Shown here one piece after another: positions 1 through 64,000 of a stretch of DNA of 64,000 nucleotides. A model generated the notes under the pieces. It worked only from the letters and a program-made list of their open reading frames with translations. It did no database searches and was not told the DNA's origin. The DNA is taken from contig LDWW01000019.1 of the NCBI GenBank assembly GCA_001045525.1, positions 1 through 64,000 of the forward strand, in the 5' to 3' direction. The stretch is from Chitinispirillum alkaliphilum. GTDB taxonomy: Bacteria > Fibrobacterota > Chitinivibrionia > Chitinivibrionales > Chitinispirillaceae. The first letter of the stretch is position 1. Every line of letters starts with the position of its first letter. A program made the translations under genes and the position numbers.

Positions 1-27
1 TCAACACAAGTAAATACCTATATTGCT

Positions 28-430
28 AAACCGCGCAAGGGGGGACGGAAGGTGGCACTTTCTTAAGTGCCAGTGCCCTCAAAGGGCGGAGCGTCTTCGC
101 GAAGCCCTACAAACGAGGCACCGAGGAGGAATCCCGATTTCCATCGGGAAGCCTGAAGGAGAACCGGTAAGTTTACAGTGAGCCTGGCCGAACTGTCTTC
201 GGCAGCCGCCCAAATCATCCTTATTCTCTTTCGCAAGCTCTTTTACTTTTAATTATAATTTTTAAGAACACTTCGACTATCCCGATTCGGAAATCGGGAT
301 GCTCCCTTCGACTGGGAGCTCAGGACAGGCAGTGCGAGCGGAAGTGAGAGAAAAACCGGAATCAAGGTCCCAAAGTCCCCTTCAGGGGATTTAGGGGCCT
401 CTTAAACGGTAATACAAATATCTCCACTGC
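28..430 (+). ncRNA. Candidate structured RNA element, copy 1
   Basis: Hairpin 54-60/65-71 (GGCACTT, loop TCTT, AAGTGCC) is followed at once by an outer helix in which GTGCC (73-77) pairs with GGCAC (117-121). Further hairpins: GCCGAACTGTCTTCGGC near 187-203 and CCCGATTCGGAAATCGGG near 282-299. No ORF or ribosome binding site is associated. Calling it an RNA is inference from structure shared between copies; transcription is unproven. Confidence 0.5.
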
Positions 431-822
431 AAACCGCGCAAGGGGGACTGCAGGTGGCACTTTCTTAAGTGCCAGTGCCCTCAAAGGCCGGAGCGTCTTC
501 GCGAAGCGCTACAAACGAGGCACCGATCCCGCATTCTGCGGGAGAGCCAAGGAGAACCGGTAAGTTTACAGTGAGCCTGGCCGAACTGTCTTCGGCATGC
601 GCCCAAATCATTCTTATTCTCTCTCTCAATCTCTTTTACTTTCAATTAAATTTTTAAGAACACTTCGACTATCCCGATTCGGAAATCGGGATGCTCAGTG
701 CGAGCGGGAGCTCAGGACAGGCAGCGTGAGCGGAAGTGAGAGAAAAACCGGAATCAAGGTCCCAAAGTCCCCTTCAGGGGATTTAGGGGCTTCTTAAACG
801 GTAATACAAATATCTCCACGGT
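431..822 (+). ncRNA. Candidate structured RNA element, copy 2
   Basis: Nearly identical to copy 1. Hairpin 456-462/467-473 (GGCACTT/AAGTGCC) and outer helix 475-479 with 519-523 (GTGCC/GGCAC). It differs from copy 1 mainly in a short segment after the GGCAC strand (531-545) and in substitutions and a short indel around 695-725. The short ORFs within it are not conserved in the other copies. Confidence 0.5.
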
Positions 823-1050
823 AAACCGCGGCAGGGAGGACTGCAGGTGGACAATTCCTATTGTCCAGTCCCCTCCAAAAAGCGGAGTCCTCGGAGCGCT
901 ATAAACGAGGGACCGAGGAGGTACGACGAGCCGAAAGGAGGACCGGTAAGTTTACAGTGAGCCTGGCCGAACTGTACCCGGCAGCCGCCCGAATCATCCT
1001 TATCCTCTCTCTCAATCTCTTTTACTTTCAATTATAATTTTAAGAACACT
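823..1050 (+). ncRNA. Candidate structured RNA element, copy 3 (3'-truncated, covarying helices)
   Basis: The hairpin is now GGACAAT (849-855) / ATTGTCC (860-866): four of seven base pairs differ from copies 1 and 2, and every change is compensated. The outer helix is GTCCC (868-872) with GGGAC (909-913), again a paired change from GTGCC/GGCAC. The flanking blocks (GTAAGTTTACAGTGAGCCTGG and the pyrimidine tract) stay the same. The unit ends after TAAGAACACT near 1050 and lacks the G/C-rich 3' third. Confidence 0.55.
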
Positions 1051-1066
1051 CCCCCAAAGCACGCAT

Positions 1067-2683
1067 CTACTTTCTCTTCCTCTTAAGCCCTCCCGTTTTT
1101 GCCTTTGAGACGACAGGACGTTTACCGTTACGAAGTTTCTTGCACTTTAACAAAATTTTCTCAGCATCGGCAAATGGTACTGTCATAAAGGAGAATCTGT
1201 CATGGACTTCAACTTCCTCAATCAAAGATCTTGAGACGCCGCTCTCTTTGACCACAAAATCGACGAGTGATTTTTTGGTGAAATTAAAATCCTTGCCCCT
1301 GGCGATAAACAGACGGGTTTTTCCGGTTGAAAGATCATTCTCTCCCCTGTTTTTACTCCTTTTCACCTGAGATATTTTTCCATAACTGCTCACGTCAAAA
1401 GATTTACTGAACGATAACTTCAGTACAGCAGTGAGTACCTCCGAAGGCTGCACATCACCCTCCAGTAACTCCTCAGCCCACGATTCAAAATGTGCTTCAG
1501 CGGAAGCATTGGAGATCAGACTTTTTAATTCTTCTGTGATATTTTTCTTTTTGTTTTCGACAATCTGCCCGATTTCAGGCACCTGCAGTTTTCTCATAGT
1601 CACTTTGGCCGCACGCTTTATGAAACCCAGCTTACTGAACTCATCCGGAGTGATAAAAGTCACAGCAGTCCCCTGGTTTCCCGCCCGTCCAGTTCTTCCA
1701 ATTCTATGTATATAGGCTTCGGGGTTTTGGGGAAGAGAATAGTTGATCACGTGGGTAAGATTGTTGATATCAATCCCCCTTGCTGCAACATCTGTGGCCA
1801 CCAGCAGGTTAATCTGCTGATTGCGGAATTTTCTCAGAATTGATTCTCTCTGTGACTGGGAGATATCTCCGTGAATTCCCTCAGAAGAATATCCTCTGTC
1901 TATTAGACTTGAAACAAGCTCATCAACATCACTTTTAGTTCTGCAGAAAACGATCCCATAGAAACGGCTCTCCATGTCAACTATCCTGCACAGAGCCTCG
2001 AACTTGTCTCTTCTGGACACCTCATAATAGATCTGATCTGTCAAATTGGTGGTAAGTGATGTTTTCGTTTTTATGTGCTTTGTGTCAATCATATATCTAG
2101 AAGCGAGGTTTTTTATTCTCTCAGGCATGGTTGCAGAAAAAAGCAGCACTCGCTTGTAATCAGGTGCCTGCTCGAGGATCTGCTCGATATCCTCTATAAA
2201 ACCCATATTGAGCATCTCATCACCTTCATCAAGAATCACAAACTCCACCTTCTGGAGATTGAGTGTTTTCCTTCTGATATGATCCAAAAGTCTTCCCGGT
2301 GTGCCTACAACTATTGATACACCTTTTTTTAATCTGTTGAGCTGAAGCTCCATTGACTGGCCACCATAAATGGGAGCAATGGTCAGCCCGCTGTCGCCCT
2401 TCAGGGAATTGAATTCCTCACAAATCTGTAACACCAGCTCTCTTGTTGGAGCAAGGATCAATGCCTGAACATGTTTCATCTTCGGGTCAAGCATATCCAA
2501 AAGGGGCAGGGCAAACGCAGCAGTCTTTCCAGTCCCGGTCTGGGCCTGAGCAATAATATCCGATTCGTCGTTGAGGAAAAGGGGTATAGTTAGGCTTTGA
2601 ATCTCAGTTGGCTCTTCAAAGCCTTTTTTTCTTATTGAATTGAGTGTTTTTTCGGAGAGTCCTAAGTCTTTAAATTCTTTCAT
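1067..2683 (-). CDS. deaD: DEAD-box ATP-dependent RNA helicase, DeaD/CsdA-like
   Basis: Cytoplasmic ATP-dependent RNA helicase of 538 residues, expected to act in ribosome assembly and RNA turnover. Visible motifs: Q-motif region (FKDLGL...PTEIQ, residues 4-29), Walker A AQTGTGKT (47-54), PTRELV, TPGR, SAT (183-185), and the second RecA lobe with CRTKSDVD, ATDVAARGIDI and HRIGRTGRAG. A DbpA-type RNA-binding domain follows (about 450-520), then a basic tail. That layout fits DeaD rather than RhlE or DbpA. Motif II reads DEGD (152-155) instead of DEAD, an Ala-to-Gly change that is clear in the DNA. The gene stands alone: 246 bp separate it from smc upstream, and the repeat array lies directly beyond its stop. 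Family assignment is secure; the symbol is less so. Confidence 0.93.
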   Translation of the reverse strand: MKEFKDLGLSEKTLNSIRKKGFEEPTEIQSLTIPLFLNDESDIIAQAQTGTGKTAAFALPLLDMLDPKMKHVQALILAPTRELVLQICEEFNSLKGDSGLTIAPIYGGQSMELQLNRLKKGVSIVVGTPGRLLDHIRRKTLNLQKVEFVILDEGDEMLNMGFIEDIEQILEQAPDYKRVLLFSATMPERIKNLASRYMIDTKHIKTKTSLTTNLTDQIYYEVSRRDKFEALCRIVDMESRFYGIVFCRTKSDVDELVSSLIDRGYSSEGIHGDISQSQRESILRKFRNQQINLLVATDVAARGIDINNLTHVINYSLPQNPEAYIHRIGRTGRAGNQGTAVTFITPDEFSKLGFIKRAAKVTMRKLQVPEIGQIVENKKKNITEELKSLISNASAEAHFESWAEELLEGDVQPSEVLTAVLKLSFSKSFDVSSYGKISQVKRSKNRGENDLSTGKTRLFIARGKDFNFTKKSLVDFVVKESGVSRSLIEEVEVHDRFSFMTVPFADAEKILLKCKKLRNGKRPVVSKAKTGGLKRKRK

Positions 2684-2929
2684 CTTTCGTAATCCAAATT
2701 CTTTGCCACAGAGGCACGGGTTAATATCTGCACTCAGTACAGCTTCGCGGGCTGAATTGATGCATTATAAGTTAAATCCTGTATAGATGTGTTAAAAGAG
2801 ATTTTTTTCAGTGGGAGATCTTTTTTTACACAGATTTTGACAGATAATTCTCTGAAGAACTGATCGTCTTGGATACCCTCTCCTAATCAGCATAAACTGA
2901 TAGTGAGAGCTAATCTATTATTCTTAAAC

Positions 2930-5900
2930 TCAGGCAGCCTGCAGTTCCGCCTCATCAAACTTAACAGAAACGATAGTTGAAATACCAGATTCCTGCTGAG
3001 TGACACCATAGAGCAAGTCTGCAGCTTCCATAGTTCTCTTATTGTGAGTAATCACAATGAACTGTGTTTTTTCTGCAAATTTTCTCAAAACCTTTACAAA
3101 CCTGCCGATATTTGCATCATCGAGAGGAGCATCCAGCTCATCGAGAATACAATATGCAGATGGTTTCACAAGATAGAGAGCGAACAAAAGAGAGATAGCG
3201 GTAAGAGCTCGTTCTCCCCCGGAGAGAAGCTGTACACCTCTCATCTTTTTCCCTGCAGGACGCACATTGATATTTATGGCAGCTTCGAGAGGATCCACGT
3301 TCTCTTCGAGCTGAATATTTGCTTCTCCACCTTCAAACAGAGTAGTAAACATTTCGGTAAAATATTTCTGAACCAGTTCAAATGTTTCAAGGAACTGAGT
3401 TCTCGCTTCCTTATCAAGTTTTTTGATCGCCTTTTCAAGATCATCCACAGCAGTCTGCAGATCATCTCTCTGTTCAGTTAGTTCTTTGAGACGCTGACTC
3501 TCGGTTTCATAGTCCTCCAGAGCAGCCATATTTACCTGACCCACATGTTTTATTCTCTCCTTAAGCATAGAAATATTTTTCACGACATTACTGTCTTCCT
3601 CCTCAATTACCGGCATATCTTCAGGTGGACTTTCCAGATCAATTTCGTAGGCCTCCCAGATTTTCTCCCTGATCCTTCGCTGTTCCTGTTCATCACGGGT
3701 CTGCTTGATCTCACTGTCATGTACCAGGTTTGAAATCCTCTCCACCTCAGTCTGGTCTTCCCTCAGTTCTTTGCGTGACTGCTCAATTTCGTTAAGGCTG
3801 CAGTTATAGGACTCGCGAACTGAATCTTTAATCTGTTCGAGCTCCTTTCGCTTCTCCTTATGTTTTTCAAGTTCCTGCTTTTCAGATACAAGTCTGTTCT
3901 GAAGGTCCTCGATTTCTCTTTGGGCCCTGACTTTCTCTTCATTTTTCGCGGCCTTGCGCTCACCAAAGAGCTTGTTATCCCTTGTAAGCCGTTCGATATC
4001 CCTTTTATCCTGAGCTAAGCGGTTGTTCAACCCATGGACCTCAAGCTCGATGTTTTTGAGATGTTCAACAAGAGTGCGGCGTTCCTCTTCCATAAGACGC
4101 AAAGCGCTCCGTGCTTCATTAACCTGCTCCTCAAGAGATTCACGACGGTTTTGGAATGTAGCCTCTTCCGCCTCACCGTTGGAGATAATCTCTTCAAGCT
4201 CCACAATTTTTCTCTTTAGATCGGTCAGCTCCGGCTGCAGTACATCAATTCGTGAAACAATATTCTGTATTTCGTTTTCATAGTGTGAAATATTTGTCTG
4301 CTGTTCCTGTTGTTTGCGATGTCCCCGGTTTATCAACTCATCAACCTCAACCAAAGCCATTTTCGCTTCATCTCTGTTTATTACACACACATCCTTGTCA
4401 GTAAGCACCTTCCCATAATCTTTCTCAAATACCACAACATCTTCGGAGAGTTTCTCGATTTGCTGTTTTCTCTGAAGAATGCCGGCATTCTCCTCTTTAG
4501 CATCCCCAGCCACCACAGTTCCGTCAAAACTGCATATCACTCCCTGCTCAGTTACCGCCACACCATTGGTTTTACAATTTTTGGTGAATTGAAGGGCAGT
4601 AGGATAATCGGGGGAAATAAACATACTTCCGAACAGATAATCAGCCAAAACCGAACAGTCTTCTTCCGTTTTAACAAACGAAGCGACTTTGACCAGCCCT
4701 TCATCATTCTCAACCGGAGAGTTTTTCTCAAGTGATCCAAGTCTCTCAAGTGAAATCATACATGCAGAACCAACCTTCTCTTTTCCAAGATACTCTACCG
4801 CCGCTTCAAGCTGAGCATCGGTGTCAAAAACGATGGTCTGAATTCTGTTGCCAAGCACTTTTTCAACCAGTGAGACAACCTTTTCATCCTCAATTTTTAT
4901 CAGATCGGCAACAATTCCCCTTAATCCCGCAGGCTTATGATTAAGAATGGCCTTCACTCCACTTTCATAACCTTCAAAGGAGGCATCCAGACCAGCAAGA
5001 AACTTAAGCTGAGATTTGCAGGAAGCGATCTGGGCCTCGAGGTGCTTTTCACTCTCCACCAGCGCCCTGTACCGTTCATCCTCTTTTTCGATCCGCCCCG
5101 CAAGCACCTCTCTTGCCTGGAGATGATTACGGTTGGTCTCATCCACCTCTGCGAGCTGTCTTTTACAAACCTCGATCGACTCCTGATACTCTTCGAGCCG
5201 GTTTTCCAGATTCATTACTTCCCGCTCATCACGGTCCTTTCTCTCCAGGGAATTACTGAGATTGGACTTTGCAGCACTGAGTTTATTTCTTGTCTCACCC
5301 TGGATATTGATCATTTCAATCTGATCCCGTCCAAGCTGATCCGCCAGCTCCCGCCTGGAGGAGAGGTTTTTATCAAATGCAGCAAGCTCGTCATTGGCTC
5401 CATCAACCCGCTCTTTGCTTTTCTGAAGCTGTGATTCCCTTTCAACAATACCCTTTTCAATCTGTGTTCTAAGCTTAATGGCTTCTTCGATCTGAGTATC
5501 GAGGGACTGGGCATCCTGCTCATATATTGCGATGTTTTTGTGAAGATTATTCATCCGCTCTTCATTCACAGAAATAAACCTGTCAAGATTAATGATTTTC
5601 TCATCACATTCACTGACATTTCTGGTTGCAAGCCCAAGCTCGTTTTCCTTCTCGAGTGCAGCGAGCTTCATTTTCTCAATACGTGACTCCCCTGCTGCTA
5701 TACGGGCCTTTAAAGTCTCCCTTAGTGACTCTTTCTCTGCAAGGAAAGCCTTTCTCTGTTTCATTGCCTGGGCCAGCGCAGTGTAGCGGCTGTTTTCGAA
5801 ACCAACTTCAAGTGATTTGAGATTATCATAATAACTTTTATAGCGTCTGGCCTTTTCGACATGACGGGCGAGCATACGAACCTGTCGGTCAGCTTCCTGC

Positions 5901-6484
5901 ACCTTATCATTTATACGCAAAAGATCCTGACGGGTTCTCTCAAGCTGGCGAGCACTCTCTTTTCTGCGCTGCTTGTACTTACCGATTCCTGCGGCTTCTT
6001 CAAACAAAACCCTGCGCTCATCAGCTTTATCGGAAAGAATCGCATTGATCATAGAATTTTCTATAGTAGTATAGGCAGCACTTCCGACTCCGGTATCAAG
6101 AAAAAGATTATGAATATCGCGCAACCTGCAGGGAACCTTATTAAGGCGGTATTCACTTTCTCCGCTTCTGTAGATTCTTCTGGTGATCGAAACCTCATTG
6201 TATTCAACCGGTAATATACCTTTGTTGTTTTCTACTGTCAGGGTCACTTCAGCCATATTGAGGGGCTGGCGGCGCTGTGTTCCGGAGAAAATCACATCCT
6301 GCATACTTGAACTTCTCAGCATCGAGGCTTTCTGTTCACCGAAAACCCACCTTATAGCATCAACCACATTACTCTTTCCGCAGCCATTAGGCCCAATTAC
6401 CGCTGTCATACCAGAGCCAAAACGTAAGTCAGTCTTGTCGGCAAAAGATTTGAATCCGAAAATTGATAACTTCCTGAGAATCAT
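2930..6484 (-). CDS. smc: Chromosome segregation protein SMC
   Basis: Structural-maintenance-of-chromosomes ATPase, the core of the condensin-like complex that compacts and segregates the nucleoid. The chosen start gives 1184 residues, the usual length for bacterial SMC. It begins MILRKLSIFGFKSF, the classic SMC N-terminus, and is preceded by a GGGGAGAG ribosome site. A longer in-frame start at 6571 would add 29 residues with no family resemblance. Walker A GPNGCGKS lies at about 31-38. Long coiled coils flank a hinge (about residues 500-650), and the C-terminal head has the signature LLSGGERAL and Walker B YCILDELDAPLDDAN. No scpA or scpB is adjacent. It probably has its own promoter in the 6485-6840 region. 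Confidence 0.97.
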   Translation of the reverse strand: MILRKLSIFGFKSFADKTDLRFGSGMTAVIGPNGCGKSNVVDAIRWVFGEQKASMLRSSSMQDVIFSGTQRRQPLNMAEVTLTVENNKGILPVEYNEVSITRRIYRSGESEYRLNKVPCRLRDIHNLFLDTGVGSAAYTTIENSMINAILSDKADERRVLFEEAAGIGKYKQRRKESARQLERTRQDLLRINDKVQEADRQVRMLARHVEKARRYKSYYDNLKSLEVGFENSRYTALAQAMKQRKAFLAEKESLRETLKARIAAGESRIEKMKLAALEKENELGLATRNVSECDEKIINLDRFISVNEERMNNLHKNIAIYEQDAQSLDTQIEEAIKLRTQIEKGIVERESQLQKSKERVDGANDELAAFDKNLSSRRELADQLGRDQIEMINIQGETRNKLSAAKSNLSNSLERKDRDEREVMNLENRLEEYQESIEVCKRQLAEVDETNRNHLQAREVLAGRIEKEDERYRALVESEKHLEAQIASCKSQLKFLAGLDASFEGYESGVKAILNHKPAGLRGIVADLIKIEDEKVVSLVEKVLGNRIQTIVFDTDAQLEAAVEYLGKEKVGSACMISLERLGSLEKNSPVENDEGLVKVASFVKTEEDCSVLADYLFGSMFISPDYPTALQFTKNCKTNGVAVTEQGVICSFDGTVVAGDAKEENAGILQRKQQIEKLSEDVVVFEKDYGKVLTDKDVCVINRDEAKMALVEVDELINRGHRKQQEQQTNISHYENEIQNIVSRIDVLQPELTDLKRKIVELEEIISNGEAEEATFQNRRESLEEQVNEARSALRLMEEERRTLVEHLKNIELEVHGLNNRLAQDKRDIERLTRDNKLFGERKAAKNEEKVRAQREIEDLQNRLVSEKQELEKHKEKRKELEQIKDSVRESYNCSLNEIEQSRKELREDQTEVERISNLVHDSEIKQTRDEQEQRRIREKIWEAYEIDLESPPEDMPVIEEEDSNVVKNISMLKERIKHVGQVNMAALEDYETESQRLKELTEQRDDLQTAVDDLEKAIKKLDKEARTQFLETFELVQKYFTEMFTTLFEGGEANIQLEENVDPLEAAININVRPAGKKMRGVQLLSGGERALTAISLLFALYLVKPSAYCILDELDAPLDDANIGRFVKVLRKFAEKTQFIVITHNKRTMEAADLLYGVTQQESGISTIVSVKFDEAELQAA

Positions 6485-6840
6485 ATAATTCGCTCTCTCC
6501 CCGGAGGATTGCTGATGTGTGATTTGGCTCAAAACCGGAGTAAAATACCACCCGTAGAAGCCAAGTTGCATTCAAGATACAATATATTGGGTTTTTGGTC
6601 AAGAAAAAGCTCGCCCATACAGTGCAGGTTTTTGAAAATTGGCCCAAAATGGATTTTAAGGGCTATTGAAACCACAAAAAATATTATAAGCCATAATAAA
6701 AGCAACATATCTTGATTTGTGTCAACATTTCTCCTTTTCTTTCCTTCTATATTAAGATTAGGCACAGTTATTTGATAAATATCAAAACTGGACTTTTTTT
6801 TGCAGGTCAATAAAATTCTTATTTTCCAAGGAGAAGCGTT

Positions 6841-7188
6841 ATGAAAAAAGGAACAGACCAGACACTCATCTCAAAACCTTTCAAATACAATGAACTGGTA
6901 AATTACCAGGATGGTTCTATCGTCAGCAGAACTATCCTTGACCACGATGTCGGTACAATTACGGTATTTGCCTTTGACGCAGAGCAGAGTTTAAGCGAAC
7001 ACACTGCACCCTTTGATGCTCTTATTGAAGTTGTTGAAGGTAAGGGCAATATCATTATTGAAGGAAAGGAGTATGAGGTCAACAGCGGTGAGCAGATAAT
7101 CATGCCTGCAAACAGGCCACATGCAGTGAATGCTGCCGAGCGTTTTAAAATGGTACTTGTCATGATCAGGGCAAAGAAAACGGAATAA
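6841..7188 (+). CDS. Small cupin-domain protein
   Basis: A 115-residue single-domain cupin preceded by AAGGAGAAGCGTT. The two cupin motifs are visible: a first one around SLSEHTAPFDALIEVVEGKG (residues 51-70) and a second around GEQIIMPANRPHAV (81-94). The first motif has one His in the usual HxH position (EH), and the second supplies PxxxPHAV. Such proteins often bind a divalent metal and act as sugar or phenolic isomerases or as sensors; no substrate can be named. It is monocistronic, with an 80-nt palindrome 12 nt downstream of its stop. Confidence 0.85.
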   Translation: MKKGTDQTLISKPFKYNELVNYQDGSIVSRTILDHDVGTITVFAFDAEQSLSEHTAPFDALIEVVEGKGNIIIEGKEYEVNSGEQIIMPANRPHAVNAAERFKMVLVMIRAKKTE

Positions 7189-7200
7189 CTGTGTCAGGTC

Positions 7201-7280
7201 TTAACAAATTGACTTTAGATGTTAAGCCACTGATTGATAGACATTTGTTTATCAGCCAGTGGCCTTAAAGCATTTGTTAA
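7201..7280. repeat. 80-nt nested palindrome downstream of the cupin gene
   Basis: TTAACAAAT (7201-7209) pairs exactly with ATTTGTTAA (7272-7280). Inside, TTAAG.CCACTG pairs with CAGTGG.CCTTAA, and an inner TGATA pairs with TATCA around a short loop. It could act as a terminator for the cupin gene, although no strong T-tract follows, or be a miniature mobile-element remnant. The rest of the 7189-7574 intergenic stretch is AT-rich and shows no gene. Confidence 0.7.
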
Positions 7281-7574
7281 CTCTTTATGTCAACATTAAA
7301 GGAGCTAAGCAGTTTTGATATGGTTCTGATTTTATCAACATTACGTTTTACAGCCGATATATTACAAAAGATGAGAATACAATACATTACAGATAAATTT
7401 AATTTTTTTTGTCTGGAAAACCCGCATTGCTTTTGTTAATTTTACATCGGGAAAACAGGAATATTGGCTAAATGTATTTTTTTTGTGTATTTTGATATGG
7501 CAAATGATAATTTACATAGATTACAGAGTTAAAGGTTACAAGAAACCATTCTCATATAAGCAAAGGAGATTATC

Positions 7575-7892
7575 ATGGCAAGGATCACAAAACAGGAACT
7601 GATTCGATTACAGAAGAAGTACAAAACTGATGCCCGCATTGGTGAAAAGTTCGGAATCACAAGACAAGCCGTACATCAGCTTCGTAAGAAGTATGGAATT
7701 GAGTCCCGCACTGCATCCAATCCGGAAAGAAACCAAAACATTCTGGCTATGCGGGAAAATGGAGCATCGGTAGAGGCAATTGCAAAAAAATTCAAACTCT
7801 CTATTCCGCAGACCTATCGGATTATCAAAGAAACTTCTGCTCCAAAAAAGAAAACAAAAGCCAAGAAAAAAACCACCAAGAAAAAAAGATAA
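7575..7892 (+). CDS. Small HTH DNA-binding protein with Lys-rich tail
   Basis: A 105-residue basic protein preceded by AAAGGAG. It shows two helix-turn-helix-like segments: residues about 17-40 (KTDARIGEKFGITRQAVHQL) and about 55-82 (RENGASVEAIAKKFKLSIPQ). The last ~18 residues are almost all Lys, Thr, Pro and Ala, like the tail of histone H1-like proteins. It is probably a nucleoid-associated or regulatory DNA-binding protein; no named family is recognised. A strong intrinsic terminator follows 12 nt after the stop. Confidence 0.8.
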   Translation: MARITKQELIRLQKKYKTDARIGEKFGITRQAVHQLRKKYGIESRTASNPERNQNILAMRENGASVEAIAKKFKLSIPQTYRIIKETSAPKKKTKAKKKTTKKKR

Positions 7893-7903
7893 AACCCACT
7901 CAG

Positions 7904-7940
7904 GCCCCGGATTTGTTTTTTACAAATATCCGGGGCTTTT
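7904..7940 (+). terminator. Rho-independent terminator after the HTH gene
   Basis: GCCCCGGAT pairs with ATCCGGGGC around a T-rich loop that is itself part-paired (TTTGT/ACAAA), followed by TTTT. Clear intrinsic terminator for the gene ending at 7892. Confidence 0.9.
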
Positions 7941-8100
7941 GCATTCTCCTTATTGCAGACAATTTTTCCAAATTGAGAATTTTTCAATATTAAACCCCCT
8001 GTCCGCGCAAATCTGTAAGGGGATAGTGAATGTGTGCAAATCCACAGTTATTTGTGCGGAGACATTAAGAGTTTCAAGATTGATGTAAAGGGGGTTAGTT

Positions 8101-8481
8101 ATGAACTACGAAAGCATGCAGGACAGAGTTTACAAGCTGGATTTTGTTGAGAGCAGGGAGAGTGCAAGTGCTATGATTAAAGCAGTTCTTGGAACACTTG
8201 CCAGTAGAATGAAAAAACCTCAGGCTCACAGGTTCACCGATGATCTTCCCGAGCCGCTAAATTATGAGACCCTTAGAGGCCATCAGGCACATGTTACCAA
8301 TATATCTGTTGATCAGTTTATTTCCGGTCTATGTTCACAATTCAGGATAAATGAGGAACAGGCAAAGAAACTGGTCACAACGGTTTTGCACTGCGCCAAG
8401 GATTCCCAGCCCCAGGAAGAGATCCTCACATGGGAACAGGGCCTTCCCGCAGAATGGATACCAATAATAGAGAAGGCTTAA
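8101..8481 (+). CDS. DUF2267-like protein
   Basis: A 126-residue soluble protein. The pattern (N-terminal MNYESMQDRV, a helical repeat with AVLGTLASRM, then FTDDLPEPL, later INEEQAKKLVTTVLHCAKD) matches DUF2267 proteins, which carry two related helical halves and have no assigned biochemical function. The gene starts right after a short GGGGGTTAGTT segment and ends at a bidirectional terminator shared with the opposing ferredoxin gene. Family recognition is from memory of the pattern. Confidence 0.75.
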   Translation: MNYESMQDRVYKLDFVESRESASAMIKAVLGTLASRMKKPQAHRFTDDLPEPLNYETLRGHQAHVTNISVDQFISGLCSQFRINEEQAKKLVTTVLHCAKDSQPQEEILTWEQGLPAEWIPIIEKA

Positions 8482-8505
8482 GAGGTACCCATGTGTGGCA
8501 CACCA

Positions 8506-8539
8506 CAAAGAGTACCTGCGTGATGCAGGTACTCTTTTT
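8506..8539. terminator. Bidirectional intrinsic terminator
   Basis: AAAGAGTACCTGC and GCAGGTACTCTTT form a 13-bp perfect stem with a GTGAT loop. T-tracts exist on the plus strand after the stem and, as A-runs, before it, so it can end both the DUF2267 gene (+) and the ferredoxin gene (-), whose stop codon it touches. Confidence 0.88.
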
Positions 8540-8733
8540 CACACCTTGCTGAATATTTTTATAGCCTGCTCAGGACAGTACTTTGCGGCATTTTCATACT
8601 CTAACTCAAAGTACTGAGGGATATTTTTATGTCGTGGCGTTGCTTTTCCGTTTTCGCCCACATCGAATGCATCAGGACAGATACTTGCGCACAGCCCGCA
8701 TCCACTACAGCACTCATCAACTACTACTCTCAT
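8539..8733 (-). CDS. Single-cluster [4Fe-4S] ferredoxin
   Basis: A 64-residue electron carrier. It has the cluster motif C9-x2-C12-x2-C15-x3-C19-P near the N-terminus and a distant C53-P, as in monocluster ferredoxins in which C9, C12 (or an Asp), C15 and the distal Cys bind the cluster. Start MRVVVDECCSGCG. It lies 32 bp downstream of the dehydrogenase gene on the same strand, so the two may be co-transcribed, and it might serve that enzyme or a nearby redox system. Confidence 0.88.
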   Translation of the reverse strand: MRVVVDECCSGCGLCASICPDAFDVGENGKATPRHKNIPQYFELEYENAAKYCPEQAIKIFSKV

Positions 8734-8765
8734 CCTCTGACCTCTCTTTTTGTTGGGTTAAACTT

Positions 8766-9977
8766 TCATTGACCTGGAACGATCTCAATTTTTGCCCTGC
8801 TTCCGGAATCGAGGTTGTGATATGCATCGACCACAGAGTCGAATTTTTCGACTGATTGATCGAGGATGTTCAGCGGATCGATAACTCCGGTTTGAATCAA
8901 AGAGGCAAGCTGTGGAATGATTCTGTGATGATCACAGTTGCCCATTTTGATGGTGAGATTTTTATTTAGGGCAACACCAAATGGGAAAAACTGTGCACTT
9001 TGTGGATAGAGTCCAACAACAGCCAGGGTTCCGGCTTTATCAATTGCCTCAGTTTCCCACCTCAGGGCCTGAGACGGGGCATCCCCGACAGACCAGTTTG
9101 ATTTTACCTCCTGCCCGCCGGTTTGAACCTGTTTTATTTCATCGTCAAATTCTTTTCTATGAAGTTGAGATTGCTGAGCAGCGGGCCCGCTGTGTGCGGC
9201 ATGAGCATCAACCCCCACAGCATCGATAACCCTATCCACCCCTATACCACCGGTAAGCGTGTGGATAATTTCCACAGGATCATCCTGATCGAAATTTATA
9301 ATCTCAGCCCCCTGCATTCTGGCCATTTCAAGTCTTGTGGGGATAGAGTCGACAGCCAGAACCCTTCCAGCACCAAAATACCACGCACTCCAGATAGCAA
9401 AGAGTCCAACCGGTCCGCATCCAAAGACCGCAACGGTATCCCCCTGTCGGATCTCGGCCAGCTCAGCGGCGTAGAAACCTGAGGGGAGTATATCGGAGAG
9501 CATAACAGCCTGATCATCGGAAATCTGGGGGGGTATTTTGACCGGCCCCACATTGGCAAAGGGAATGGTTGCTTTTTGCGCCTGAAGTCCCTGAAAGGGC
9601 CCGCTTATTTGTGGGCCTCCAAAGTAGGCCCCTCCGGAGAGTTTCCCATTTGGATTTGCATTGTCACATTGAGAATAGTATCCGGCTCTGCAGTACACAC
9701 AATATCCACAAGCTATGCTTGAAGGGATTACCACCCTGTCTCCGGGCACCAGATTTCGCACCTCAGCCCCCACAGCCTCAACTATCCCCACTCCTTCATG
9801 CCCCAGAACCGTTCCCTCCAGCATAGTGCCCATTCTGCCCCTTACAATATGAAGATCGGTTCCGCTTATCCCTGAGGCAGTCAATCTCACCAAGGCATCG
9901 GTGGGAGAGTTAATCTGTGGGTCATCGATCTCCTCAAGCCGTATATCACCCACTCCATAATAAACAACCGCTTTCAT
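8766..9977 (-). CDS. Zinc-type medium-chain alcohol dehydrogenase, catalytic Cys replaced by Ser
   Basis: NAD(P)-dependent medium-chain dehydrogenase closest in style to glutathione-independent formaldehyde dehydrogenases: it has the extra segment around residues 245-310. The chosen start (MKAVVYYGVGDIRLEE) has an AAGGGGTG ribosome site; a start at 10079 would add 34 unlike residues. The GHEGVG motif, four structural-zinc cysteines (ACGYCVYCRAGYYSQC) and Rossmann GCGPVG are present. The position that normally carries the catalytic-zinc Cys (GxCGTDLH) reads SGISGTDLH, Ser38 by AGC codon. It may therefore bind zinc weakly or have changed chemistry. It probably forms an operon with the ferredoxin downstream. 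Confidence 0.87.
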   Translation of the reverse strand: MKAVVYYGVGDIRLEEIDDPQINSPTDALVRLTASGISGTDLHIVRGRMGTMLEGTVLGHEGVGIVEAVGAEVRNLVPGDRVVIPSSIACGYCVYCRAGYYSQCDNANPNGKLSGGAYFGGPQISGPFQGLQAQKATIPFANVGPVKIPPQISDDQAVMLSDILPSGFYAAELAEIRQGDTVAVFGCGPVGLFAIWSAWYFGAGRVLAVDSIPTRLEMARMQGAEIINFDQDDPVEIIHTLTGGIGVDRVIDAVGVDAHAAHSGPAAQQSQLHRKEFDDEIKQVQTGGQEVKSNWSVGDAPSQALRWETEAIDKAGTLAVVGLYPQSAQFFPFGVALNKNLTIKMGNCDHHRIIPQLASLIQTGVIDPLNILDQSVEKFDSVVDAYHNLDSGSRAKIEIVPGQ

Positions 9978-10168
9978 ATACACACCCCTTATGTTAAGAA
10001 CTCTCAAATCTCTTTGACACAAGCTTAAACAGTGCAAAACAGGTGCCTCTGAGGAGAGGGGGATATTTTCTTCCTCCATACAGGTGGGATTTGGGGGGCG
10101 GCAGGGGTAAGAGGAATGGATTTTGCATCACCAAAGAGAGAGAGCCATGCATTCAAGGAGAGGATTAA

Positions 10169-11290
10169 TTGAGAAAAGAGCGCTCAGTACAAATCGGTAT
10201 ATCGGGTTCTTACGGAGGGTTTAATCTCGGTGATGAAGCTATCCTCAGCAGCATCCTAAAACTAATCCGCTCCTCACTGGATGCCCATATTACCATCTTC
10301 TCCAAAGATCCCGCCGACACACTCAAAAGACACCACGTAGAACGGGCTGTTCCGGTTAAAAAACTTACCCGTGAGGAATCGGCAAAAGAGATCGAAAAAC
10401 TCGACGTTTTGATTCTGGGCGGAGGGGGCATACTGTATGATGCAGATGTAAAATCCTATCTGCGTGAACCACTTATCGCCATCGAAAAAAAGGTCCCCTT
10501 TATGGTCTACGCTATCAGTGCCGGACCTCTTTTCGACAACTTCAGACAAAACCTGGTAAAAGACTGTCTCAACAATGCAGATATCATTACAGTCAGGGAT
10601 CACCACTCAAAACAAATACTTGAAGAGATCGGGGTGAGAAAAGAGATAACGGTTACAGCCGACCCTGCAGTCCTTCTGCAAAGAGAACCCATTGATGAAA
10701 ACATACTCAAACAAGAGGGCATAAAACCAGGTAAAAAACTTGTGGGAATCTCTGTAAGGGAGCCGGGACTGGCGGCTCCCGATATACAGGAAAAATCCTA
10801 CCACCTCATACTTGCAAATACCGCCGACTACCTCATAGACAGGTTCAATGTGTTTGTAGTCTTTATCCCAATGGAGAGAAAAGTTCTCGATCTGCAGCAC
10901 TGTCACGCGGTAATCTCCCTTATGCTTCGCCCCCAGCAAGCAACTGTACTCCAGGGCAAATACACCTCAGGTGAACTTCTCAGCATCCTTTCACATTTCA
11001 GCTTTTCCGTAGGCATGAGACTGCATTTTCTTATCTTTTCCGCACTAAACGAAATCCCGCTTGTCGGCCTGCCCTACTCTCCTAAAGTAAACGGTTTTTT
11101 GGAAGAGCTGCATCTTGAAATGCCCCCCATCCATCTGGTGAATGCAGGGAGGCTGATTGCCCATATCGATAAAGCCTGGGACAACAAAGTCTCAGTACTG
11201 CAGAGAATAAACCGTCACTTGCCGGAACTCAAAGAAAGAGCTCTTATTAACAATCAATTATTACTCAAACTTTTAAGCAAATACCCTTAA
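10169..11290 (+). CDS. csaB: Polysaccharide pyruvyl transferase family protein, CsaB-like
   Basis: A 373-residue protein of the polysaccharide pyruvyl transferase family, which adds ketal-linked pyruvate from PEP to cell-surface sugars. N-terminal IGISGSYGGFNLGDEAIL and the GGGGILYDAD segment are typical, as is the late SVGMRLHFLIFSALNEIPLVGLPYSPKV block. The start is TTG, supported by AAGGAGAGG seven nucleotides upstream. In firmicutes CsaB pyruvylates wall polymer for S-layer attachment; here the acceptor is unknown. The gene stands alone, divergent from the dehydrogenase and convergent with the ATPase gene, so context gives no pathway. Confidence 0.85.
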   Translation: MRKERSVQIGISGSYGGFNLGDEAILSSILKLIRSSLDAHITIFSKDPADTLKRHHVERAVPVKKLTREESAKEIEKLDVLILGGGGILYDADVKSYLREPLIAIEKKVPFMVYAISAGPLFDNFRQNLVKDCLNNADIITVRDHHSKQILEEIGVRKEITVTADPAVLLQREPIDENILKQEGIKPGKKLVGISVREPGLAAPDIQEKSYHLILANTADYLIDRFNVFVVFIPMERKVLDLQHCHAVISLMLRPQQATVLQGKYTSGELLSILSHFSFSVGMRLHFLIFSALNEIPLVGLPYSPKVNGFLEELHLEMPPIHLVNAGRLIAHIDKAWDNKVSVLQRINRHLPELKERALINNQLLLKLLSKYP

Positions 11291-11340
11291 TCTTCCAAGC
11301 ATCACAAAGCTCATAACACCATAACTTGAAAAGTGAAAAG

Positions 11341-14058
11341 CTATACATTCTTTACTGATTTTCTGCGCCTTAAGAGTGCTTTTTCCAATTCTACCATTAT
11401 AAACAGTACTACTCCTGAGGCAATCATTAAAGGCCAGTGAATTGCCCTCACACCACTTGTTCCAAACAGATTCTGAAACACGGGAAAGTAGGTAAAAAGG
11501 AGTTGAAAGAGACTTACAAGCAGAACTGTTATCCATACAGGTTTTGTCGCTTTTATCGCCTTAAGGTTTAGGGATGAACCTTTCAGAAACCGGCTGTTAA
11601 ACAGGTAAAATATCTCCCCTATGATAAGTGTGTTGACCGCAATTGTCCTGGCGTAATCGACACCTAAATCAGGCTGAAAATTGTGAAAGAAATAAAACAG
11701 TCCAAAAGAGGACAGGTTCAAAAGAACAGAAACATATATGATTCTTCCCAGCATGGGTCCTGAAATCAATGGTGATTTAGGATCCCGCGGGGGTTTTTTC
11801 ATGGCATCTTTTTCCATGGGTTCAAAAGCCAGGGCAAGAGCGAGGGTAACCGCTGTAACCATATTTACCCACAAGATCTGAGCAGGAGTAATGGGTAAGA
11901 TTGTACCAAGAATTATTGCGGTAATAATGATCAATCCCTGACCGCCGTTTGTGGGCAAAATGAAAAGCAAGGATTTTCTGAGATTATCATAAACCGTTCT
12001 CCCCTCCTCGACTGCATTTACAATTGAAGTGAAGTTATCATCTGCCAAAACCATTACAGCAGCTTCTTTTGACGCTTCAGTACCCTTTATCCCCATCGCG
12101 ATACCGATATCAGCCCTTTTTAGCGCCGGTGCATCATTCACCCCATCTCCGGTCATTGCAGTTACAATACCTTTTTTCTGCAGAGCCTGAACCAGCCTTA
12201 GTTTATGCTCGGGACTGACCCTTGCAAACACATCCACACGCTCTGCAATATCCGGCAGCTGGGAATCATCGATTTTATCAAGTTCACTTCCTGATATTAC
12301 GGTTTTACCATCCCCGATACCGAGCTGTTTTGCAACAGATACAGCTGTAAGCGCATGATCTCCGGTAATCATCTTTACCCTTATACCAGCTTCCCTGCAC
12401 TCCTGAACAGCAGAAATGGCTTCCTCTCTTGGAGGATCAATAAGCCCGATTATTGCAAGAAGTGAAAAATCATCCTGCACAGCTTTCATATCTATGCTCT
12501 CTCTGTTCATTTCACTATCTTTACAGGCTACAGCCAGCAGTCTTAACCCCTTTGAGGCCATCTCTTCACAGCGTTGCTTCCACCATTGAGTATCGATATC
12601 CCTTCTCTCATCCCCAAAACCCTGATATTGACATCTCTCAAGAACCCTTTCCGGTGCACCTTTGAGAAAAATTACTCTTGACGGATTTTCCTCAGTTCCG
12701 GTTTCATTAAGAGTTGCCATGAATTTGTGTTCCGACTCGAAAGGGATAGTATCGAGTCTTCTGGAATTCTCTAATGAATCGATCCCCCCTTTATTGGCCA
12801 GACATATAAGTGCTCCTTCAGTAGGAGCCCCTTCTACAGTCCAGGAATCATTTTCCTCTCTGAGCCGTGAGTCATTACAGAGAAGACAACCATTCAGCAA
12901 TAATTCCATCATCTCATCCTTCACAGGGTCGATTCTCTTATTTCCAACAGAAAAATGCCCGGAAGGTTTGTAGCCGATACCTGAAATTTCAACCATCTTA
13001 TCGGGCATCTGAACATGTGTCACCGTCATTTCGCTTTTAGTTAATGTTCCGGTTTTATCCGAGCAGATCACACTCACAGAACCGAGCGTTTCTACCCCCG
13101 GCAGCAATCGGATAATGGAGTTTCTTTTTGCCATTCTTTGAACACCGATTGCCAGAATAATGGTGATAACAGCGGGAAGCCCCTCAGGTATTGCTGCTAC
13201 AGATAAGCCAACCACAGCCAGAAATATTTCCTCAAGTGAGTATCCGCCTATGAAATATCCAGCCATGAATGTGATTGCAGCAAAAAGAAGTATGATTAGG
13301 GTAAGTTTACGCCCGAATTTTTCTATCTGCCTGAGAAGAGGAGTGGTGATCGACTTCACTTCAGAGAGCATCCGGTTGATTTTCCCAAGTTCGGTATAGG
13401 CTCCGGTTGCAGTTACCACTCCGGTGGCCAGTCCCGAAGAAACGAGTGTCCCTGAATACGCCATCGAAAAGCGGTCTCCAAGCGAAGCACTGCCCCCGAC
13501 GGGTTCAATCCCTTTTTGCACACTTTCCGATTCACCAGTAAGGGATGCCTCATTTACAGAGAATGATTTAACCGATAGCAGCCTTATATCAGCAGGCACC
13601 CTGTCGCCAGATTTGAGCTGAACGATGTCACCTGGAACCAGCTTTTCAGCTTCAATTTCCCCCATCTGCCCATCTCTTTTTACAAGAGCGTGAGATGAGA
13701 GCATCTTTTTTACTGCATCGAGAGCTTTTTCTGCTTTTCCCTCCTGCAGGTAGCCTATCAGTCCGTTTATTACCACTACTACCAGAATAATCCAGGTATC
13801 AATCCAGTGTCCCAACAACGCGGTAATGACTGCTGCGACAAGCAGAACATAAATCAGGATATTATGGAAGTGTTTAAGAAACTTTAAAACGGGATGAACA
13901 TCTTTTTTTTCGGGCAATTTATTTAACCCATACTCATCGAGTCTTTTTTGAGCTTCCTGCTGACTCAAACCGTTATGAGAGCTTTTTAAAACATCCAAAA
14001 CCTTATCAGTATCGTATGAATGCGATTTAGTCAGATCAGTTTTCAAACTGCTAATCAT
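11341..14058 (-). CDS. P2-type cation-transporting ATPase
   Basis: A 905-residue inner-membrane ion pump. In order: cation-ATPase N domain (1-80), TM1-2, actuator domain with LTGES (173-177), TM3-4 with the IPEGLP motif (290-295), phosphorylation site DKTGTLT (D334), nucleotide domain, hinge TGDGVNDAP, then TM5-10. This is the layout of SERCA/PMR1-type pumps. In TM6 the Asp that helps coordinate Ca2+ in SERCA (LVTDG) is replaced (VNMVTAVT), so calcium specificity should not be assumed. Length is normal. The start has AAGGGGTTGG upstream. It is monocistronic. Alternative: a Na+ or other monovalent or divalent cation pump of the same branch. Confidence 0.9.
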   Translation of the reverse strand: MISSLKTDLTKSHSYDTDKVLDVLKSSHNGLSQQEAQKRLDEYGLNKLPEKKDVHPVLKFLKHFHNILIYVLLVAAVITALLGHWIDTWIILVVVVINGLIGYLQEGKAEKALDAVKKMLSSHALVKRDGQMGEIEAEKLVPGDIVQLKSGDRVPADIRLLSVKSFSVNEASLTGESESVQKGIEPVGGSASLGDRFSMAYSGTLVSSGLATGVVTATGAYTELGKINRMLSEVKSITTPLLRQIEKFGRKLTLIILLFAAITFMAGYFIGGYSLEEIFLAVVGLSVAAIPEGLPAVITIILAIGVQRMAKRNSIIRLLPGVETLGSVSVICSDKTGTLTKSEMTVTHVQMPDKMVEISGIGYKPSGHFSVGNKRIDPVKDEMMELLLNGCLLCNDSRLREENDSWTVEGAPTEGALICLANKGGIDSLENSRRLDTIPFESEHKFMATLNETGTEENPSRVIFLKGAPERVLERCQYQGFGDERRDIDTQWWKQRCEEMASKGLRLLAVACKDSEMNRESIDMKAVQDDFSLLAIIGLIDPPREEAISAVQECREAGIRVKMITGDHALTAVSVAKQLGIGDGKTVISGSELDKIDDSQLPDIAERVDVFARVSPEHKLRLVQALQKKGIVTAMTGDGVNDAPALKRADIGIAMGIKGTEASKEAAVMVLADDNFTSIVNAVEEGRTVYDNLRKSLLFILPTNGGQGLIIITAIILGTILPITPAQILWVNMVTAVTLALALAFEPMEKDAMKKPPRDPKSPLISGPMLGRIIYVSVLLNLSSFGLFYFFHNFQPDLGVDYARTIAVNTLIIGEIFYLFNSRFLKGSSLNLKAIKATKPVWITVLLVSLFQLLFTYFPVFQNLFGTSGVRAIHWPLMIASGVVLFIMVELEKALLRRRKSVKNV

Positions 14059-14341
14059 CCGTCACCAACCCCTTATTAAGATGTAAAATTGAGCATTTTA
14101 GAAAAGTGTAATATAAGAAAGTCTCAGAGAGTTAACAAAGTAAATTTTAAATTTATATTTCTTTTATCTGTATATGATCCCAAAGCTCAGGGAGTCTGAA
14201 GGCAGGGAAAAGCAAGTATATCCTCAAAAAATATTCTTTTTAGTAATAACCAAAACGTCCTTCTGGTAGAACATTTTTACTATTTCATTATAATAGAACA
14301 CCCAGTTCAGGTATGAAAATGGTGATAAACGTTTCGGCATT

Positions 14342-17300
14342 TTATTGGAATTGAAGCAAATTATTTTTCAGATTATCATATTCCTTTGTAATTTTTTCGA
14401 CATGAGTTGTTGCAGTAAACAAATCACCCTTTTTACATGCGGCTTCAATTGCCTTAGCGATTTCTGCGATTCTCTCAGCACTGATATTTGATGATGATCC
14501 TTTCAGTTTATGTGCTTGTTTTGCCATATGCTCCAAATCTTTTTTCTCGGCAAACTCTTTTAGCAATTCTAACTGAGGCGGGAACTCTTCAACAAAAAGA
14601 TTTGAAATAGTCATTGCCAGTTCCCTGTCTCCCATCATACGTTCAATGAACGATTTGGTATTCAGGACCGGAAAAAAATCGAAACTCTCTCCTTCAACTG
14701 TTTCTTTATGTTCTGCAAACTGAACATCATCAGCAAGCCACTTCTCGATTTTACTTTCTATAATTTCCGGTGAAACAGGTTTGGCAACATAATCATTCAT
14801 CCCCGCCTTCAGGTATTTTTCTTTATCCTCTTTCATGGCATGAGCAGTCATTGCAATCACAGGAATATCTTTTGTCCTTTCACCAGCTATACCTGAACGG
14901 ATCAGTTCAACCGCTCTTACTCCGTCCATTTCAGGCATCTGAATATCCATCAACACCAGATCATAATGTGATAACTTGAGTGCATCCAGGGCCTCTTTTC
15001 CATTCATTACAGCATCGATTCTGTAACCAAGTTTTTCAACAATTTTGGTTGCAACAATCTGGTTTACCTGATTATCCTCAGCCAAAAGAATCCTTTTTTT
15101 TCTGTGTTTGGATTCCGATAAGGTATGCTTTGTTATAGAGGTTTTTTGCCTTTCATCAGAGGATTTTGTATCCTGTGTAAGTGCCATTTCCATACATTCC
15201 CAGAGGGAATTTTCACGAAGAGGTTTAGTCAGATATCCGGAAAATCCTGACTGTCTGAATTTTTGGATATCACCCCTGTTACATACAGATGTCATCATTA
15301 TAAGAATCGTATCGTTTATATCGGGACTATTTACGATTTCTTTCCCCAGCATCCAGCCATCAATTTGCGGCATAAGCATATCGATCAGAGCAATTTTATA
15401 GGGGGCATTTTTTTGTGCTGCTTTGTGCATCAGCTCAAGAGCTTTTTTGGCTCCTTCAGCTTCATCATAGCTACATCCCCATTTTGACAACAGAGTTGTA
15501 ATCATAAACCTGTTTGTTTCCTGATCATCCACCACAAGTACCTTAATTCCTTCAAGACCAGTTTTGAGCTGTAAATCTGTAGTTGTACAGTCATGATTTT
15601 TCCCAAATTTTGCAGTAAACCAGAATCTCGAACCATCCCCTTCTTTACTTTCAAGGCCGATTTGACCACCCATAAGCTCACAAATTCTTTTTGAAATTAC
15701 AAGGCCAAGTCCGGTACCACCATATTTGCGCGTGACTGAGCCATCCACCTGCGTGAAAGGAGAGAAGAGTAAGCTCTGTTTTTCTTTGTTAATACCAATA
15801 CCGGTATCAATAATTTCAAACCTCATGACTACCTCATTTTCAAGTTCATCCTCAATGCTGATATGTACTTCAACTTTACCTTGATCGGTGAATTTAAGAG
15901 CATTGCCCACAAGATTGGTTATGATTTGTCTTAGTCTTCCAGGATCGCCTTCAAGAAAAGGAGGTACAGCAGGTTCAATCATAAGGATAAGTTCCAATCC
16001 CTTTTCATGAGCTTTGAATTCCATAATTTCCATTATATCTTCAATACATACACGCAGATTGAAAGTAACATTTTCAATTTCGAGTTTTCCGGCTTCTATT
16101 CTCGACAGATCAAGTATATCGTTTATCAGTCGTAACAGTGTTTCTCCACTTTTCTGGATCATCTGTGCGAATTTTCTCTGTTCTGAGTTTAGCTCAGTGT
16201 CCAGAAAAAGCCCGGCCATACCGATAACACCATTCATTGGAGTACGTATTTCATGACTCATATTGGCAAGGAACTCAGATTTGGCCATACTGGCCATCTC
16301 AGCTTTCGAAGCCATCATGTTAGCACGCATTGTAGCCTCTTCAAGCTGCATGTTTGTTTCAAGAAGATTCTGTTCATTTCTTTTGCGCTCTGTTATGTCA
16401 CGGGCAATATGTACACACCCCAAAAGTTCTCTGTTTTCACCCATCAGAGGTGAAACAGTGACAGAAAAAATGCCATTAAACTGAGGTATTTCCATTTCCC
16501 TTGTATGAACGAAACCATCTTTCAGGACATTGCTGAAGGGACAATTTTCTGGAGGACATTTTTCTCCATGAACATGGGTAAAGCAGCAGGCTCCAGTAAT
16601 TTGATTTGGTGATTTTCCCAAATACTCTGACATTGCCTTGTTTGCTCTGAGGACCCTGTGATTTTTATCAAGTATGGCAATAAGATCCGGAACAGCATCA
16701 AAGGTCCTCTCCCATTCCTCTTTTGCCATCAGAAGTTTCATTTCAGTTTCTTTACGTCCCGTTATATCAGTGTGAGAACCGGCCATACGAAACGGTTTGC
16801 CCTTCTCATCTCTGAGTGCTTGTCCCCTGGCAAGAATCCAGCGATATGTTCCGTCTTTGTGCTGATACCTGAATTCTGTTTCGTATGTATCAATATCCCC
16901 TTTAAGGTATCGATCTATGTAGTTTTTAACCCGGAGCAAATCGTCAGGATGAAGGAATCTTTCAAAGGTGGCAAACTCATTTGGCAGCTCATGATCTTTA
17001 TACCCTATTATCTCTTTCCATCTGGGAGAAAGGTATAATTCACCGGTACGAAGATCCCAATCCCAAATTCCGTCTCTGGATCCTCTTATGGAGAGTTCAA
17101 AAAGTTCATTCTTATCCTGAAGTTCCTTTCTTATCTGTCTTCGCTCAATGAAATTTCTAAGCTGAAGAGCAATAAGGTCAATCAGTTTTTCCTCTTCTTT
17201 GAGAAACGGCTTTTCCTCATTTTGTTCCCTGTTGAGATAACATATTATCAATTTTCCCTCTATACTATTTTTAACAGACAAATCCCTTTTCATACTCCAT

Positions 17301-20131
17301 TTGGTTTCAATGAAATTTTCAGATTTATAAATGTTGCCAAACAGAGAGATCATTGCACATGTGTCATTATCAAAAATCATGGCACCGGGAATAAGCTGAG
17401 TAACTTTTTGCATAACCTGATCGAAATCAGCTTCCGGCTCATCTATTACAAGTGATATATCACTTAAACATTTCAGTTCTTTCACCCTCTGCGCCAAGGC
17501 GTCAGTCTGTTTTTTCAGGTTTTCACGCATGCAGTACTCTTCTGTCACATCTCTGAAAACAAGTACAGCACCCATGACCTCTTCATCGAGATTTTTTACC
17601 GGTGCGCAACTGTCGGCAATCTGGTACTCAGTTCCATTTTTTGAAATAAGGAGAGTGTGATTAGCAAGCTCAAGGGTTTCACCTGTGGAGAGGACCTTTT
17701 CGATCGGGTTGAAAGCAGGTGAACGATCCCTTGCATCTACAATCCTGAAAACCTCATTGAAGGGTCTTCCATAAGCCTCCTGGCTACTCCAGCCTGTGAG
17801 TGCCTCAGCCACACAGTTGATGCTATTTACATTTCCCAATTGATCGGTACAGATAACACCATCGCCCATCGAACGCAATGTTGCTTCGAAGCGTTCTTTA
17901 AGTATCTTCTGTTCCTCTTCGGCCATTTTCTGATCGGTAATATCCTGCACAATCCCCTTAGAGCGAAGTGGTTTGTTTTGTGCGTCAAACTCAGTACTGC
18001 AGATCTCCTTCACCCACTTTATCCTTCCATCCTTCATGAGCAACCGGTGTACAATTTCATAAGGCGTTTGATTTTGAAGAGATCCATTGTATGCTTCATC
18101 AACAATTTCCCTGTCTTCAGGATGAATTACATGAAGGAAAGCATCATAGGAAGCACCAAAACATGACGAATCGATCTCAAAGATTTCGAATATCTCTTCT
18201 GACCATTGGAGAGCACCACTTTGACAATCAAGATCCCATCTTCCCATGCGCGCGATTTTTTCTGCCTGGATAAGATCATCCATATTCTCCCGAAGCTTTT
18301 TTTCCATTCTTTTCCGGTCGGTTATGTCAAATTTATACTCTGTAACCAACCAATCCCCACTTGAGTTTTGGAAAGGGATTGTATGACATTCAACGATACG
18401 GTTGTCTTCTTTGGGCATTGTCTGTTCCCTAACCACCCTTTTTTTAGTTTCCAGAGCCTGGGGTATTCCACAGGTCTGGCATGGTTTGTCAGCATCTCTG
18501 AAATAGGTATAGCATTTTTTCCCATCCGGTTTTCCATAAATTTTTTCCCAGGTAGAATTGACATATTTCAAATTGTAATTTGTATCAATAATATCGATAC
18601 CGGTTTTTGTAGATTGTAATATGAATTCAATATGATTCATCTGCTCTTTCAATTCCTCACGCAACCTGTACTCTTCAGAGACATTTCTGAACACCAGTAC
18701 AGCTCCTACAATACTCCCATCTACAGATCGTATAGGAGCACAACTATCGGCAATGTGTATCTCTTCACCATTCTTTGCAATGAGAACAGTATGATTGGCC
18801 AGCTCAACGGATTTTCCTGTTTGCAACACTTTTTGTACGGGATTGAAAGCGGGAGAGCGGTCACAGGCATCTATGATGTTAAATACCTTTGTGAATTTAA
18901 CCCCGCGGACTTCATAATCACTCCAGCCTGTGAGGGTTTCTGCAACTTTGTTCAGAGCTGTTACATTAGATTCTGTGTCAACCGAAATAACTCCATCCCC
19001 CATTGATTTAAGAGTGGCCTCAAGGTATTCCGTAAGTTCGTTTTGCTTAGCTATGTAAGAGTTTATCTTGCTGTCGGTTATGCCGAGTACCTTGTAAAAA
19101 AACAAAAACAGCACAGTTAAGAGAAAGGTAGCTGTATAAAAAACAATCCATTTCATTTGGGCAAAATCGCCCTGCAGATCTGTAATGTCAAGTATTTTTA
19201 TCAAGTGCCCTATTTCCTCCCCGGACACATCAGTAACAGGTGTGACCATTACACGTACAAAGAGGTCATCAAAGGATACTTTTTCAGACAACTTACCCTT
19301 AAGATTTTCTGATTCAACAATGAATTGTTCCAGTTCCTGAGGATAATGGTCCTGGGAATAGTAGATCAAAGCTTTTTCAGAAAAGCGTTTCCAGTTATAA
19401 TCCCTTCCAAGCATTTTCATGCCAGACAACCAGTCTTCTTTAACAAGTTCTGATTTATTTATTGCAACAGCCAATTCAATATTATCTTGCTTATGAGCAG
19501 AGAGAAAAATGTCCTCTATCTCTTTACCAAGCTCTATAAACCCTATAACCCGCTCCTGCACGATCACAGGCTTAACAGATCTTAATGTAAATGTTCCAAG
19601 TGGTCCAAGCTCCCAACCTGAAGAGATCTGCCGTGTGGCCTTGGCCTCAAGTGCTGTGAAACGGTTGATTGTATCGCCTCTTTTTTCAGGATTATGAACA
19701 CGGAGAAAACATACGAGTGCGGAGTCGAGAAAATATAGGTGCGTAATCTGACTTTTTTCTTTGAACTGGGTGAACACATTTTCAAACTCTTCATAGAGAC
19801 CAAATTTATCTTTTGAAGCGAGAGCTGGTCCCAAATCTGAACTGTTCACTATGTTTACAAGCAGCATTTCAAGCATTCGCGTTTCCCTGGTCTTTATCTC
19901 ATAAAGATTTGACATGGTTTTCTCGAAAATGGTTGCTGTTTTTTGAGTCTGCCAGTTTTCCCACATTGTGAAAAGAGTAAATGAGAACCCGGATACAAGG
20001 ATTAGAGATATTAGTGTAAAAGGGAGAAGGAGTTTTTTTCGTACAGTTCTGTTTTCTTTTACCTCTTCAGTGCTCCGTTTTCCGGTAATGACATTTTTTA
20101 TCAAACCAAAAGTCTTGCTTGATATCATCAC
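14342..20131 (-). CDS. Giant hybrid sensor histidine kinase (6 PAS, GAF, HisKA-HATPase, 2 REC, Hpt)
   Basis: A 1929-residue membrane hybrid kinase. TM1 (about 34-54) and TM2 (about 327-348) bracket a ~270-residue periplasmic sensor region. Cytoplasmic order: PAS1 (360-490), PAS2 (498-607), PAS3 (625-735), PAS4 (745-867), GAF-like (885-1000), PAS5 (1008-1128), PAS6 (1137-1250), HisKA with His1293, HATPase (GTGLGL), REC1 (Asp1584), REC2 (Asp1729) and Hpt (His1874). PAS1 and PAS4 are recent duplicates of each other (shared SMGDGVI and RSPAFNP...ADSCAP). PAS2 and PAS6 contain Cys clusters (CYTYF...CQTC; CCFTH...CPPENCP). A full phosphorelay is thus on one chain. It is the last gene of the che run, 192 bp after cheB and past a hairpin, so it may be transcribed separately. 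Confidence 0.93.
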   Translation of the reverse strand: MMISSKTFGLIKNVITGKRSTEEVKENRTVRKKLLLPFTLISLILVSGFSFTLFTMWENWQTQKTATIFEKTMSNLYEIKTRETRMLEMLLVNIVNSSDLGPALASKDKFGLYEEFENVFTQFKEKSQITHLYFLDSALVCFLRVHNPEKRGDTINRFTALEAKATRQISSGWELGPLGTFTLRSVKPVIVQERVIGFIELGKEIEDIFLSAHKQDNIELAVAINKSELVKEDWLSGMKMLGRDYNWKRFSEKALIYYSQDHYPQELEQFIVESENLKGKLSEKVSFDDLFVRVMVTPVTDVSGEEIGHLIKILDITDLQGDFAQMKWIVFYTATFLLTVLFLFFYKVLGITDSKINSYIAKQNELTEYLEATLKSMGDGVISVDTESNVTALNKVAETLTGWSDYEVRGVKFTKVFNIIDACDRSPAFNPVQKVLQTGKSVELANHTVLIAKNGEEIHIADSCAPIRSVDGSIVGAVLVFRNVSEEYRLREELKEQMNHIEFILQSTKTGIDIIDTNYNLKYVNSTWEKIYGKPDGKKCYTYFRDADKPCQTCGIPQALETKKRVVREQTMPKEDNRIVECHTIPFQNSSGDWLVTEYKFDITDRKRMEKKLRENMDDLIQAEKIARMGRWDLDCQSGALQWSEEIFEIFEIDSSCFGASYDAFLHVIHPEDREIVDEAYNGSLQNQTPYEIVHRLLMKDGRIKWVKEICSTEFDAQNKPLRSKGIVQDITDQKMAEEEQKILKERFEATLRSMGDGVICTDQLGNVNSINCVAEALTGWSSQEAYGRPFNEVFRIVDARDRSPAFNPIEKVLSTGETLELANHTLLISKNGTEYQIADSCAPVKNLDEEVMGAVLVFRDVTEEYCMRENLKKQTDALAQRVKELKCLSDISLVIDEPEADFDQVMQKVTQLIPGAMIFDNDTCAMISLFGNIYKSENFIETKWSMKRDLSVKNSIEGKLIICYLNREQNEEKPFLKEEEKLIDLIALQLRNFIERRQIRKELQDKNELFELSIRGSRDGIWDWDLRTGELYLSPRWKEIIGYKDHELPNEFATFERFLHPDDLLRVKNYIDRYLKGDIDTYETEFRYQHKDGTYRWILARGQALRDEKGKPFRMAGSHTDITGRKETEMKLLMAKEEWERTFDAVPDLIAILDKNHRVLRANKAMSEYLGKSPNQITGACCFTHVHGEKCPPENCPFSNVLKDGFVHTREMEIPQFNGIFSVTVSPLMGENRELLGCVHIARDITERKRNEQNLLETNMQLEEATMRANMMASKAEMASMAKSEFLANMSHEIRTPMNGVIGMAGLFLDTELNSEQRKFAQMIQKSGETLLRLINDILDLSRIEAGKLEIENVTFNLRVCIEDIMEIMEFKAHEKGLELILMIEPAVPPFLEGDPGRLRQIITNLVGNALKFTDQGKVEVHISIEDELENEVVMRFEIIDTGIGINKEKQSLLFSPFTQVDGSVTRKYGGTGLGLVISKRICELMGGQIGLESKEGDGSRFWFTAKFGKNHDCTTTDLQLKTGLEGIKVLVVDDQETNRFMITTLLSKWGCSYDEAEGAKKALELMHKAAQKNAPYKIALIDMLMPQIDGWMLGKEIVNSPDINDTILIMMTSVCNRGDIQKFRQSGFSGYLTKPLRENSLWECMEMALTQDTKSSDERQKTSITKHTLSESKHRKKRILLAEDNQVNQIVATKIVEKLGYRIDAVMNGKEALDALKLSHYDLVLMDIQMPEMDGVRAVELIRSGIAGERTKDIPVIAMTAHAMKEDKEKYLKAGMNDYVAKPVSPEIIESKIEKWLADDVQFAEHKETVEGESFDFFPVLNTKSFIERMMGDRELAMTISNLFVEEFPPQLELLKEFAEKKDLEHMAKQAHKLKGSSSNISAERIAEIAKAIEAACKKGDLFTATTHVEKITKEYDNLKNNLLQFQ

Positions 20132-20249
20132 TTAAGACCTTTCTGAACTTTTCGTTATCATTTGCACAGTCAACATCAGGATCTGCTAAGAAGACTGTGT
20201 TCAGAAAAATAATTTTAATAATAAACGTTTGGGGTTAGTTTTATTGAAA

Positions 20250-20277
20250 AGTGAGAAAAAAAGGGTATTTTCTCACT
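20250..20277 (-). terminator. Likely terminator of the che operon
   Basis: A 10-bp perfect stem (AGTGAGAAAA/TTTTCTCACT) between cheB and the hybrid kinase gene. On the minus strand it is followed by TTTTC, a modest T-tract. Probably ends or reduces transcription from the che genes into the kinase gene. Confidence 0.6.
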
Positions 20278-20323
20278 GACTAAAGGAAAACAGGTGGATC
20301 ATTGCAGGAGAGAGGCTTGGCTT

Positions 20324-21842
<1,519 letters not shown>

Positions 21843-21870
21843 AACACCACCTTTGTGAAAAAGATGTTTT

Positions 21871-22260
21871 CTACAATTGACTATTGTCACCCAAGACATC
21901 AATAACAGTATCCTTAAAAATCTCCGGAGTTACAGGCTTTCTCACAAAGGCCCTGACACCCTTTGACATAAGCTCCTCAACCCGTGTCTGACTTCCCTCG
22001 GTTGAAACAATGACCACAGGAGTTGAATTTATTTGTCCAGTTTTATGCATGTGGTCCACCATTTCAATACCACTCATAACCGGCATATTAATATCTGCAA
22101 ACACAATATCGATCCAGTTATTCTCCAGCATATCGAGAGCGATTTGTCCGTTTTCAGCTTCAAAGAGCTGATTAACCTCTATCCCTGACATGTTGATGGT
22201 TTTAAGAAGAACAGCCCGGATAGTTTCTGAGTCATCAACGATAAGAATGTTATATGCCAT
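21871..22260 (-). CDS. cheY: Chemotaxis response regulator CheY
   Basis: A 129-residue single receiver domain. Acidic pair D9-D10 (LIVDDSE), phospho-acceptor D56 (VFADINMPVMSG), Thr in IVSTEG and Lys in FVRKPVTP are all in place, so it is a competent receiver. The FADINMPVMSG sequence is of the diffusible-messenger type rather than a DNA-binding regulator. It is expected to carry the CheA signal to the motor or another output; no flagellar gene is in the window. It lies between cheD and cheX. Confidence 0.93.
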   Translation of the reverse strand: MAYNILIVDDSETIRAVLLKTINMSGIEVNQLFEAENGQIALDMLENNWIDIVFADINMPVMSGIEMVDHMHKTGQINSTPVVIVSTEGSQTRVEELMSKGVRAFVRKPVTPEIFKDTVIDVLGDNSQL

Positions 22261-22279
22261 ATTTATTTACCCCGTTTAA

Positions 22280-22762
22280 TTATAGCTCCTTTGTTACCCC
22301 ACCAGACCTTACAAATGTTTTTCCGGTAGAAATATCAAGAGACAATGTTCTGGATATACAACCTCCTATATCCTGAGCCTGAAGGAGAATTCCGTTTTTC
22401 CACAACAGTTTCCGTAATATGGTAAAATTACGTTCCCCAATTTTAAAATGCCCCTCAGGGTCCATGATCCGGGAACAACCGGCAGCTTTGACAATCATAT
22501 TTTTCTTTGTTGCACCTGAAGAAAAAAAATCATTGAAAAGCTGTGATACACCACTATCGACAAACATCGCAGGCTTGACCACTGACTTCTCCTTGTCAAG
22601 ACTTGCCATGGGAAGCATGCAGTGAATCATACCACCAATTTTTTCCTCGGTATCGTAAACTGTAACCCCAAGACATGAACCGAGGGAATAGGTGATAAGA
22701 CACTCTTGTGGATTGGCAGAAAGAGCCATTTCCGATATTCCGATTACAATTTTTTTTATCAT
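22280..22762 (-). CDS. cheD: Chemoreceptor glutamine deamidase CheD (second copy)
   Basis: Deamidates receptor glutamines and in many bacteria is regulated by CheC/CheX. Begins MIKKIVIGISEMALS, the usual CheD start, after an optional 10-residue extension from an ATG at 22792 that would overlap cheR by 14 bp. The catalytic Cys and Thr are in TYSLGSC and the His in GGMIHCMLP; the IGERN stretch is also seen. It is more like the short Thermotoga type than the first copy upstream. Two CheD copies flanking cheR is unusual (see findings). Exact start uncertain. Confidence 0.88.
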   Translation of the reverse strand: MIKKIVIGISEMALSANPQECLITYSLGSCLGVTVYDTEEKIGGMIHCMLPMASLDKEKSVVKPAMFVDSGVSQLFNDFFSSGATKKNMIVKAAGCSRIMDPEGHFKIGERNFTILRKLLWKNGILLQAQDIGGCISRTLSLDISTGKTFVRSGGVTKEL

Positions 22763-22778
22763 AATCCGATGCTCTGTC

Positions 22779-23582
22779 TCATTCTTTAACATAGATTGAC
22801 GGTTTTACATTTTTAAGAGTACAGAGCTGTCCGGCCAAACTCTCCGCATGTCCTACAAATAGAACTCCTCCGGGCTTTAACAGCCTCGAAATTTCCGAAA
22901 GCAATTTTCTTCTCACAGTATTATCGAAATATATCATTACATTTCTGCAGAAAACGGCATCCATTGGCCCTTTCATAGGAAATGGCGGAACAGATAGATT
23001 TAATCTTTTGAAGAGGATCTTTTCCTTGATTGCAGGGCAGACGGTGTAGGAATTTTTCCCTTCACAATCCATTTTACTGAAATATTTGTTAAGCAATGAG
23101 GAGGGTACCGCATTTACTTTCTCTAATGGGTACTCCCCGCTTTGAGCTTTGGCCAGAATTCTTGTAGAAATATCTGTTGCCAGAATCCTCACATCCACAT
23201 CACATCCGGCTGCGATATCGCTTAAAACCATTGCCATAGTATAAGGCTCTTCGCCGCTTGAGCAGGCTGCTGACCAGAACCGAAAACGCCTCTGTCCCTT
23301 ACCCAGCCACTCACTCATTTTTTCAGTTAAAAAATCGAAATGAACTGATTCCCTGAAAAATGAGGTTACATTAGTAGAGATCACATCCAAAAGATGAACA
23401 AGCTCAGTTTCAGAGGAATCTTTTTTCAGAAAATCAAGGTAATCTTTATAGTCGTTTAATTGTAACTCTCTTAAACGTTTTGAAACCCTTGCAGCAACAA
23501 GTGCCTCCTTCTTGTCCCCAAGGTTTATACCTGCTTTTTCATAAACAAGGTTCCTGAACTGTTCATAAATACTTTTGTCCAT
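22779..23582 (-). CDS. cheR: Chemotaxis protein methyltransferase CheR
   Basis: SAM-dependent methyltransferase that methylates MCP glutamates. The chosen start MDKSIYEQFRNLVYEKAG (268 residues) has GGTGG nine bases upstream and clears the end of the upstream cheD; a longer start at 23618 would overlap it. N-terminal helical domain (about 1-75), then the SAM-binding domain with FWSAACSSGEEPYTMAMVL, ATDIS, and the FCRNVMIYFD and PGGVLFVGHAESL motifs. Length is standard. It probably docks on receptors directly or through their C-terminal tails. Confidence 0.96.
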   Translation of the reverse strand: MDKSIYEQFRNLVYEKAGINLGDKKEALVAARVSKRLRELQLNDYKDYLDFLKKDSSETELVHLLDVISTNVTSFFRESVHFDFLTEKMSEWLGKGQRRFRFWSAACSSGEEPYTMAMVLSDIAAGCDVDVRILATDISTRILAKAQSGEYPLEKVNAVPSSLLNKYFSKMDCEGKNSYTVCPAIKEKILFKRLNLSVPPFPMKGPMDAVFCRNVMIYFDNTVRRKLLSEISRLLKPGGVLFVGHAESLAGQLCTLKNVKPSIYVKE

Positions 23583-23583
23583 A

Positions 23584-24087
23584 TCAGATTCCACCCTTTT
23601 TGTCGGTGTACCAGTCACTACTCCTGATATTATAAACTTTTAGCACAGCCACATGCCCCGTAATAGTGTCAAACACGATTTTTCTCCCCATAAACCCACC
23701 GGTATCTTCTGATGCAACCATTATTCTGCAATGCGCCAAAGCTTTTCTTGCAATCTTAATATTGCGCTCACCAGTGTCAAACTCCGGATCATCTGCAGGG
23801 TGAGCCCCGCCTAAAATATGAGCAATAAGATCTTCGCGTCTGCAGCCAGCCTCCTCCATCATTCTTACAAGAGAGATTATGGCGACATTTCCATAAACCG
23901 GTGTCGCCATAATCTTCTCCCTTATATAAGGATAGAGATAATGATTCATTCCCCCGTAATGCAAGCGTTTGTCCCATAAACAGACTGAAACACAACTGCC
24001 AAGCACAGTCTGCACTACTATAGGCTTTTTGCTTACATGAATGAAACCTGACCCGAGATAGTATGTCTGAATTTTATGAGATTTCAT
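23584..24087 (-). CDS. cheD: Chemoreceptor glutamine deamidase CheD (first copy)
   Basis: A 167-residue CheD. Key blocks: QTVLGSCVSVCLWD (catalytic Cys), YGGMNHYLYP (catalytic His), ILGGAHPADDPEFDTGERN, and ASEDTGGFMGRKIVFDTITG. It is more like the proteobacterial CheD type than the second copy and differs just before the catalytic Cys (no Thr six residues upstream, Gln instead). Its stop is 2 bp from the cheR start, so translation is probably coupled. Confidence 0.93.
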   Translation of the reverse strand: MKSHKIQTYYLGSGFIHVSKKPIVVQTVLGSCVSVCLWDKRLHYGGMNHYLYPYIREKIMATPVYGNVAIISLVRMMEEAGCRREDLIAHILGGAHPADDPEFDTGERNIKIARKALAHCRIMVASEDTGGFMGRKIVFDTITGHVAVLKVYNIRSSDWYTDKKGGI

Positions 24088-24228
24088 CTGACTTTTCGTC
24101 TCTCGTGTACTACATCAATTTTACCCTGATTGTCATATTTTTACAATATATATATTAATTTTTCTCCACATCCTTCCCTGCCCGGGCTCCCCCAGGCAGA
24201 CCGGAAATCCGTTTTTAAGCTGCGTTAT

Positions 24229-25692
24229 CTAAGAAGCTCCATTAACTATGGACACCAACACCTCTACCATATCATTGAGTTCCCGTGCCTGAGCAGATAA
24301 CTCCTCGCTTGCCGACGCACTTTCTTCAGCATTGGAAGCATTATTTTGTGTAACATTATCCATCTGTGCAACAGCAGTATTTATCTGATCTATCCCCTGC
24401 GCCTGTTCTTTACTTGCAGCAGCTATTTCACTTATAAGACCTGCAACTTTTTGTGCACTTTTAGAAATATTCTCCACAGCTTCTGAAGCTTCAGCACTGA
24501 CATTCACTCCCTGCTCTGCATTTTTGTGTGAGTTTTCTATAAGAGCAGCGGTATTTTTTGCTGCTTCTGCACTCCTCTGAGCAAGGTTTCTGACCTCCTC
24601 AGCCACTACAGCAAACCCCTTCCCTGCATCTCCCGCCCGTGCAGCTTCAACCGCAGCATTAAGAGCCAAAAGATTTGTCTGAAAAGCGATTTCATCAATA
24701 GTCTTTACGATTTTAGCAGTCTGATCGGAAGATTGTTTGATCTCTGCAATGACAGAATTAACCTTTAGTATCGCCTCTTTTCCGTGAATTACATTTCTTT
24801 TGGTCTCTTCCATCAACACGTTTGCCTGTGAAGAGTTGTCTGCATTATGTTTGACCATTGATGAGGATTCTTCAAGGCTGCTGGAGACCTCCTCAAGTGA
24901 AGATGCCTGTTCGTTTGCACCTTCAGCCATCTGCTGACTTGATGCGCTTACCTGACCTGATGCAGATGATACCTGCTCTGACCCTCTGCTCAGGCCATTG
25001 ATAACCGTCTCCAACTGTTTTACAATGCGGCTTCCAAATATCCATGTCACACCACTACATATCGTAATAATGACAATAAACAAAAAAACTGCATTTCTGA
25101 AAAGACCTAAAATCTCCCTTCTGACAATGCTATTAATTTCCTGCTGAGGAATTCCCAGGAATAAAATCCCAATCACTTCACCACTGTCATCTATCACAGG
25201 GTCGTAAGCTGTTACATACGGTTCACCTAAAATTTCTGCAGTTCCTACATATGTTCTTCTCTCAATTACATAACGATAAACCGATCCCCCTGACCCTAAC
25301 TGCGTACCGACAGCTCTCTGCCCATCATCAGTGCGAATGTTTGTAGAGATTCTGGTAAAGTCATTTCGATCTCTTGCAAAGATGGTAGCCACAACTCCAA
25401 GATCTTCAGATAAGCGGTCCACAACATCGAAACGCCCTGCAATAGAAACACCAGCAGAATCAGCCAGATTACCATTTTCCATACTGATATTTCCATAGTG
25501 TTTATTTACATATGTCTGCATAGATCTGACATCACCCTGAAGCTTCATATCTATTGTATAATCAGTCAGACTTCTTCCAAGCCGAAGAGCAGACCAGGAG
25601 TTTAAACTTACAAGTAATACTCCCATACCAAACATGATTATCATTACAAAACCAATTAAACGAACCTTTAATGTCAATTTTGAAGCTTTCAT
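24229..25692 (-). CDS. Methyl-accepting chemotaxis protein with Cache_3-Cache_2-type sensor
   Basis: A 487-residue transmembrane chemoreceptor. TM1 about 10-31. A periplasmic Cache_3-Cache_2-like domain (about 35-195) is seen from [26 protein letters not shown] and [20 protein letters not shown]2 about 201-222. The signalling domain follows with little or no HAMP; the conserved tip is [20 protein letters not shown]. It ends NGAS and lacks the LSQF tail found in the three other receptors here, and its sensor is unrelated to theirs. It lies after mcp of module 1 beyond an intercistronic hairpin and before cheD. Confidence 0.93.
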
Positions 25693-25763
25693 TTTCTACC
25701 TCATGGTTAAAACGAATAATCTGTCCGTGACCATAAACTCCACATACAGTGTAGGGTTTACAG

Positions 25764-25803
25764 CTTTCAGGAGCTGAGCAGTAAACCTGACAGCTCCTGA
25801 AAG
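25764..25803 (-). terminator. Intercistronic 13-bp hairpin between two mcp genes
   Basis: CTTTCAGGAGCTG and CAGCTCCTGAAAG are exact inverted repeats separated by 14 nt. There is no clear T-tract on the minus strand, so it is more likely an mRNA-stabilising or attenuating hairpin than a full terminator. Confidence 0.55.
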
Positions 25804-25813
25804 ACCTTTATAA

Positions 25814-27853
25814 CTAAAACTGACTTAGTTCATCATCGTCCAGAGGAATAATCTGCTCAGGGTTTACCACTTTTTGCTCATCAGATTTTTTGTGTTCCAA
25901 TGTATTCTCTGTGGTACGCCTTTCCGGATTTTTTGGTTTCTGCAGTATATGTCTGCCAAAGGTTCCACTCTTAGGTTCAGGATTGTCTTTTTGTACAATG
26001 TGACGGGTGGTATTCACCTTTACAGAATTTTCAGCAGTTCCTCCTACAATTGCTTTAAGCTCAGCAACCATATCCTTAAGTTCGCGGGCCTGAGCAGAAA
26101 GTTCCTCACTTGCCGATGCACTCTCTTCAGCATTTGAGGCATTGGATTGAGTTACCTTGTCCATTTCTGCTACAGCAGTATTGATCTGATCTATTCCTTG
26201 TGCCTGCTCTTTGCTTGCAGCAGCAATTTCACTTATCAGACCAGCTACCTTTACAGCACTCTCAGAAATCCCCTTTACAGCTTCCGCAGCTTCAGAACTT
26301 ACAGCAACACCCTGATCGGCATTTTTTTGCGAATCCTCGATAAGTGCAGCTGTATTCTTAGCAGCTTCTGCGCTTCTCTGTGCAAGATTTCTCACCTCCT
26401 CGGCCACTACAGCAAACCCCTTCCCCGCATCACCAGCACGTGCAGCTTCAACTGCGGCATTTAGAGCCAAAAGATTTGTCTGGAAAGCAATCTCGTCTAT
26501 AGTCTTCACGATTTTTGCAGTTTCGTCTGAAGATTTTTTGATACCGTTTATTGCATGGCTCACCTTTTCAATGGAATTATTTCCCTGATCCACACGTCTT
26601 TTTGTATCATCCATTAAGCTGTTTGCCTGAGCTGCATTGTCGGCATTATGCTTTACCATGGATGAAGATTCTTCAAGACTGCTTGAAACCTCCTCAAGTG
26701 AAGATGCCTGTTCGTTTGCACCTTCAGCCATCTGCTGACTTGAAGCGCTCACCTGATGTGAAGCTGAAGAAACATGCTCAGCATCATTTGACAGTGTAGA
26801 AATGACTCTGGAAAGAGAGCGGCTTATGGATATAGCAAGAGAAAGTCCCAGCACAAGTGCGAGAGCAAAACCAATTACCATACCAAGTACAGAGAGTACG
26901 GAAGCGAATCTGCTCTGTCCCCGTGCTCTTTCCATCTCTGCATTTGCAAGATCACTGCGTATGTTTACCACGTTGTAAAGATGGGCCATTGCCTCGTGCT
27001 GAAGATCATACGCCTCTCCCATTGTCATATCTATGATGGTTTCGTGTATCTGATTAGCATCTTCAGCTATCGCAATCAATTCATCAAAATACCCAAACAC
27101 CTCTCTTGCAGCAGGCTGCATTTCAGATGCAAAAATTCTTCGTGCCTCAGCCATGTTACCATTCCTTGTGGCAGCGCGTATCGAACCGGCTGCTTCATGA
27201 AATCTGTCATGAGAAGATCTGGCGTCAGAAAGAATTCTTCTCAACTCCGGATTCCGGGTTTCAAAACGACTTAGCCAGCGGCCGAAATTACACGCCGAGG
27301 GATCATCTCCACCTTCGAAAAATTCACCCCCGAGAAGAAGATTTCCTACACGAACTTCGAGATCAAGATGATCTGCGCGGAATTGCTGTAGTTGCTGAAC
27401 TAATTCATCTGGATTTTGTATCCCTGTCTCATCAAGCTCTCTGTGAAGTTTCAAAATTTCATCATTGAAACTTGCCCACCTGGGTATTACTCTTTGAAAG
27501 CTTTCCCATTCTCTGATTTCTTCTGCAGTTCTTGGAAGAGACTCATATATCGCCATCTCATCCCTGTATCGCAACCTTGATTCGGAAAACCTTCTATACT
27601 GATTTTCTCTGAACTCCTGTGAATGCTGTAATGTAAGAAGTGTGCGTAATGACCTGACCATCCCTTCTATCTCTACCTGAGATTTAAGGACACTTTCGAT
27701 AGCAGGCAATTGACTTCCACCAATCTCCTCAACACTGTCTTCAAGAGAATTGACACTCCATAAACCTATTCCTCCTACCACAAGAGTGATAACAGCAACA
27801 ACTACAAAACCTCCGATGAGCTTCATTTTAAGACTCATTGATTTATAATTCAT
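25814..27853 (-). CDS. Methyl-accepting chemotaxis protein with periplasmic CZB-like domain (module 1)
   Basis: A 679-residue receptor. TM1 about 12-34, periplasmic four-helix-like region about 35-315, TM2 about 318-342, then the signalling coiled coil with tip [20 protein letters not shown] (about 454-473). A zinc-binding CZB-like pattern lies in the periplasmic part: H162, C188 (ACNFGRW), H215 and H219 (HDRFH), the His-Cys-His-His ligand set of CZB domains, which are usually cytoplasmic. No ordinary HAMP is seen after TM2. The C-terminus [10 protein letters not shown] is shared with the module 2 and 3 receptors. It lies directly after cheW of module 1. The ligand may be zinc or a metal-dependent oxidant, by analogy only. 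Confidence 0.92.
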
Positions 27854-27878
27854 ATTGAACTCCTTTTACTTTCTGATA

Positions 27879-28388
27879 TCAGCATTCTGTCGTCTTTGCA
27901 ATTGAAATTATCTCATTTTTTGACAGTACCTTATCCACATCCAGAAGCATCACCACTTTCTGGGCGGTTTTTCCCATTCCCATAATAAAATCCGTATTTA
28001 CCGATGCACCAAAAGAGGGGGAAGGCTCAATCTGATCAGCTCCAATATCAAGAACCTCACAAACTTCATCCACAATTACACCCATCACCACAGTTCTGTC
28101 TTCACTCTCCTCAACCTGCACAACTATAATGCAGCTCTTCTCAGTATCATCCTTTTTCTCCAATCCGAATTTAACCCTCAGGTCAACAACCGGAATCACT
28201 TTCCCCCGAAGATTTATCACTCCTCTGATAAAATCAGGGGTACGGGGTACATTGGTTACATTCATAATTCCAATGATCTCCTGTACTTTTAATATCTCGA
28301 TCCCATACCCCTCATCAGCAAGACTGAAAGTTAGATATTTACCCGAAATAGAGGTCATATCAACTCTGTTACCATCAGCTTGTGCCAT
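27879..28388 (-). CDS. cheW: Chemotaxis coupling protein CheW (module 1)
   Basis: A 169-residue adaptor linking receptors to CheA. A single CheW domain spans about 15-155: [49 protein letters not shown] (core surface that binds receptor and P5) and MLLDVDKVL. It sits 34 bp after cheA and 25 bp before mcp. It is about 75 percent or more alike by eye to the two other CheW proteins in the window, consistent with module duplication. Confidence 0.95.
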   Translation of the reverse strand: MAQADGNRVDMTSISGKYLTFSLADEGYGIEILKVQEIIGIMNVTNVPRTPDFIRGVINLRGKVIPVVDLRVKFGLEKKDDTEKSCIIVVQVEESEDRTVVMGVIVDEVCEVLDIGADQIEPSPSFGASVNTDFIMGMGKTAQKVVMLLDVDKVLSKNEIISIAKTTEC

Positions 28389-28421
28389 AGCTTACCCCCT
28401 TTTGATTTATGATTATCCTTC

Positions 28422-30992
28422 TCATACCATTCTGGTTAAGGTCCCGATATCAACAATAAGACTGATATTTCCATCAGGCATAATCGCTGCGCCTGAAATC
28501 CCCTTGACATTTCCTATACCGTCGCCCAGTTTTTTGATTACCGTTTGTTGCTGTCCAAGAATTATATCCACCACAAGTCCAACCCTTTTACCCATTTCCT
28601 CCACCACCATAACAATCGCCTCAGAAGGAGCTTTTTTCTGATCTCCTGCAAAGAGAGCAGAAAGGTGAATTACAGGAATAAGCTGGTCATGACAACGCAC
28701 CATTTCCCCTTTGTCTAAAACCACCGTAACATCATCTTTTTCAGGTCTGAAACTTTCAACAACAGAAAGAGTAGGTATAATGTATCGCTCACTTCCGGCA
28801 CTAACAACCATCCCATCCATTATTGCCATAGTCAGGGGAAGGTAGATGGAAAAAACGGTACCCTTTCCCTTTTCTGATTTAACCTCGATATTTCCTCTTA
28901 AATCCAGTACGTTTTTCTTCACCACATCCATTCCCACTCCTCTGCCCGAAACATCGGTTACTTTCTGAGCGGTTGAAAAGCCGGGTTGAAATACAAGGCT
29001 AAAGATTTCCTGATCAGAAAGTGATTCACTGTTATTTAATAACCCCAGCTTTAGAGCTTTCTCCAGAATGGCATCTTTATCAAGCCCCTTACCATCATCT
29101 TCTATCTCAATGCAGATCATACCTGAAGTCTGAAAGGCTCTCAGATGTATAGTACCCGAAACCGATTTTCCAGATTTCTCCCTCTCTTCAGGGGATTCTA
29201 TTCCATGATCTGCAGAGTTTCTTACCATATGAACAAGAGGATCACCAATCCGTTCTATTACAGATTTATCAAGCTCTGTATCCTCCCCCGAAGTCCTGAA
29301 AGTGATCTCCTTACCAGACTTTCTTGATAAATCTCTTACCAGACGTGCCATTTTCTGAAAAGTCGACTTCATTGAAACCATACGCATGGAGAGACCAATT
29401 TCCTGGAGCTGGCGGGTTATTTTATCCAACTGCCGAATATTTCCAAGTGATCTTGAAGATGCATTCTCAATTAGTTCACGATCCCCGGTAACCATCGCTT
29501 CTGTAACTACAAGCTCTCCTATAAGATCAACGAGTTTGTCAAGTTTTTCTGTCTCTACCTTTATTGTTTCCTTCACCGTAACAGCTCTTTTACATCCCTT
29601 TTGTTTGCTGTAAGCCTCCTCTACGTCACCTTTTCCTACAGCTTTCTGTTCTACAAGTATCTCCCCTACTTTAACCCCGGGATTTTCCCTCTGTGTTTTC
29701 AATGCCTGTTGAACCTGCTCCGCTGAAACTTTCCCGTCTTCAACAAGCATCTCACCAATTTTCTTTCTGTCATTTGATGAACCGATTTGATTTACTCTTT
29801 TTATTCTTTGAATAAGACCTGAAGTTGCTTTGCAGACTCTGTACACAGTTTCCTGCTCTACAGCGATACGCAGAGAGCCGATTTCCTCTTTAAGAGTATC
29901 AACCGCAGAAAAAACCAAATCAATAAGTTCTCCGGAAAGCTCAAGTTCCTTCTTCCGTCTCCTGTCAAGTAACTCTTCTGTCACATGAGCCAAAGACTGA
30001 ATAGCTCCAAGAGAAAGAAAGCCTGCAATGCCCTTAATGGTATGAAATACTCTGAAAAGGGAGTTCACCAGCTCATCATCTTCAGGGTTTTCTTCAAGTT
30101 CAAGAAGAGAATTGTCTGCACTGTGGAGGTGCTCTGCGGACTCAGATATGAAATCACTCAACAAAGAAACATCTGCGTTAATCTTCTCAACACTTATCTC
30201 AAGCTCATAGTCAAAATTCTCATTTCCGTTTTGATCACTTTCTATACCAGCACCAGCTCCTCCGAAATTATCGAGTGCTACCAAAACCATCCCGAGTGAA
30301 ACCTTACCACCACCATTTCCGGAAAGCGACTTGAAAATCCCCTCCAGACAATCCTTTACAAGTAGAAGTGTATCGATATTTATTCTCTTATTTGCTTTTT
30401 CTATGTAATCTTCTGTTTTGTGGCATAAGTGTTCAACGTCCTTTAAACTCAGCGCTCCCGCTTCGCCCTTTAGAGTGTGAAGTATACGCCTGAAATCAGA
30501 ACTGTCATCACCCTTTTCGATTTCAAGAATACTCTGCTCCATCTCTTCAAGTACACTATCCTGCTTTGAGAGAAAATTTGCCAAAATTTCATCATCAGTT
30601 TCACAGGGAGAAAAACCGGAGCCCTGCCTGTCACCAGTATTACAGCGCCCCTTCTCCCTGCCGGAAGATTCTCCTCTATCTATTGAATTTTCTGTATTCT
30701 CATTGTCTTGGTTTGTGTCATATGTGGATAATTCACGTTTAATTTCCGTTAATAGAGAGATGAGCTCGGGACCGGATTTTTCCACATCCGTTTCCCCAAG
30801 GATAATGCTTTCGATAAGAATTTTACACTCTTCTGCCCTTTTAGAAATTTTGGACAGATCTTCTGAGGCAAGTTCTTCGAAAAAGGTGTGTATCTGCGCA
30901 AGCTCCTGGAGATCTGATGGTTCAAAAAGTACAAATGAAGCAGAAATCTCTTCCAGCCTTTCAAGCATTATGCTGACATCTCTTTTGCTCAT
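28422..30992 (-). CDS. cheA: Chemotaxis histidine kinase CheA with two Hpt domains and MshEN-like repeats (module 1)
   Basis: An 856-residue kinase. An N-terminal helical domain (1-90) is unassigned. Hpt1 has H172 (HTLKGEAG) and Hpt2 has H317 (HTIKGIAG). Two 24-residue repeats follow, K411-Q434 and K441-Q464 (KIGEMLVEDGKVS..QVQQAL..Q), in the pattern of MshEN/GspE-N motifs. Then the dimerisation domain (about 470-535), HATPase with NSADHGIE (592-599), DDGKGLD, GRGVGMDV, and the CheW-like P5 domain (about 720-856). Two phosphorylatable histidines suggest two output branches or different rates. It begins 5 bp after the pseudo-receiver gene. In MshEN the first residue of each repeat is Arg; here both are Lys. 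Confidence 0.95.
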   Translation of the reverse strand: MSKRDVSIMLERLEEISASFVLFEPSDLQELAQIHTFFEELASEDLSKISKRAEECKILIESIILGETDVEKSGPELISLLTEIKRELSTYDTNQDNENTENSIDRGESSGREKGRCNTGDRQGSGFSPCETDDEILANFLSKQDSVLEEMEQSILEIEKGDDSSDFRRILHTLKGEAGALSLKDVEHLCHKTEDYIEKANKRINIDTLLLVKDCLEGIFKSLSGNGGGKVSLGMVLVALDNFGGAGAGIESDQNGNENFDYELEISVEKINADVSLLSDFISESAEHLHSADNSLLELEENPEDDELVNSLFRVFHTIKGIAGFLSLGAIQSLAHVTEELLDRRRKKELELSGELIDLVFSAVDTLKEEIGSLRIAVEQETVYRVCKATSGLIQRIKRVNQIGSSNDRKKIGEMLVEDGKVSAEQVQQALKTQRENPGVKVGEILVEQKAVGKGDVEEAYSKQKGCKRAVTVKETIKVETEKLDKLVDLIGELVVTEAMVTGDRELIENASSRSLGNIRQLDKITRQLQEIGLSMRMVSMKSTFQKMARLVRDLSRKSGKEITFRTSGEDTELDKSVIERIGDPLVHMVRNSADHGIESPEEREKSGKSVSGTIHLRAFQTSGMICIEIEDDGKGLDKDAILEKALKLGLLNNSESLSDQEIFSLVFQPGFSTAQKVTDVSGRGVGMDVVKKNVLDLRGNIEVKSEKGKGTVFSIYLPLTMAIMDGMVVSAGSERYIIPTLSVVESFRPEKDDVTVVLDKGEMVRCHDQLIPVIHLSALFAGDQKKAPSEAIVMVVEEMGKRVGLVVDIILGQQQTVIKKLGDGIGNVKGISGAAIMPDGNISLIVDIGTLTRMV

Positions 30993-30997
30993 CTTTT

Positions 30998-31399
30998 CTA
31001 TTCCTTCACTTCAGTGATCCAGAGATATTTCCTTTTGCCTTGCTGTTTTATACATGAGCTTAGGGCTTCGTCCATCTCCTCTACATTTACAGGATATAAG
31101 AAATAGTAGGTTATATTCTCCATCCTGACATATCTTTCAAACTCCAGATTGTTCTCCGCCGCAACGACTATAACCGGTATTGAGAATTTTTGCAATCTTG
31201 ACCTTGTTAACTTTTTCAGATTTTCTATTTGCCCATAATTCATTTCATAAACAATCACATCCGGAATAAATTTGGTAATCAGGTTCAAGGCACCATCAAT
31301 ATTATTCACAATTTTAACCTTATACTTCGCCTCACACATTTTATAAAAAGAGGCAGCATGAGAGTTTTCCGTAAGAATAAACAAAACATTACCACTCAT
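30998..31399 (-). CDS. Degenerate receiver-domain protein (Asp to Glu)
   Basis: A 133-residue stand-alone domain with the alternating strand-helix pattern of receivers: VLFILTENSH, IPDVIVYEMNYG, SIPVIVVAAENN, YFLYPVNVEEM. Every catalytic position has changed. The N-terminal acidic pair is missing, the phospho-acceptor is Glu52 (GAA in the DNA), the Thr/Ser is Ala, and the Lys of KP is Tyr. It cannot be phosphorylated normally; Glu may mimic the phosphorylated state. It is the first gene of the module 1 operon, 5 bp before cheA, so it is likely a constitutive partner or scaffold for this kinase. Similarity is by pattern only. Confidence 0.75.
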   Translation of the reverse strand: MSGNVLFILTENSHAASFYKMCEAKYKVKIVNNIDGALNLITKFIPDVIVYEMNYGQIENLKKLTRSRLQKFSIPVIVVAAENNLEFERYVRMENITYYFLYPVNVEEMDEALSSCIKQQGKRKYLWITEVKE

Positions 31400-31787
31400 T
31401 ATAGATTCCTGTACATAGTTTCAGCATCTTGATTCAGAGTAAACATATGCTAACACCATGCCACACCAAACCGGATACTTGTATCTCTTTTAATTACAAC
31501 CAGTTATCACATTTGACACTACAACAAAAAAGTATCTTTGCTGAGGTAATACTCCCCACAAAAACTTGCAGCACGCGCTGTAACTCTTTGATTCAAAAAG
31601 GGTTAGGAAATTTGATGGAAGGTGGGGTAAAAAGCCTCAGGGTGGGGCAAAATATCTGACTTTAAATCTTGATATATATCATATCGTCTATGGCTTAAAC
31701 GCCTGAAGGGGAAATTGAGGGCATACTTATATATAGGTAAACAGAATAAGACATGGGGATAGGGGTAGCAGCACTTATCTGCCTATT
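31400..31787. other. Intergenic region, probable promoter of the module 1 che operon
   Basis: 388 bp with no convincing gene. It lies upstream of the minus-strand che operon and downstream of the sigma-54 regulator gene. The leader-terminator element found ahead of the module 2 and 3 cheA genes is absent here, so module 1 is controlled differently. Confidence 0.5.
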
Positions 31788-33179
31788 TCATCCATCATAC
31801 AACCCGAATGTTTTAAGCTTTTCCCGAAGATTCTTACGATCCAAGCCCGAAATTTTTGCAGCTTTTGAGATATTCCCTTCACTCTGCTTCATAAGGTTGT
31901 CAAAGTAGTCTATTTCCAGATTTTTTCTGTAATCCTTAAACTTGACATATTTGTTTTCCAGCGATTCACATTCGACATTGTCAGAGTTCTTTAATGCAAG
32001 TCTTTTTCTTACCATCTGCTCAGTGATGACATCTCCACAGGTACTGAAATTGAATCCTCCGACAAACATTGAAAGCTCCCTGACATTGCCGGGCCAATCA
32101 GCTTCATTTATCAATTTTAGAGCACCGGGACTGAATATATATTTTTCATCCCTTATAAAATGTTGTACAAGACATCCGATGTCATCTTTACGTTTATGCA
32201 GTGGTTCCAATTCGAAATGCACACCCTGGAGCCGATAAAAAAGGTCCTTGCGAAATTCTCCGTTATTCACCATAGCAGATAAATCCCGATTAGTGGCGCT
32301 AAGAATTCTGACATCTACGTTGTGTTTTTCTGTATCCCCTACCCTGTAGAACTCTCCGTTGTCGAGTATTCTGAGCAGTTTGCTTTGTATATGAAGGGGC
32401 ATTTCACCTATTTCATCCAGAAAAAGGGTCCCCCCATCAGCCACAGCAAAAAAACCGTGCCGCGTTTTTGCTGCCCCGGTAAAAGCACCCTGAACATGTC
32501 CGAAAAGCTCTGATTCAATGAGATTAGGAGAAAGTCCGGCACAGTTTACAGTGATAAAAGGTTTTGAGCACCTTGAGCTCTCTTCATGTAAACATTTGGC
32601 CACGACTTCTTTTCCTGTGCCAGATTCTCCGGTGATCAGCACTGGAATTTCAGTTGGTGCAAATTCAAGGATTTTTCTTTTGATCTGAGCAATATGTTCT
32701 GATTTTCCGATTAAACCGGGACAATGCGAATTCGCTGAAGCACTGGAATTAAGCGCATCACTGTGCAACCTGCTTAGCTGAAGCGCTCCCTTCACCGTAT
32801 AAAACAGTTGCTCGGCTCTTAGCGGTTTTGTGAGAAACATGAAAACCCCTTGATCGATAGCTTTCTTATGTTTTTCAATATCGGGGTATCCTGTAATCAT
32901 TATTATCTGGGCTCCGGGAGAAAACTTCAGAACTTTTTCACGAATCTCAAAACCATCAGTTTCTCCCATCATTATATCCAGAACTGCAACATCAAAATGT
33001 CTCTCCAGAAGTTCAGGGTTATTTATCTGAGGATCAAATTCTGTTATCTCATACTCATCATTAATGAGAGTATCTACCATAAACTCCCTAAACACCTTAT
33101 CATCATCGACGATAAGAACAGATGGCTTTGAGCATAAATGACTGTTAGCAGACTTCTTTTTCATCCCATTATCTTGCAT
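31788..33179 (-). CDS. Sigma-54-dependent response regulator, NtrC family
   Basis: A 463-residue transcription activator. Receiver with DDD (25-27) and D68 (AVLDIMMGETDG), Lys in FLTKPL. AAA+ domain with Walker A GESGTGKE (184-191), GAFTGA loop (231-236) for sigma-54 contact and Walker B FLDEIGE. A C-terminal Fis-type HTH follows (EGNISKAAKISGLDRKNLREK). It is 50 bp downstream of the PAS kinase gene on the same strand, so the two form a likely two-component pair, inserted between modules 1 and 2. It may start at the second Met (33164). Targets are unknown; no clear sigma-54 promoter was found nearby. Confidence 0.93.
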   Translation of the reverse strand: MQDNGMKKKSANSHLCSKPSVLIVDDDKVFREFMVDTLINDEYEITEFDPQINNPELLERHFDVAVLDIMMGETDGFEIREKVLKFSPGAQIIMITGYPDIEKHKKAIDQGVFMFLTKPLRAEQLFYTVKGALQLSRLHSDALNSSASANSHCPGLIGKSEHIAQIKRKILEFAPTEIPVLITGESGTGKEVVAKCLHEESSRCSKPFITVNCAGLSPNLIESELFGHVQGAFTGAAKTRHGFFAVADGGTLFLDEIGEMPLHIQSKLLRILDNGEFYRVGDTEKHNVDVRILSATNRDLSAMVNNGEFRKDLFYRLQGVHFELEPLHKRKDDIGCLVQHFIRDEKYIFSPGALKLINEADWPGNVRELSMFVGGFNFSTCGDVITEQMVRKRLALKNSDNVECESLENKYVKFKDYRKNLEIDYFDNLMKQSEGNISKAAKISGLDRKNLREKLKTFGLYDG

Positions 33180-33229
33180 TCATTGGTGTGTAATTCGTTG
33201 TTAATTTAAACATATCAATTAACAGTCAA

Positions 33230-35170
33230 TTATTGCAAATTTTCGCTACCCTCCTTTTGATTTTGTGGAGAATTTTTATAAGGTAAATAAATTTTGAACT
33301 CTGAGCCCCTGCCAGGCTCACTCACCACATCAATATACCCGTTGTGCTGTTTTACACAACCATAAACCCCCGCAAGCCCAAGCCCGGTACCTTTGCCCAT
33401 AGATTTAGTGGTAAAATAAGGTTCAAAAATCTTTTCCATAACTCTCTTATCCATACCACACCCGGTATCCTTGACCGAAATCTTCACATAGCGGCCATGC
33501 TGAACTTCATAAGGTTTGTTTTCAGCAAACTTTTTACTAAGATAAACAATATCTGTTTCCAACCGAATGACCCCCTCATCCATTGCATCTCTTGCATTCA
33601 GAGCCAGATTCATTATAGCATTTTCCAGTTGAGTTGCATCACCCTCAATTCTACATGGCAGAGAAGACAGAACGGATTGAACTTTGATTTTTTTATTCAT
33701 TGTAACATCAAGAATTTCTTTCAATCTGGAAACAACTTTGTTCATGTCCAGAATTGCTAACCTATATGAGCCTTTCCTTGCAAATGAGAGCAATTGAGAG
33801 GTCAGGTCAGATCCACGCTGCGCAGAAGTAATAATCTGCCCGATGTATCGTTTCTCCCTTGAGGTGAAATTTTGCATACCTGACAGCAGATCCGCATACC
33901 CGATAATACCACCAAGAATGTTGTTGAAGTCATGGGCAATTCCCCCTGCCAGCTGCCCCGTAATTTCGAGTCTGCGAATAAAGCTGATCTGTTCTTCAAG
34001 CATTCTGTTCTGTTTTGTAGTTTTTTTAATATCGGTAATGTCCCTGATTGTACCAAAAATCTTTTTTGGTGCTCCATTTTTATCCCTAACCATTTCAGCA
34101 GAAACAGAACAGCTTATTACTTTTCCACCCTTGTTTTTAAAATCGATGCTGTAGTTACTGATAATATCCCTGTTAGAAACAAGTGCATTTATGAATCGCT
34201 GTTTATCTTCATCATTACAGAATAATGAACTCATATGTGTTCGTGATAATTCCTCACATGTATATCCGGACAATTTTTCTGCCGATGGACTTACCTCAAG
34301 AATATTGCCTTCTATATCTGTTTCAAAATAGATATCCTGAATAGATTCATATATACGCCTGCACTTCGCTTCACTTTTTCTTAATGATTTCTCTGCGTTT
34401 TTCTGAGCGGTAAAATCCCTGTGTATCACGACAAACTGATCCTCACCGATTCTATAGGCACTTATACTGAAATACCTTTGCAGAGGCTTGAAATAGAATT
34501 CAAAGTCACATGGAATACCACTTTTGACAATTTCACCAAATTTTTTGATAAGATCTGTTTTTTGAATGCCCGGGAATATGTCTGTAATTCTTGAACCAAT
34601 TATTTGATCAGCTCTAATACCATTATTTTTCTCGAAAGCAGGATTGACCTCAAGAAAGAGGTAATCACAGGGTTCACCCTTTTCATTCCGGATCAATTTG
34701 TATATAGCAATTCCTTCTTTAGACTTCATAAAGAGTTTATGCTGATACTCTCTGCTGCTGTTCAGTTCATCAATTTTTCCTCTCAGTGCATTTTGCAGAT
34801 CCACAATTCTGCGCCCTGCACCTACTCTTGCCTTTAATTCCGGTATATCAAAGGGCTTTACGATATAATCATCGGCACCGCTGTCGAGTCCCTTAGCAAC
34901 ATCGCTTCTGCATTTACGAGCCGTAATAATAATAATGTATGGTTGAAAATCATCTGAAGAGAAGCGGATTTTCTTGCACAACTCCCCATCGTTAAGTCCG
35001 GGCATTGTCCACTCAATAATAGCGATTGCCGGTTTGTGTCCATCGATAATTTCAAGTGCCTGTTTTCCGTTTTCTGCAAGCAGAGGTTCATATCCACTCA
35101 TTTCAACAACGGATTTTATGATCAGGCGTGATGCGTAATCACCATCAGCTATAAGAATCTTCAAATGCAC
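33230..35170 (-). CDS. Receiver-PAS-PAS sensor histidine kinase with Glu at the phospho-site
   Basis: A 646-residue soluble kinase. The N-terminal receiver (1-115) has ADGD, Thr in IITARK and Lys in YIVKPF, but Glu53 (IIEWTMPG, GAG codon) at the phospho-acceptor. PAS1 about 140-255, PAS2 about 265-380, DHp with H413 (GGIAHDFNNILGG), and HATPase with NLALNARDAM, DTGCGMD and GKGTGLGL. No membrane segment. The start is GTG at 35170; TTG at 35164 has a better-spaced GGGGTG and would give LKILIADGD as N-terminus. Likely partner of the NtrC-type regulator just downstream. Confidence 0.92.
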   Translation of the reverse strand: MHLKILIADGDYASRLIIKSVVEMSGYEPLLAENGKQALEIIDGHKPAIAIIEWTMPGLNDGELCKKIRFSSDDFQPYIIIITARKCRSDVAKGLDSGADDYIVKPFDIPELKARVGAGRRIVDLQNALRGKIDELNSSREYQHKLFMKSKEGIAIYKLIRNEKGEPCDYLFLEVNPAFEKNNGIRADQIIGSRITDIFPGIQKTDLIKKFGEIVKSGIPCDFEFYFKPLQRYFSISAYRIGEDQFVVIHRDFTAQKNAEKSLRKSEAKCRRIYESIQDIYFETDIEGNILEVSPSAEKLSGYTCEELSRTHMSSLFCNDEDKQRFINALVSNRDIISNYSIDFKNKGGKVISCSVSAEMVRDKNGAPKKIFGTIRDITDIKKTTKQNRMLEEQISFIRRLEITGQLAGGIAHDFNNILGGIIGYADLLSGMQNFTSREKRYIGQIITSAQRGSDLTSQLLSFARKGSYRLAILDMNKVVSRLKEILDVTMNKKIKVQSVLSSLPCRIEGDATQLENAIMNLALNARDAMDEGVIRLETDIVYLSKKFAENKPYEVQHGRYVKISVKDTGCGMDKRVMEKIFEPYFTTKSMGKGTGLGLAGVYGCVKQHNGYIDVVSEPGRGSEFKIYLPYKNSPQNQKEGSENLQ

Positions 35171-35285
35171 CCCATATACTTAAACCCTCTCAATAGTATT
35201 CTATAATTCAAGCATACAAAGGTCAACTATAAATGATGTATCTGCTTCTATAGCATATTGTTTTCGGAGGTGAAAAAGAAGGTGC

Positions 35286-35317
35286 CACGCTGCCCCGTTT
35301 TATAATGGGACAGCATG
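35286..35317 (-). terminator. Probable terminator after the module 2 mcp
   Basis: On the minus strand CATGCTGTCCC and GGGGCAGCGTG form an 11-bp stem with G-T wobbles around an A/T loop, followed after a few bases by CTTCTTTTTC. It sits 21 bp past the mcp stop and would separate module 2 from the kinase/regulator pair. Confidence 0.65.
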
Positions 35318-35337
35318 GGAGGTATGAAAAGGATTAA

Positions 35338-37380
35338 CTAAAACTGACTTAAGTCATCGTCATCGAGTGGTAGAATCTGCTCAGGATTTACCACCTTTTG
35401 TTCTTTACCGAATTTATGAGCAAGACTTTTCTTCGCACTGCGCCTGTCTTCCAGGCCCTGATAGGAGGTTTGGCTGTGTTCATTTCTGTAAGATATTCCA
35501 CTGGTTACGTTTCTCTCAGAGGTCATCCGTGGGGAAGTTCTTATCCCTGTCTGATTTTCTGCTGCACCTGTAACCAGAGCTACCAATTCCCGCACCATTT
35601 CATTGAGCTCACGGGATTGTGCAGAGAGTTCTTCACTTGCAGAAGCACTCTCTTCGGCATTTGCCGCATTGCCCTGGGTTACCTGGTCCATCTGTGCAAC
35701 AGCAGTATTAATCTGATCGATTCCCTGTGCCTGCTCTTTACTTGCAGCAGCTATTTCACTTATAATCCCGGCAACCTTTATTGCCCCTTCAGATATTGTC
35801 TGAATAGCTTCTGCGGCTTCTGTGCTTACTGTTACTCCCTGATCTGCAGCTTTCTGGGATTCTTCTATCAGGGCAGATGTATTCTTTGCCGCCTCGGCAC
35901 TTCTCTGGGCCAGATTTCTTACCTCTTCCGCCACCACGGCAAAACCTTTTCCTGCATCTCCGGCCCGTGCGGCCTCAACCGCAGCATTGAGCGCCAGGAG
36001 ATTTGTCTGAAAGGCTATTTCATCGATCGTTTTGACAATCTTAGCAGTCTGATCGGAAGATTCTTTAATAGCACCAATGGCAGAACTGACATTTTTAATT
36101 GAATCGTCACCCTGCTTCACCCGCTTTTTGGTTTCTTCCATAAGGTGGTTTGCCTGGGCTGCATTGTCAGCATTCTGCTTTACCATGGATGAAGATTCCT
36201 CGAGGCTGCTTGACACCTCCTCAAGACTTGAAGCCTGTTCGTTTGCACCCTCTGCCATCTGCTGGCTCGATGCACTCACCTGATTTGCAGCAGAGGAAAC
36301 CTGCTCGGATCCGCTTGAAAGGCCATCAATAATTTTGTTAAGTGCACGGCATATTGCAAGAGCCAGAGAAAAACCAAGTGCAAGAGCCACTGCAAAACCT
36401 GCAACCATACCTATAACAGTAAGGACAGTTGCAAATCTGCTATCTCTTTGTGCTGTCTCCATTCTTCTTTCCATATTCAAGTTATTTAATTCAACTAACT
36501 GGGCAAGCACACCATTGGCTTCGACTTGTAAAGGATAAATAACATCTTCCAATTGGTCCTGTTTCCGGTTCAGGAGCACTGCTGCAGGAGTAAACAAACT
36601 CTGCATTTCAGAAATAATACCACTTGTCTGTGCAAATGCCGGAAGAAAATCGTTTTGATACGTGTTCACTGCACTGCTTCTGTTGCCGTTATTCATAGAC
36701 CTGAGAATATTCTGCAGCGCTCCATACATAAGGCGCTGTGATTCGCCAGCCCCCCTTACCAGTCTCATAATTTCAGGATTGACACTCTCCATTTCATTGA
36801 GCCATTTTGAAAAAGCGGTAGTTGTATAATCATCGCTTTGGGTAAATTGTTCGCCATGGTATATGAACTGAAAGATGCTGCTTTTAAGCTGTTCATGCGC
36901 TATCTCGAACAGTCTTGTTTCAGCAAGCCAGGCATTGGGATCCCTGACTGCCATGACATCGTATTCCTCAGCCATCTCAAGTATTCTTTCGTTAGCAGCA
37001 GACCAGGTTTCTCTTATTTGTATGAAATTTTCTGATAGCCTTTGTGCTTCAACACTGCGGGTAGTCGAAGTGTAAGCATCCCATTCATAATCAAATGTGT
37101 CACGGGCAGATCTGATATTTCTGTATTGGGTTCTGCGAAATTCCCAGTCAATTCCCGGGATGACAATCCCCCGGATGTTCCCTCTGATATTTTGCAACTG
37201 TATTTGAGCAGATAATAAACTCACAGTTCCCGGTATTTCATCAGTTGCAGTGAAATTTATTGTAGTTTGAAGCCTTCCGACACTCCATAAACCAATCCCC
37301 CCCACAATAAGAGTGGTGAGCGCTACTATGACAAACCCTCCGATAAGCTTCACCTTCAGACTCATTGATTTCAGTCCCAT
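35338..37380 (-). CDS. Methyl-accepting chemotaxis protein, CZB-like ligands lost (module 2)
   Basis: A 680-residue receptor from the chosen start [16 protein letters not shown], which has AAGGAG seven bases upstream; an ORF start at 37491 would overlap cheW. TM1 about 11-34, TM2 about 318-345, signalling tip [20 protein letters not shown]. It is a paralogue of the module 1 and module 3 receptors, very close to module 3. In the CZB-like segment H162 is kept, but the Cys is Thr (TTTAFSKW) and the last two His are Gln and Tyr (SQRLMY), so metal binding as in module 1 is not expected. The tail is [10 protein letters not shown]. There is no clear HAMP. Confidence 0.93.
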
Positions 37381-37426
37381 GCCGCGACTCCTTGTTATTT
37401 GTGTGCGCCGACGATAATTTCTTCTG

Positions 37427-37936
37427 CTAAATTTTCGATGTCTGTGTAACTTCATCAACCTCTTTTTTGGAAAGCACCCTGTCCACATCAAGAAGCATCA
37501 CAACTTTCTGAGCGGCTTTCCCCATACCCATTATAAAATCTGTATCCACCGAGGCTCCAAAAGATGGAGAGGGCTCTATCTGATCAGCCTTAACATTAAG
37601 TACCTCACATACCTCATCAACTATAATACCCATTATCACATGTTTACCGGACAGCTCTTCCACCTGCACCACAATTATACAGGTCTTGTCGGTGTTCTCT
37701 TTTTCTTCGATTCCAAACTTTATTCTCAGATCAACCACTGGAATAATCTTGCCCCGCAGGTTTATTACCCCCCGAATGAAATTTGGCGTACGGGGTACAC
37801 GGGTTACATTCATAAGGCCGATGATCTCCTGGACTTTGAGAATCTCAATGCCATACCCTTCATTTGCCAGACTAAAGGTCAGATATTTACCGGCAAGAAC
37901 AGATACATCCTCTGCACCGGCGTGATTTTGTGACAT
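37427..37936 (-). CDS. cheW: Chemotaxis coupling protein CheW (module 2)
   Basis: A 169-residue CheW with start [12 protein letters not shown] supported by AAAGGAGATGGAG; a longer start would lack one. Conserved [39 protein letters not shown] and [15 protein letters not shown]. It is intact although the cheA immediately upstream is a pseudogene, so this CheW and its receptor must work with a CheA encoded elsewhere (module 1 or 3) or are on the way to loss. Confidence 0.94.
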
Positions 37937-37974
37937 ACTCCATCTCCTTTGTACATACATGACATTTTACTTTT

Positions 37975-38310
37975 CAAACCACTTTTTACCACTGCACCGA
38001 GTCTATTATCAAGCTGACATTACCATAGGGCTTTATCGCCTCACCCGAAATCCCCGAACTTTCCTAATATCTTTACCACCGTCTGCTGCTGACCCAGAAA
38101 AAGAATCCACCACCAGCCCTGAAATCTTCCCCATGCCCTCTACAATCGTGACAACAGAGCTGGCAGGATCGCTCTTTTTCTCCTTACCAAACAATCCTGA
38201 CATTACACAGGAGAATAAGTCGATCATAAAACTCCACCACCTCCCCCCTGTTTACCTGCCAACATTTCCTCTAATTGTTCCACCAGTTTACTGACATCCC
38301 TCAGAGCCAT
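37975..38310 (-). pseudogene. cheA: cheA remnant: N-terminal ~19 codons joined to C-terminal ~90 codons
   Basis: Reading minus from the ATG at 38310 gives MALRDVSKLVEQLEEM, almost identical to the N-terminus of the module 3 CheA, then a Gly run and a stop. Downstream the P5 end of CheA is still readable in broken frames: SSVVTIVEGMGKISGLVVD matches EAIVMVVEEMGKRVGLVVD, then GQQQTVVK and GEAIKPYGNVSLIID in other frames. Roughly 700 codons between are missing. The distance to cheW (about 35 bp) and the upstream leader match module 3 exactly, so this is a deleted duplicate rather than a new gene. Confidence 0.88.
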
Positions 38311-38374
38311 TTTGATTTCTCTATACCGCTTTTGAAGTAAGTTTCAACCTGTTTTTACAGACAATACAAACCAC

Positions 38375-38410
38375 AAAAAAGCCCCGCTGATCAGACCAGA
38401 TCAACAGGGC
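38375..38410 (-). terminator. Intrinsic terminator in the cheA leader (module 2)
   Basis: On the minus strand GCCCTGTTGATC and GATCAGCGGGGC form a 12-bp stem with two wobbles and a TGGTCT loop, followed by TTTTTT. It lies about 65 bp upstream of the cheA remnant start and downstream of a structured element, the usual arrangement of an attenuator. The same element precedes cheA in module 3. Confidence 0.85.
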
Positions 38411-38480
38411 GCATCAATTGCTTTAACAGTTATTCACAACTGTTCTATAGTCTGCAAGACCAATGGCGGCACAATAAACT

Positions 38481-38583
38481 CCGCAAAAAGCAATATCCGT
38501 TCTGTTTTGCTGGTATCAGGTAAACCACGAATGAAAGATGAGGCTGTCATCTTGCGGTGGTTTAGAGCAGCGAAACTGGAATT
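38481..38583 (-). promoter_or_regulatory. Conserved structured leader element (module 2 copy)
   Basis: On the minus strand TAAACCAC pairs with GTGGTTTA and encloses a second hairpin AAGATGA/TCATCTT with loop CAGCC. A downstream stem CC-A-GCAAAA / TTTTGC-GG follows. The module 3 copy is about 95 percent alike over this ~100 bp, while spacer DNA between it and the terminator differs, so the element itself is under selection or recently copied. The only difference inside the outer stem (A to G) keeps pairing as G-U. It is a possible riboswitch or protein-binding leader; it matches no class I know. Confidence 0.6.
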
Positions 38584-39505
38584 TTTTAATCTATTTGTAT
38601 TGATGAAATTATTACTGCAGGCGCTCCCTTTTAAGCGTTTAACCAGAAAGGCATTTATATTCTAACCAGAAAAGAACCAAATAGTCAAGATAAATTGTTA
38701 TGCAAAACTCAAAATAAAAACAGTATCTTTTTCGAGCTGTGTAATACATTAATTTTTTGGTATTTAGTTTCCGAGGACACATATAACGACCTCCAAAAAT
38801 AACCTGAAAATGTAGCACATCTGGTGCGGGTGATGGATGCCTTCTGTAAAAAGAAATTTTTAGAAGCTAAAGTTTCAGAACGGGGATTGGTGTTTAAGTC
38901 GCTTTTTGGGAATAAGTTATGGTTTTCCAACACAAATTAAGCCATGCTGGTGTGGCTAAAAAAGTGCAATCAGATTGAAACAATACCTGGTGGAAATGAT
39001 TGTCAGGCCACATTATACGCCGTCTTACTTCAAAACAGTGAAAACAACCAACATTTCCGGCATAACGGGTGCAAAGTTCCTTAATACAGCAGGGACCAGT
39101 ACGTCTTTTCTTCAAATTACATTTTGGGACAAAGTCTGCTTTATTGGAGTTAATATTGTTACGAAGACTATGGAGAGTTGTCCTTGCATCGTAATAATCA
39201 GTCGTAAAAATATCTTCTGAAATTTCGCACCGAACAGACCGGGAGTAAAAAGTATAAACACCAACTCCTGTAAAGAATGTTTGGTTAGTTTTTGTTTTAA
39301 TCCGGCCGTTTCTGTTCACATGATTTATCATCTCTGAACAATACTTTACGGCCACTTTTATATAAATTCATTGAAAACATCCGTTTTTTTTACATTCCTG
39401 ATCTTAGGACTGTAAATGCCATTTTTTTTACAAGTACGACCAGATTAATATTTACTTGCAACACAATTGCAAATTTCCCTTTAAAATCTTGGAAAAGCTG
39501 TAAAT
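38584..39505. other. Gene-poor spacer between modules 2 and 3
   Basis: About 920 bp. The longest ORF (38894-39355, minus) lacks a ribosome site, would need a GTG start and shows no recognisable domain. Nothing else supported; the region may contain the module 2 promoter and decayed sequence. Confidence 0.5.
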
Positions 39506-39531
39506 GGTTCAGGGCTTCTCTGCCCTGAACC
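39506..39531 (-). terminator. Hairpin terminator after the module 3 mcp
   Basis: GGTTCAGGGC and GCCCTGAACC form a perfect 10-bp stem with a 6-nt loop, 21 bp beyond the mcp stop. The T-tract on the minus strand is weak (ATTTACAGCTTTTCC), so termination may be partial or hairpin-driven. Confidence 0.65.
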
Positions 39532-39551
39532 GGTATTAATAGCTTCATCCT

Positions 39552-41567
39552 TTAAAACTGGCTTAATTCATCTTCATCTAACGGGATCACTTGTTCGGGT
39601 CCAAAGACTTTTTGATCGCTGCTCTTTTTGCCTGTTGACTTTTTTTCTATTCGTCTTTCCGAATGGGAGCCTTCAGCGCTTCCTACAAGGGCAACCTTAC
39701 CGGCTTTGCGTGAAGTAACAGAAGCCTGACCGAAATCATTAACCGATGCAGAACCGCTTATAAGGGCAACAAGCGTACTTACCATTCCATTGAGATCACG
39801 TGCCTGGGCGTTAAGTTCCTCACTTGCTGAAGCACTCTCTTCTGCATTGGCAGCATTGCTCTGGGTCACCTTATCCATCTGGGCAACTGCAGTATTTATC
39901 TGCTCAATACCCTGTGCCTGCTCGTTACTTGCAGCAGCGATTTCATTTACCAACCCAGCCACTTTCATTGCACTTTCTGAGATACCCTGCACCACTTCCT
40001 CTGCTTCAGTTGAAACCGCAACACCCTCTTCAGCATTTTTCTGCGATTCCTCAATCAGTGCCGCAGTGTTTTTTGCCGCTTCTGCACTTCTCTGTGCAAG
40101 GTTTCTGACCTCTTCAGCCACAACCGCAAATCCCTTTCCTGCATCACCTGCACGCGCCGCTTCAACCGCCGCATTAAGAGCTAAAAGATTGGTCTGAAAT
40201 GCAATCTCATCTATTGTCTTGATAATTTTTGCAGTCTGATCGGAGGATTTCTTTATCTCATCAATTACAATATTTACTTTGTGTATAGACTTATTCCCTT
40301 TCTCAACCCGATGTTTTGTCTCCTCCATAAGATTGTCTGCCTGAGAAGCATTTTCAGCATTTTGTTTTACCATCGATGAAGACTCCTCAAGACTGCTTGA
40401 GATCTCCTCCAGGCTTGAAGCCTGCTCGTTTGCACCCTCTGCCATCTGTTGACTTGAAGCACTTACCTGGTGTGAAGCAGACGTAACCTGCTCAGAACCA
40501 CTGGAAAGACCATCAACAATCTTCTGAAGTGAACGGCTTATGGTTATGGCAAGGAAAAATCCTAAAACAAGGGCTATGATAAACCCGATGACCATACCTA
40601 CGACTGTAAGTACGGTAGCAAATCTGCTGTCTCTTTGCACTGTTACCATTCTGTTTTGCATGTTTTGATTATTCACATCTACCAATTGCGCGAGAATATT
40701 ATTGGTTTCAACCTGTAAAGGGAAAATTACTTCTTCCAATTGATATTGTTTCTGATTCATAAGTTCAGCTGCCGGAGTAAATATATTCTGCAGTTCAGAA
40801 ATAGCTCCATTCGTCTGAGCAAGTGCCGTCAGAAAATCATTTTGATAGCTGTTCACAGCACTTGTTCTGTTACCATTATTCATGTATTGACGAATATTTT
40901 GCAGTGCAGCATACAGATGACGATGCGATTCGCCTGCAGCTCTTACAAGACGCATTATCTCAGGGTTGACACTTTCCATTGAGTTAACCCAAGTGTAAAA
41001 GGCAGTGGCTGTATGATCACCATTATGGATAAATTGTTCACCATGGTGTATGAACTGAAAAACACTGCTGTTAAGTTGTTCATGCTCTGTCTCGAACTGT
41101 CTTGTTTCAGCCAGCCAGGCATTAGCATCCAAAACAGCCATATTATCGTATTCCTCTGCCATCTCAAGCAATCTGTCGTTTGCTCCAGCCCATTCATCTC
41201 TGATTTGCACAAAACGTTCTGAGAGGCTTATTGCTTCAGCACTACGGGTAGTTAACTCATAAGTACCCCATGAATAGTCAAAACTGTCACGGGCATTTCT
41301 TATGTTCCGGTATTGATTTCTGCGGTACTCCCATGCAACACCAGGTAAAACCAGTCCCCGGAAATTACCTCTGATATTTTCCATTTGCGTCTGAGACAGG
41401 AGTAAATTTACTGTTCCCGGCATTTCATCTGTCGCAATAAAATTGATATCGTTTTGAAGATTTCGTACTGCCCATACACCAATACTTCCCACTACGACGG
41501 TAATGACTGCAACTATTAAAAACCCCCCTATAAGCTTCATTTTCAGACTCATTGATTTTTGTCCCAT
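39552..41567 (-). CDS. Methyl-accepting chemotaxis protein, partial CZB-like ligand set (module 3)
   Basis: A 671-residue receptor with start [16 protein letters not shown] after AAAGGAG. TM1 about 11-34, a periplasmic helical region, TM2 about 318-345, and a signalling domain with the standard tip. It is very similar to the module 2 receptor throughout (shared [27 protein letters not shown]). In the CZB-like segment the first His and one of the HxxxH pair remain (SHRHLY), while the Cys is Thr and the last His is Tyr. The tail is [10 protein letters not shown]. No clear HAMP. The tip region differs by one residue from the others (NEQAQGIEQ instead of KEQAQGIDQ). Confidence 0.93.
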
Positions 41568-41609
41568 ACAGTGGCTCCTTTGTGCGTGCGTGTTAATGGA
41601 TTGTGCCGG

Positions 41610-42122
41610 TTAATAATCTTCTGAAGTCTGTGCAACTGTTTCCACCTCTCTTTTGGAAAGCACTTTATCTACATCAAGAAGCATAACTACCTTCTGAGCG
41701 GCTTTTCCCATTCCCATTATGAATTCGGTATCCAGAGAAGCTCCAAAAGATGGCGAGGGTTCTATCTGATCAGCCTTGATATCAAGTACCTCACACACCT
41801 CATCAACTATAATGCCCATTATCACATGCTCCCCTGAAACATTCTCAACCTGAACCACAATAATGCAGGTCTTGTCTGTGTCCTCATTTTCTTCAAGACC
41901 AAACTTTAATCTCAGGTCAACTACGGGGATAACTTTTCCCCGCAGGTTTATTACCCCCCGAATATAGTCTGGTGTGCGGGGTACATGGGTTACATTCATA
42001 AGACCGATAATCTCCTGAACTTTGAGAATCCCGATTCCATACCCCTCCTGAGCAAGACTAAACGTCAGATACTTACCGGCAAGAGCGGACATGTCCCCTG
42101 CATTGGTGGAGTTTTGTGTCAT
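41610..42122 (-). CDS. cheW: Chemotaxis coupling protein CheW (module 3)
   Basis: A 170-residue CheW, start MTQNSTNAGDMSALAGKY, preceded by AAAGGAGCTGCTTT. Core [23 protein letters not shown] equivalents are present ([19 protein letters not shown]). It is close to module 2 CheW, with differences concentrated in the N-terminal ~15 and the C-terminal ~10 residues. It lies 33 bp after cheA and 43 bp before mcp, so the three are one operon. Confidence 0.95.
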   Translation of the reverse strand: MTQNSTNAGDMSALAGKYLTFSLAQEGYGIGILKVQEIIGLMNVTHVPRTPDYIRGVINLRGKVIPVVDLRLKFGLEENEDTDKTCIIVVQVENVSGEHVIMGIIVDEVCEVLDIKADQIEPSPSFGASLDTEFIMGMGKAAQKVVMLLDVDKVLSKREVETVAQTSEDY

Positions 42123-42154
42123 AAAGCAGCTCCTTTCTTTAAAGAGAAAAACTT

Positions 42155-44668
42155 TTAGTTTCCAGCCATTTTGACCATTGCCCCAATATCTATTATCAAA
42201 CTGACATTTCCATCGGGCATGATCGCCCCACCCGAAACACCTTCAATTTTTCCCATCCCTTCACCAAGATTTTTAATCACAGTTTGTTGCTGTCCGATTA
42301 TCATATCCACCACAAGCCCAACTCTTTTACCCATTTCTTCCACTACCATAACAATCGCCTCTGAAGGATGTTTCATGTGACCTGCTGTAAAGAGGGCTGA
42401 AAGATGGATTACAGGAATGAGCTGATCATGACAGCGCACCATTTCTCCTTTGTCTAACACAACTGTAATATCATCACTTACCGGTCTGAAACTCTCCACT
42501 ACCGAAAGAGTAGGTATTATGTAACGTTCTTTGCCGGCTTTCACCACCATTCCATCCATTATTGCCATGGTAAGAGGCAGATAAATCGAGAATACCGACC
42601 CCTTGCCTCTTTCCGATCTCACCTCAATATTTCCTCTCAGATCCCGGACATTTTTTTTCACTACATCCATCCCCACCCCGCGTCCTGAGATATCTGTTAC
42701 CTCTTTTGCAGTGGAGAAACCGGGATGAAAAACGAGCCCAAATATTTCCTGATCTGTAAGAGAGTCCCCCTGCTTTACAAGTCCTTTTTTCAGCGCCTTT
42801 TCAAGTATTGCTTCTTTGTCGAGTCCTCTGCCATCATCCTCTATTTCTATGCAAATCATTCCTGAAGTCTGGAAAGCTCTCAGGTGTATAGTTCCCGATT
42901 GAGATTTGCCAGTTCTTAGTCTTTCCTGGGGCATTTCTATACCGTGGTCTGCTGAATTTCTTACCATATGCACAAGAGGATCACCTATCCTTTCAATAAC
43001 CGACTTATCAAGCTCTGTATCTTCCCCGGAAGAGACAAACTCAATCTGTTTACCCGATTTTTTGGAGAGATCTCTCACAAGACGGGCCATTTTCTGGAAG
43101 GTTGATTTCATGGAAACCATACGCATGGAAAGCCCGATTTCCTGGAGTTGCCTGGTTATTTTGTCCAGTTGACGTATGTTTTTAAGGGTGTGTGACGAAA
43201 CATTTCTGAGAACATTCTGGTCACCGGTTACCATGGCTTCAGTGACAACCAGCTCACCTATTGCCTCAATTAACCGATCCAGTTTCTCTGTTTCAACTTT
43301 GATAGTATTTTTTACCGATAGAGCTTTTTTCCCTCTCTGCTGCTTACTGCAAGCCTGGCGAATGTCGTTTTCACTTACAAATTTACTTTCAACAAGTATC
43401 TCCCCGATTCTTTTCCCGGGATCTTCAAGCTGCTTTCTTAAGGCCTGCTGCACCTGGTTTTCTGAAACTTTACCATCTTCGATCAGTATTTCACCAATCC
43501 TTTTCTTATCCTCTTTAATCCTTATAGAGCTTTGAATCTGATCGATTATGGCAGCTACATTTTTTCTATTGGCTTTGTATGCTACCCCCTTCTCCAGAGC
43601 ATCACGAAGCAGAAGCATTTCACCTTTAAGCACATCTACAGATATGAAAACGGAATCAATTAACCTACCAGAAAGCTCGATTTCACCAGTTCTTGCCTTG
43701 TCAAGGAGTTCTTCTGTTGCATGGGCAAGAGATTGTATTGCATGGAGAGACAAAAACCCTGCGATTCCCTTAACCGTATGGAAAACCCTGAAAAGTGAAT
43801 TGATCAGTTCAACGTCACCGGTATTACTTTCCAGCTCGAGCAGAAGATTATCTGCATTATGAAGGTGCTCATCAGACTCTGTTATAAAATCAGCCAAAAG
43901 TGAGTGATCTGTATGTGCTAAATCAATTTCAGAGTCAAATTGCACATGTCCCAAAGGTTGTGCCCCACCTTCAGAATCATCCAGAATCTCTACCACCTCT
44001 TCAACCGTTACATTTTTGCCCTGTTTTCCAGAAAAAGAATCGAAAGTATTCTGAAGACAATCTTTTACAAGCAGAAGTTTATCGCTATTGACATCTTTAT
44101 TTAGCCTCTCTATATAATCTTCTGTTTTGTGGCATATGTGTTCGATTTCCTGAAGCCCCAAAACGCCAGCTTCACCCTTGAGAGTATGCAGAATTCTCCT
44201 GAATTCAGAAATGTCTCCACCCTTTTCCAGATCCAGAATACACCTCTCCATCTCCTCGAGTGTATTTTCCTGAGTGGATAAAAAATTTCTGAATATTTCT
44301 TTATCTGTGTTTGATAAAGCAGGAGCAGAGGCCTTTTTGGGCTGGTCATAAACATTGCATCCGGTTTCAGTAAGGTCTCCGCTCCCATTGTACAATTGAT
44401 TTTCCAGATGGCGTTTTAAACCGGAAATCTTTTCTGAAAGCTGATTTATAGCATAGGTAAATTCAACTTCACCCAGTATCAATTTTTCCAGCAAAACAGC
44501 ACACTCTGCTGACATCTTTTTGCAGTTTAAACTCTGGTAACTTGTTAATTCTTCGAAAAAGGTATGTGAGTTTGCAAACTCCTGAAGGTCAGCAGGGTCA
44601 GCCAGTACAAAGCTTGCCGATATTTCCTCTAATTGTTCCACCAGTTTACTGATATCATTCAGAGCCAT
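42155..44668 (-). CDS. cheA: Chemotaxis histidine kinase CheA with two Hpt domains and MshEN-like repeats (module 3)
   Basis: An 837-residue CheA with the same layout as the module 1 kinase: helical N-domain (1-90), Hpt1 H161 (HTLKGEAG), Hpt2 H297 (HTVKGIAG), two 24-residue MshEN-like repeats at R390-Q413 and R420-Q443 (RIGEILIEDGKVSENQVQQ), dimerisation, HATPase (NSADHGIE, DDGRGLD, GRGVGMDV) and P5. Unlike module 1, the first residue of both repeats is Arg, the residue that contacts c-di-GMP in MshEN proteins. It is preceded by a terminator and structured leader, so expression is probably attenuated. It is the likely parent of the module 2 remnant. Confidence 0.95.
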   Translation of the reverse strand: MALNDISKLVEQLEEISASFVLADPADLQEFANSHTFFEELTSYQSLNCKKMSAECAVLLEKLILGEVEFTYAINQLSEKISGLKRHLENQLYNGSGDLTETGCNVYDQPKKASAPALSNTDKEIFRNFLSTQENTLEEMERCILDLEKGGDISEFRRILHTLKGEAGVLGLQEIEHICHKTEDYIERLNKDVNSDKLLLVKDCLQNTFDSFSGKQGKNVTVEEVVEILDDSEGGAQPLGHVQFDSEIDLAHTDHSLLADFITESDEHLHNADNLLLELESNTGDVELINSLFRVFHTVKGIAGFLSLHAIQSLAHATEELLDKARTGEIELSGRLIDSVFISVDVLKGEMLLLRDALEKGVAYKANRKNVAAIIDQIQSSIRIKEDKKRIGEILIEDGKVSENQVQQALRKQLEDPGKRIGEILVESKFVSENDIRQACSKQQRGKKALSVKNTIKVETEKLDRLIEAIGELVVTEAMVTGDQNVLRNVSSHTLKNIRQLDKITRQLQEIGLSMRMVSMKSTFQKMARLVRDLSKKSGKQIEFVSSGEDTELDKSVIERIGDPLVHMVRNSADHGIEMPQERLRTGKSQSGTIHLRAFQTSGMICIEIEDDGRGLDKEAILEKALKKGLVKQGDSLTDQEIFGLVFHPGFSTAKEVTDISGRGVGMDVVKKNVRDLRGNIEVRSERGKGSVFSIYLPLTMAIMDGMVVKAGKERYIIPTLSVVESFRPVSDDITVVLDKGEMVRCHDQLIPVIHLSALFTAGHMKHPSEAIVMVVEEMGKRVGLVVDMIIGQQQTVIKNLGEGMGKIEGVSGGAIMPDGNVSLIIDIGAMVKMAGN

Positions 44669-44736
44669 TTTGATTCCTTATACCGCTTTTTTAAAAAGTT
44701 TAACTTGCAACACAAACCAAACTTTGCAAACAGCAC

Positions 44737-44773
44737 AAAAAAAGCCCCGCTGATCAGACCAGATCAACAGGGC
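44737..44773 (-). terminator. Intrinsic terminator in the cheA leader (module 3)
   Basis: Same 12-bp stem as in module 2 (GCCCTGTTGATC/GATCAGCGGGGC, loop TGGTCT) followed on the minus strand by a run of seven T. It lies about 70 bp upstream of the cheA ATG, between the structured leader and the gene. Confidence 0.88.
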
Positions 44774-44789
44774 ACAGCAATTGCTATTT

Positions 44790-44893
44790 CCGCAAAAAGC
44801 AATATCCGTTCTGTTTTGCCGGTATCAGGTAAACCACGATTGAAAGATGAGGCTGTCATCTTGCGGTGGCTTAGAGCAGCGAAACTGGAATTT
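44790..44893 (-). promoter_or_regulatory. Conserved structured leader element (module 3 copy)
   Basis: Same element as at 38481-38583. TAAGCCAC pairs with GTGGTTTA (one G-U), an inner AAGATGA/TCATCTT hairpin follows, then CC-G-GCAAAA / TTTTGC-GG. It is only 16 bp from the terminator stem here versus about 70 bp in module 2. Candidate sensor domain of an attenuator controlling cheA. Confidence 0.6.
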
Positions 44894-45527
44894 CTTCAAA
44901 GTATTTTTTTGTTTAAGATGTCACGACATGCACCCCCTTAAAATTTTTTTTCTTCTTTTCTCATATCTTTTTACGTTGACAATATAATAAAAATTTTCTA
45001 ATCGAAGTATTTTAACACAGTATATCCCACAAAAAGGTCAAAGTCAAAGATTTTTTTTCCTGAATTGTATGCATGTTTGTATTTTTTAAAACTTCAAAAT
45101 ATCGCTGAATTAATGTTAGCCATTTTCTGTTACATTTTTAAGACACTCTACTCTATAATTTGAGTGATACCCAAAACTCTAAATGCTGCATATTCAAACT
45201 AAACAGATTATGAAGCGACAAATGCAATCTGCAAACTTATAATGGTATACTTGAGAAACCATAACTTAATCAAAGGTGTCTAATCAAAGGTGTCTAATCG
45301 AAGCTGTCTAATCATAGTTTATATCACAGTATATCCCTCGATTAGATTAAAGTCAATTAATTTTTATTGCTTTTTATATTTGGCTATTCTGAGTTAACTG
45401 TGGAAAGCAGTTGAGCGGGAAAACGAAAGTTTTTGCCCATCGCAGGCTGTTTGGGGGTAGTTGCACTTATAAATTCGGCAATCCCCCTTTATTCTGCTTA
45501 AAAACAGGCATATACACTTCGATAAAG
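44894..45527. other. AT-rich gene-free region, probable promoter of module 3
   Basis: About 630 bp, strongly AT-rich with many T-runs. It holds the 14-bp tandem repeats at 45268-45309 and a direct repeat CACAGTATATCCC (near 45018 and 45327). No gene supported. It is upstream of the module 3 leader, so promoters for that operon should lie in its left part. Confidence 0.5.
45268..45309. repeat. Three 14-bp direct repeats
   Basis: Units AATCAAAGGTGTCT (45268-45281 and 45282-45295) and AATCGAAGCTGTCT (45296-45309), with a partial fourth AATCATAG. They could be protein-binding iterons or a simple slippage repeat. Confidence 0.8.
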
Positions 45528-45903
45528 TCAGAAAGAATCGTCTGCTATTTTACCTTGTATTTCTTTCTTTTGATTTTTCTTATATTTCTGATACCATTTA
45601 TATGTATCTTCGATTGCCGCAATGATTGCACGCTTAGTTGAACTGAAAAAGCGGACTTCAAGTTTATCTTCAGCATTTCTGATCCCCTCTTCAAAGGGGT
45701 AGCCTATAAGCGAATCAGACAGAACTCTCTCGACAAGTTTAGGAACAAGGGTACAGGCAAAATCAACTATGAGATCATCTTTGGCGGGATCTATCTCAAT
45801 ATCAATGGAAAAAAAATCCATACACATGATTAGAAGTCACATTTTCTGGTAAACGGGATGTACCGGTAATCATCAAGGTATCCTGACGAAGTTTCTTTTC
45901 CAT
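45528..45903 (-). pseudogene. DUF3870-like gene split by a frameshift in an 8-T run
   Basis: The upstream part starts at ATG 45903 (AAAAGG ribosome site): MEKKLRQDTLMITGTSRLPE through NHVYGFFFH, then stop. The downstream part reads SIDIEIDPAKDDLIVDFACTLVPKL, SLIGYPFEEGIR, AIIAAIEDTYKWYQKY. Together they match the DUF3870 family, small proteins of unknown function with a conserved CTL and a basic C-terminal helix. The break lies in a run of eight T (minus strand, near 45820); seven T would join the frames without loss. It could be a true mutation, a homopolymer sequencing error or phase variation. If intact, it encodes about 125 residues. Confidence 0.72.
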
Positions 45904-45989
45904 AGACTCAAACCTTTTCATTATTAGCAATTATTCAAACGACCACATGTCAATAAACATTTTGCCATGAACATTGTCAATGTTTTTTA

Positions 45990-46240
45990 ATCAGATTGTT
46001 TACCAACTTGGGTAGGTTACAGTAAGCCTGATCGAAGAGTCTGTGGCATGGGCCCGGAATATTGTTACTCTCTTTTAAATTTAAGAACACTTTGCCTACC
46101 CCGATTTGCAAATCGACGCGGCTCTTTATAAGCGGGAAAAAAAAGGAAGCAAGGTTGCGAAAGTTCCCCACCGTAGGAATAGGGAGACTTAAACGGAGGC
46201 CCAATATACCGCCTGGGTGAAACGCGGCAGACTGTCAATA
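45990..46240. repeat. Diverged copy of the left-edge structured repeat
   Basis: Contains, in the same order as the 28-1050 array, GTTACAGTAAGCCTG, a CTCTTTTAAATTTAAGAACAC block, a CCCGATTTGCAAATCG segment, GGAAGCAAGGTTGCGAAAGTTCC and ACTTAAACGG. The 5' hairpins are missing. No gene is supported in 45904-46341 otherwise. Confidence 0.6.
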
Positions 46241-46341
46241 AGCCCACTCCCCTTCCCACCACCAAATCTTTGCACCCACAAATGTAAGTTTGCCATTTTC
46301 CTCCAGGCTACACGCCATGTAACCCGGAGGAGAGATAGGGA

Positions 46342-46626
46342 TCAGTTTACAATTCTTTCTATCGATTCCCTGTCAATATTTACTTTCAGGGCTTCAGAAA
46401 ATGAGCGGTTCGGAATATAACAGAATTCATCAAATACCTGATTACCAAGTACAACCGCGGGCGAGTGGTAAGAATTGTAACCTTCGATTTGGGCTGAATT
46501 AAAAATGAGAAGTCTGTTTGCTTTCAGATTTTCAGCAGAACCGTTTTTTGATTCGCTGGCAAACAGGTTAATACCAAGGATCATAACAGAAAAAAGTGCA
46601 AGAGAAACTTTTGATACTTTACTCAT
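46342..46626 (-). CDS. Small secreted protein of unknown function
   Basis: A 94-residue protein with a clear signal peptide (MSKVSKVSLALFSVMILGINLFA, cleavage likely after FASES) and a strong AGGAGG ribosome site. The mature part (about 70 residues) has NRLLIFNSAQIEGYNSYHSP and ends VNIDRESIERIVN; no domain is recognised. It is the last gene of the sigma factor / FecR operon, 50 bp after FecR, so it may be made or exported under that system. Confidence 0.7.
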   Translation of the reverse strand: MSKVSKVSLALFSVMILGINLFASESKNGSAENLKANRLLIFNSAQIEGYNSYHSPAVVLGNQVFDEFCYIPNRSFSEALKVNIDRESIERIVN

Positions 46627-46676
46627 ACCATCCTCCTGTTTAGGTTAAAAAGGGTTTGAACTGTCCTTAAAACATT

Positions 46677-48113
46677 TCATCTATATAGCTGTTTGTCAGG
46701 ACTAAACTGCTTTATATTTTTTGGATCAAGCCTGTTTTCCGGCATACGGCTTTGTATCCAACACCATCCAGCCTGATATATGGCCTCCTCTTTTAAGCTG
46801 CTTTGTGGATATTTACCCGCCAGAAACTGATACAGCTTCATAGCTTTTTGATAATTGTTATGATAATCTGTTATATAGGTGGCATAATCAAACAGTACCT
46901 TATCGGCATATTTGAAATCTGAGTGGTTCTCGATGAAATGATCAAAAAGAGAATCTCTGTTGAGATTATATTGACAATAATCATTTATGCCAAGTAAGGT
47001 AAACAGAGCATATCCTCTGTTGTGAGCAGATGTGTCATTTTTTGAAATATCCAACAGATAGCTTAAAGCTGTTAAAGTATCCCCGGATGCAAGTTTACAC
47101 TTTGCTTTTTCAAGATGCGATTTTTCTGTTAAACCTGTGTTTATGTTGTGTAGAAATGTTGAGTCAGATATTTCAACTCCCATCCTGCTTGTTGTTTTTC
47201 TCAGAAAGCCATCAAGCAATTTTCTTTCCTCAATCTCTTCTATGGAAAACCGATAAAGGTCTTTATAAAGAGAATCTTTTGTAAGTAAAAGAGATTGTCT
47301 CTCCAGTAAAGTAACCGTTTCACCTCTTTGAAGATGTTTTACAAGTACTGATCCAGACTGAACCTTTACTTCTGTCCCGTACTCATCCACACATACCCTG
47401 AAAACAGTACCCGTTACAGTGATATCTGCATGAGGGGTAATGACAGAGAATCGCTTATAGTGCTTTCTGTTAACATTAAACAAAGCACTGCCTGAGGAAA
47501 GCGCGATCTCCTTTATACTGTCTGTTGCTTGTTTTTCAGGCAAAATCTCTGTTTGCTTTTGCACTAAAGCTGCTGTTGAATGTCCTAAGGAGAGAATTGT
47601 TTTTTCAGCACTGTCGGTTTTTGGCAATTCCCGTTCACGGATATATTGAAAAGCGTGTTGCTCTAAGGCATTGGTCTCTTTATTACCTTTCATAACTGAA
47701 AGTATCGAGACAAACACCAGGATAAGAGATGCTGCAACAAGAAAGCTTTTGAAATGGAAGAAAGGAAACCAATTTGTGTTATTATGCTTATCACTGACTG
47801 GACCGTGAGCGATTGCATTTTGAATCATGGAATCCCATTGTGAATCTGTAAAAAGATCAGCGGCTCTTCTGACCTCATCTGTATTGGGGGATAAAGAGTG
47901 CCGGGATGGTGATAGTTCTAAAAGAGCAGCATCTGCGACTGTTTCAGCTTTTTCAAAATATCCAGCTTCAAGACACAATGCCTCAAACTCTATTGAAGAT
48001 TCAAGTTCAGCTTTAAAGAAAGGGTCACTGCAAAGTAACTCATCGAGATCCCTGAGCTCTTCTGGTGTAATGGTTCCCATAACAAATTTATCTATAAGTT
48101 CGCGTTTACTCAT
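46677..48113 (-). CDS. FecR-domain anti-sigma regulator with TPR-like C-terminus
   Basis: A 478-residue inner-membrane protein. The cytoplasmic N-terminal part (1-120) contains anti-sigma-like sequence (GTITPEELRDLDELLCSDP). One TM at about 123-142 (FLVAASLILVFVSILSVMKG). Periplasmic FecR domain about 195-285 (SGSALFNVNRKHYKRFSVITPHADITVTGTVFRV, VQSGSVLV). The last 130 residues are helical and TPR-like (LDISKNDTSAHNRGYALF, ADKVLFDYATYI, AMKLYQFLAGKYP), an addition not found in classic FecR. It overlaps the sigma-factor gene by 8 bp, so the two are translationally coupled. Confidence 0.85.
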   Translation of the reverse strand: MSKRELIDKFVMGTITPEELRDLDELLCSDPFFKAELESSIEFEALCLEAGYFEKAETVADAALLELSPSRHSLSPNTDEVRRAADLFTDSQWDSMIQNAIAHGPVSDKHNNTNWFPFFHFKSFLVAASLILVFVSILSVMKGNKETNALEQHAFQYIRERELPKTDSAEKTILSLGHSTAALVQKQTEILPEKQATDSIKEIALSSGSALFNVNRKHYKRFSVITPHADITVTGTVFRVCVDEYGTEVKVQSGSVLVKHLQRGETVTLLERQSLLLTKDSLYKDLYRFSIEEIEERKLLDGFLRKTTSRMGVEISDSTFLHNINTGLTEKSHLEKAKCKLASGDTLTALSYLLDISKNDTSAHNRGYALFTLLGINDYCQYNLNRDSLFDHFIENHSDFKYADKVLFDYATYITDYHNNYQKAMKLYQFLAGKYPQSSLKEEAIYQAGWCWIQSRMPENRLDPKNIKQFSPDKQLYR

Positions 48114-48657
48114 AAAACGCCTCTTTGCTCAGTTTTTTTCGCAGAAAATCCCTGGCAGCTTTTAATTTCATGAAAAAGTTCTGTTCGCTTATATTCATGA
48201 TTTCAGCGGCATCCTTACCACAATAATAGTGCAGATAATAGAGGATAAATGCTGTTTTCTGGTCAAGAGGCAAAAGCTCAAGCAATTCTAACACAATTTT
48301 TCTGACCTCTTTTTTATTCAGATATTCAATTGTATCAGAGTCTGCTCCAGTTTGGATCGGCTCTGAATGTAAGCTGGTAAAATATTTACCCGCAGTTTTC
48401 ATCTTCCTTCCGGAATCATATATTTCACTTAAAGCTACTTTGTAAAGCCAGGTTGTGAATTTGCTGGAATCTTTATAACTGGTTAAACCTTTTATAATCC
48501 TTATAAAAATGTTTTGCAGGATATCTTTCTGTTGCTCTTTATCATCCACATACCTTAAAACTATTGCCGCCATATACCCTCTGTAATGATCTAAAAGGGT
48601 ACAGAGGGCTTTTTTGTCACCATTCCGGGCTGCGTGTATAAGGGTTTTATTTTCCAT
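48106..48657 (-). CDS. ECF-type RNA polymerase sigma factor
   Basis: A 183-residue sigma-70-family factor. Region 2 is seen in GYMAAIVLRYVDDKEQQKDILQNIFIRIIKGLTSYKDSSKFTTWLYKVALSEIYD, and region 4 in LELLPLDQKTAFILYYLHYYCGKDAAEIMNISEQNFFMKLKAARDFLRKKL. No regions 1 or 3, as in ECF factors. It is the first gene of the operon with its anti-sigma partner overlapping downstream. It probably controls envelope or secreted functions and its own operon; no promoter was identified. Confidence 0.92.
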   Translation of the reverse strand: MENKTLIHAARNGDKKALCTLLDHYRGYMAAIVLRYVDDKEQQKDILQNIFIRIIKGLTSYKDSSKFTTWLYKVALSEIYDSGRKMKTAGKYFTSLHSEPIQTGADSDTIEYLNKKEVRKIVLELLELLPLDQKTAFILYYLHYYCGKDAAEIMNISEQNFFMKLKAARDFLRKKLSKEAFYE

Positions 48658-48944
48658 ACAATAAATTAGACGTCTGTGGGTTAGGTTACATAAATAAAAA
48701 ATTCATCTTTTTTATGAAAAGCATGGGCTTACATCAGAATTTGATTTTCTGGCTATGAAATCAGAAACTGGTGAGATACAAAATCACAGTTGCCACTCTT
48801 AGAAGCTATGATTTTCAAATGTATTGATTGGCCATATCGAAACAATCCACTTGTTTGTGCAGGGATAAAAAAGCAGAAAAGATTTAGATTCTATGAATGC
48901 TTGCAGGAAATATAAGATGATATGGAGGGGAAAAGCTGAGACTG

Positions 48945-49115
48945 CCCCGCGCCAGATTGCCTGGGAAGTGGCGCTTTCTTAAACTCCTACACCCTGCTCT
49001 GTGTGAGCGGAAGTGAGAAAAGACAACCGGACACATAAATCTTTAAGCCCCCCACCTGGGAAAAGGGGGCTCTTAAACGTTGATTTATATGCCGCCCGCA
49101 ATCTCACTCTTATCC
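48945..49115. repeat. Second diverged fragment of the left-edge structured repeat
   Basis: Retains GTGGCGCTTTCTTAAA, TGTGAGCGGAAGTGAGA, ACCGGA, an AAGCCCCCCACCTGGGAAAAGGGGGCT hairpin and CTTAAACG, in the same order as the array. The first hairpin no longer pairs, so it is decayed. The remainder of 48658-49239 shows no gene; the part after 49150 should hold the PHP-gene promoter. Confidence 0.55.
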
Positions 49116-49239
49116 TATTATATATAAATCCCCATTAAAATAGCCCAAAAAGCTGACAATAACACATTTCAACTGTTTTCCGGAAAAAATTTATTATCTT
49201 TAGTAATAAGCTGAACACTTTGAGAGAACAATAGACCTG

Positions 49240-50304
49240 ATGACAACAACCACTTTCCCATACCAGGAAATCACCGGCGCGATACACCTGCACACCCTCT
49301 ATTCTGATGGCGGAGTGAGCTATGAAGAGCTCATAGACGCAGCCCAGGGGTGTGGGCTTGATTATGTCGTGGTAACCGATCACATGAACTTAAAGGGTCG
49401 TGAAGCGGGGTATGAGAAATTCCACGGCAATCTTATGGTCCTTGTTGGTTATGAGCACAATGACCCCAAAAAGCTCAACCACTACCTGGCAATTGGCACA
49501 AACAAAGCATTCCCCCAGCTTCAAAAACCTCAGCAATATATTGATGCAGTGAGAGAAAACGGGGGTATAGGGTTTCTTGCCCACCCGGCTGAGAAAAGAA
49601 ACTATTTCGGTAATTTACCACCATATCCCTGGACCGAGTGGGACGCAACCGGTTACGATGGGATAGAGCTTTGGAATCAAATGTCTGACTGGATAGAAAA
49701 CATCCGATCGTGGAGAAGCTTTATAAGACTTCTTTACCCCAGAAGATTTCTGGGCAATGTTCCTGATGAGCTCCTGGAGAAATGGGACAAACTCAACCAA
49801 AACCGTTTCATAAGCGGGGTAGGCGGGGTTGATGCACATACAAGAAGAATTTCTATCGGCCCATTTGCATATACAATTTTTCCCATCAAAGTGGAACTCA
49901 AAGGAATAAGAACCCACCTCTACATTCCTCAAAAATTGCCTGAGTACCCATTTGATGAAGCCAGATCACTCTTATTAAAGGCTCTTAAAAACGGTAACGG
50001 ATTTATAAGTAACTACCGCAGAGGTGATGCAAAAGGTACACAAATCTATCTCCGGCAGGAAAACGGAGCAGTGCTCCCCCCAGGACTTTGTGGAACAATC
50101 AACCGCGCACCTGCGATGCTCTGTGTTCAAGTACCTTCAAGGGGCAATATTCGCCTGATACGAAACGGGGTGGTTTTAAAAAGCGTAAAAGGAACATCTG
50201 CCCAGCTCGGTATATCAGATGATGGAGTCTACAGAGTTGAAGTCTACAAGGGTAAGAATGCCTGGATTTACTCCAATCCGTTTCATGTGTTAAGACAAAA
50301 ATAG
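49240..50304 (+). CDS. PHP-domain metal-dependent phosphoesterase-like protein
   Basis: A 354-residue protein. An N-terminal PHP fold shows H16-x-H18 (IHLHTLYSDG), Asp23, VVTDH (45-49), GYEHND, FLAHPAE and GGVDAHT, a near-complete trinuclear metal site. The C-terminal ~80 residues are beta-rich (LIRNGVVLKSV, YRVEVYKGKNAWIYSNPF), as in other CehA/McbA-type or PHP exported proteins, but no signal peptide is seen. A metal-dependent phosphatase or esterase of unknown substrate. Monocistronic; ribosome site weak. Confidence 0.85.
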   Translation: MTTTTFPYQEITGAIHLHTLYSDGGVSYEELIDAAQGCGLDYVVVTDHMNLKGREAGYEKFHGNLMVLVGYEHNDPKKLNHYLAIGTNKAFPQLQKPQQYIDAVRENGGIGFLAHPAEKRNYFGNLPPYPWTEWDATGYDGIELWNQMSDWIENIRSWRSFIRLLYPRRFLGNVPDELLEKWDKLNQNRFISGVGGVDAHTRRISIGPFAYTIFPIKVELKGIRTHLYIPQKLPEYPFDEARSLLLKALKNGNGFISNYRRGDAKGTQIYLRQENGAVLPPGLCGTINRAPAMLCVQVPSRGNIRLIRNGVVLKSVKGTSAQLGISDDGVYRVEVYKGKNAWIYSNPFHVLRQK

Positions 50305-50588
50305 TTTTCCGTCTCTCATTCTGCGCTGTACATTTTACTTTTGATCCCATCTGCGCTTTTACCATAAATATACGTTCAATCCGCCCTCTGTTCTGTTTCG
50401 TGAGTTTGTAAGAGACCCCTTGGCCTGATGCGTAAAAGAACTAACAGCAAAAAACCTGATATGAGCCCCGGCAGAGCCCGCCCCTGACCATTGACACCAA
50501 AGCAAGTGAATACGCCGAATCTCCTGTTTTATCAATACAGTCACTGTTTTAAAATCAGGATGTAAGAATATGTTTGCTCTCCATCCGG

Positions 50589-51488
50589 CTAATACCTTAA
50601 CCCTGCTCTGCTCCAGTAAAACTCATTACTTCTCAAATCAACTGTACCATCAATATAGGTGTATAAAATATCAGACCCCAGGTTTAGCAGCTCATCGATC
50701 ATCTTTCTTGAAGGATGGCCGTAAGGATTTCTCTCCCCACAGGAGATGATTGAAAGCGAAGCCCCAACATAGGCAAAAAACAACTGATCCGCAGATCCTG
50801 CACTCCCATGGTGAGGGGCAATGAGGATATCAGAGCTCAGTCCATAACTATACGCTTGAGAAATATACCGCTGGGATACGGTGTCGATGTCAGAAGTGAT
50901 CAGCAAGCTGTTCATTCCATGCTCAACAGCAAAAACCATACTGTATCTGTTTACATTAAGACCAGTGACCGGAGTGGGAACCTCTATTGACTCCGGAGGC
51001 CACAGACACCTGATAAGCACAGATTCAAACAGCTCGAGTGTATCATCCTGAACAGCAAACTCAAAATCAATTCTGTTTTTCCAAACCCCTGTTCTGCTTC
51101 GCAGGAACGCAGTGTCTTCATGGGGTGATGTAATAAGTCTTCCGTTCCAGTTAATATCTTTCCCAAGTCTGCTTAATCCCCCATAATGGTCTTCATGATT
51201 ATGAGAGATAATAATGGCAACTATCCGCGGTTCACCAAGATCATTGTATGCATCGAGCCATTTACGATACTGCCTCCCCGATCCGATATCCCAAACAACT
51301 GCACTGTCCCCCATCACTCCGATCTGAGCCAGTCCCTGCCCCACATCAACCACAGAAAAAATAAACCCGCTATCAGCAGAATACTCCGGCTGTAAGTTAC
51401 ACCTGCAAATAAGCAACGTTGCGTATAGTAAACTAAAACATAAAACCCGACGAGCCCCTGATAAGCACATTTTCCCATCCCCTTTCAA
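50589..51488 (-). CDS. ComEC-like metallo-beta-lactamase-fold hydrolase, exported
   Basis: A 299-residue protein with a hydrophobic N-terminus (VLCFSLLYATLLICRCN, possibly a lipoprotein or uncleaved signal; a start at the second Met is also possible). The MBL fold is seen in FSVVDVGQGLAQIG, WDIGSG, the metal motif ISHNHEDHYGGL, SDIDTVSQRYI and LIAPHHGSAGS, which is the pattern of the C-terminal nuclease-like domain of ComEC/Rec2 as a stand-alone protein. It is 39 bp downstream of an outer-membrane protein gene, so it likely acts outside the cytoplasm. Substrate unknown. Confidence 0.85.
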   Translation of the reverse strand: MKGDGKMCLSGARRVLCFSLLYATLLICRCNLQPEYSADSGFIFSVVDVGQGLAQIGVMGDSAVVWDIGSGRQYRKWLDAYNDLGEPRIVAIIISHNHEDHYGGLSRLGKDINWNGRLITSPHEDTAFLRSRTGVWKNRIDFEFAVQDDTLELFESVLIRCLWPPESIEVPTPVTGLNVNRYSMVFAVEHGMNSLLITSDIDTVSQRYISQAYSYGLSSDILIAPHHGSAGSADQLFFAYVGASLSIISCGERNPYGHPSRKMIDELLNLGSDILYTYIDGTVDLRSNEFYWSRAGLRY

Positions 51489-51526
51489 AAAGAGATTTCT
51501 CTATACTGAACTGAGTTCTGTTGTTT

Positions 51527-53029
51527 TTATTTAATGTCAGTTGCTGCCTTACACCTGCAAACATATTCTCTGATGAATCTGAAAAAAAATCCCCTCAAAT
51601 ATGCAGTAAACTGAAACACCCCTTTTCTGTTTACAGGGGATTCAAGGCGATAACTGTATCTGTACCCTCCGGAATGATAGAGGTTATACCTCTGAGTGAG
51701 TCTCACTTCAAAGGGTTGGTCGGGGTTCCAAAGCAGAGATAAAAAAGTCCTGTGGGAGAGATTTTCCCTGTGCTGTGGATCTGCAATACAGGAGTAACGG
51801 AAACGAATATTTATCGGGCGGTTTGTACTGATCATTGCCGAAGAGCTCAGGTGAACAGGAGAGTCTTTAGCTCTGACTATGCTTAGTTCCGGAGAAAACC
51901 TTACCCCGGAACGTAACAACCGGTTGACTCTTATATTCACTCCATTTACCTGAGTCTCCGGATAATCACTCATGTTGACCGTGCGTAAAGCAGCCCGTTT
52001 CATCCTGCTCATATGTAAGCAAACACCCTGAGGAAAGTGGTAAAACTCAAGATCGAGTCTGTTTGCCCTTACAGAATGGATCGATCTGAAAACCAAAGGA
52101 TATCTGATTTTTTCCCGGCTATCGGCCCCGGTCTCAAGCTCAAAGCGAAAATGTGACAATCTATAGGCTGAAAACAGATGCGCATAGGTTGCTTGTTCTC
52201 CCTTCAGAGTGAAACCTGAAATGCCGGTATATAACTCCAAGCTCCTCTTTTTTATACCCACCCCACCACCAAAGATCCGCTCCCCCTCTCTCTGGTGATA
52301 AAAAAGTGAGATGTCGGAGTGGATTTTATCTATGCTTGATCCAAGAGTGACCCCGTTCCAGTTTCGGGCCTCAGGATAGAGCCAGTTATTTATAATCCTG
52401 CCGTTTTCGGATTTCTCTGTTTCGTAGTTTGTAAAATGTCCGTAAAATATTTTACCCGGCAGAGGCTGGGTTATGTTTCCGGCTTCGATTTTCAGATACG
52501 GTAACTGGATCGCAATATTTCGGCTTCTCCACCTTGCTTTTGTTTCATCAATCCCTATTCTTCCCTGAGATGATACAGATTCATGAGGTGAGTACCTGAA
52601 GCGCATTAATTGTGAGGATTGCCCATCACCCAGAGGTTTAGTAAAGTTAATGGTTAAGTTAGCGGATGTGCCCGGAAGTACGGAGTTGAAGCAGAGCAAA
52701 TGTCTCATTGGTTCAAGCATCGGGTAGTCATTAAAAAACCTCTGAACATCTCTGTTTTCCCATGGTTCATAAGCCTTGAGTTCCTCCTTTTCGGGGATTT
52801 CCTCAATGTCACTGAAAATGTCAGTTATCAATTCAAGTCTGCCCTCAGGCACAGATAAAGGCACCGAATAGAGAGGCCTGAGACGGGCCCAGGTGAGGGA
52901 ATCTATTAAACCGGCATTTAAAAGCTCATCCCCCTCCAGCTCATCGGAAGGTATGAAATGAGATTCTGCTGAGATGACATTACAGATGGGGAAAACAAAA
53001 AGAAGCAAAAACAAGAGTTTTACATTCAT
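51527..53029 (-). CDS. Putative outer-membrane beta-barrel protein
   Basis: 500 residues from the chosen start MNVKLLFLLLFVFPICNVISAES, which gives a clean signal peptide; upstream starts add 51 residues that do not fit. After an acidic N-terminal segment (DELLNAGLIDSLTWARLRPLYSVPL), which resembles a helix-hairpin-helix or plug region, the rest has alternating hydrophobic/aromatic strands and RF/YxY patterns typical of a beta-barrel and ends in strand-like sequence (FQFTAYLRGFFFRFIREYVCR). No named family recognised. The C-terminal Cys-rich end is atypical for a barrel. Divergent from the patatin gene. Confidence 0.7.
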   Translation of the reverse strand: MNVKLLFLLLFVFPICNVISAESHFIPSDELEGDELLNAGLIDSLTWARLRPLYSVPLSVPEGRLELITDIFSDIEEIPEKEELKAYEPWENRDVQRFFNDYPMLEPMRHLLCFNSVLPGTSANLTINFTKPLGDGQSSQLMRFRYSPHESVSSQGRIGIDETKARWRSRNIAIQLPYLKIEAGNITQPLPGKIFYGHFTNYETEKSENGRIINNWLYPEARNWNGVTLGSSIDKIHSDISLFYHQREGERIFGGGVGIKKRSLELYTGISGFTLKGEQATYAHLFSAYRLSHFRFELETGADSREKIRYPLVFRSIHSVRANRLDLEFYHFPQGVCLHMSRMKRAALRTVNMSDYPETQVNGVNIRVNRLLRSGVRFSPELSIVRAKDSPVHLSSSAMISTNRPINIRFRYSCIADPQHRENLSHRTFLSLLWNPDQPFEVRLTQRYNLYHSGGYRYSYRLESPVNRKGVFQFTAYLRGFFFRFIREYVCRCKAATDIK

Positions 53030-53192
53030 AAAACTCTTAACATAATGGAGAATGGCAATATGTACTCCACTTGAGGAAAACATGTATATTACCATTTCAC
53101 CAGGATTTATGGTTGTGGTGGAAAAATCGGAAAACACCAATTTCTTCCAGTAATAAAATAACTGATGCAACAGCTGACTCATACAAGGTTTT

Positions 53193-55637
53193 ATGAAAAA
53201 ATTTCAAATTTCCATTGTCCTTTTATTGCTTACATTATATTCGGTGATTCGGTCTGAAGAAAACTATCGTTTTGCTCTTGTTTTAAGCGGTGGCGGGGCA
53301 CGGGGGCTTGCTCAGATCGGGGTATTGAAAGCATTTGAAGAGAATGGTTTAAGGCCGGATCTGATAGTGGCAACAAGTATGGGCTCCATAATCGGTGGAC
53401 TTTATGCCTGTGGTTTGTCCCCAGAGCAGATCTATCAGTTCACCCAAAATCTGGACTGGGGCAATCTTATAAATGACGATGCCAAAAGAGACAACCTATT
53501 TGTAAACCAAAAACAATTCAATGTAAATTACCTGTTTGAGCTGTTTTTTGATCAGCGACTACGCCCCGTTTTCCCCAGCTCCATCTCACACGGACAATCC
53601 TTTTACCAGATCCTTACCCCCCTTTTGCTTCCTGCACAGTACAGGGCAGGAAATGATTTCAGCAATCTGCCCATTTCCCTAAGAATTGTTACTACCGACA
53701 TCTTAACCGGAAACCGGGTAGTTCTCCGGGATGGAAACCTCGCCAGGGCAATCCGGGCCTCCAGCACCGTGCCACTTGCCTTCTCACCATTGAAATATGA
53801 TGGAATGGTCCTGATGGATGGAGGTTTGGCATCCAATATTCCTGTAGAGACCGCCATTGAGGAGATGGCGGATTTTGTCGTTGCTGTTGACGTCACGTCT
53901 TCACTGTTACAAAAACCTGATCTTGACAACCCTGTAAGATTAGTTAACCAGCTTGTTGCAATTGGAATTGAAAAAAATAAAAACAGAGAGAGAGTTCTGG
54001 CTGACATAGTCATTACTCCAGACCTTGAGGGCTTCTCTAACACCAATTTCCGCAATCATGACACGCTTGTACAGATCGGTTACTTGGCAGCCATGGAACA
54101 GATGGATGAAATTCTGAAGAATTTCCCAGAACAACAGATAAACAGATCACCCCAAGCTGCTCAGATTCCTCTGAGAGTAGTTAACAAGTCTGGTGTAAAA
54201 CTTTTTACTGGTGATACTCTGAAAATCGATAAAAATCTTAGCGATGAAGAAACTCTGTCGGCAATAAAAAACTATCTACATTCAAACGGAATCGATTTTC
54301 CGGATATACTTTCAGTGTCAAAAACAGACTCAGTCCTGACCGTTATCGCCGAACCGGCCAAAGTGAATGATTTTAATTTCCTGGGTCTACAAAAAACCTC
54401 CGGATATATAGTTAGGAGGGCTGGCGGACTAAGAAAAGGTGAAACAATTAGTCAGCCACGTATTGAATCAATGATCTCAAATCTTTATTCTACCGGTTTG
54501 TTCAAAACTGTGAACGTGGAAATTGATTCTCAGAATATATTGAATGTAATTGTGGATGAGAAAAAACCCCTGAGACTTCGTGCCGGATTGAGATACGATG
54601 AGTTCCATTTGCTCGAAGGGTTTATCCAGCCTGCAAACCAGAATCTCTTTGGAACCGGAATTACTACCCAATTGCATCTGCAATATGGTTCGAGGCGGGA
54701 AAAATACGCCCTTAAACTCAATGCCAACCATCTCCTGACTGCAAATCTTGCCAACAACCTGCAGTTTAAGGCGTATGTATCCAAAGAGAGGTTATTTGAA
54801 AGGAAAATTATCCCTCAGGAAGGCCAGTCAGACCTGCTCTCGATAAGAGAGATAATTTTACGGAAAACGGGATTTATGGTTATGACCGGCACACAGGTTG
54901 GAAAATTTGCATCGCTCAATGGTGGAATGCGCTATGAACTGTTTAAATTGCAGCAATCAGATAACAGTGTCTTCAAAGATGGTATGGGATTGAAATTCCC
55001 TGGCGAAATGCCCTATTTTATGTTGCGGCTCATAATTGATACCATGGACAAGACTCCGTTCCCAACCAAAGGGTTCAACCATATTGTAACATTCGGCACT
55101 GCATCAAATAAACTTGCTGGTACCGAGGATTTCGTGAAAATTGACGGCAGCTCCGGTGCATACTTTTCTTTGGGAAGTGCACAAAAACATGTACTGCATC
55201 CCAGATTTGTGTGGGCATGGTCAAATTCCCCTCTTCCGGAAACTGAGAAAGTTTATCTGGGAGGAGCCTTTTCCGAACAGGGATACAGAGATCTTGGACT
55301 ATACAACTATGTCCCTTTTATAGGCCTGAAACCAAGGGCTTTTTCAGGAGATTTACTGGCTCTTCTCCATTTAAATTATATTTGGGAGCTAAGGGATAAT
55401 TTCTATCTTACTTTTGATTTCGATTACGGCAGAACCTGGCTAAAGCAAGATTTCAGCCTTTCAAACTTCAGAGAGGAGTTTTTCGACAGAGCTCTTCTGG
55501 GGGTTGGAGCCGGTATGGCTTACAATTCGATATTTGGCCCGCTTCGTTTAAGCTATGGGCACCTCATACGTGGTTTGGAAGAGATAGGCATTGAAAGAGG
55601 TTACCAGTTATACATATCTCTTGGTCAGGATTTCTGA
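53193..55637 (+). CDS. Patatin-like phospholipase fused to a POTRA/Omp85 barrel (type Vd)
   Basis: An 814-residue protein of the PlpD/type V d secretion type. Signal peptide (MKKFQISIVLLLLTLYSVIRS). The patatin domain (about 26-320) has the oxyanion loop SGGGARG (32-38), nucleophile S62 in ATSMGS (usual GTSMG has Gly in place of Ala) and the dyad Asp in MDGGLASN. A POTRA-like region (about 330-455) follows, then a 16-strand Omp85-type barrel ending YQLYISLGQDF, with the aromatic C-terminus used for BAM insertion. It is expected to be an outer-membrane-anchored or secreted phospholipase. Monocistronic. Confidence 0.93.
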   Translation: MKKFQISIVLLLLTLYSVIRSEENYRFALVLSGGGARGLAQIGVLKAFEENGLRPDLIVATSMGSIIGGLYACGLSPEQIYQFTQNLDWGNLINDDAKRDNLFVNQKQFNVNYLFELFFDQRLRPVFPSSISHGQSFYQILTPLLLPAQYRAGNDFSNLPISLRIVTTDILTGNRVVLRDGNLARAIRASSTVPLAFSPLKYDGMVLMDGGLASNIPVETAIEEMADFVVAVDVTSSLLQKPDLDNPVRLVNQLVAIGIEKNKNRERVLADIVITPDLEGFSNTNFRNHDTLVQIGYLAAMEQMDEILKNFPEQQINRSPQAAQIPLRVVNKSGVKLFTGDTLKIDKNLSDEETLSAIKNYLHSNGIDFPDILSVSKTDSVLTVIAEPAKVNDFNFLGLQKTSGYIVRRAGGLRKGETISQPRIESMISNLYSTGLFKTVNVEIDSQNILNVIVDEKKPLRLRAGLRYDEFHLLEGFIQPANQNLFGTGITTQLHLQYGSRREKYALKLNANHLLTANLANNLQFKAYVSKERLFERKIIPQEGQSDLLSIREIILRKTGFMVMTGTQVGKFASLNGGMRYELFKLQQSDNSVFKDGMGLKFPGEMPYFMLRLIIDTMDKTPFPTKGFNHIVTFGTASNKLAGTEDFVKIDGSSGAYFSLGSAQKHVLHPRFVWAWSNSPLPETEKVYLGGAFSEQGYRDLGLYNYVPFIGLKPRAFSGDLLALLHLNYIWELRDNFYLTFDFDYGRTWLKQDFSLSNFREEFFDRALLGVGAGMAYNSIFGPLRLSYGHLIRGLEEIGIERGYQLYISLGQDF

Positions 55638-55723
55638 AAGGGAAATCTTTTTTGAATCGAAGGTTCTTGCAACAGGAACTGTGTTATGTTATACTCTAAT
55701 CGCTAATGAAAGGCCAAGTGTTT

Positions 55724-56824
55724 ATGCGTGTAAATATAACTGTGAAGCTGTTTGCAGGATACCTGGTTATAATATTTCTCAATCTCTTCCTCTTTGTGAT
55801 TGTGAATAAAACCAGTGACATTAAAACGATCACCAACATACTGAAAATTCAAAACGAGATAAAGAACAATTTAGTGCGCTATAATAACCTTCATAACACC
55901 CAGGAGCTGATTGCATTCAGCTTTGAGAGGGCGGGGCTCAAGGAATCGGTTGATAATTTCAGGGATGTAAACACCAAAATGCTGGAAGTGATGGATTCGG
56001 TAAGATCACAGATGAACACTGTTCACCATCTGGACTCCATGGTAAACCCAAAAAATGACACAACTCTCAGCGATTTCAGAAACCAGTTGAAAAAAATCGT
56101 TCATCTTCACACCCTCTATAATAGTATATTTGATACCCTGGTAGTTTCCCGGAGACCGGGAACTATCAGCCAAACCGAAGAATTCAAAAAAATCAGAGAA
56201 AACATGTCTCAGAAACACGAAATTCTCAACTCCAACCTGAGCTCATCACTTGAAAGGGTCGAAGAGATAAATAAATCTTACATCAGGGATGTGGAGAACA
56301 GAGTCAGCAATGTACGTTTTGTTACTATCGTGATTTTTAGCGGAATGACGCTTTTTTCCATGATTTTTGGATTTTTCTTCTCAAAAGCAATTACCAACTC
56401 ATTGCGCAGACTCAAGGAAACCGCCCAAACCGTTGCAAAGGGTAACTTTGATGTTAACCCCTCAGGGTTCCCAAACGATGAAACAGGTGACCTTGCCACA
56501 GCGTTTTTCAACATGTCGGTAGATCTGAAAAATGCCCAGGATGAACTTGTCAGATCGAAACGGATGGCAGCCATAGGAGAAGTTGTAGCATCCATAAACC
56601 ATGAGATCAACAATCCCCTGATGATTATTTCGGGTAATGCCCAGTTCCTTGAGATGACTATGCAGCATTATCCAAAGGAAGTCCAGGAGCGCATCGAGGC
56701 GATTCTCGCCGAAACGGAGCGGATCTCAAAAGTTACCCGTAAACTGCAAAACATAAAAAATCCCGTTTCAGAAGATTATACCTCGGGTGGAGAACAAATG
56801 ATTAATCTGGACAGATCTTCGTAG
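55724..56824 (+). CDS. Membrane sensor protein with HAMP and DHp domains but no ATPase domain
   Basis: 366 residues from MRVNITVKLFAGY (AAAGG upstream; an earlier ATG at 55706 lacks a ribosome site). TM1 about 9-30, periplasmic helical region about 31-195, TM2 about 196-220, HAMP (about 220-270), and a coiled linker leading to DHp with His in VVASINHEINNPLMIISGNAQFLEM (about 290-315). The chain stops about 55 residues after that, at MINLDRSS, so the HATPase catalytic domain is absent; no remnant of it follows before the next gene. It may serve as a phosphotransfer or scaffold partner. It overlaps nothing and is followed 21 bp later by a lipoprotein gene. Confidence 0.85.
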   Translation: MRVNITVKLFAGYLVIIFLNLFLFVIVNKTSDIKTITNILKIQNEIKNNLVRYNNLHNTQELIAFSFERAGLKESVDNFRDVNTKMLEVMDSVRSQMNTVHHLDSMVNPKNDTTLSDFRNQLKKIVHLHTLYNSIFDTLVVSRRPGTISQTEEFKKIRENMSQKHEILNSNLSSSLERVEEINKSYIRDVENRVSNVRFVTIVIFSGMTLFSMIFGFFFSKAITNSLRRLKETAQTVAKGNFDVNPSGFPNDETGDLATAFFNMSVDLKNAQDELVRSKRMAAIGEVVASINHEINNPLMIISGNAQFLEMTMQHYPKEVQERIEAILAETERISKVTRKLQNIKNPVSEDYTSGGEQMINLDRSS

Positions 56825-56845
56825 AAGGATGGAAGGGATCGGATA

Positions 56846-57403
56846 TTGAAAACCAAATCTTTTTTTCCGCTTATAGTAGGAGCGCTGCTTGTTCAAAGCT
56901 GCTCTCACAGGCTACATCTGACATCTTTCAATGAAGCTCAGCTACATATTACAAACGGCCAATACAGAGAGGCTGAGATGATGCTCAATGCAATTATCGA
57001 CTCCATACCGGAGAGCCCTGTTGCAGCCGATGCACTCTATTCACTCGCAATGATTCACCTTGCAAATTCTAATCCGGATGCCGATTTTTATAAAGCAATG
57101 GATCGGTTTGAAACTTTTACTGCTGCATACCCCGAGGATCCAAGACAAAGATCGGCCCAAAACTGGCTTCATATACTGGGCCTCTACACACAAACCAAAG
57201 AAAAACTCTACACCGCACTGGAAACTGCTCACCAGTTCCAGACCACCTATGAAGAAAACCTTAGTAAACAGCTTAATCTTGAAACCCTGAATGAAGATAT
57301 CAGACGATGTTACGAAGAGCGGGAAAATCTGTTAAGTAAAACAGAGGAATTCAGATCAATAATAATCGAGTTAGAACGCAAATGTCTTCAGGCCGGAAGA
57401 TAA
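56846..57403 (+). CDS. TPR-containing lipoprotein, BamD-like
   Basis: A 185-residue protein starting with TTG and GGAAGGGA upstream. Lipobox LLVQSC gives a Cys-20-type lipid anchor. Repeats follow: GQYREAEMMLNAIIDSIPESPVAADALYSLAMIHL and MDRFETFTAAYPEDPRQRSAQNWLHIL, the pattern of BamD/YfiO and YbgF-type TPRs; the C-terminal part is a coiled coil (RRCYEERENLLSKTEEF). Likely in the outer or inner membrane facing the periplasm. Its partner is probably the kinase-like gene just upstream; the two are co-transcribed with 21 bp spacing. Confidence 0.8.
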   Translation: MKTKSFFPLIVGALLVQSCSHRLHLTSFNEAQLHITNGQYREAEMMLNAIIDSIPESPVAADALYSLAMIHLANSNPDADFYKAMDRFETFTAAYPEDPRQRSAQNWLHILGLYTQTKEKLYTALETAHQFQTTYEENLSKQLNLETLNEDIRRCYEERENLLSKTEEFRSIIIELERKCLQAGR

Positions 57404-57439
57404 TTATTGTAAACCCCTTACCAGCTTAACCATTTAAAA

Positions 57440-58564
57440 ATGAACAAAACATCCCTTTTCAGAAAAGATCTTTCAGATATTAAAACAGTTGTTGTAAAAA
57501 CCGGTAGCAGAATTCTGACTACCAAGGGTCAGGATAAACGGGTTGAGAGCCTTGCTGAGGACCTCTCCTTACTTCACAAAAAAGGGGTAAATGTCATACT
57601 CGTTTCCTCCGGGGCAATAGCCCGGGGTATGAAAGTTTTAAATCTCCAAAAAAGACCGGAATCGATACCGCTTCAGCAGGCCTGCGCCAGCATTGGCCAA
57701 AATTATCTGATGAATATGTATCAGAGCTATTTTAACAGTCATGACATTCTGATCGGACAAGTCCTGCTGACCTGGGATGATCTGAGGAATAAAAAACGCT
57801 ACCTTAACCTGAGAAACACTCTTTTTCAGCTACTCAAATGCCGCTGCATACCCATTGTCAATGAAAATGATTCTGTTGGCGTGGAAGAGATACAGTTTGG
57901 CAATAACGATGTACTCGCAGCACAAATATCTCTTCTGGCTCATGCTGACCTTTTTGTCAACCTTACAGATGTAAATGGCCTGTACGACAAAAACCCAAGA
58001 TGCGAAGCTGATGCACGGCACATCCCCCTTGTGTCAACAGTCTCTTCTTCGGTACACAAACTGGCCAGCGATATAAGAAACGAGCTAAGTGTTGGTGGAA
58101 TGGCTACAAAGATTAAAGCGGCTGATATGGTGACAAAGGCCGGCATTCCGGCGCTAATAGGAAATGGGTTTAATTCAAATCTTCTCTCTGTGCTCAGGGA
58201 TGAAAACTGCTCCACTCTGTTTATGCCCCTGGAAAAAAAGATGTCAAGCCGCGACAGATGGCTGGCCTTCACAGGTCAATCAAAGGGTCAGATCGTTATC
58301 GATCAGGGAGCTGCTACGGCTATAAGGAAAAGAGGTAAAAGCCTCCTGGCAGCGGGTATAATTGATACCATAAAGAATTTCAAAAACGGTGACATGGTTG
58401 ATATAGTGAATAATGAGGGACAGATCATTGCCAGAGGATTGGTTAATTTCTCCAGTGAAGAAGTAAAGGCGATTCGTGGCTGTAAAACAGCACATATAAG
58501 AGAAAAACTTGGCGCTGTAAGGTATAGCGAGGTCATTTTGCGGGACAATATGGTATTAGTTTAA
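57440..58564 (+). CDS. proB: Glutamate 5-kinase
   Basis: A 374-residue enzyme that phosphorylates L-glutamate, the first step of proline synthesis. The amino-acid kinase domain has VVKTGSRIL, VSSGAIARGM, NENDSV, FGNNDVLAAQ and DVNGLYDKNPR. The C-terminal PUA domain (about 285-365) has KGQIVIDQGAATAIRKRG and RGLVNFSSEEVKAIRG. Length is standard. The feedback-binding residues appear normal at this resolution. No proA or proC is adjacent, so the rest of the pathway is elsewhere. Confidence 0.95.
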   Translation: MNKTSLFRKDLSDIKTVVVKTGSRILTTKGQDKRVESLAEDLSLLHKKGVNVILVSSGAIARGMKVLNLQKRPESIPLQQACASIGQNYLMNMYQSYFNSHDILIGQVLLTWDDLRNKKRYLNLRNTLFQLLKCRCIPIVNENDSVGVEEIQFGNNDVLAAQISLLAHADLFVNLTDVNGLYDKNPRCEADARHIPLVSTVSSSVHKLASDIRNELSVGGMATKIKAADMVTKAGIPALIGNGFNSNLLSVLRDENCSTLFMPLEKKMSSRDRWLAFTGQSKGQIVIDQGAATAIRKRGKSLLAAGIIDTIKNFKNGDMVDIVNNEGQIIARGLVNFSSEEVKAIRGCKTAHIREKLGAVRYSEVILRDNMVLV

Positions 58565-58750
58565 GTGCAAACAGTTTAAAAAGAGTAAAAACCGCCGTCT
58601 TCTCATATACCCACTTCTGCTTCTTTAGTTTGTCCCTGCGGTGTGACACCTGAAAAGCCATCAAAGTGCGGCAAATAATTAATTCAGATTAGCGCGCATA
58701 TCCATAAAAGCTACGTACTATCGACCGCAAAGACCAATAAAGGTATTTTG

Positions 58751-59713
58751 CTATAAATTTTCAATAATATGTGTCTTTAACTCTCTTGTGATTGCATCCA
58801 GCTGAACAGCAGAAACAAAATGCCCACCTTCTTCAAATGATAAAAGGCGCGCACCTTCAATCCTTGACACCGCAAAAAGCGCATTCTCATACGGTTGAAG
58901 CGTATCATCTTCTGCATGTATTACCAATGTCGGTGTAACAATTCCAGTTATCTTCTCACCCGGAAGAATCATGGTATGATCAAACATAACTCCACGGTAG
59001 CGTTTTGAAGCAGGATTCATGTAATCTATTATATTGTCAATGATGAGTCTTTGGCTGGCAGTTAAGTCTGTGTATATATCTCTGCGCGCACCCATCAAAG
59101 ACATGAGTTGTCTTCTGAATAGGTTACTAAGCACCCAGTAGTAAAAATCCTTTTCAAAAATTTGGGCCAGCATCCTGCCCTGCCTCTCTGCCTGCTGTAT
59201 TTCTTCTCCTGTTAAGGAGGTAACGCCACAAGAGATAAGTGTAAGCGAACTAACACGTTCAGGGTAAATCAAAGCAAAGTGAATTGCTGATGGCCCCCCG
59301 GCAGACAAGGCAACTACTGCCACTCGGTCTATATGCAGTTGGTCAAGCAACTTCATGAATGCGTGTGCCTGATCTTCATTGGTAGCATTCTCCGGAAGAC
59401 TTGACCTTAGATATCCAAAACGCGAAGGTGCTATCCAGTTGAATTCTGTATCCAAAACTGCACTGGCGAGCACCTCACCCTGATCATAACCCCCGCCTGC
59501 ACCATGAATTATCAGAACATCGGCCCCATCTCCACCACCGGTTTTGTACTCAATATACCCGTAAGACACCAATTCTGTTTTGCTGTTTTCGCTGATACGG
59601 ACGTAAGCCTCCCTGATATCGCTTCGAAAACTAACCCATATTACTATTAGGGAAACGATGATAATTATCAGTATTGACAACAGTAGTATTTTCAAATCAA
59701 CCTCCCGACCCAC
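58751..59713 (-). CDS. Membrane-anchored alpha/beta hydrolase
   Basis: A 320-residue hydrolase. An N-terminal TM (about 7-28, LKILLLSILIIIIVSLIVIW) makes it an inner-membrane protein with the enzyme on the periplasmic side. Fold markers: IIHGAGGGYDQG oxyanion region, nucleophile S137 in ALSAGGPS, acid Asp in HAEDDTLQP (about 268) and His in EEGGHFV (about 298). The lid region (190-230) is long. Substrate unknown; proline iminopeptidase-like or lactonase activities are possible but not shown by sequence. Monocistronic. Confidence 0.85.
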   Translation of the reverse strand: MGREVDLKILLLSILIIIIVSLIVIWVSFRSDIREAYVRISENSKTELVSYGYIEYKTGGGDGADVLIIHGAGGGYDQGEVLASAVLDTEFNWIAPSRFGYLRSSLPENATNEDQAHAFMKLLDQLHIDRVAVVALSAGGPSAIHFALIYPERVSSLTLISCGVTSLTGEEIQQAERQGRMLAQIFEKDFYYWVLSNLFRRQLMSLMGARRDIYTDLTASQRLIIDNIIDYMNPASKRYRGVMFDHTMILPGEKITGIVTPTLVIHAEDDTLQPYENALFAVSRIEGARLLSFEEGGHFVSAVQLDAITRELKTHIIENL

Positions 59714-60810
59714 TTATGAGCCGCTTTTTGAAAGAGAGGAATTCAGGGTCTGAGAAATAATGAGTATGCAAAAGAACTTAACATATAAGCTTTCCGCTCT
59801 ATATCGGGCACCCAGCGGATCAGAGATGTTGCATACACAATAATGTTGATACAGATTCAAAGAATGTACCAATGTGAACATTTGTTTTGGCGTTAATCAG
59901 AATCAACGCTCCAGTAGGACCCACAAAAGTCTTTTAAAACATGCCTGAACCCGGGTAGCCTACTCCATTATTTTGATTATTCACCATAATGGCATAGTCA
60001 AGAATTTGCGGACAGCACTCCTTCCTGGCGCTTAAAGAGAAGTGGAAAGATCTGTGCGGAAGAAAATTTATCGTAGTCCCACAACGGCCAGTGTGCAGCA
60101 GGCGATATCTGGGTTACATTTCAATCAGGCAGAAACGGTTTAATAATAATCTGGGCTCAGTATCTATTTCCATATAGATACACCTGGAGCAAGCTAATTA
60201 TTACTCCGGCAATTATATATGCATAAGAAAGTGTTTGAGTTTCATTACTTTTTTTAAGAGTCCAGCGCTAAGAAACGCTGTTTCAAAAACAATTGGGGCC
60301 TTCAACCCCAAACCCCGACCTACTTTCTTTCCAAGGCCAAAGAAAGTAAGCAAAGAACGCCTTGGGAGCCCCACACTGCCTCCAATATTCGCCAGTGATT
60401 GGGGCGGATTTGTACCCGATAGTTTTTTTTTTAGGAGCTTACTGCAGTTGGCCCTGTGAAATAGATGGAGAAAATTTTTATGCAAGTCCAATTGGCGGAG
60501 TAATAATAGCGTAAACCAGGAAAAAAGAGTAACGGACCAATTCCCCCAAAGAGGTGAATTGGTACCATATAATTATCTTTACCGGGAACAAACAGAAAAA
60601 ATGAATCAGTTCCACTACCATCCCACAGGGATCAGTAAAATTTAATATAAGCGGTTTGCAGGTGACATGTTTTCAGTTCAAGCAAAAACATTAAAAAAAT
60701 AAGGGGTGTCACCATGAAGCTTGATCGAAAAACTATGCAGTTAAAGTGATGACTACTTAATGGTTAACACGATGTCCGGCTTATAATCAATTCCATGGGA
60801 TGTTAGTGTA
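59714..60810. other. 1.1-kb gene-free region
   Basis: No ORF with a ribosome site and family resemblance. It holds the hairpin-rich repeat cluster at 60263-60347 and scattered short palindromes; the rest is unremarkable. The promoter of the hydrolase gene should lie at its left edge. Confidence 0.5.
60263..60347. repeat. Cluster of three hairpins including an ACTTTCTTT/AAAGAAAGT palindrome
   Basis: CAGCG/CGCTG (60263-60280), TTGGGG/CCCCAA (60293-60311) and ACTTTCTTT/AAAGAAAGT with loop CCAAGGCC (60322-60347) follow one another, then GTAAGCAAAGAACGCC. The CTTTCTTT...GGCCAAAGAAAGTAAGCAAAGAA block is one I have seen widely in intergenic DNA of unrelated bacteria; its role is unknown. Confidence 0.75.
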
Positions 60811-62337
60811 TCATTTCATTTTGTTTGATTTCAGAAACTCCAAAACAGCGTTTACATCCACTTTGGGATCTTTCAGTAAATCAGAGCAATCAGTTCTTTT
60901 TTCAATGGCGGATTTTACTTTGGAAGAAATACGGATTTTCCCCATATGTATGGCACCAACCAAACAGTTGTTTTCAAAGAGGAAGTATTGGTACTCATCA
61001 TCTGTGGAATTTTCTACTTTGCGATACGTTTCTCCCTCCGCATATATTTTTCCGACACTGAACATATCGTATCCAAGCACTTTAAGGAAATTCGATATTG
61101 GTATACCAACAAAGGAGGTTTTTTCACCAGCAGCATTCTTTCCTGCAATAGCACCCTGAAACTGAGCCGGCCCCCATAGACCGTAGATTAATCCACGATG
61201 TTCGGTTACATCTCCTGCAGCAAAAACATCTTTAACAGAGCTCTCCAGGTAATCATTAACAACGATACCACAATTCGTCTCTAACCCGGAGTGTTTAGGC
61301 ATATAAGCATTTGATTTAATACCTGTCGTTATTACCACAAGTTCAGCAGGAATGATTCTTCCATCTATCAGCTCCACTCCCCTTGCGGTATCATCCCCGG
61401 CGATCTGTTTTATTCCAACATTTTTTATCAGTTTCACACCCAGTGAATTAACAAATCTCTCCAGCATCAAGGCTGCTTTTTCATTGAGCTGACGAGGTAT
61501 AAGCCATTTACACTCCTCAATAACAGTTACATTTTTACCGGCTTTTGCAATTGCCCCGGCAGTCTCAATACCTAAAGTCCCACCTCCTATTACAACTACA
61601 TTTTCGGCTAATTTGCACTGTCGATTAATGAAATCAGCATTATCTTTGGTTCTGAAAACTGTAACATTTTCCCTGCTTGCACCAAGAATTGGTGGTACAA
61701 AAGGATGTGCTCCTGTTGTAACAATAAGCTTGTCATACTCGAGCGTATCCCCACCCCTGATCCTAATTTTTTTCCCCGAATAATCTATCGAACTCAACTC
61801 TTTGTTAAGCATCAGGGTAATTTTCTTTGATGAATACCAGGACCCGGGATGTATCAGGAGTTTATCTTCAGAGATCTCTCCGGCAAGGTATCGGGTTAAG
61901 TTGATTCGGTAATAGGGTAGATGATTTTCCTTTGAGATAAGAATAATTGAGGCATCTGGTGATGATTTCCTGGCTGATTCAGCAGCACTCACTCCCGCTA
62001 TTCCTGATCCAACTATTACAATTCGCAACCCCGTTTTGGTTTCACTCACACTGGCCGAATCTGCAGGGTTCAGTTGTTTAAAGTTTTCGGCTGAAGCCCC
62101 GCACACAGGACAGGTTTCAGGTGGATTTTCTGTTTTTGACACATAATCGCAAATCACACAGCGCCAATTCGCTCCACTGTTGCCCTGGTTAACAATCGTT
62201 TCAGAAAAGTTTTTTTCCGTTTTCTGCACTAACTCAAATGATTCGCTTGTAACACCACAAAGGGGACAAACATCGGGTGGAGAGTCGCCATCATGCACAT
62301 ACTCACAAACGGTGCATATCCAAGCCTTTTTTTCCAT
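60811..62337 (-). CDS. NAD(P)H:rubredoxin oxidoreductase with two N-terminal rubredoxin-like domains
   Basis: A 508-residue flavoprotein. Two short rubredoxin-like domains come first: C8-x2-C11...C24-x2-C27 and a second WRCVIC...CPVCG set at about 57-80, each a four-Cys iron site. Then FAD-binding RIVIVGSGIAGVSAAES, an NADH-binding VVVIGGGTLGIETAGAIAKAG and the FAD C-motif FAAGDVTE. It is expected to pass electrons from NAD(P)H through its own iron centres to rubrerythrin for peroxide reduction. It is 106 bp downstream of rbr on the same strand, completing the perR-rbr operon. Confidence 0.92.
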   Translation of the reverse strand: MEKKAWICTVCEYVHDGDSPPDVCPLCGVTSESFELVQKTEKNFSETIVNQGNSGANWRCVICDYVSKTENPPETCPVCGASAENFKQLNPADSASVSETKTGLRIVIVGSGIAGVSAAESARKSSPDASIILISKENHLPYYRINLTRYLAGEISEDKLLIHPGSWYSSKKITLMLNKELSSIDYSGKKIRIRGGDTLEYDKLIVTTGAHPFVPPILGASRENVTVFRTKDNADFINRQCKLAENVVVIGGGTLGIETAGAIAKAGKNVTVIEECKWLIPRQLNEKAALMLERFVNSLGVKLIKNVGIKQIAGDDTARGVELIDGRIIPAELVVITTGIKSNAYMPKHSGLETNCGIVVNDYLESSVKDVFAAGDVTEHRGLIYGLWGPAQFQGAIAGKNAAGEKTSFVGIPISNFLKVLGYDMFSVGKIYAEGETYRKVENSTDDEYQYFLFENNCLVGAIHMGKIRISSKVKSAIEKRTDCSDLLKDPKVDVNAVLEFLKSNKMK

Positions 62338-62442
62338 AGAATAGCCTCAGGTCTAATGATTAATCCAGTTTTTCAGGCAAAAATGTGAGGTACTGTCCGA
62401 TCTCCTTTCACGCAAAAAGGAGACCGAACAGAACAGGGGCTA

Positions 62443-63018
62443 TCACCAATTCTCTGCAAGCACTTCAAAGTGAGCCTGAGGATGAGCACATGCGGGGCAG
62501 GTACCTGGTGCATCTGTACCTTCATGCAGATAACCACAATTGCGACATCTCCATACGACACTTTCATTTTTCTTGAAAACACTACCCTCTTCTACATTTT
62601 TAAGCAGATCAAGGTAACGTTTTTCATGCTGTTTTTCTGCTACACTTACCTTTTCGAATACTACAGCAACAGCTTCAAATCCCTCTTCCCGTGCAACCGC
62701 TGCAAACTGAGGGTACATATCACTCCACTCCTCATGCTCCCCACCTGCTGCTGCTTTCAGGTTTTCTGCCGTAGAACCAATTTTTCCTGCAGGAAAAGTA
62801 GCCGTTATCTCAAGCTCACCGCCTTCAAGGAATTTGAAAAACCTCTTGGCGTGCTCTTTTTCCTGATTTGCTGTCTCCTCAAAAATATCCGCAATCTGCA
62901 CATACCCTTCCTTGCGGGCTACTCCGGCAAAATATGTGTAACGATTACGCGCCTGAGATTCTCCTGAAAAAGCTGTAAGGAGGTTTTTTTCTGTTTTTGT
63001 ACCTTTGATCGAAGCCAT
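62443..63018 (-). CDS. rbr: Rubrerythrin
   Basis: A 191-residue peroxidase of anaerobes. The ferritin-like diiron domain has ESQARNRYTYFAG (E20 region), EEIFEETANQEKEHAKRFF-type helix 2, and EEWSDMYPQFAAVAREEGF, EKQHEKRY; the diiron ligands Glu and His are all present. A C-terminal rubredoxin domain has CRNCGYLHEG...CPACAHPQAHF. Start ATG after AAAAGGAGAGCAT. It detoxifies hydrogen peroxide with electrons from the rubredoxin oxidoreductase encoded downstream. Regulated by the upstream PerR-like gene. Confidence 0.96.
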   Translation of the reverse strand: MASIKGTKTEKNLLTAFSGESQARNRYTYFAGVARKEGYVQIADIFEETANQEKEHAKRFFKFLEGGELEITATFPAGKIGSTAENLKAAAGGEHEEWSDMYPQFAAVAREEGFEAVAVVFEKVSVAEKQHEKRYLDLLKNVEEGSVFKKNESVVWRCRNCGYLHEGTDAPGTCPACAHPQAHFEVLAENW

Positions 63019-63044
63019 ATGCTCTCCTTTTTTGATGAAAAAAA

Positions 63045-63437
63045 TTATGTTTCGTTTTTATTGCACGTTTCACATTTACCCAAAATAATCAATCGGTGAC
63101 CCGTGATATTAAAATCATCACATTTAACTCCTTTTAATCTTATATCCACTAAACCCAGCGGTATATCGACATCTCTGACAATACCACATGTTTCGCACAC
63201 AATGTGATAATGAGGTGTTATATTACCATCATAGCGGTCAAAAGAACTTCCGAAAGGAATTTTTATTATATGCCCCTGCTCTATGAGAACTGACAGATTT
63301 CTGTAAACAGTACCCAGGCTCAGGCCGGGTATTTCTTCCTTTAAAGTGTGATAAATCCAATCGGCAGTAGGATGAGAATCACTACTTTTAATGATTTTCA
63401 GGATCTTTTCTCTTTGGGAACTTTTTCTATAATTCAT
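63045..63437 (-). CDS. perR: Fur-family peroxide-sensing repressor, PerR-like
   Basis: A 130-residue Fur-family regulator. Winged helix about 1-80 (SSQREKILKIIKSSDSHPTADWIYHTLKEEIPGLSLGTVYRNLSVL), then HYHIVCETCG with a zinc-binding CxxC, GVKCDDFNITGHRLIILGKCETCNK with the second CxxC. The sensing His of PerR (near HIVC) and Asp (FDRYDG) are present, which favours PerR over Fur or Zur. First gene of the operon with rbr and the rubredoxin oxidoreductase; a palindromic operator lies just upstream. Confidence 0.88.
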   Translation of the reverse strand: MNYRKSSQREKILKIIKSSDSHPTADWIYHTLKEEIPGLSLGTVYRNLSVLIEQGHIIKIPFGSSFDRYDGNITPHYHIVCETCGIVRDVDIPLGLVDIRLKGVKCDDFNITGHRLIILGKCETCNKNET

Positions 63438-63446
63438 ACACCTTAC

Positions 63447-63461
63447 CAGTAATAGTTACTG
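63447..63461. promoter_or_regulatory. Palindromic operator upstream of perR
   Basis: CAGTAA-TAG-TTACTG, a perfect 6-3-6 inverted repeat, 10 bp upstream of the perR start, in an A/T-rich context like Fur/PerR boxes. Inferred to be the autoregulatory PerR site controlling perR-rbr-oxidoreductase; the spacing and half-sites differ somewhat from the canonical TTATAAT-type 7-1-7 box. Confidence 0.6.
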
Positions 63462-64000
63462 TTATTAATATGTGATATTTACACGGAGAAGTCAAATTTT
63501 ATATCCCTTTTTTAGCGCTCTTGTGAGGAGCAGTGTGGAATTAGGTGTTAAATTAAGAGGGGTATCAGAGGATTTTGAGAAATGTAGCAAATTTTACTCC
63601 ATAGGTGTTAAGTTAATCAAGGATAGTATAGTCAGGCTGCAGTACAATCCAGACTGTAGCAAGATCCGCTCACCCTGAGCGAAGGTGCGCCGGAGTCGAA
63701 GGGTTCCTGCTTAGAAAACAGGTTTCATCATTACACTCCGTAAATTTGGCTGTAATATAGGCGTTTTATAAAACAACCAGAGCGACTCTAAAAGGGCAAT
63801 GTCTGCATGTTGAAAGTCCTTCTGCCGCCTGCAGGGCATGTTTTGACCATCTTAACCAGCTTAACAGTTGCGTATGCAGACAGAGACTTTTGAATAGCAC
63901 TAAAGGTGCTCATAAAACGCCTCGGGAGCAACCAAACTATCCCAAACTTCATCATGTCACACCCCAAAGCCACACAGGGTGACTATTTTAAAGAAAAGTC
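63462..64000. other. Right-edge gene-free region with a REP-like palindrome
   Basis: No gene supported. The segment 63671-63705 (CACCCTGAGCG, then GGAGTCGAAGGG) is a REP-like motif common in environmental bacteria; related TTCGACT/GCTCAGG pieces also lie in the left-edge repeats. A minus ORF at 63788-63973 has no recognisable domain. Confidence 0.45.

What the first reader, a model, noticed from the sequence alone, without database searches (positions are those of the whole stretch)
28..1050. Tandem structured repeat with compensatory base changes: candidate new ncRNA family
Three ~400-bp units in tandem share blocks of sequence but no reading frame. In copy 3 the first hairpin changes from GGCACTT/AAGTGCC to GGACAAT/ATTGTCC, four base pairs altered on both sides, and the enclosing helix changes from GTGCC/GGCAC to GTCCC/GGGAC. 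Such paired changes are evidence that the helices are kept by selection or that the elements were copied from different structured parents. I recognise no Rfam family.
Basis: partly seen in the sequence, partly recalled or inferred. Interest (0 to 1): 0.85.

Follow-up and report, generated by a model that had tools for sequence, protein, structure and literature searches.

The report
Structured RNA ends of IS1182 elements
The three tandem repeats are remnants of the folded end of a jumping gene (an IS1182-family insertion sequence) whose complex RNA-like fold has been kept by paired mutations across several bacterial genera; this fold is not in the RNA family database, and I found no report of one on this kind of transposon.

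Summary
The window holds three ~390-bp tandem units (28-1050) with the compensatory changes described. They belong to a dispersed repeat: 60 model matches at the loci fetched from the window's own genome, and matches in 8 further genomes of the phylum (9 of 168 in all).

A 21-sequence alignment gives a closed multi-helix fold of ~150 nt. Of its pairs 93.7% are standard (80% after shuffling), and 13 pairs change on both sides. Rfam has no match.

The element is not free-standing. In a complete copy in a related genome it starts 8 nt after the stop codon of an intact 469-aa IS1182-family transposase and ends 12 nt before the right terminal inverted repeat. The same order (transposase C-terminus, RNA, inverted repeat, one strand) recurs, often degraded, in other copies from two bacterial families. 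In one genome a second, diverged copy lies inverted next to the left repeat. Most copies have lost the transposase gene (MITE-like); the window's units are such relics in a rearranged array.

So the claim of a new structured family is supported, but as a module of a mobile element. Its role is inferred: most likely a cis-acting part of the transposase transcript. DNA-level action is not excluded.

The parts
23..213 (+). Structured core, unit 1 (long form; P1 mismatched, a chimera of two subtypes)
   Evidence: cmsearch with R1, 129.5 bits, E 1.2e-35
426..606 (+). Structured core, unit 2 (subtype GCGCA/TGCGC)
   Evidence: cmsearch with R1, 119.6 bits, E 8.6e-33
818..992 (+). Structured core, unit 3 (subtype GCGGC/GCCGC)
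   Evidence: cmsearch with R1, 156 bits, E 3.2e-43
53..72 (+). P2 hairpin, unit 1: TGGCACTT-TCTT-AAGTGCCA
   Evidence: Sequence; P2 covaries across copies
455..474 (+). P2 hairpin, unit 2: TGGCACTT-TCTT-AAGTGCCA
   Evidence: Sequence
848..867 (+). P2 hairpin, unit 3: TGGACAAT-TCCT-ATTGTCCA (four compensated base pairs)
   Evidence: Sequence; pair counts
436..440 (+). P1 5' strand, unit 2 (GCGCA), pairs with 598-602 (TGCGC)
   Evidence: Sequence; P1 type counts over all copies
828..832 (+). P1 5' strand, unit 3 (GCGGC), pairs with 984-988 (GCCGC)
   Evidence: Sequence; P1 type counts
214..271 (+). Pyrimidine-rich tail after the core, unit 1, where the right inverted repeat lies in less decayed relatives; no recognisable inverted repeat is left in the window
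272..360 (+). Separate palindromic REP-like repeat (CACTTCGACTATCCCGATTCGGAAATCGGGAT..) between units 1 and 2; second copy at 664-752
361..428 (+). Second spacer repeat (AAAGTCCCCTTCAGGGGATTTAGGGG..); second copy at 753-819

Best explanation
The three units are transposase-less relics of the right end of a subgroup of IS1182-family insertion sequences. In the complete element (G016:C380, ~1.7 kb) the order is: left inverted repeat with a promoter, a 469-aa DDE transposase, a ~150-nt multi-helix structured segment that starts 8 nt after the stop codon, and the right inverted repeat 12 nt further on. In another family of the same order (G025) a diverged copy of the fold also lies, inverted, beside the left repeat. 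Shown: the anatomy, the conserved base pairing, and the spread of copies that kept the fold and lost the transposase. Inferred: the segment is transcribed as the 3' untranslated part of the transposase mRNA, since a promoter-like site and no intrinsic terminator were found, and it acts in cis for the element that carries it. It could control transposase production or tether the transposase to its own element end; this would explain why deletion derivatives keep it and keep its helices paired. The tandem arrays in the window's genome arose secondarily by recombination among copies and other palindromic repeats.
For: Structure: 21-sequence alignment, 93.7% of cells paired against 80.0 +/- 1.0 in shuffles, 13 pairs changed on both sides, covariation score 0.335 against 0.102, and 0.031-0.083 when slid by 1-3 columns. 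Wider 34-sequence set: 20 pairs changed on both sides (that alignment is fitted to the model). P1 types over all copies: GCGCC/GGCGC 36, GCGCA/TGCGC 24, GCGGC/GCCGC 13, GCGTT/AACGC 3. A structure-blind alignment of distant copies recovers P1, P3, a hairpin in the P5 loop, and P6. Context: the transposase hits NF033551 IS1182 with 347.5 bits, cut-off 270. The RNA follows on the same strand in the complete copy. Transposase C-terminal remnants end just upstream of the fold in further copies of G016, G025 and G011. In the own genome a remnant (C2:291205) precedes a partly deleted fold and an inverted repeat. A right inverted repeat lies 10-18 nt after P1 in 13 of the 33 copies tested, from six genomes. 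G025 derivatives keep both ends and vary inside; the four whose right repeat was recognised run from 507 to 1091 bp. Promoter TTGACA-17-TATTTT at the left end and no terminator-like site.
Against: Only one copy has an intact transposase. There is no transcription evidence. The strand test (G-U against A-C departures: 46 against 40, or 11 against 6) does not separate RNA from single-stranded DNA. Distant IS1182 transposases in the phylum (G024, G027, G075) show no such fold within the stretches fetched, so the fold is not needed by IS1182 transposition in general. No empty site or target duplication was demonstrated. Many copies in the own, G001, G006, G026 and G014 genomes have no recognisable inverted repeat, so their recent mobility is not shown.
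Confidence: 0.6

Rival explanations
1. The fold acts as DNA: each element end extrudes hairpins (cruciform or single strand) that the transposase or host proteins recognise, as subterminal structure. RNA is not involved.
For: IS1272, of the IS1182 family, inserts into DNA hairpins and cuts stems (PMC4923244), so this transposase family acts on folded DNA. The fold sits at element ends, in inverted orientation at both ends of G025 elements. The G-U/A-C test is inconclusive.
Against: It has a branched shape with a conserved internal loop (GNA/GNA in P4) and conserved single-stranded stretches (TATAAACG, AAGGAGAACCGG), more typical of RNA. The complete G016 element carries the fold at one end only and directly after the transposase stop codon.
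Confidence: 0.25
2. An independent structured ncRNA or mobile element (HEARO/OMEGA-like or group II intron-like) that merely inserted next to an IS.
For: Many solitary copies without a transposase; complex fold; high copy number.
Against: Near-constant spacing to the transposase stop and to the right inverted repeat where these survive. No HEARO, group II intron or other Rfam match up to E 1-5 that could be taken seriously.
Confidence: 0.05
3. A domesticated host ncRNA that hitch-hiked from the IS and now serves the cell.
For: Genomes G001 and G006 hold 10-16 or more copies without any detected IS1182 transposase.
Against: Copies are in arrays, chimeric, truncated or with large inserts; no conserved gene neighbourhood was seen in G025/G031; IS110 copies interrupt some.
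Confidence: 0.05
4. Relic without present function: base pairing is inherited from a few ancestral subfamilies and mixed by recombination, so the apparent covariation counts few events.
For: In the own genome most variation falls into two or three subfamilies, with recombinants. Shuffle tests do not allow for relatedness.
Against: At least four P1 types and several P2 and P3 types across genera, each paired; slid controls score far lower.
Confidence: 0.1

Closest known systems
IS1182-family insertion sequences (NCBIfam NF033551; e.g. IS1272)
   Same: Transposase family over the curated cut-off, DDE domain, single ORF, terminal inverted repeats.
   Different: An extra ~150-nt conserved multi-helix segment between the transposase stop and the right inverted repeat; also an inverted copy at the left end in G025.
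MITEs
   Same: Short, multicopy, transposase-less derivatives sharing ends with an autonomous IS.
   Different: They carry a long branched fold with compensatory evolution, not just a palindrome.
IS110 bridge RNA elements (PMC11208160)
   Same: Structured non-coding RNA encoded by an IS next to a terminus.
   Different: DEDD recombinase and target/donor-pairing loops there; here a DDE transposase, the fold lies after the transposase gene, and no guide function was tested.
HEARO / OMEGA RNA (IS605/IscB)
   Same: Multicopy structured RNA tied to a mobile element.
   Different: No Rfam HEARO match; the linked gene found here is an IS1182 transposase.
Mobile/repeat sequence candidates such as MRSC-65-2 (PMC11109978)
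   Same: Multicopy motif with covariation, sometimes near transposase genes, RNA or DNA form undecided.
   Different: MRSC-65-2 is described with a much simpler structure and no defined place in an IS.

Membership tests
IS1182-family insertion sequence | IS1182 transposase over the curated cut-off | tested here: met
   P0001 (G016:C380): NF033551 347.5 bits, cut-off 270, E 1.3e-103
IS1182-family insertion sequence | DDE transposase domains | tested here: met
   PF13751 and PF01609 on the 263-aa C-terminal part
IS1182-family insertion sequence | Terminal inverted repeats | tested here: met
   AGGCTGTCTCAAAAC / GTTTTGAGACAGTCT in G016:C380; extended GGGGGAAGTTCAGCCTGTCTCAAA in G025
IS1182-family insertion sequence | Insertion into DNA hairpins without target duplication (as IS1272) | tested here: inconclusive
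   The flank complementarity seen proved to be an extension of the inverted repeat itself; no empty sites available
IS1182-family insertion sequence | Window copies themselves carry transposase and inverted repeats | tested here: not met
   No IS1182 ORF beside the window units; no inverted repeat above chance. The window holds derivatives only
MITE derived from IS1182 | Same ends as an autonomous IS, no transposase gene | tested here: met
   G025 loci L153 and L158: left and right inverted repeats and right fold, 507-649 bp; L158 keeps a transposase C-terminal remnant. Not met for the window copies, which lack inverted repeats
HEARO (RF02033) | Match to the Rfam model | tested here: not met
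   No match up to E 1-5
Group II intron | Rfam group II model match | tested here: not met
IS110 bridge RNA | Associated DEDD recombinase | tested here: not met
   The linked transposase is DDE IS1182
IS110 bridge RNA | Loops complementary to target and donor DNA | not tested
   Not examined
Structured RNA | Transcription | not testable with these tools
   No RNA-seq available

The most novel reading that the evidence does not exclude
A DDE insertion sequence uses a structured RNA from its own end as a working part of transposition, for example an RNA bound by the transposase that tethers it to, or selects, the element end. This would be an RNA-assisted system outside the IS605/IS607/IS110 groups.
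Probability: 0.1. Interest if true: 0.92.

Novelty: new variant of a known kind. Interest (0 to 1): 0.62.

Why it matters
RNA-linked transposition is known for IS elements with HUH, serine or DEDD enzymes (general knowledge). A conserved multi-helix RNA-like module tied to a DDE IS1182 transposase and kept in its derivatives would extend structured RNA to another class of insertion sequence. It also explains a large, assembly-breaking repeat family in these genomes, and the complete 1.7-kb element in G016 is small enough to test directly.

Tried and rejected
Rfam at curated and permissive thresholds: nothing credible. Group II intron and HEARO: rejected on that basis. Plasmid, phage and viral-contig searches with the core: no match. 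A scan of genome contigs for the transposase found only the MAG that holds G016's two copies. The idea that the G016 element sits in a target hairpin, as IS1272 does, was dropped: the complementary flanks are an extension of the inverted repeat. G-U against A-C asymmetry as a strand test: inconclusive. Papers on IS1182 together with noncoding RNA, secondary structure or MITE: none of the listed titles or abstracts describes such an RNA; only PMC4923244 and PMC11109978 were opened, and the library holds open-licence papers only.

Full report
What is in the window. Bases 28-1050 hold three tandem units. Within each, only ~150-190 nt is the structured core; a covariance model made here places the cores at 23-213, 426-606 and 818-992 and finds no other significant match in the 64 kb. 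The spacers contain a pyrimidine-rich tail and two further palindromic repeats. The window begins at a contig end, and many other copies also lie at contig ends, because the repeat breaks the assembly.

A dispersed family. A DNA search of the own genome gives 62 matches. At the loci fetched from it the model finds 60 matches, 55 of at least 130 nt. In 168 genomes of the phylum, 9 have it: the own genome, the same genus (G001), other genera of the family (G006, G011, G014, G016), and other families of the order (G025, G031, G026). Plasmids and phages have no match, and one exact pattern found none in viral contigs. One genome, G016, matches a MAG named Fibrobacter sp., so the phylum is probably Fibrobacterota (inference).

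The fold. On 21 sequences aligned without using structure, 93.7% of cells pair (80.0 in shuffles) and 13 pairs change on both sides; sliding the partners by 1-3 columns gives 2-5 such pairs. The structure was drawn up on these same sequences, so the shuffles and slides are the relevant controls. In 34 sequences including distant ones, 20 pairs change on both sides (fitted alignment, so less independent). A structure-blind alignment of 18 distant copies recovers P1, P3, the P5-loop hairpin and P6. P1 alone has four paired types. Helices are also replaced or lengthened as blocks: P6 is GCCG/CGGC, ACCC/GGGT or GCCGTGGTT/AACCACGGC, and the P5 hairpin varies freely. These counts do not correct for relatedness; R-scape was not available.

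What it belongs to. In G016:C380 (L189) an intact 469-aa ORF, 2032-3441 on the minus strand, is an IS1182-family transposase. The fold, 1865-2023 minus, follows after 8 nt. GTTTTGAGACAGTCT follows 12 nt later and is the inverted repeat of AGGCTGTCTCAAAAC at the other end, so the element is ~1.7 kb. Transposase C-terminal remnants end just upstream of the fold on the same strand in L170, L171, L184, L158, L169, L121 and, weakly, L120 and L160. In the own genome a remnant at C2:291205 precedes a partly deleted fold and an inverted repeat. The motif AAATGCNGTGTTTACA that precedes many solitary copies reads as the last codons of the transposase (NAVFT; compare SACFT in G016), my reading. The right inverted repeat is recognisable 10-18 nt after P1 in 13 of the 33 copies tested, from six genomes.

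Left-end copy. In G025, L184 and other loci carry a diverged fold in the opposite orientation beside the left inverted repeat. It has its own paired P1 (GCGTT/AACGC) and P6. Inverted pairs with 69-78 nt between them also occur in the own genome at C71 (twice), C9 and C60. G016's complete element has no left fold, so the left copy is not a constant part of the anatomy.

How it may work. Shown: position, pairing, and persistence after loss of the transposase. A promoter-like site at the left end and absence of a terminator-like site make it likely that the transposase transcript includes the fold. Persistence in deletion derivatives suggests a cis role. Whether the active form is RNA or DNA is open: the G-U/A-C comparison is inconclusive, and an IS1182-family element is reported to act on DNA hairpins (PMC4923244).

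Known or new. Structured repeats near transposases are a recognised category (PMC11109978), and IS110 and IS605 elements encode RNAs. I found no Rfam family and, in the open-licence papers searched, no report of a structured RNA tied to IS1182. I therefore call it a new variant of a known kind.

Limits. One intact element only; no expression data; no empty sites; many copies are decayed, and the window copies have neither recognisable inverted repeats nor a transposase gene beside them, so their origin rests on homology to the better-preserved copies.

Noticed in passing
L046, L050, L053, L071 (G000:C21, C69, C16, C60): An IS110-family element (PF01548 hit) is inserted at the same point inside the fold, after ..GTAAGTTTACAGTGAG|TTACTATG; at L073 the same element follows CTGCAGTGAG outside a fold. 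It appears to target CAGTGAG.
   Followed up: partly
window 272-428 and 664-819: Two further palindromic repeat families (CACTTCGACTATCCCG.. and AAAGTCCCCTTCAGGGGATTTAGGGG) alternate with the cores in the arrays.
   Followed up: partly
L071:321-565, L116, L117, L118, L184:1177-1393: Large extra stems are inserted in loops of some folds, for example AGCCGGAGCACAGGATGTGCGGAGACCACGC in L184; a similar insert (AGCCGAAGCACAGGGATGTGCGGAGACAAGCACC) occurs in the own genome.
   Followed up: no
L157:1615-1788 and L155:2307-2439: The P6 loop of the left fold holds a long palindrome (CTTTGTAGGGGCACAAAATTTTGTGCCCCTACAAAG).
   Followed up: no
L071:8946-9341: Short-period repetitive stretch with overlapping open frames at the contig end (GAGCIKFGAGTAHSGAG..).
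   Followed up: no
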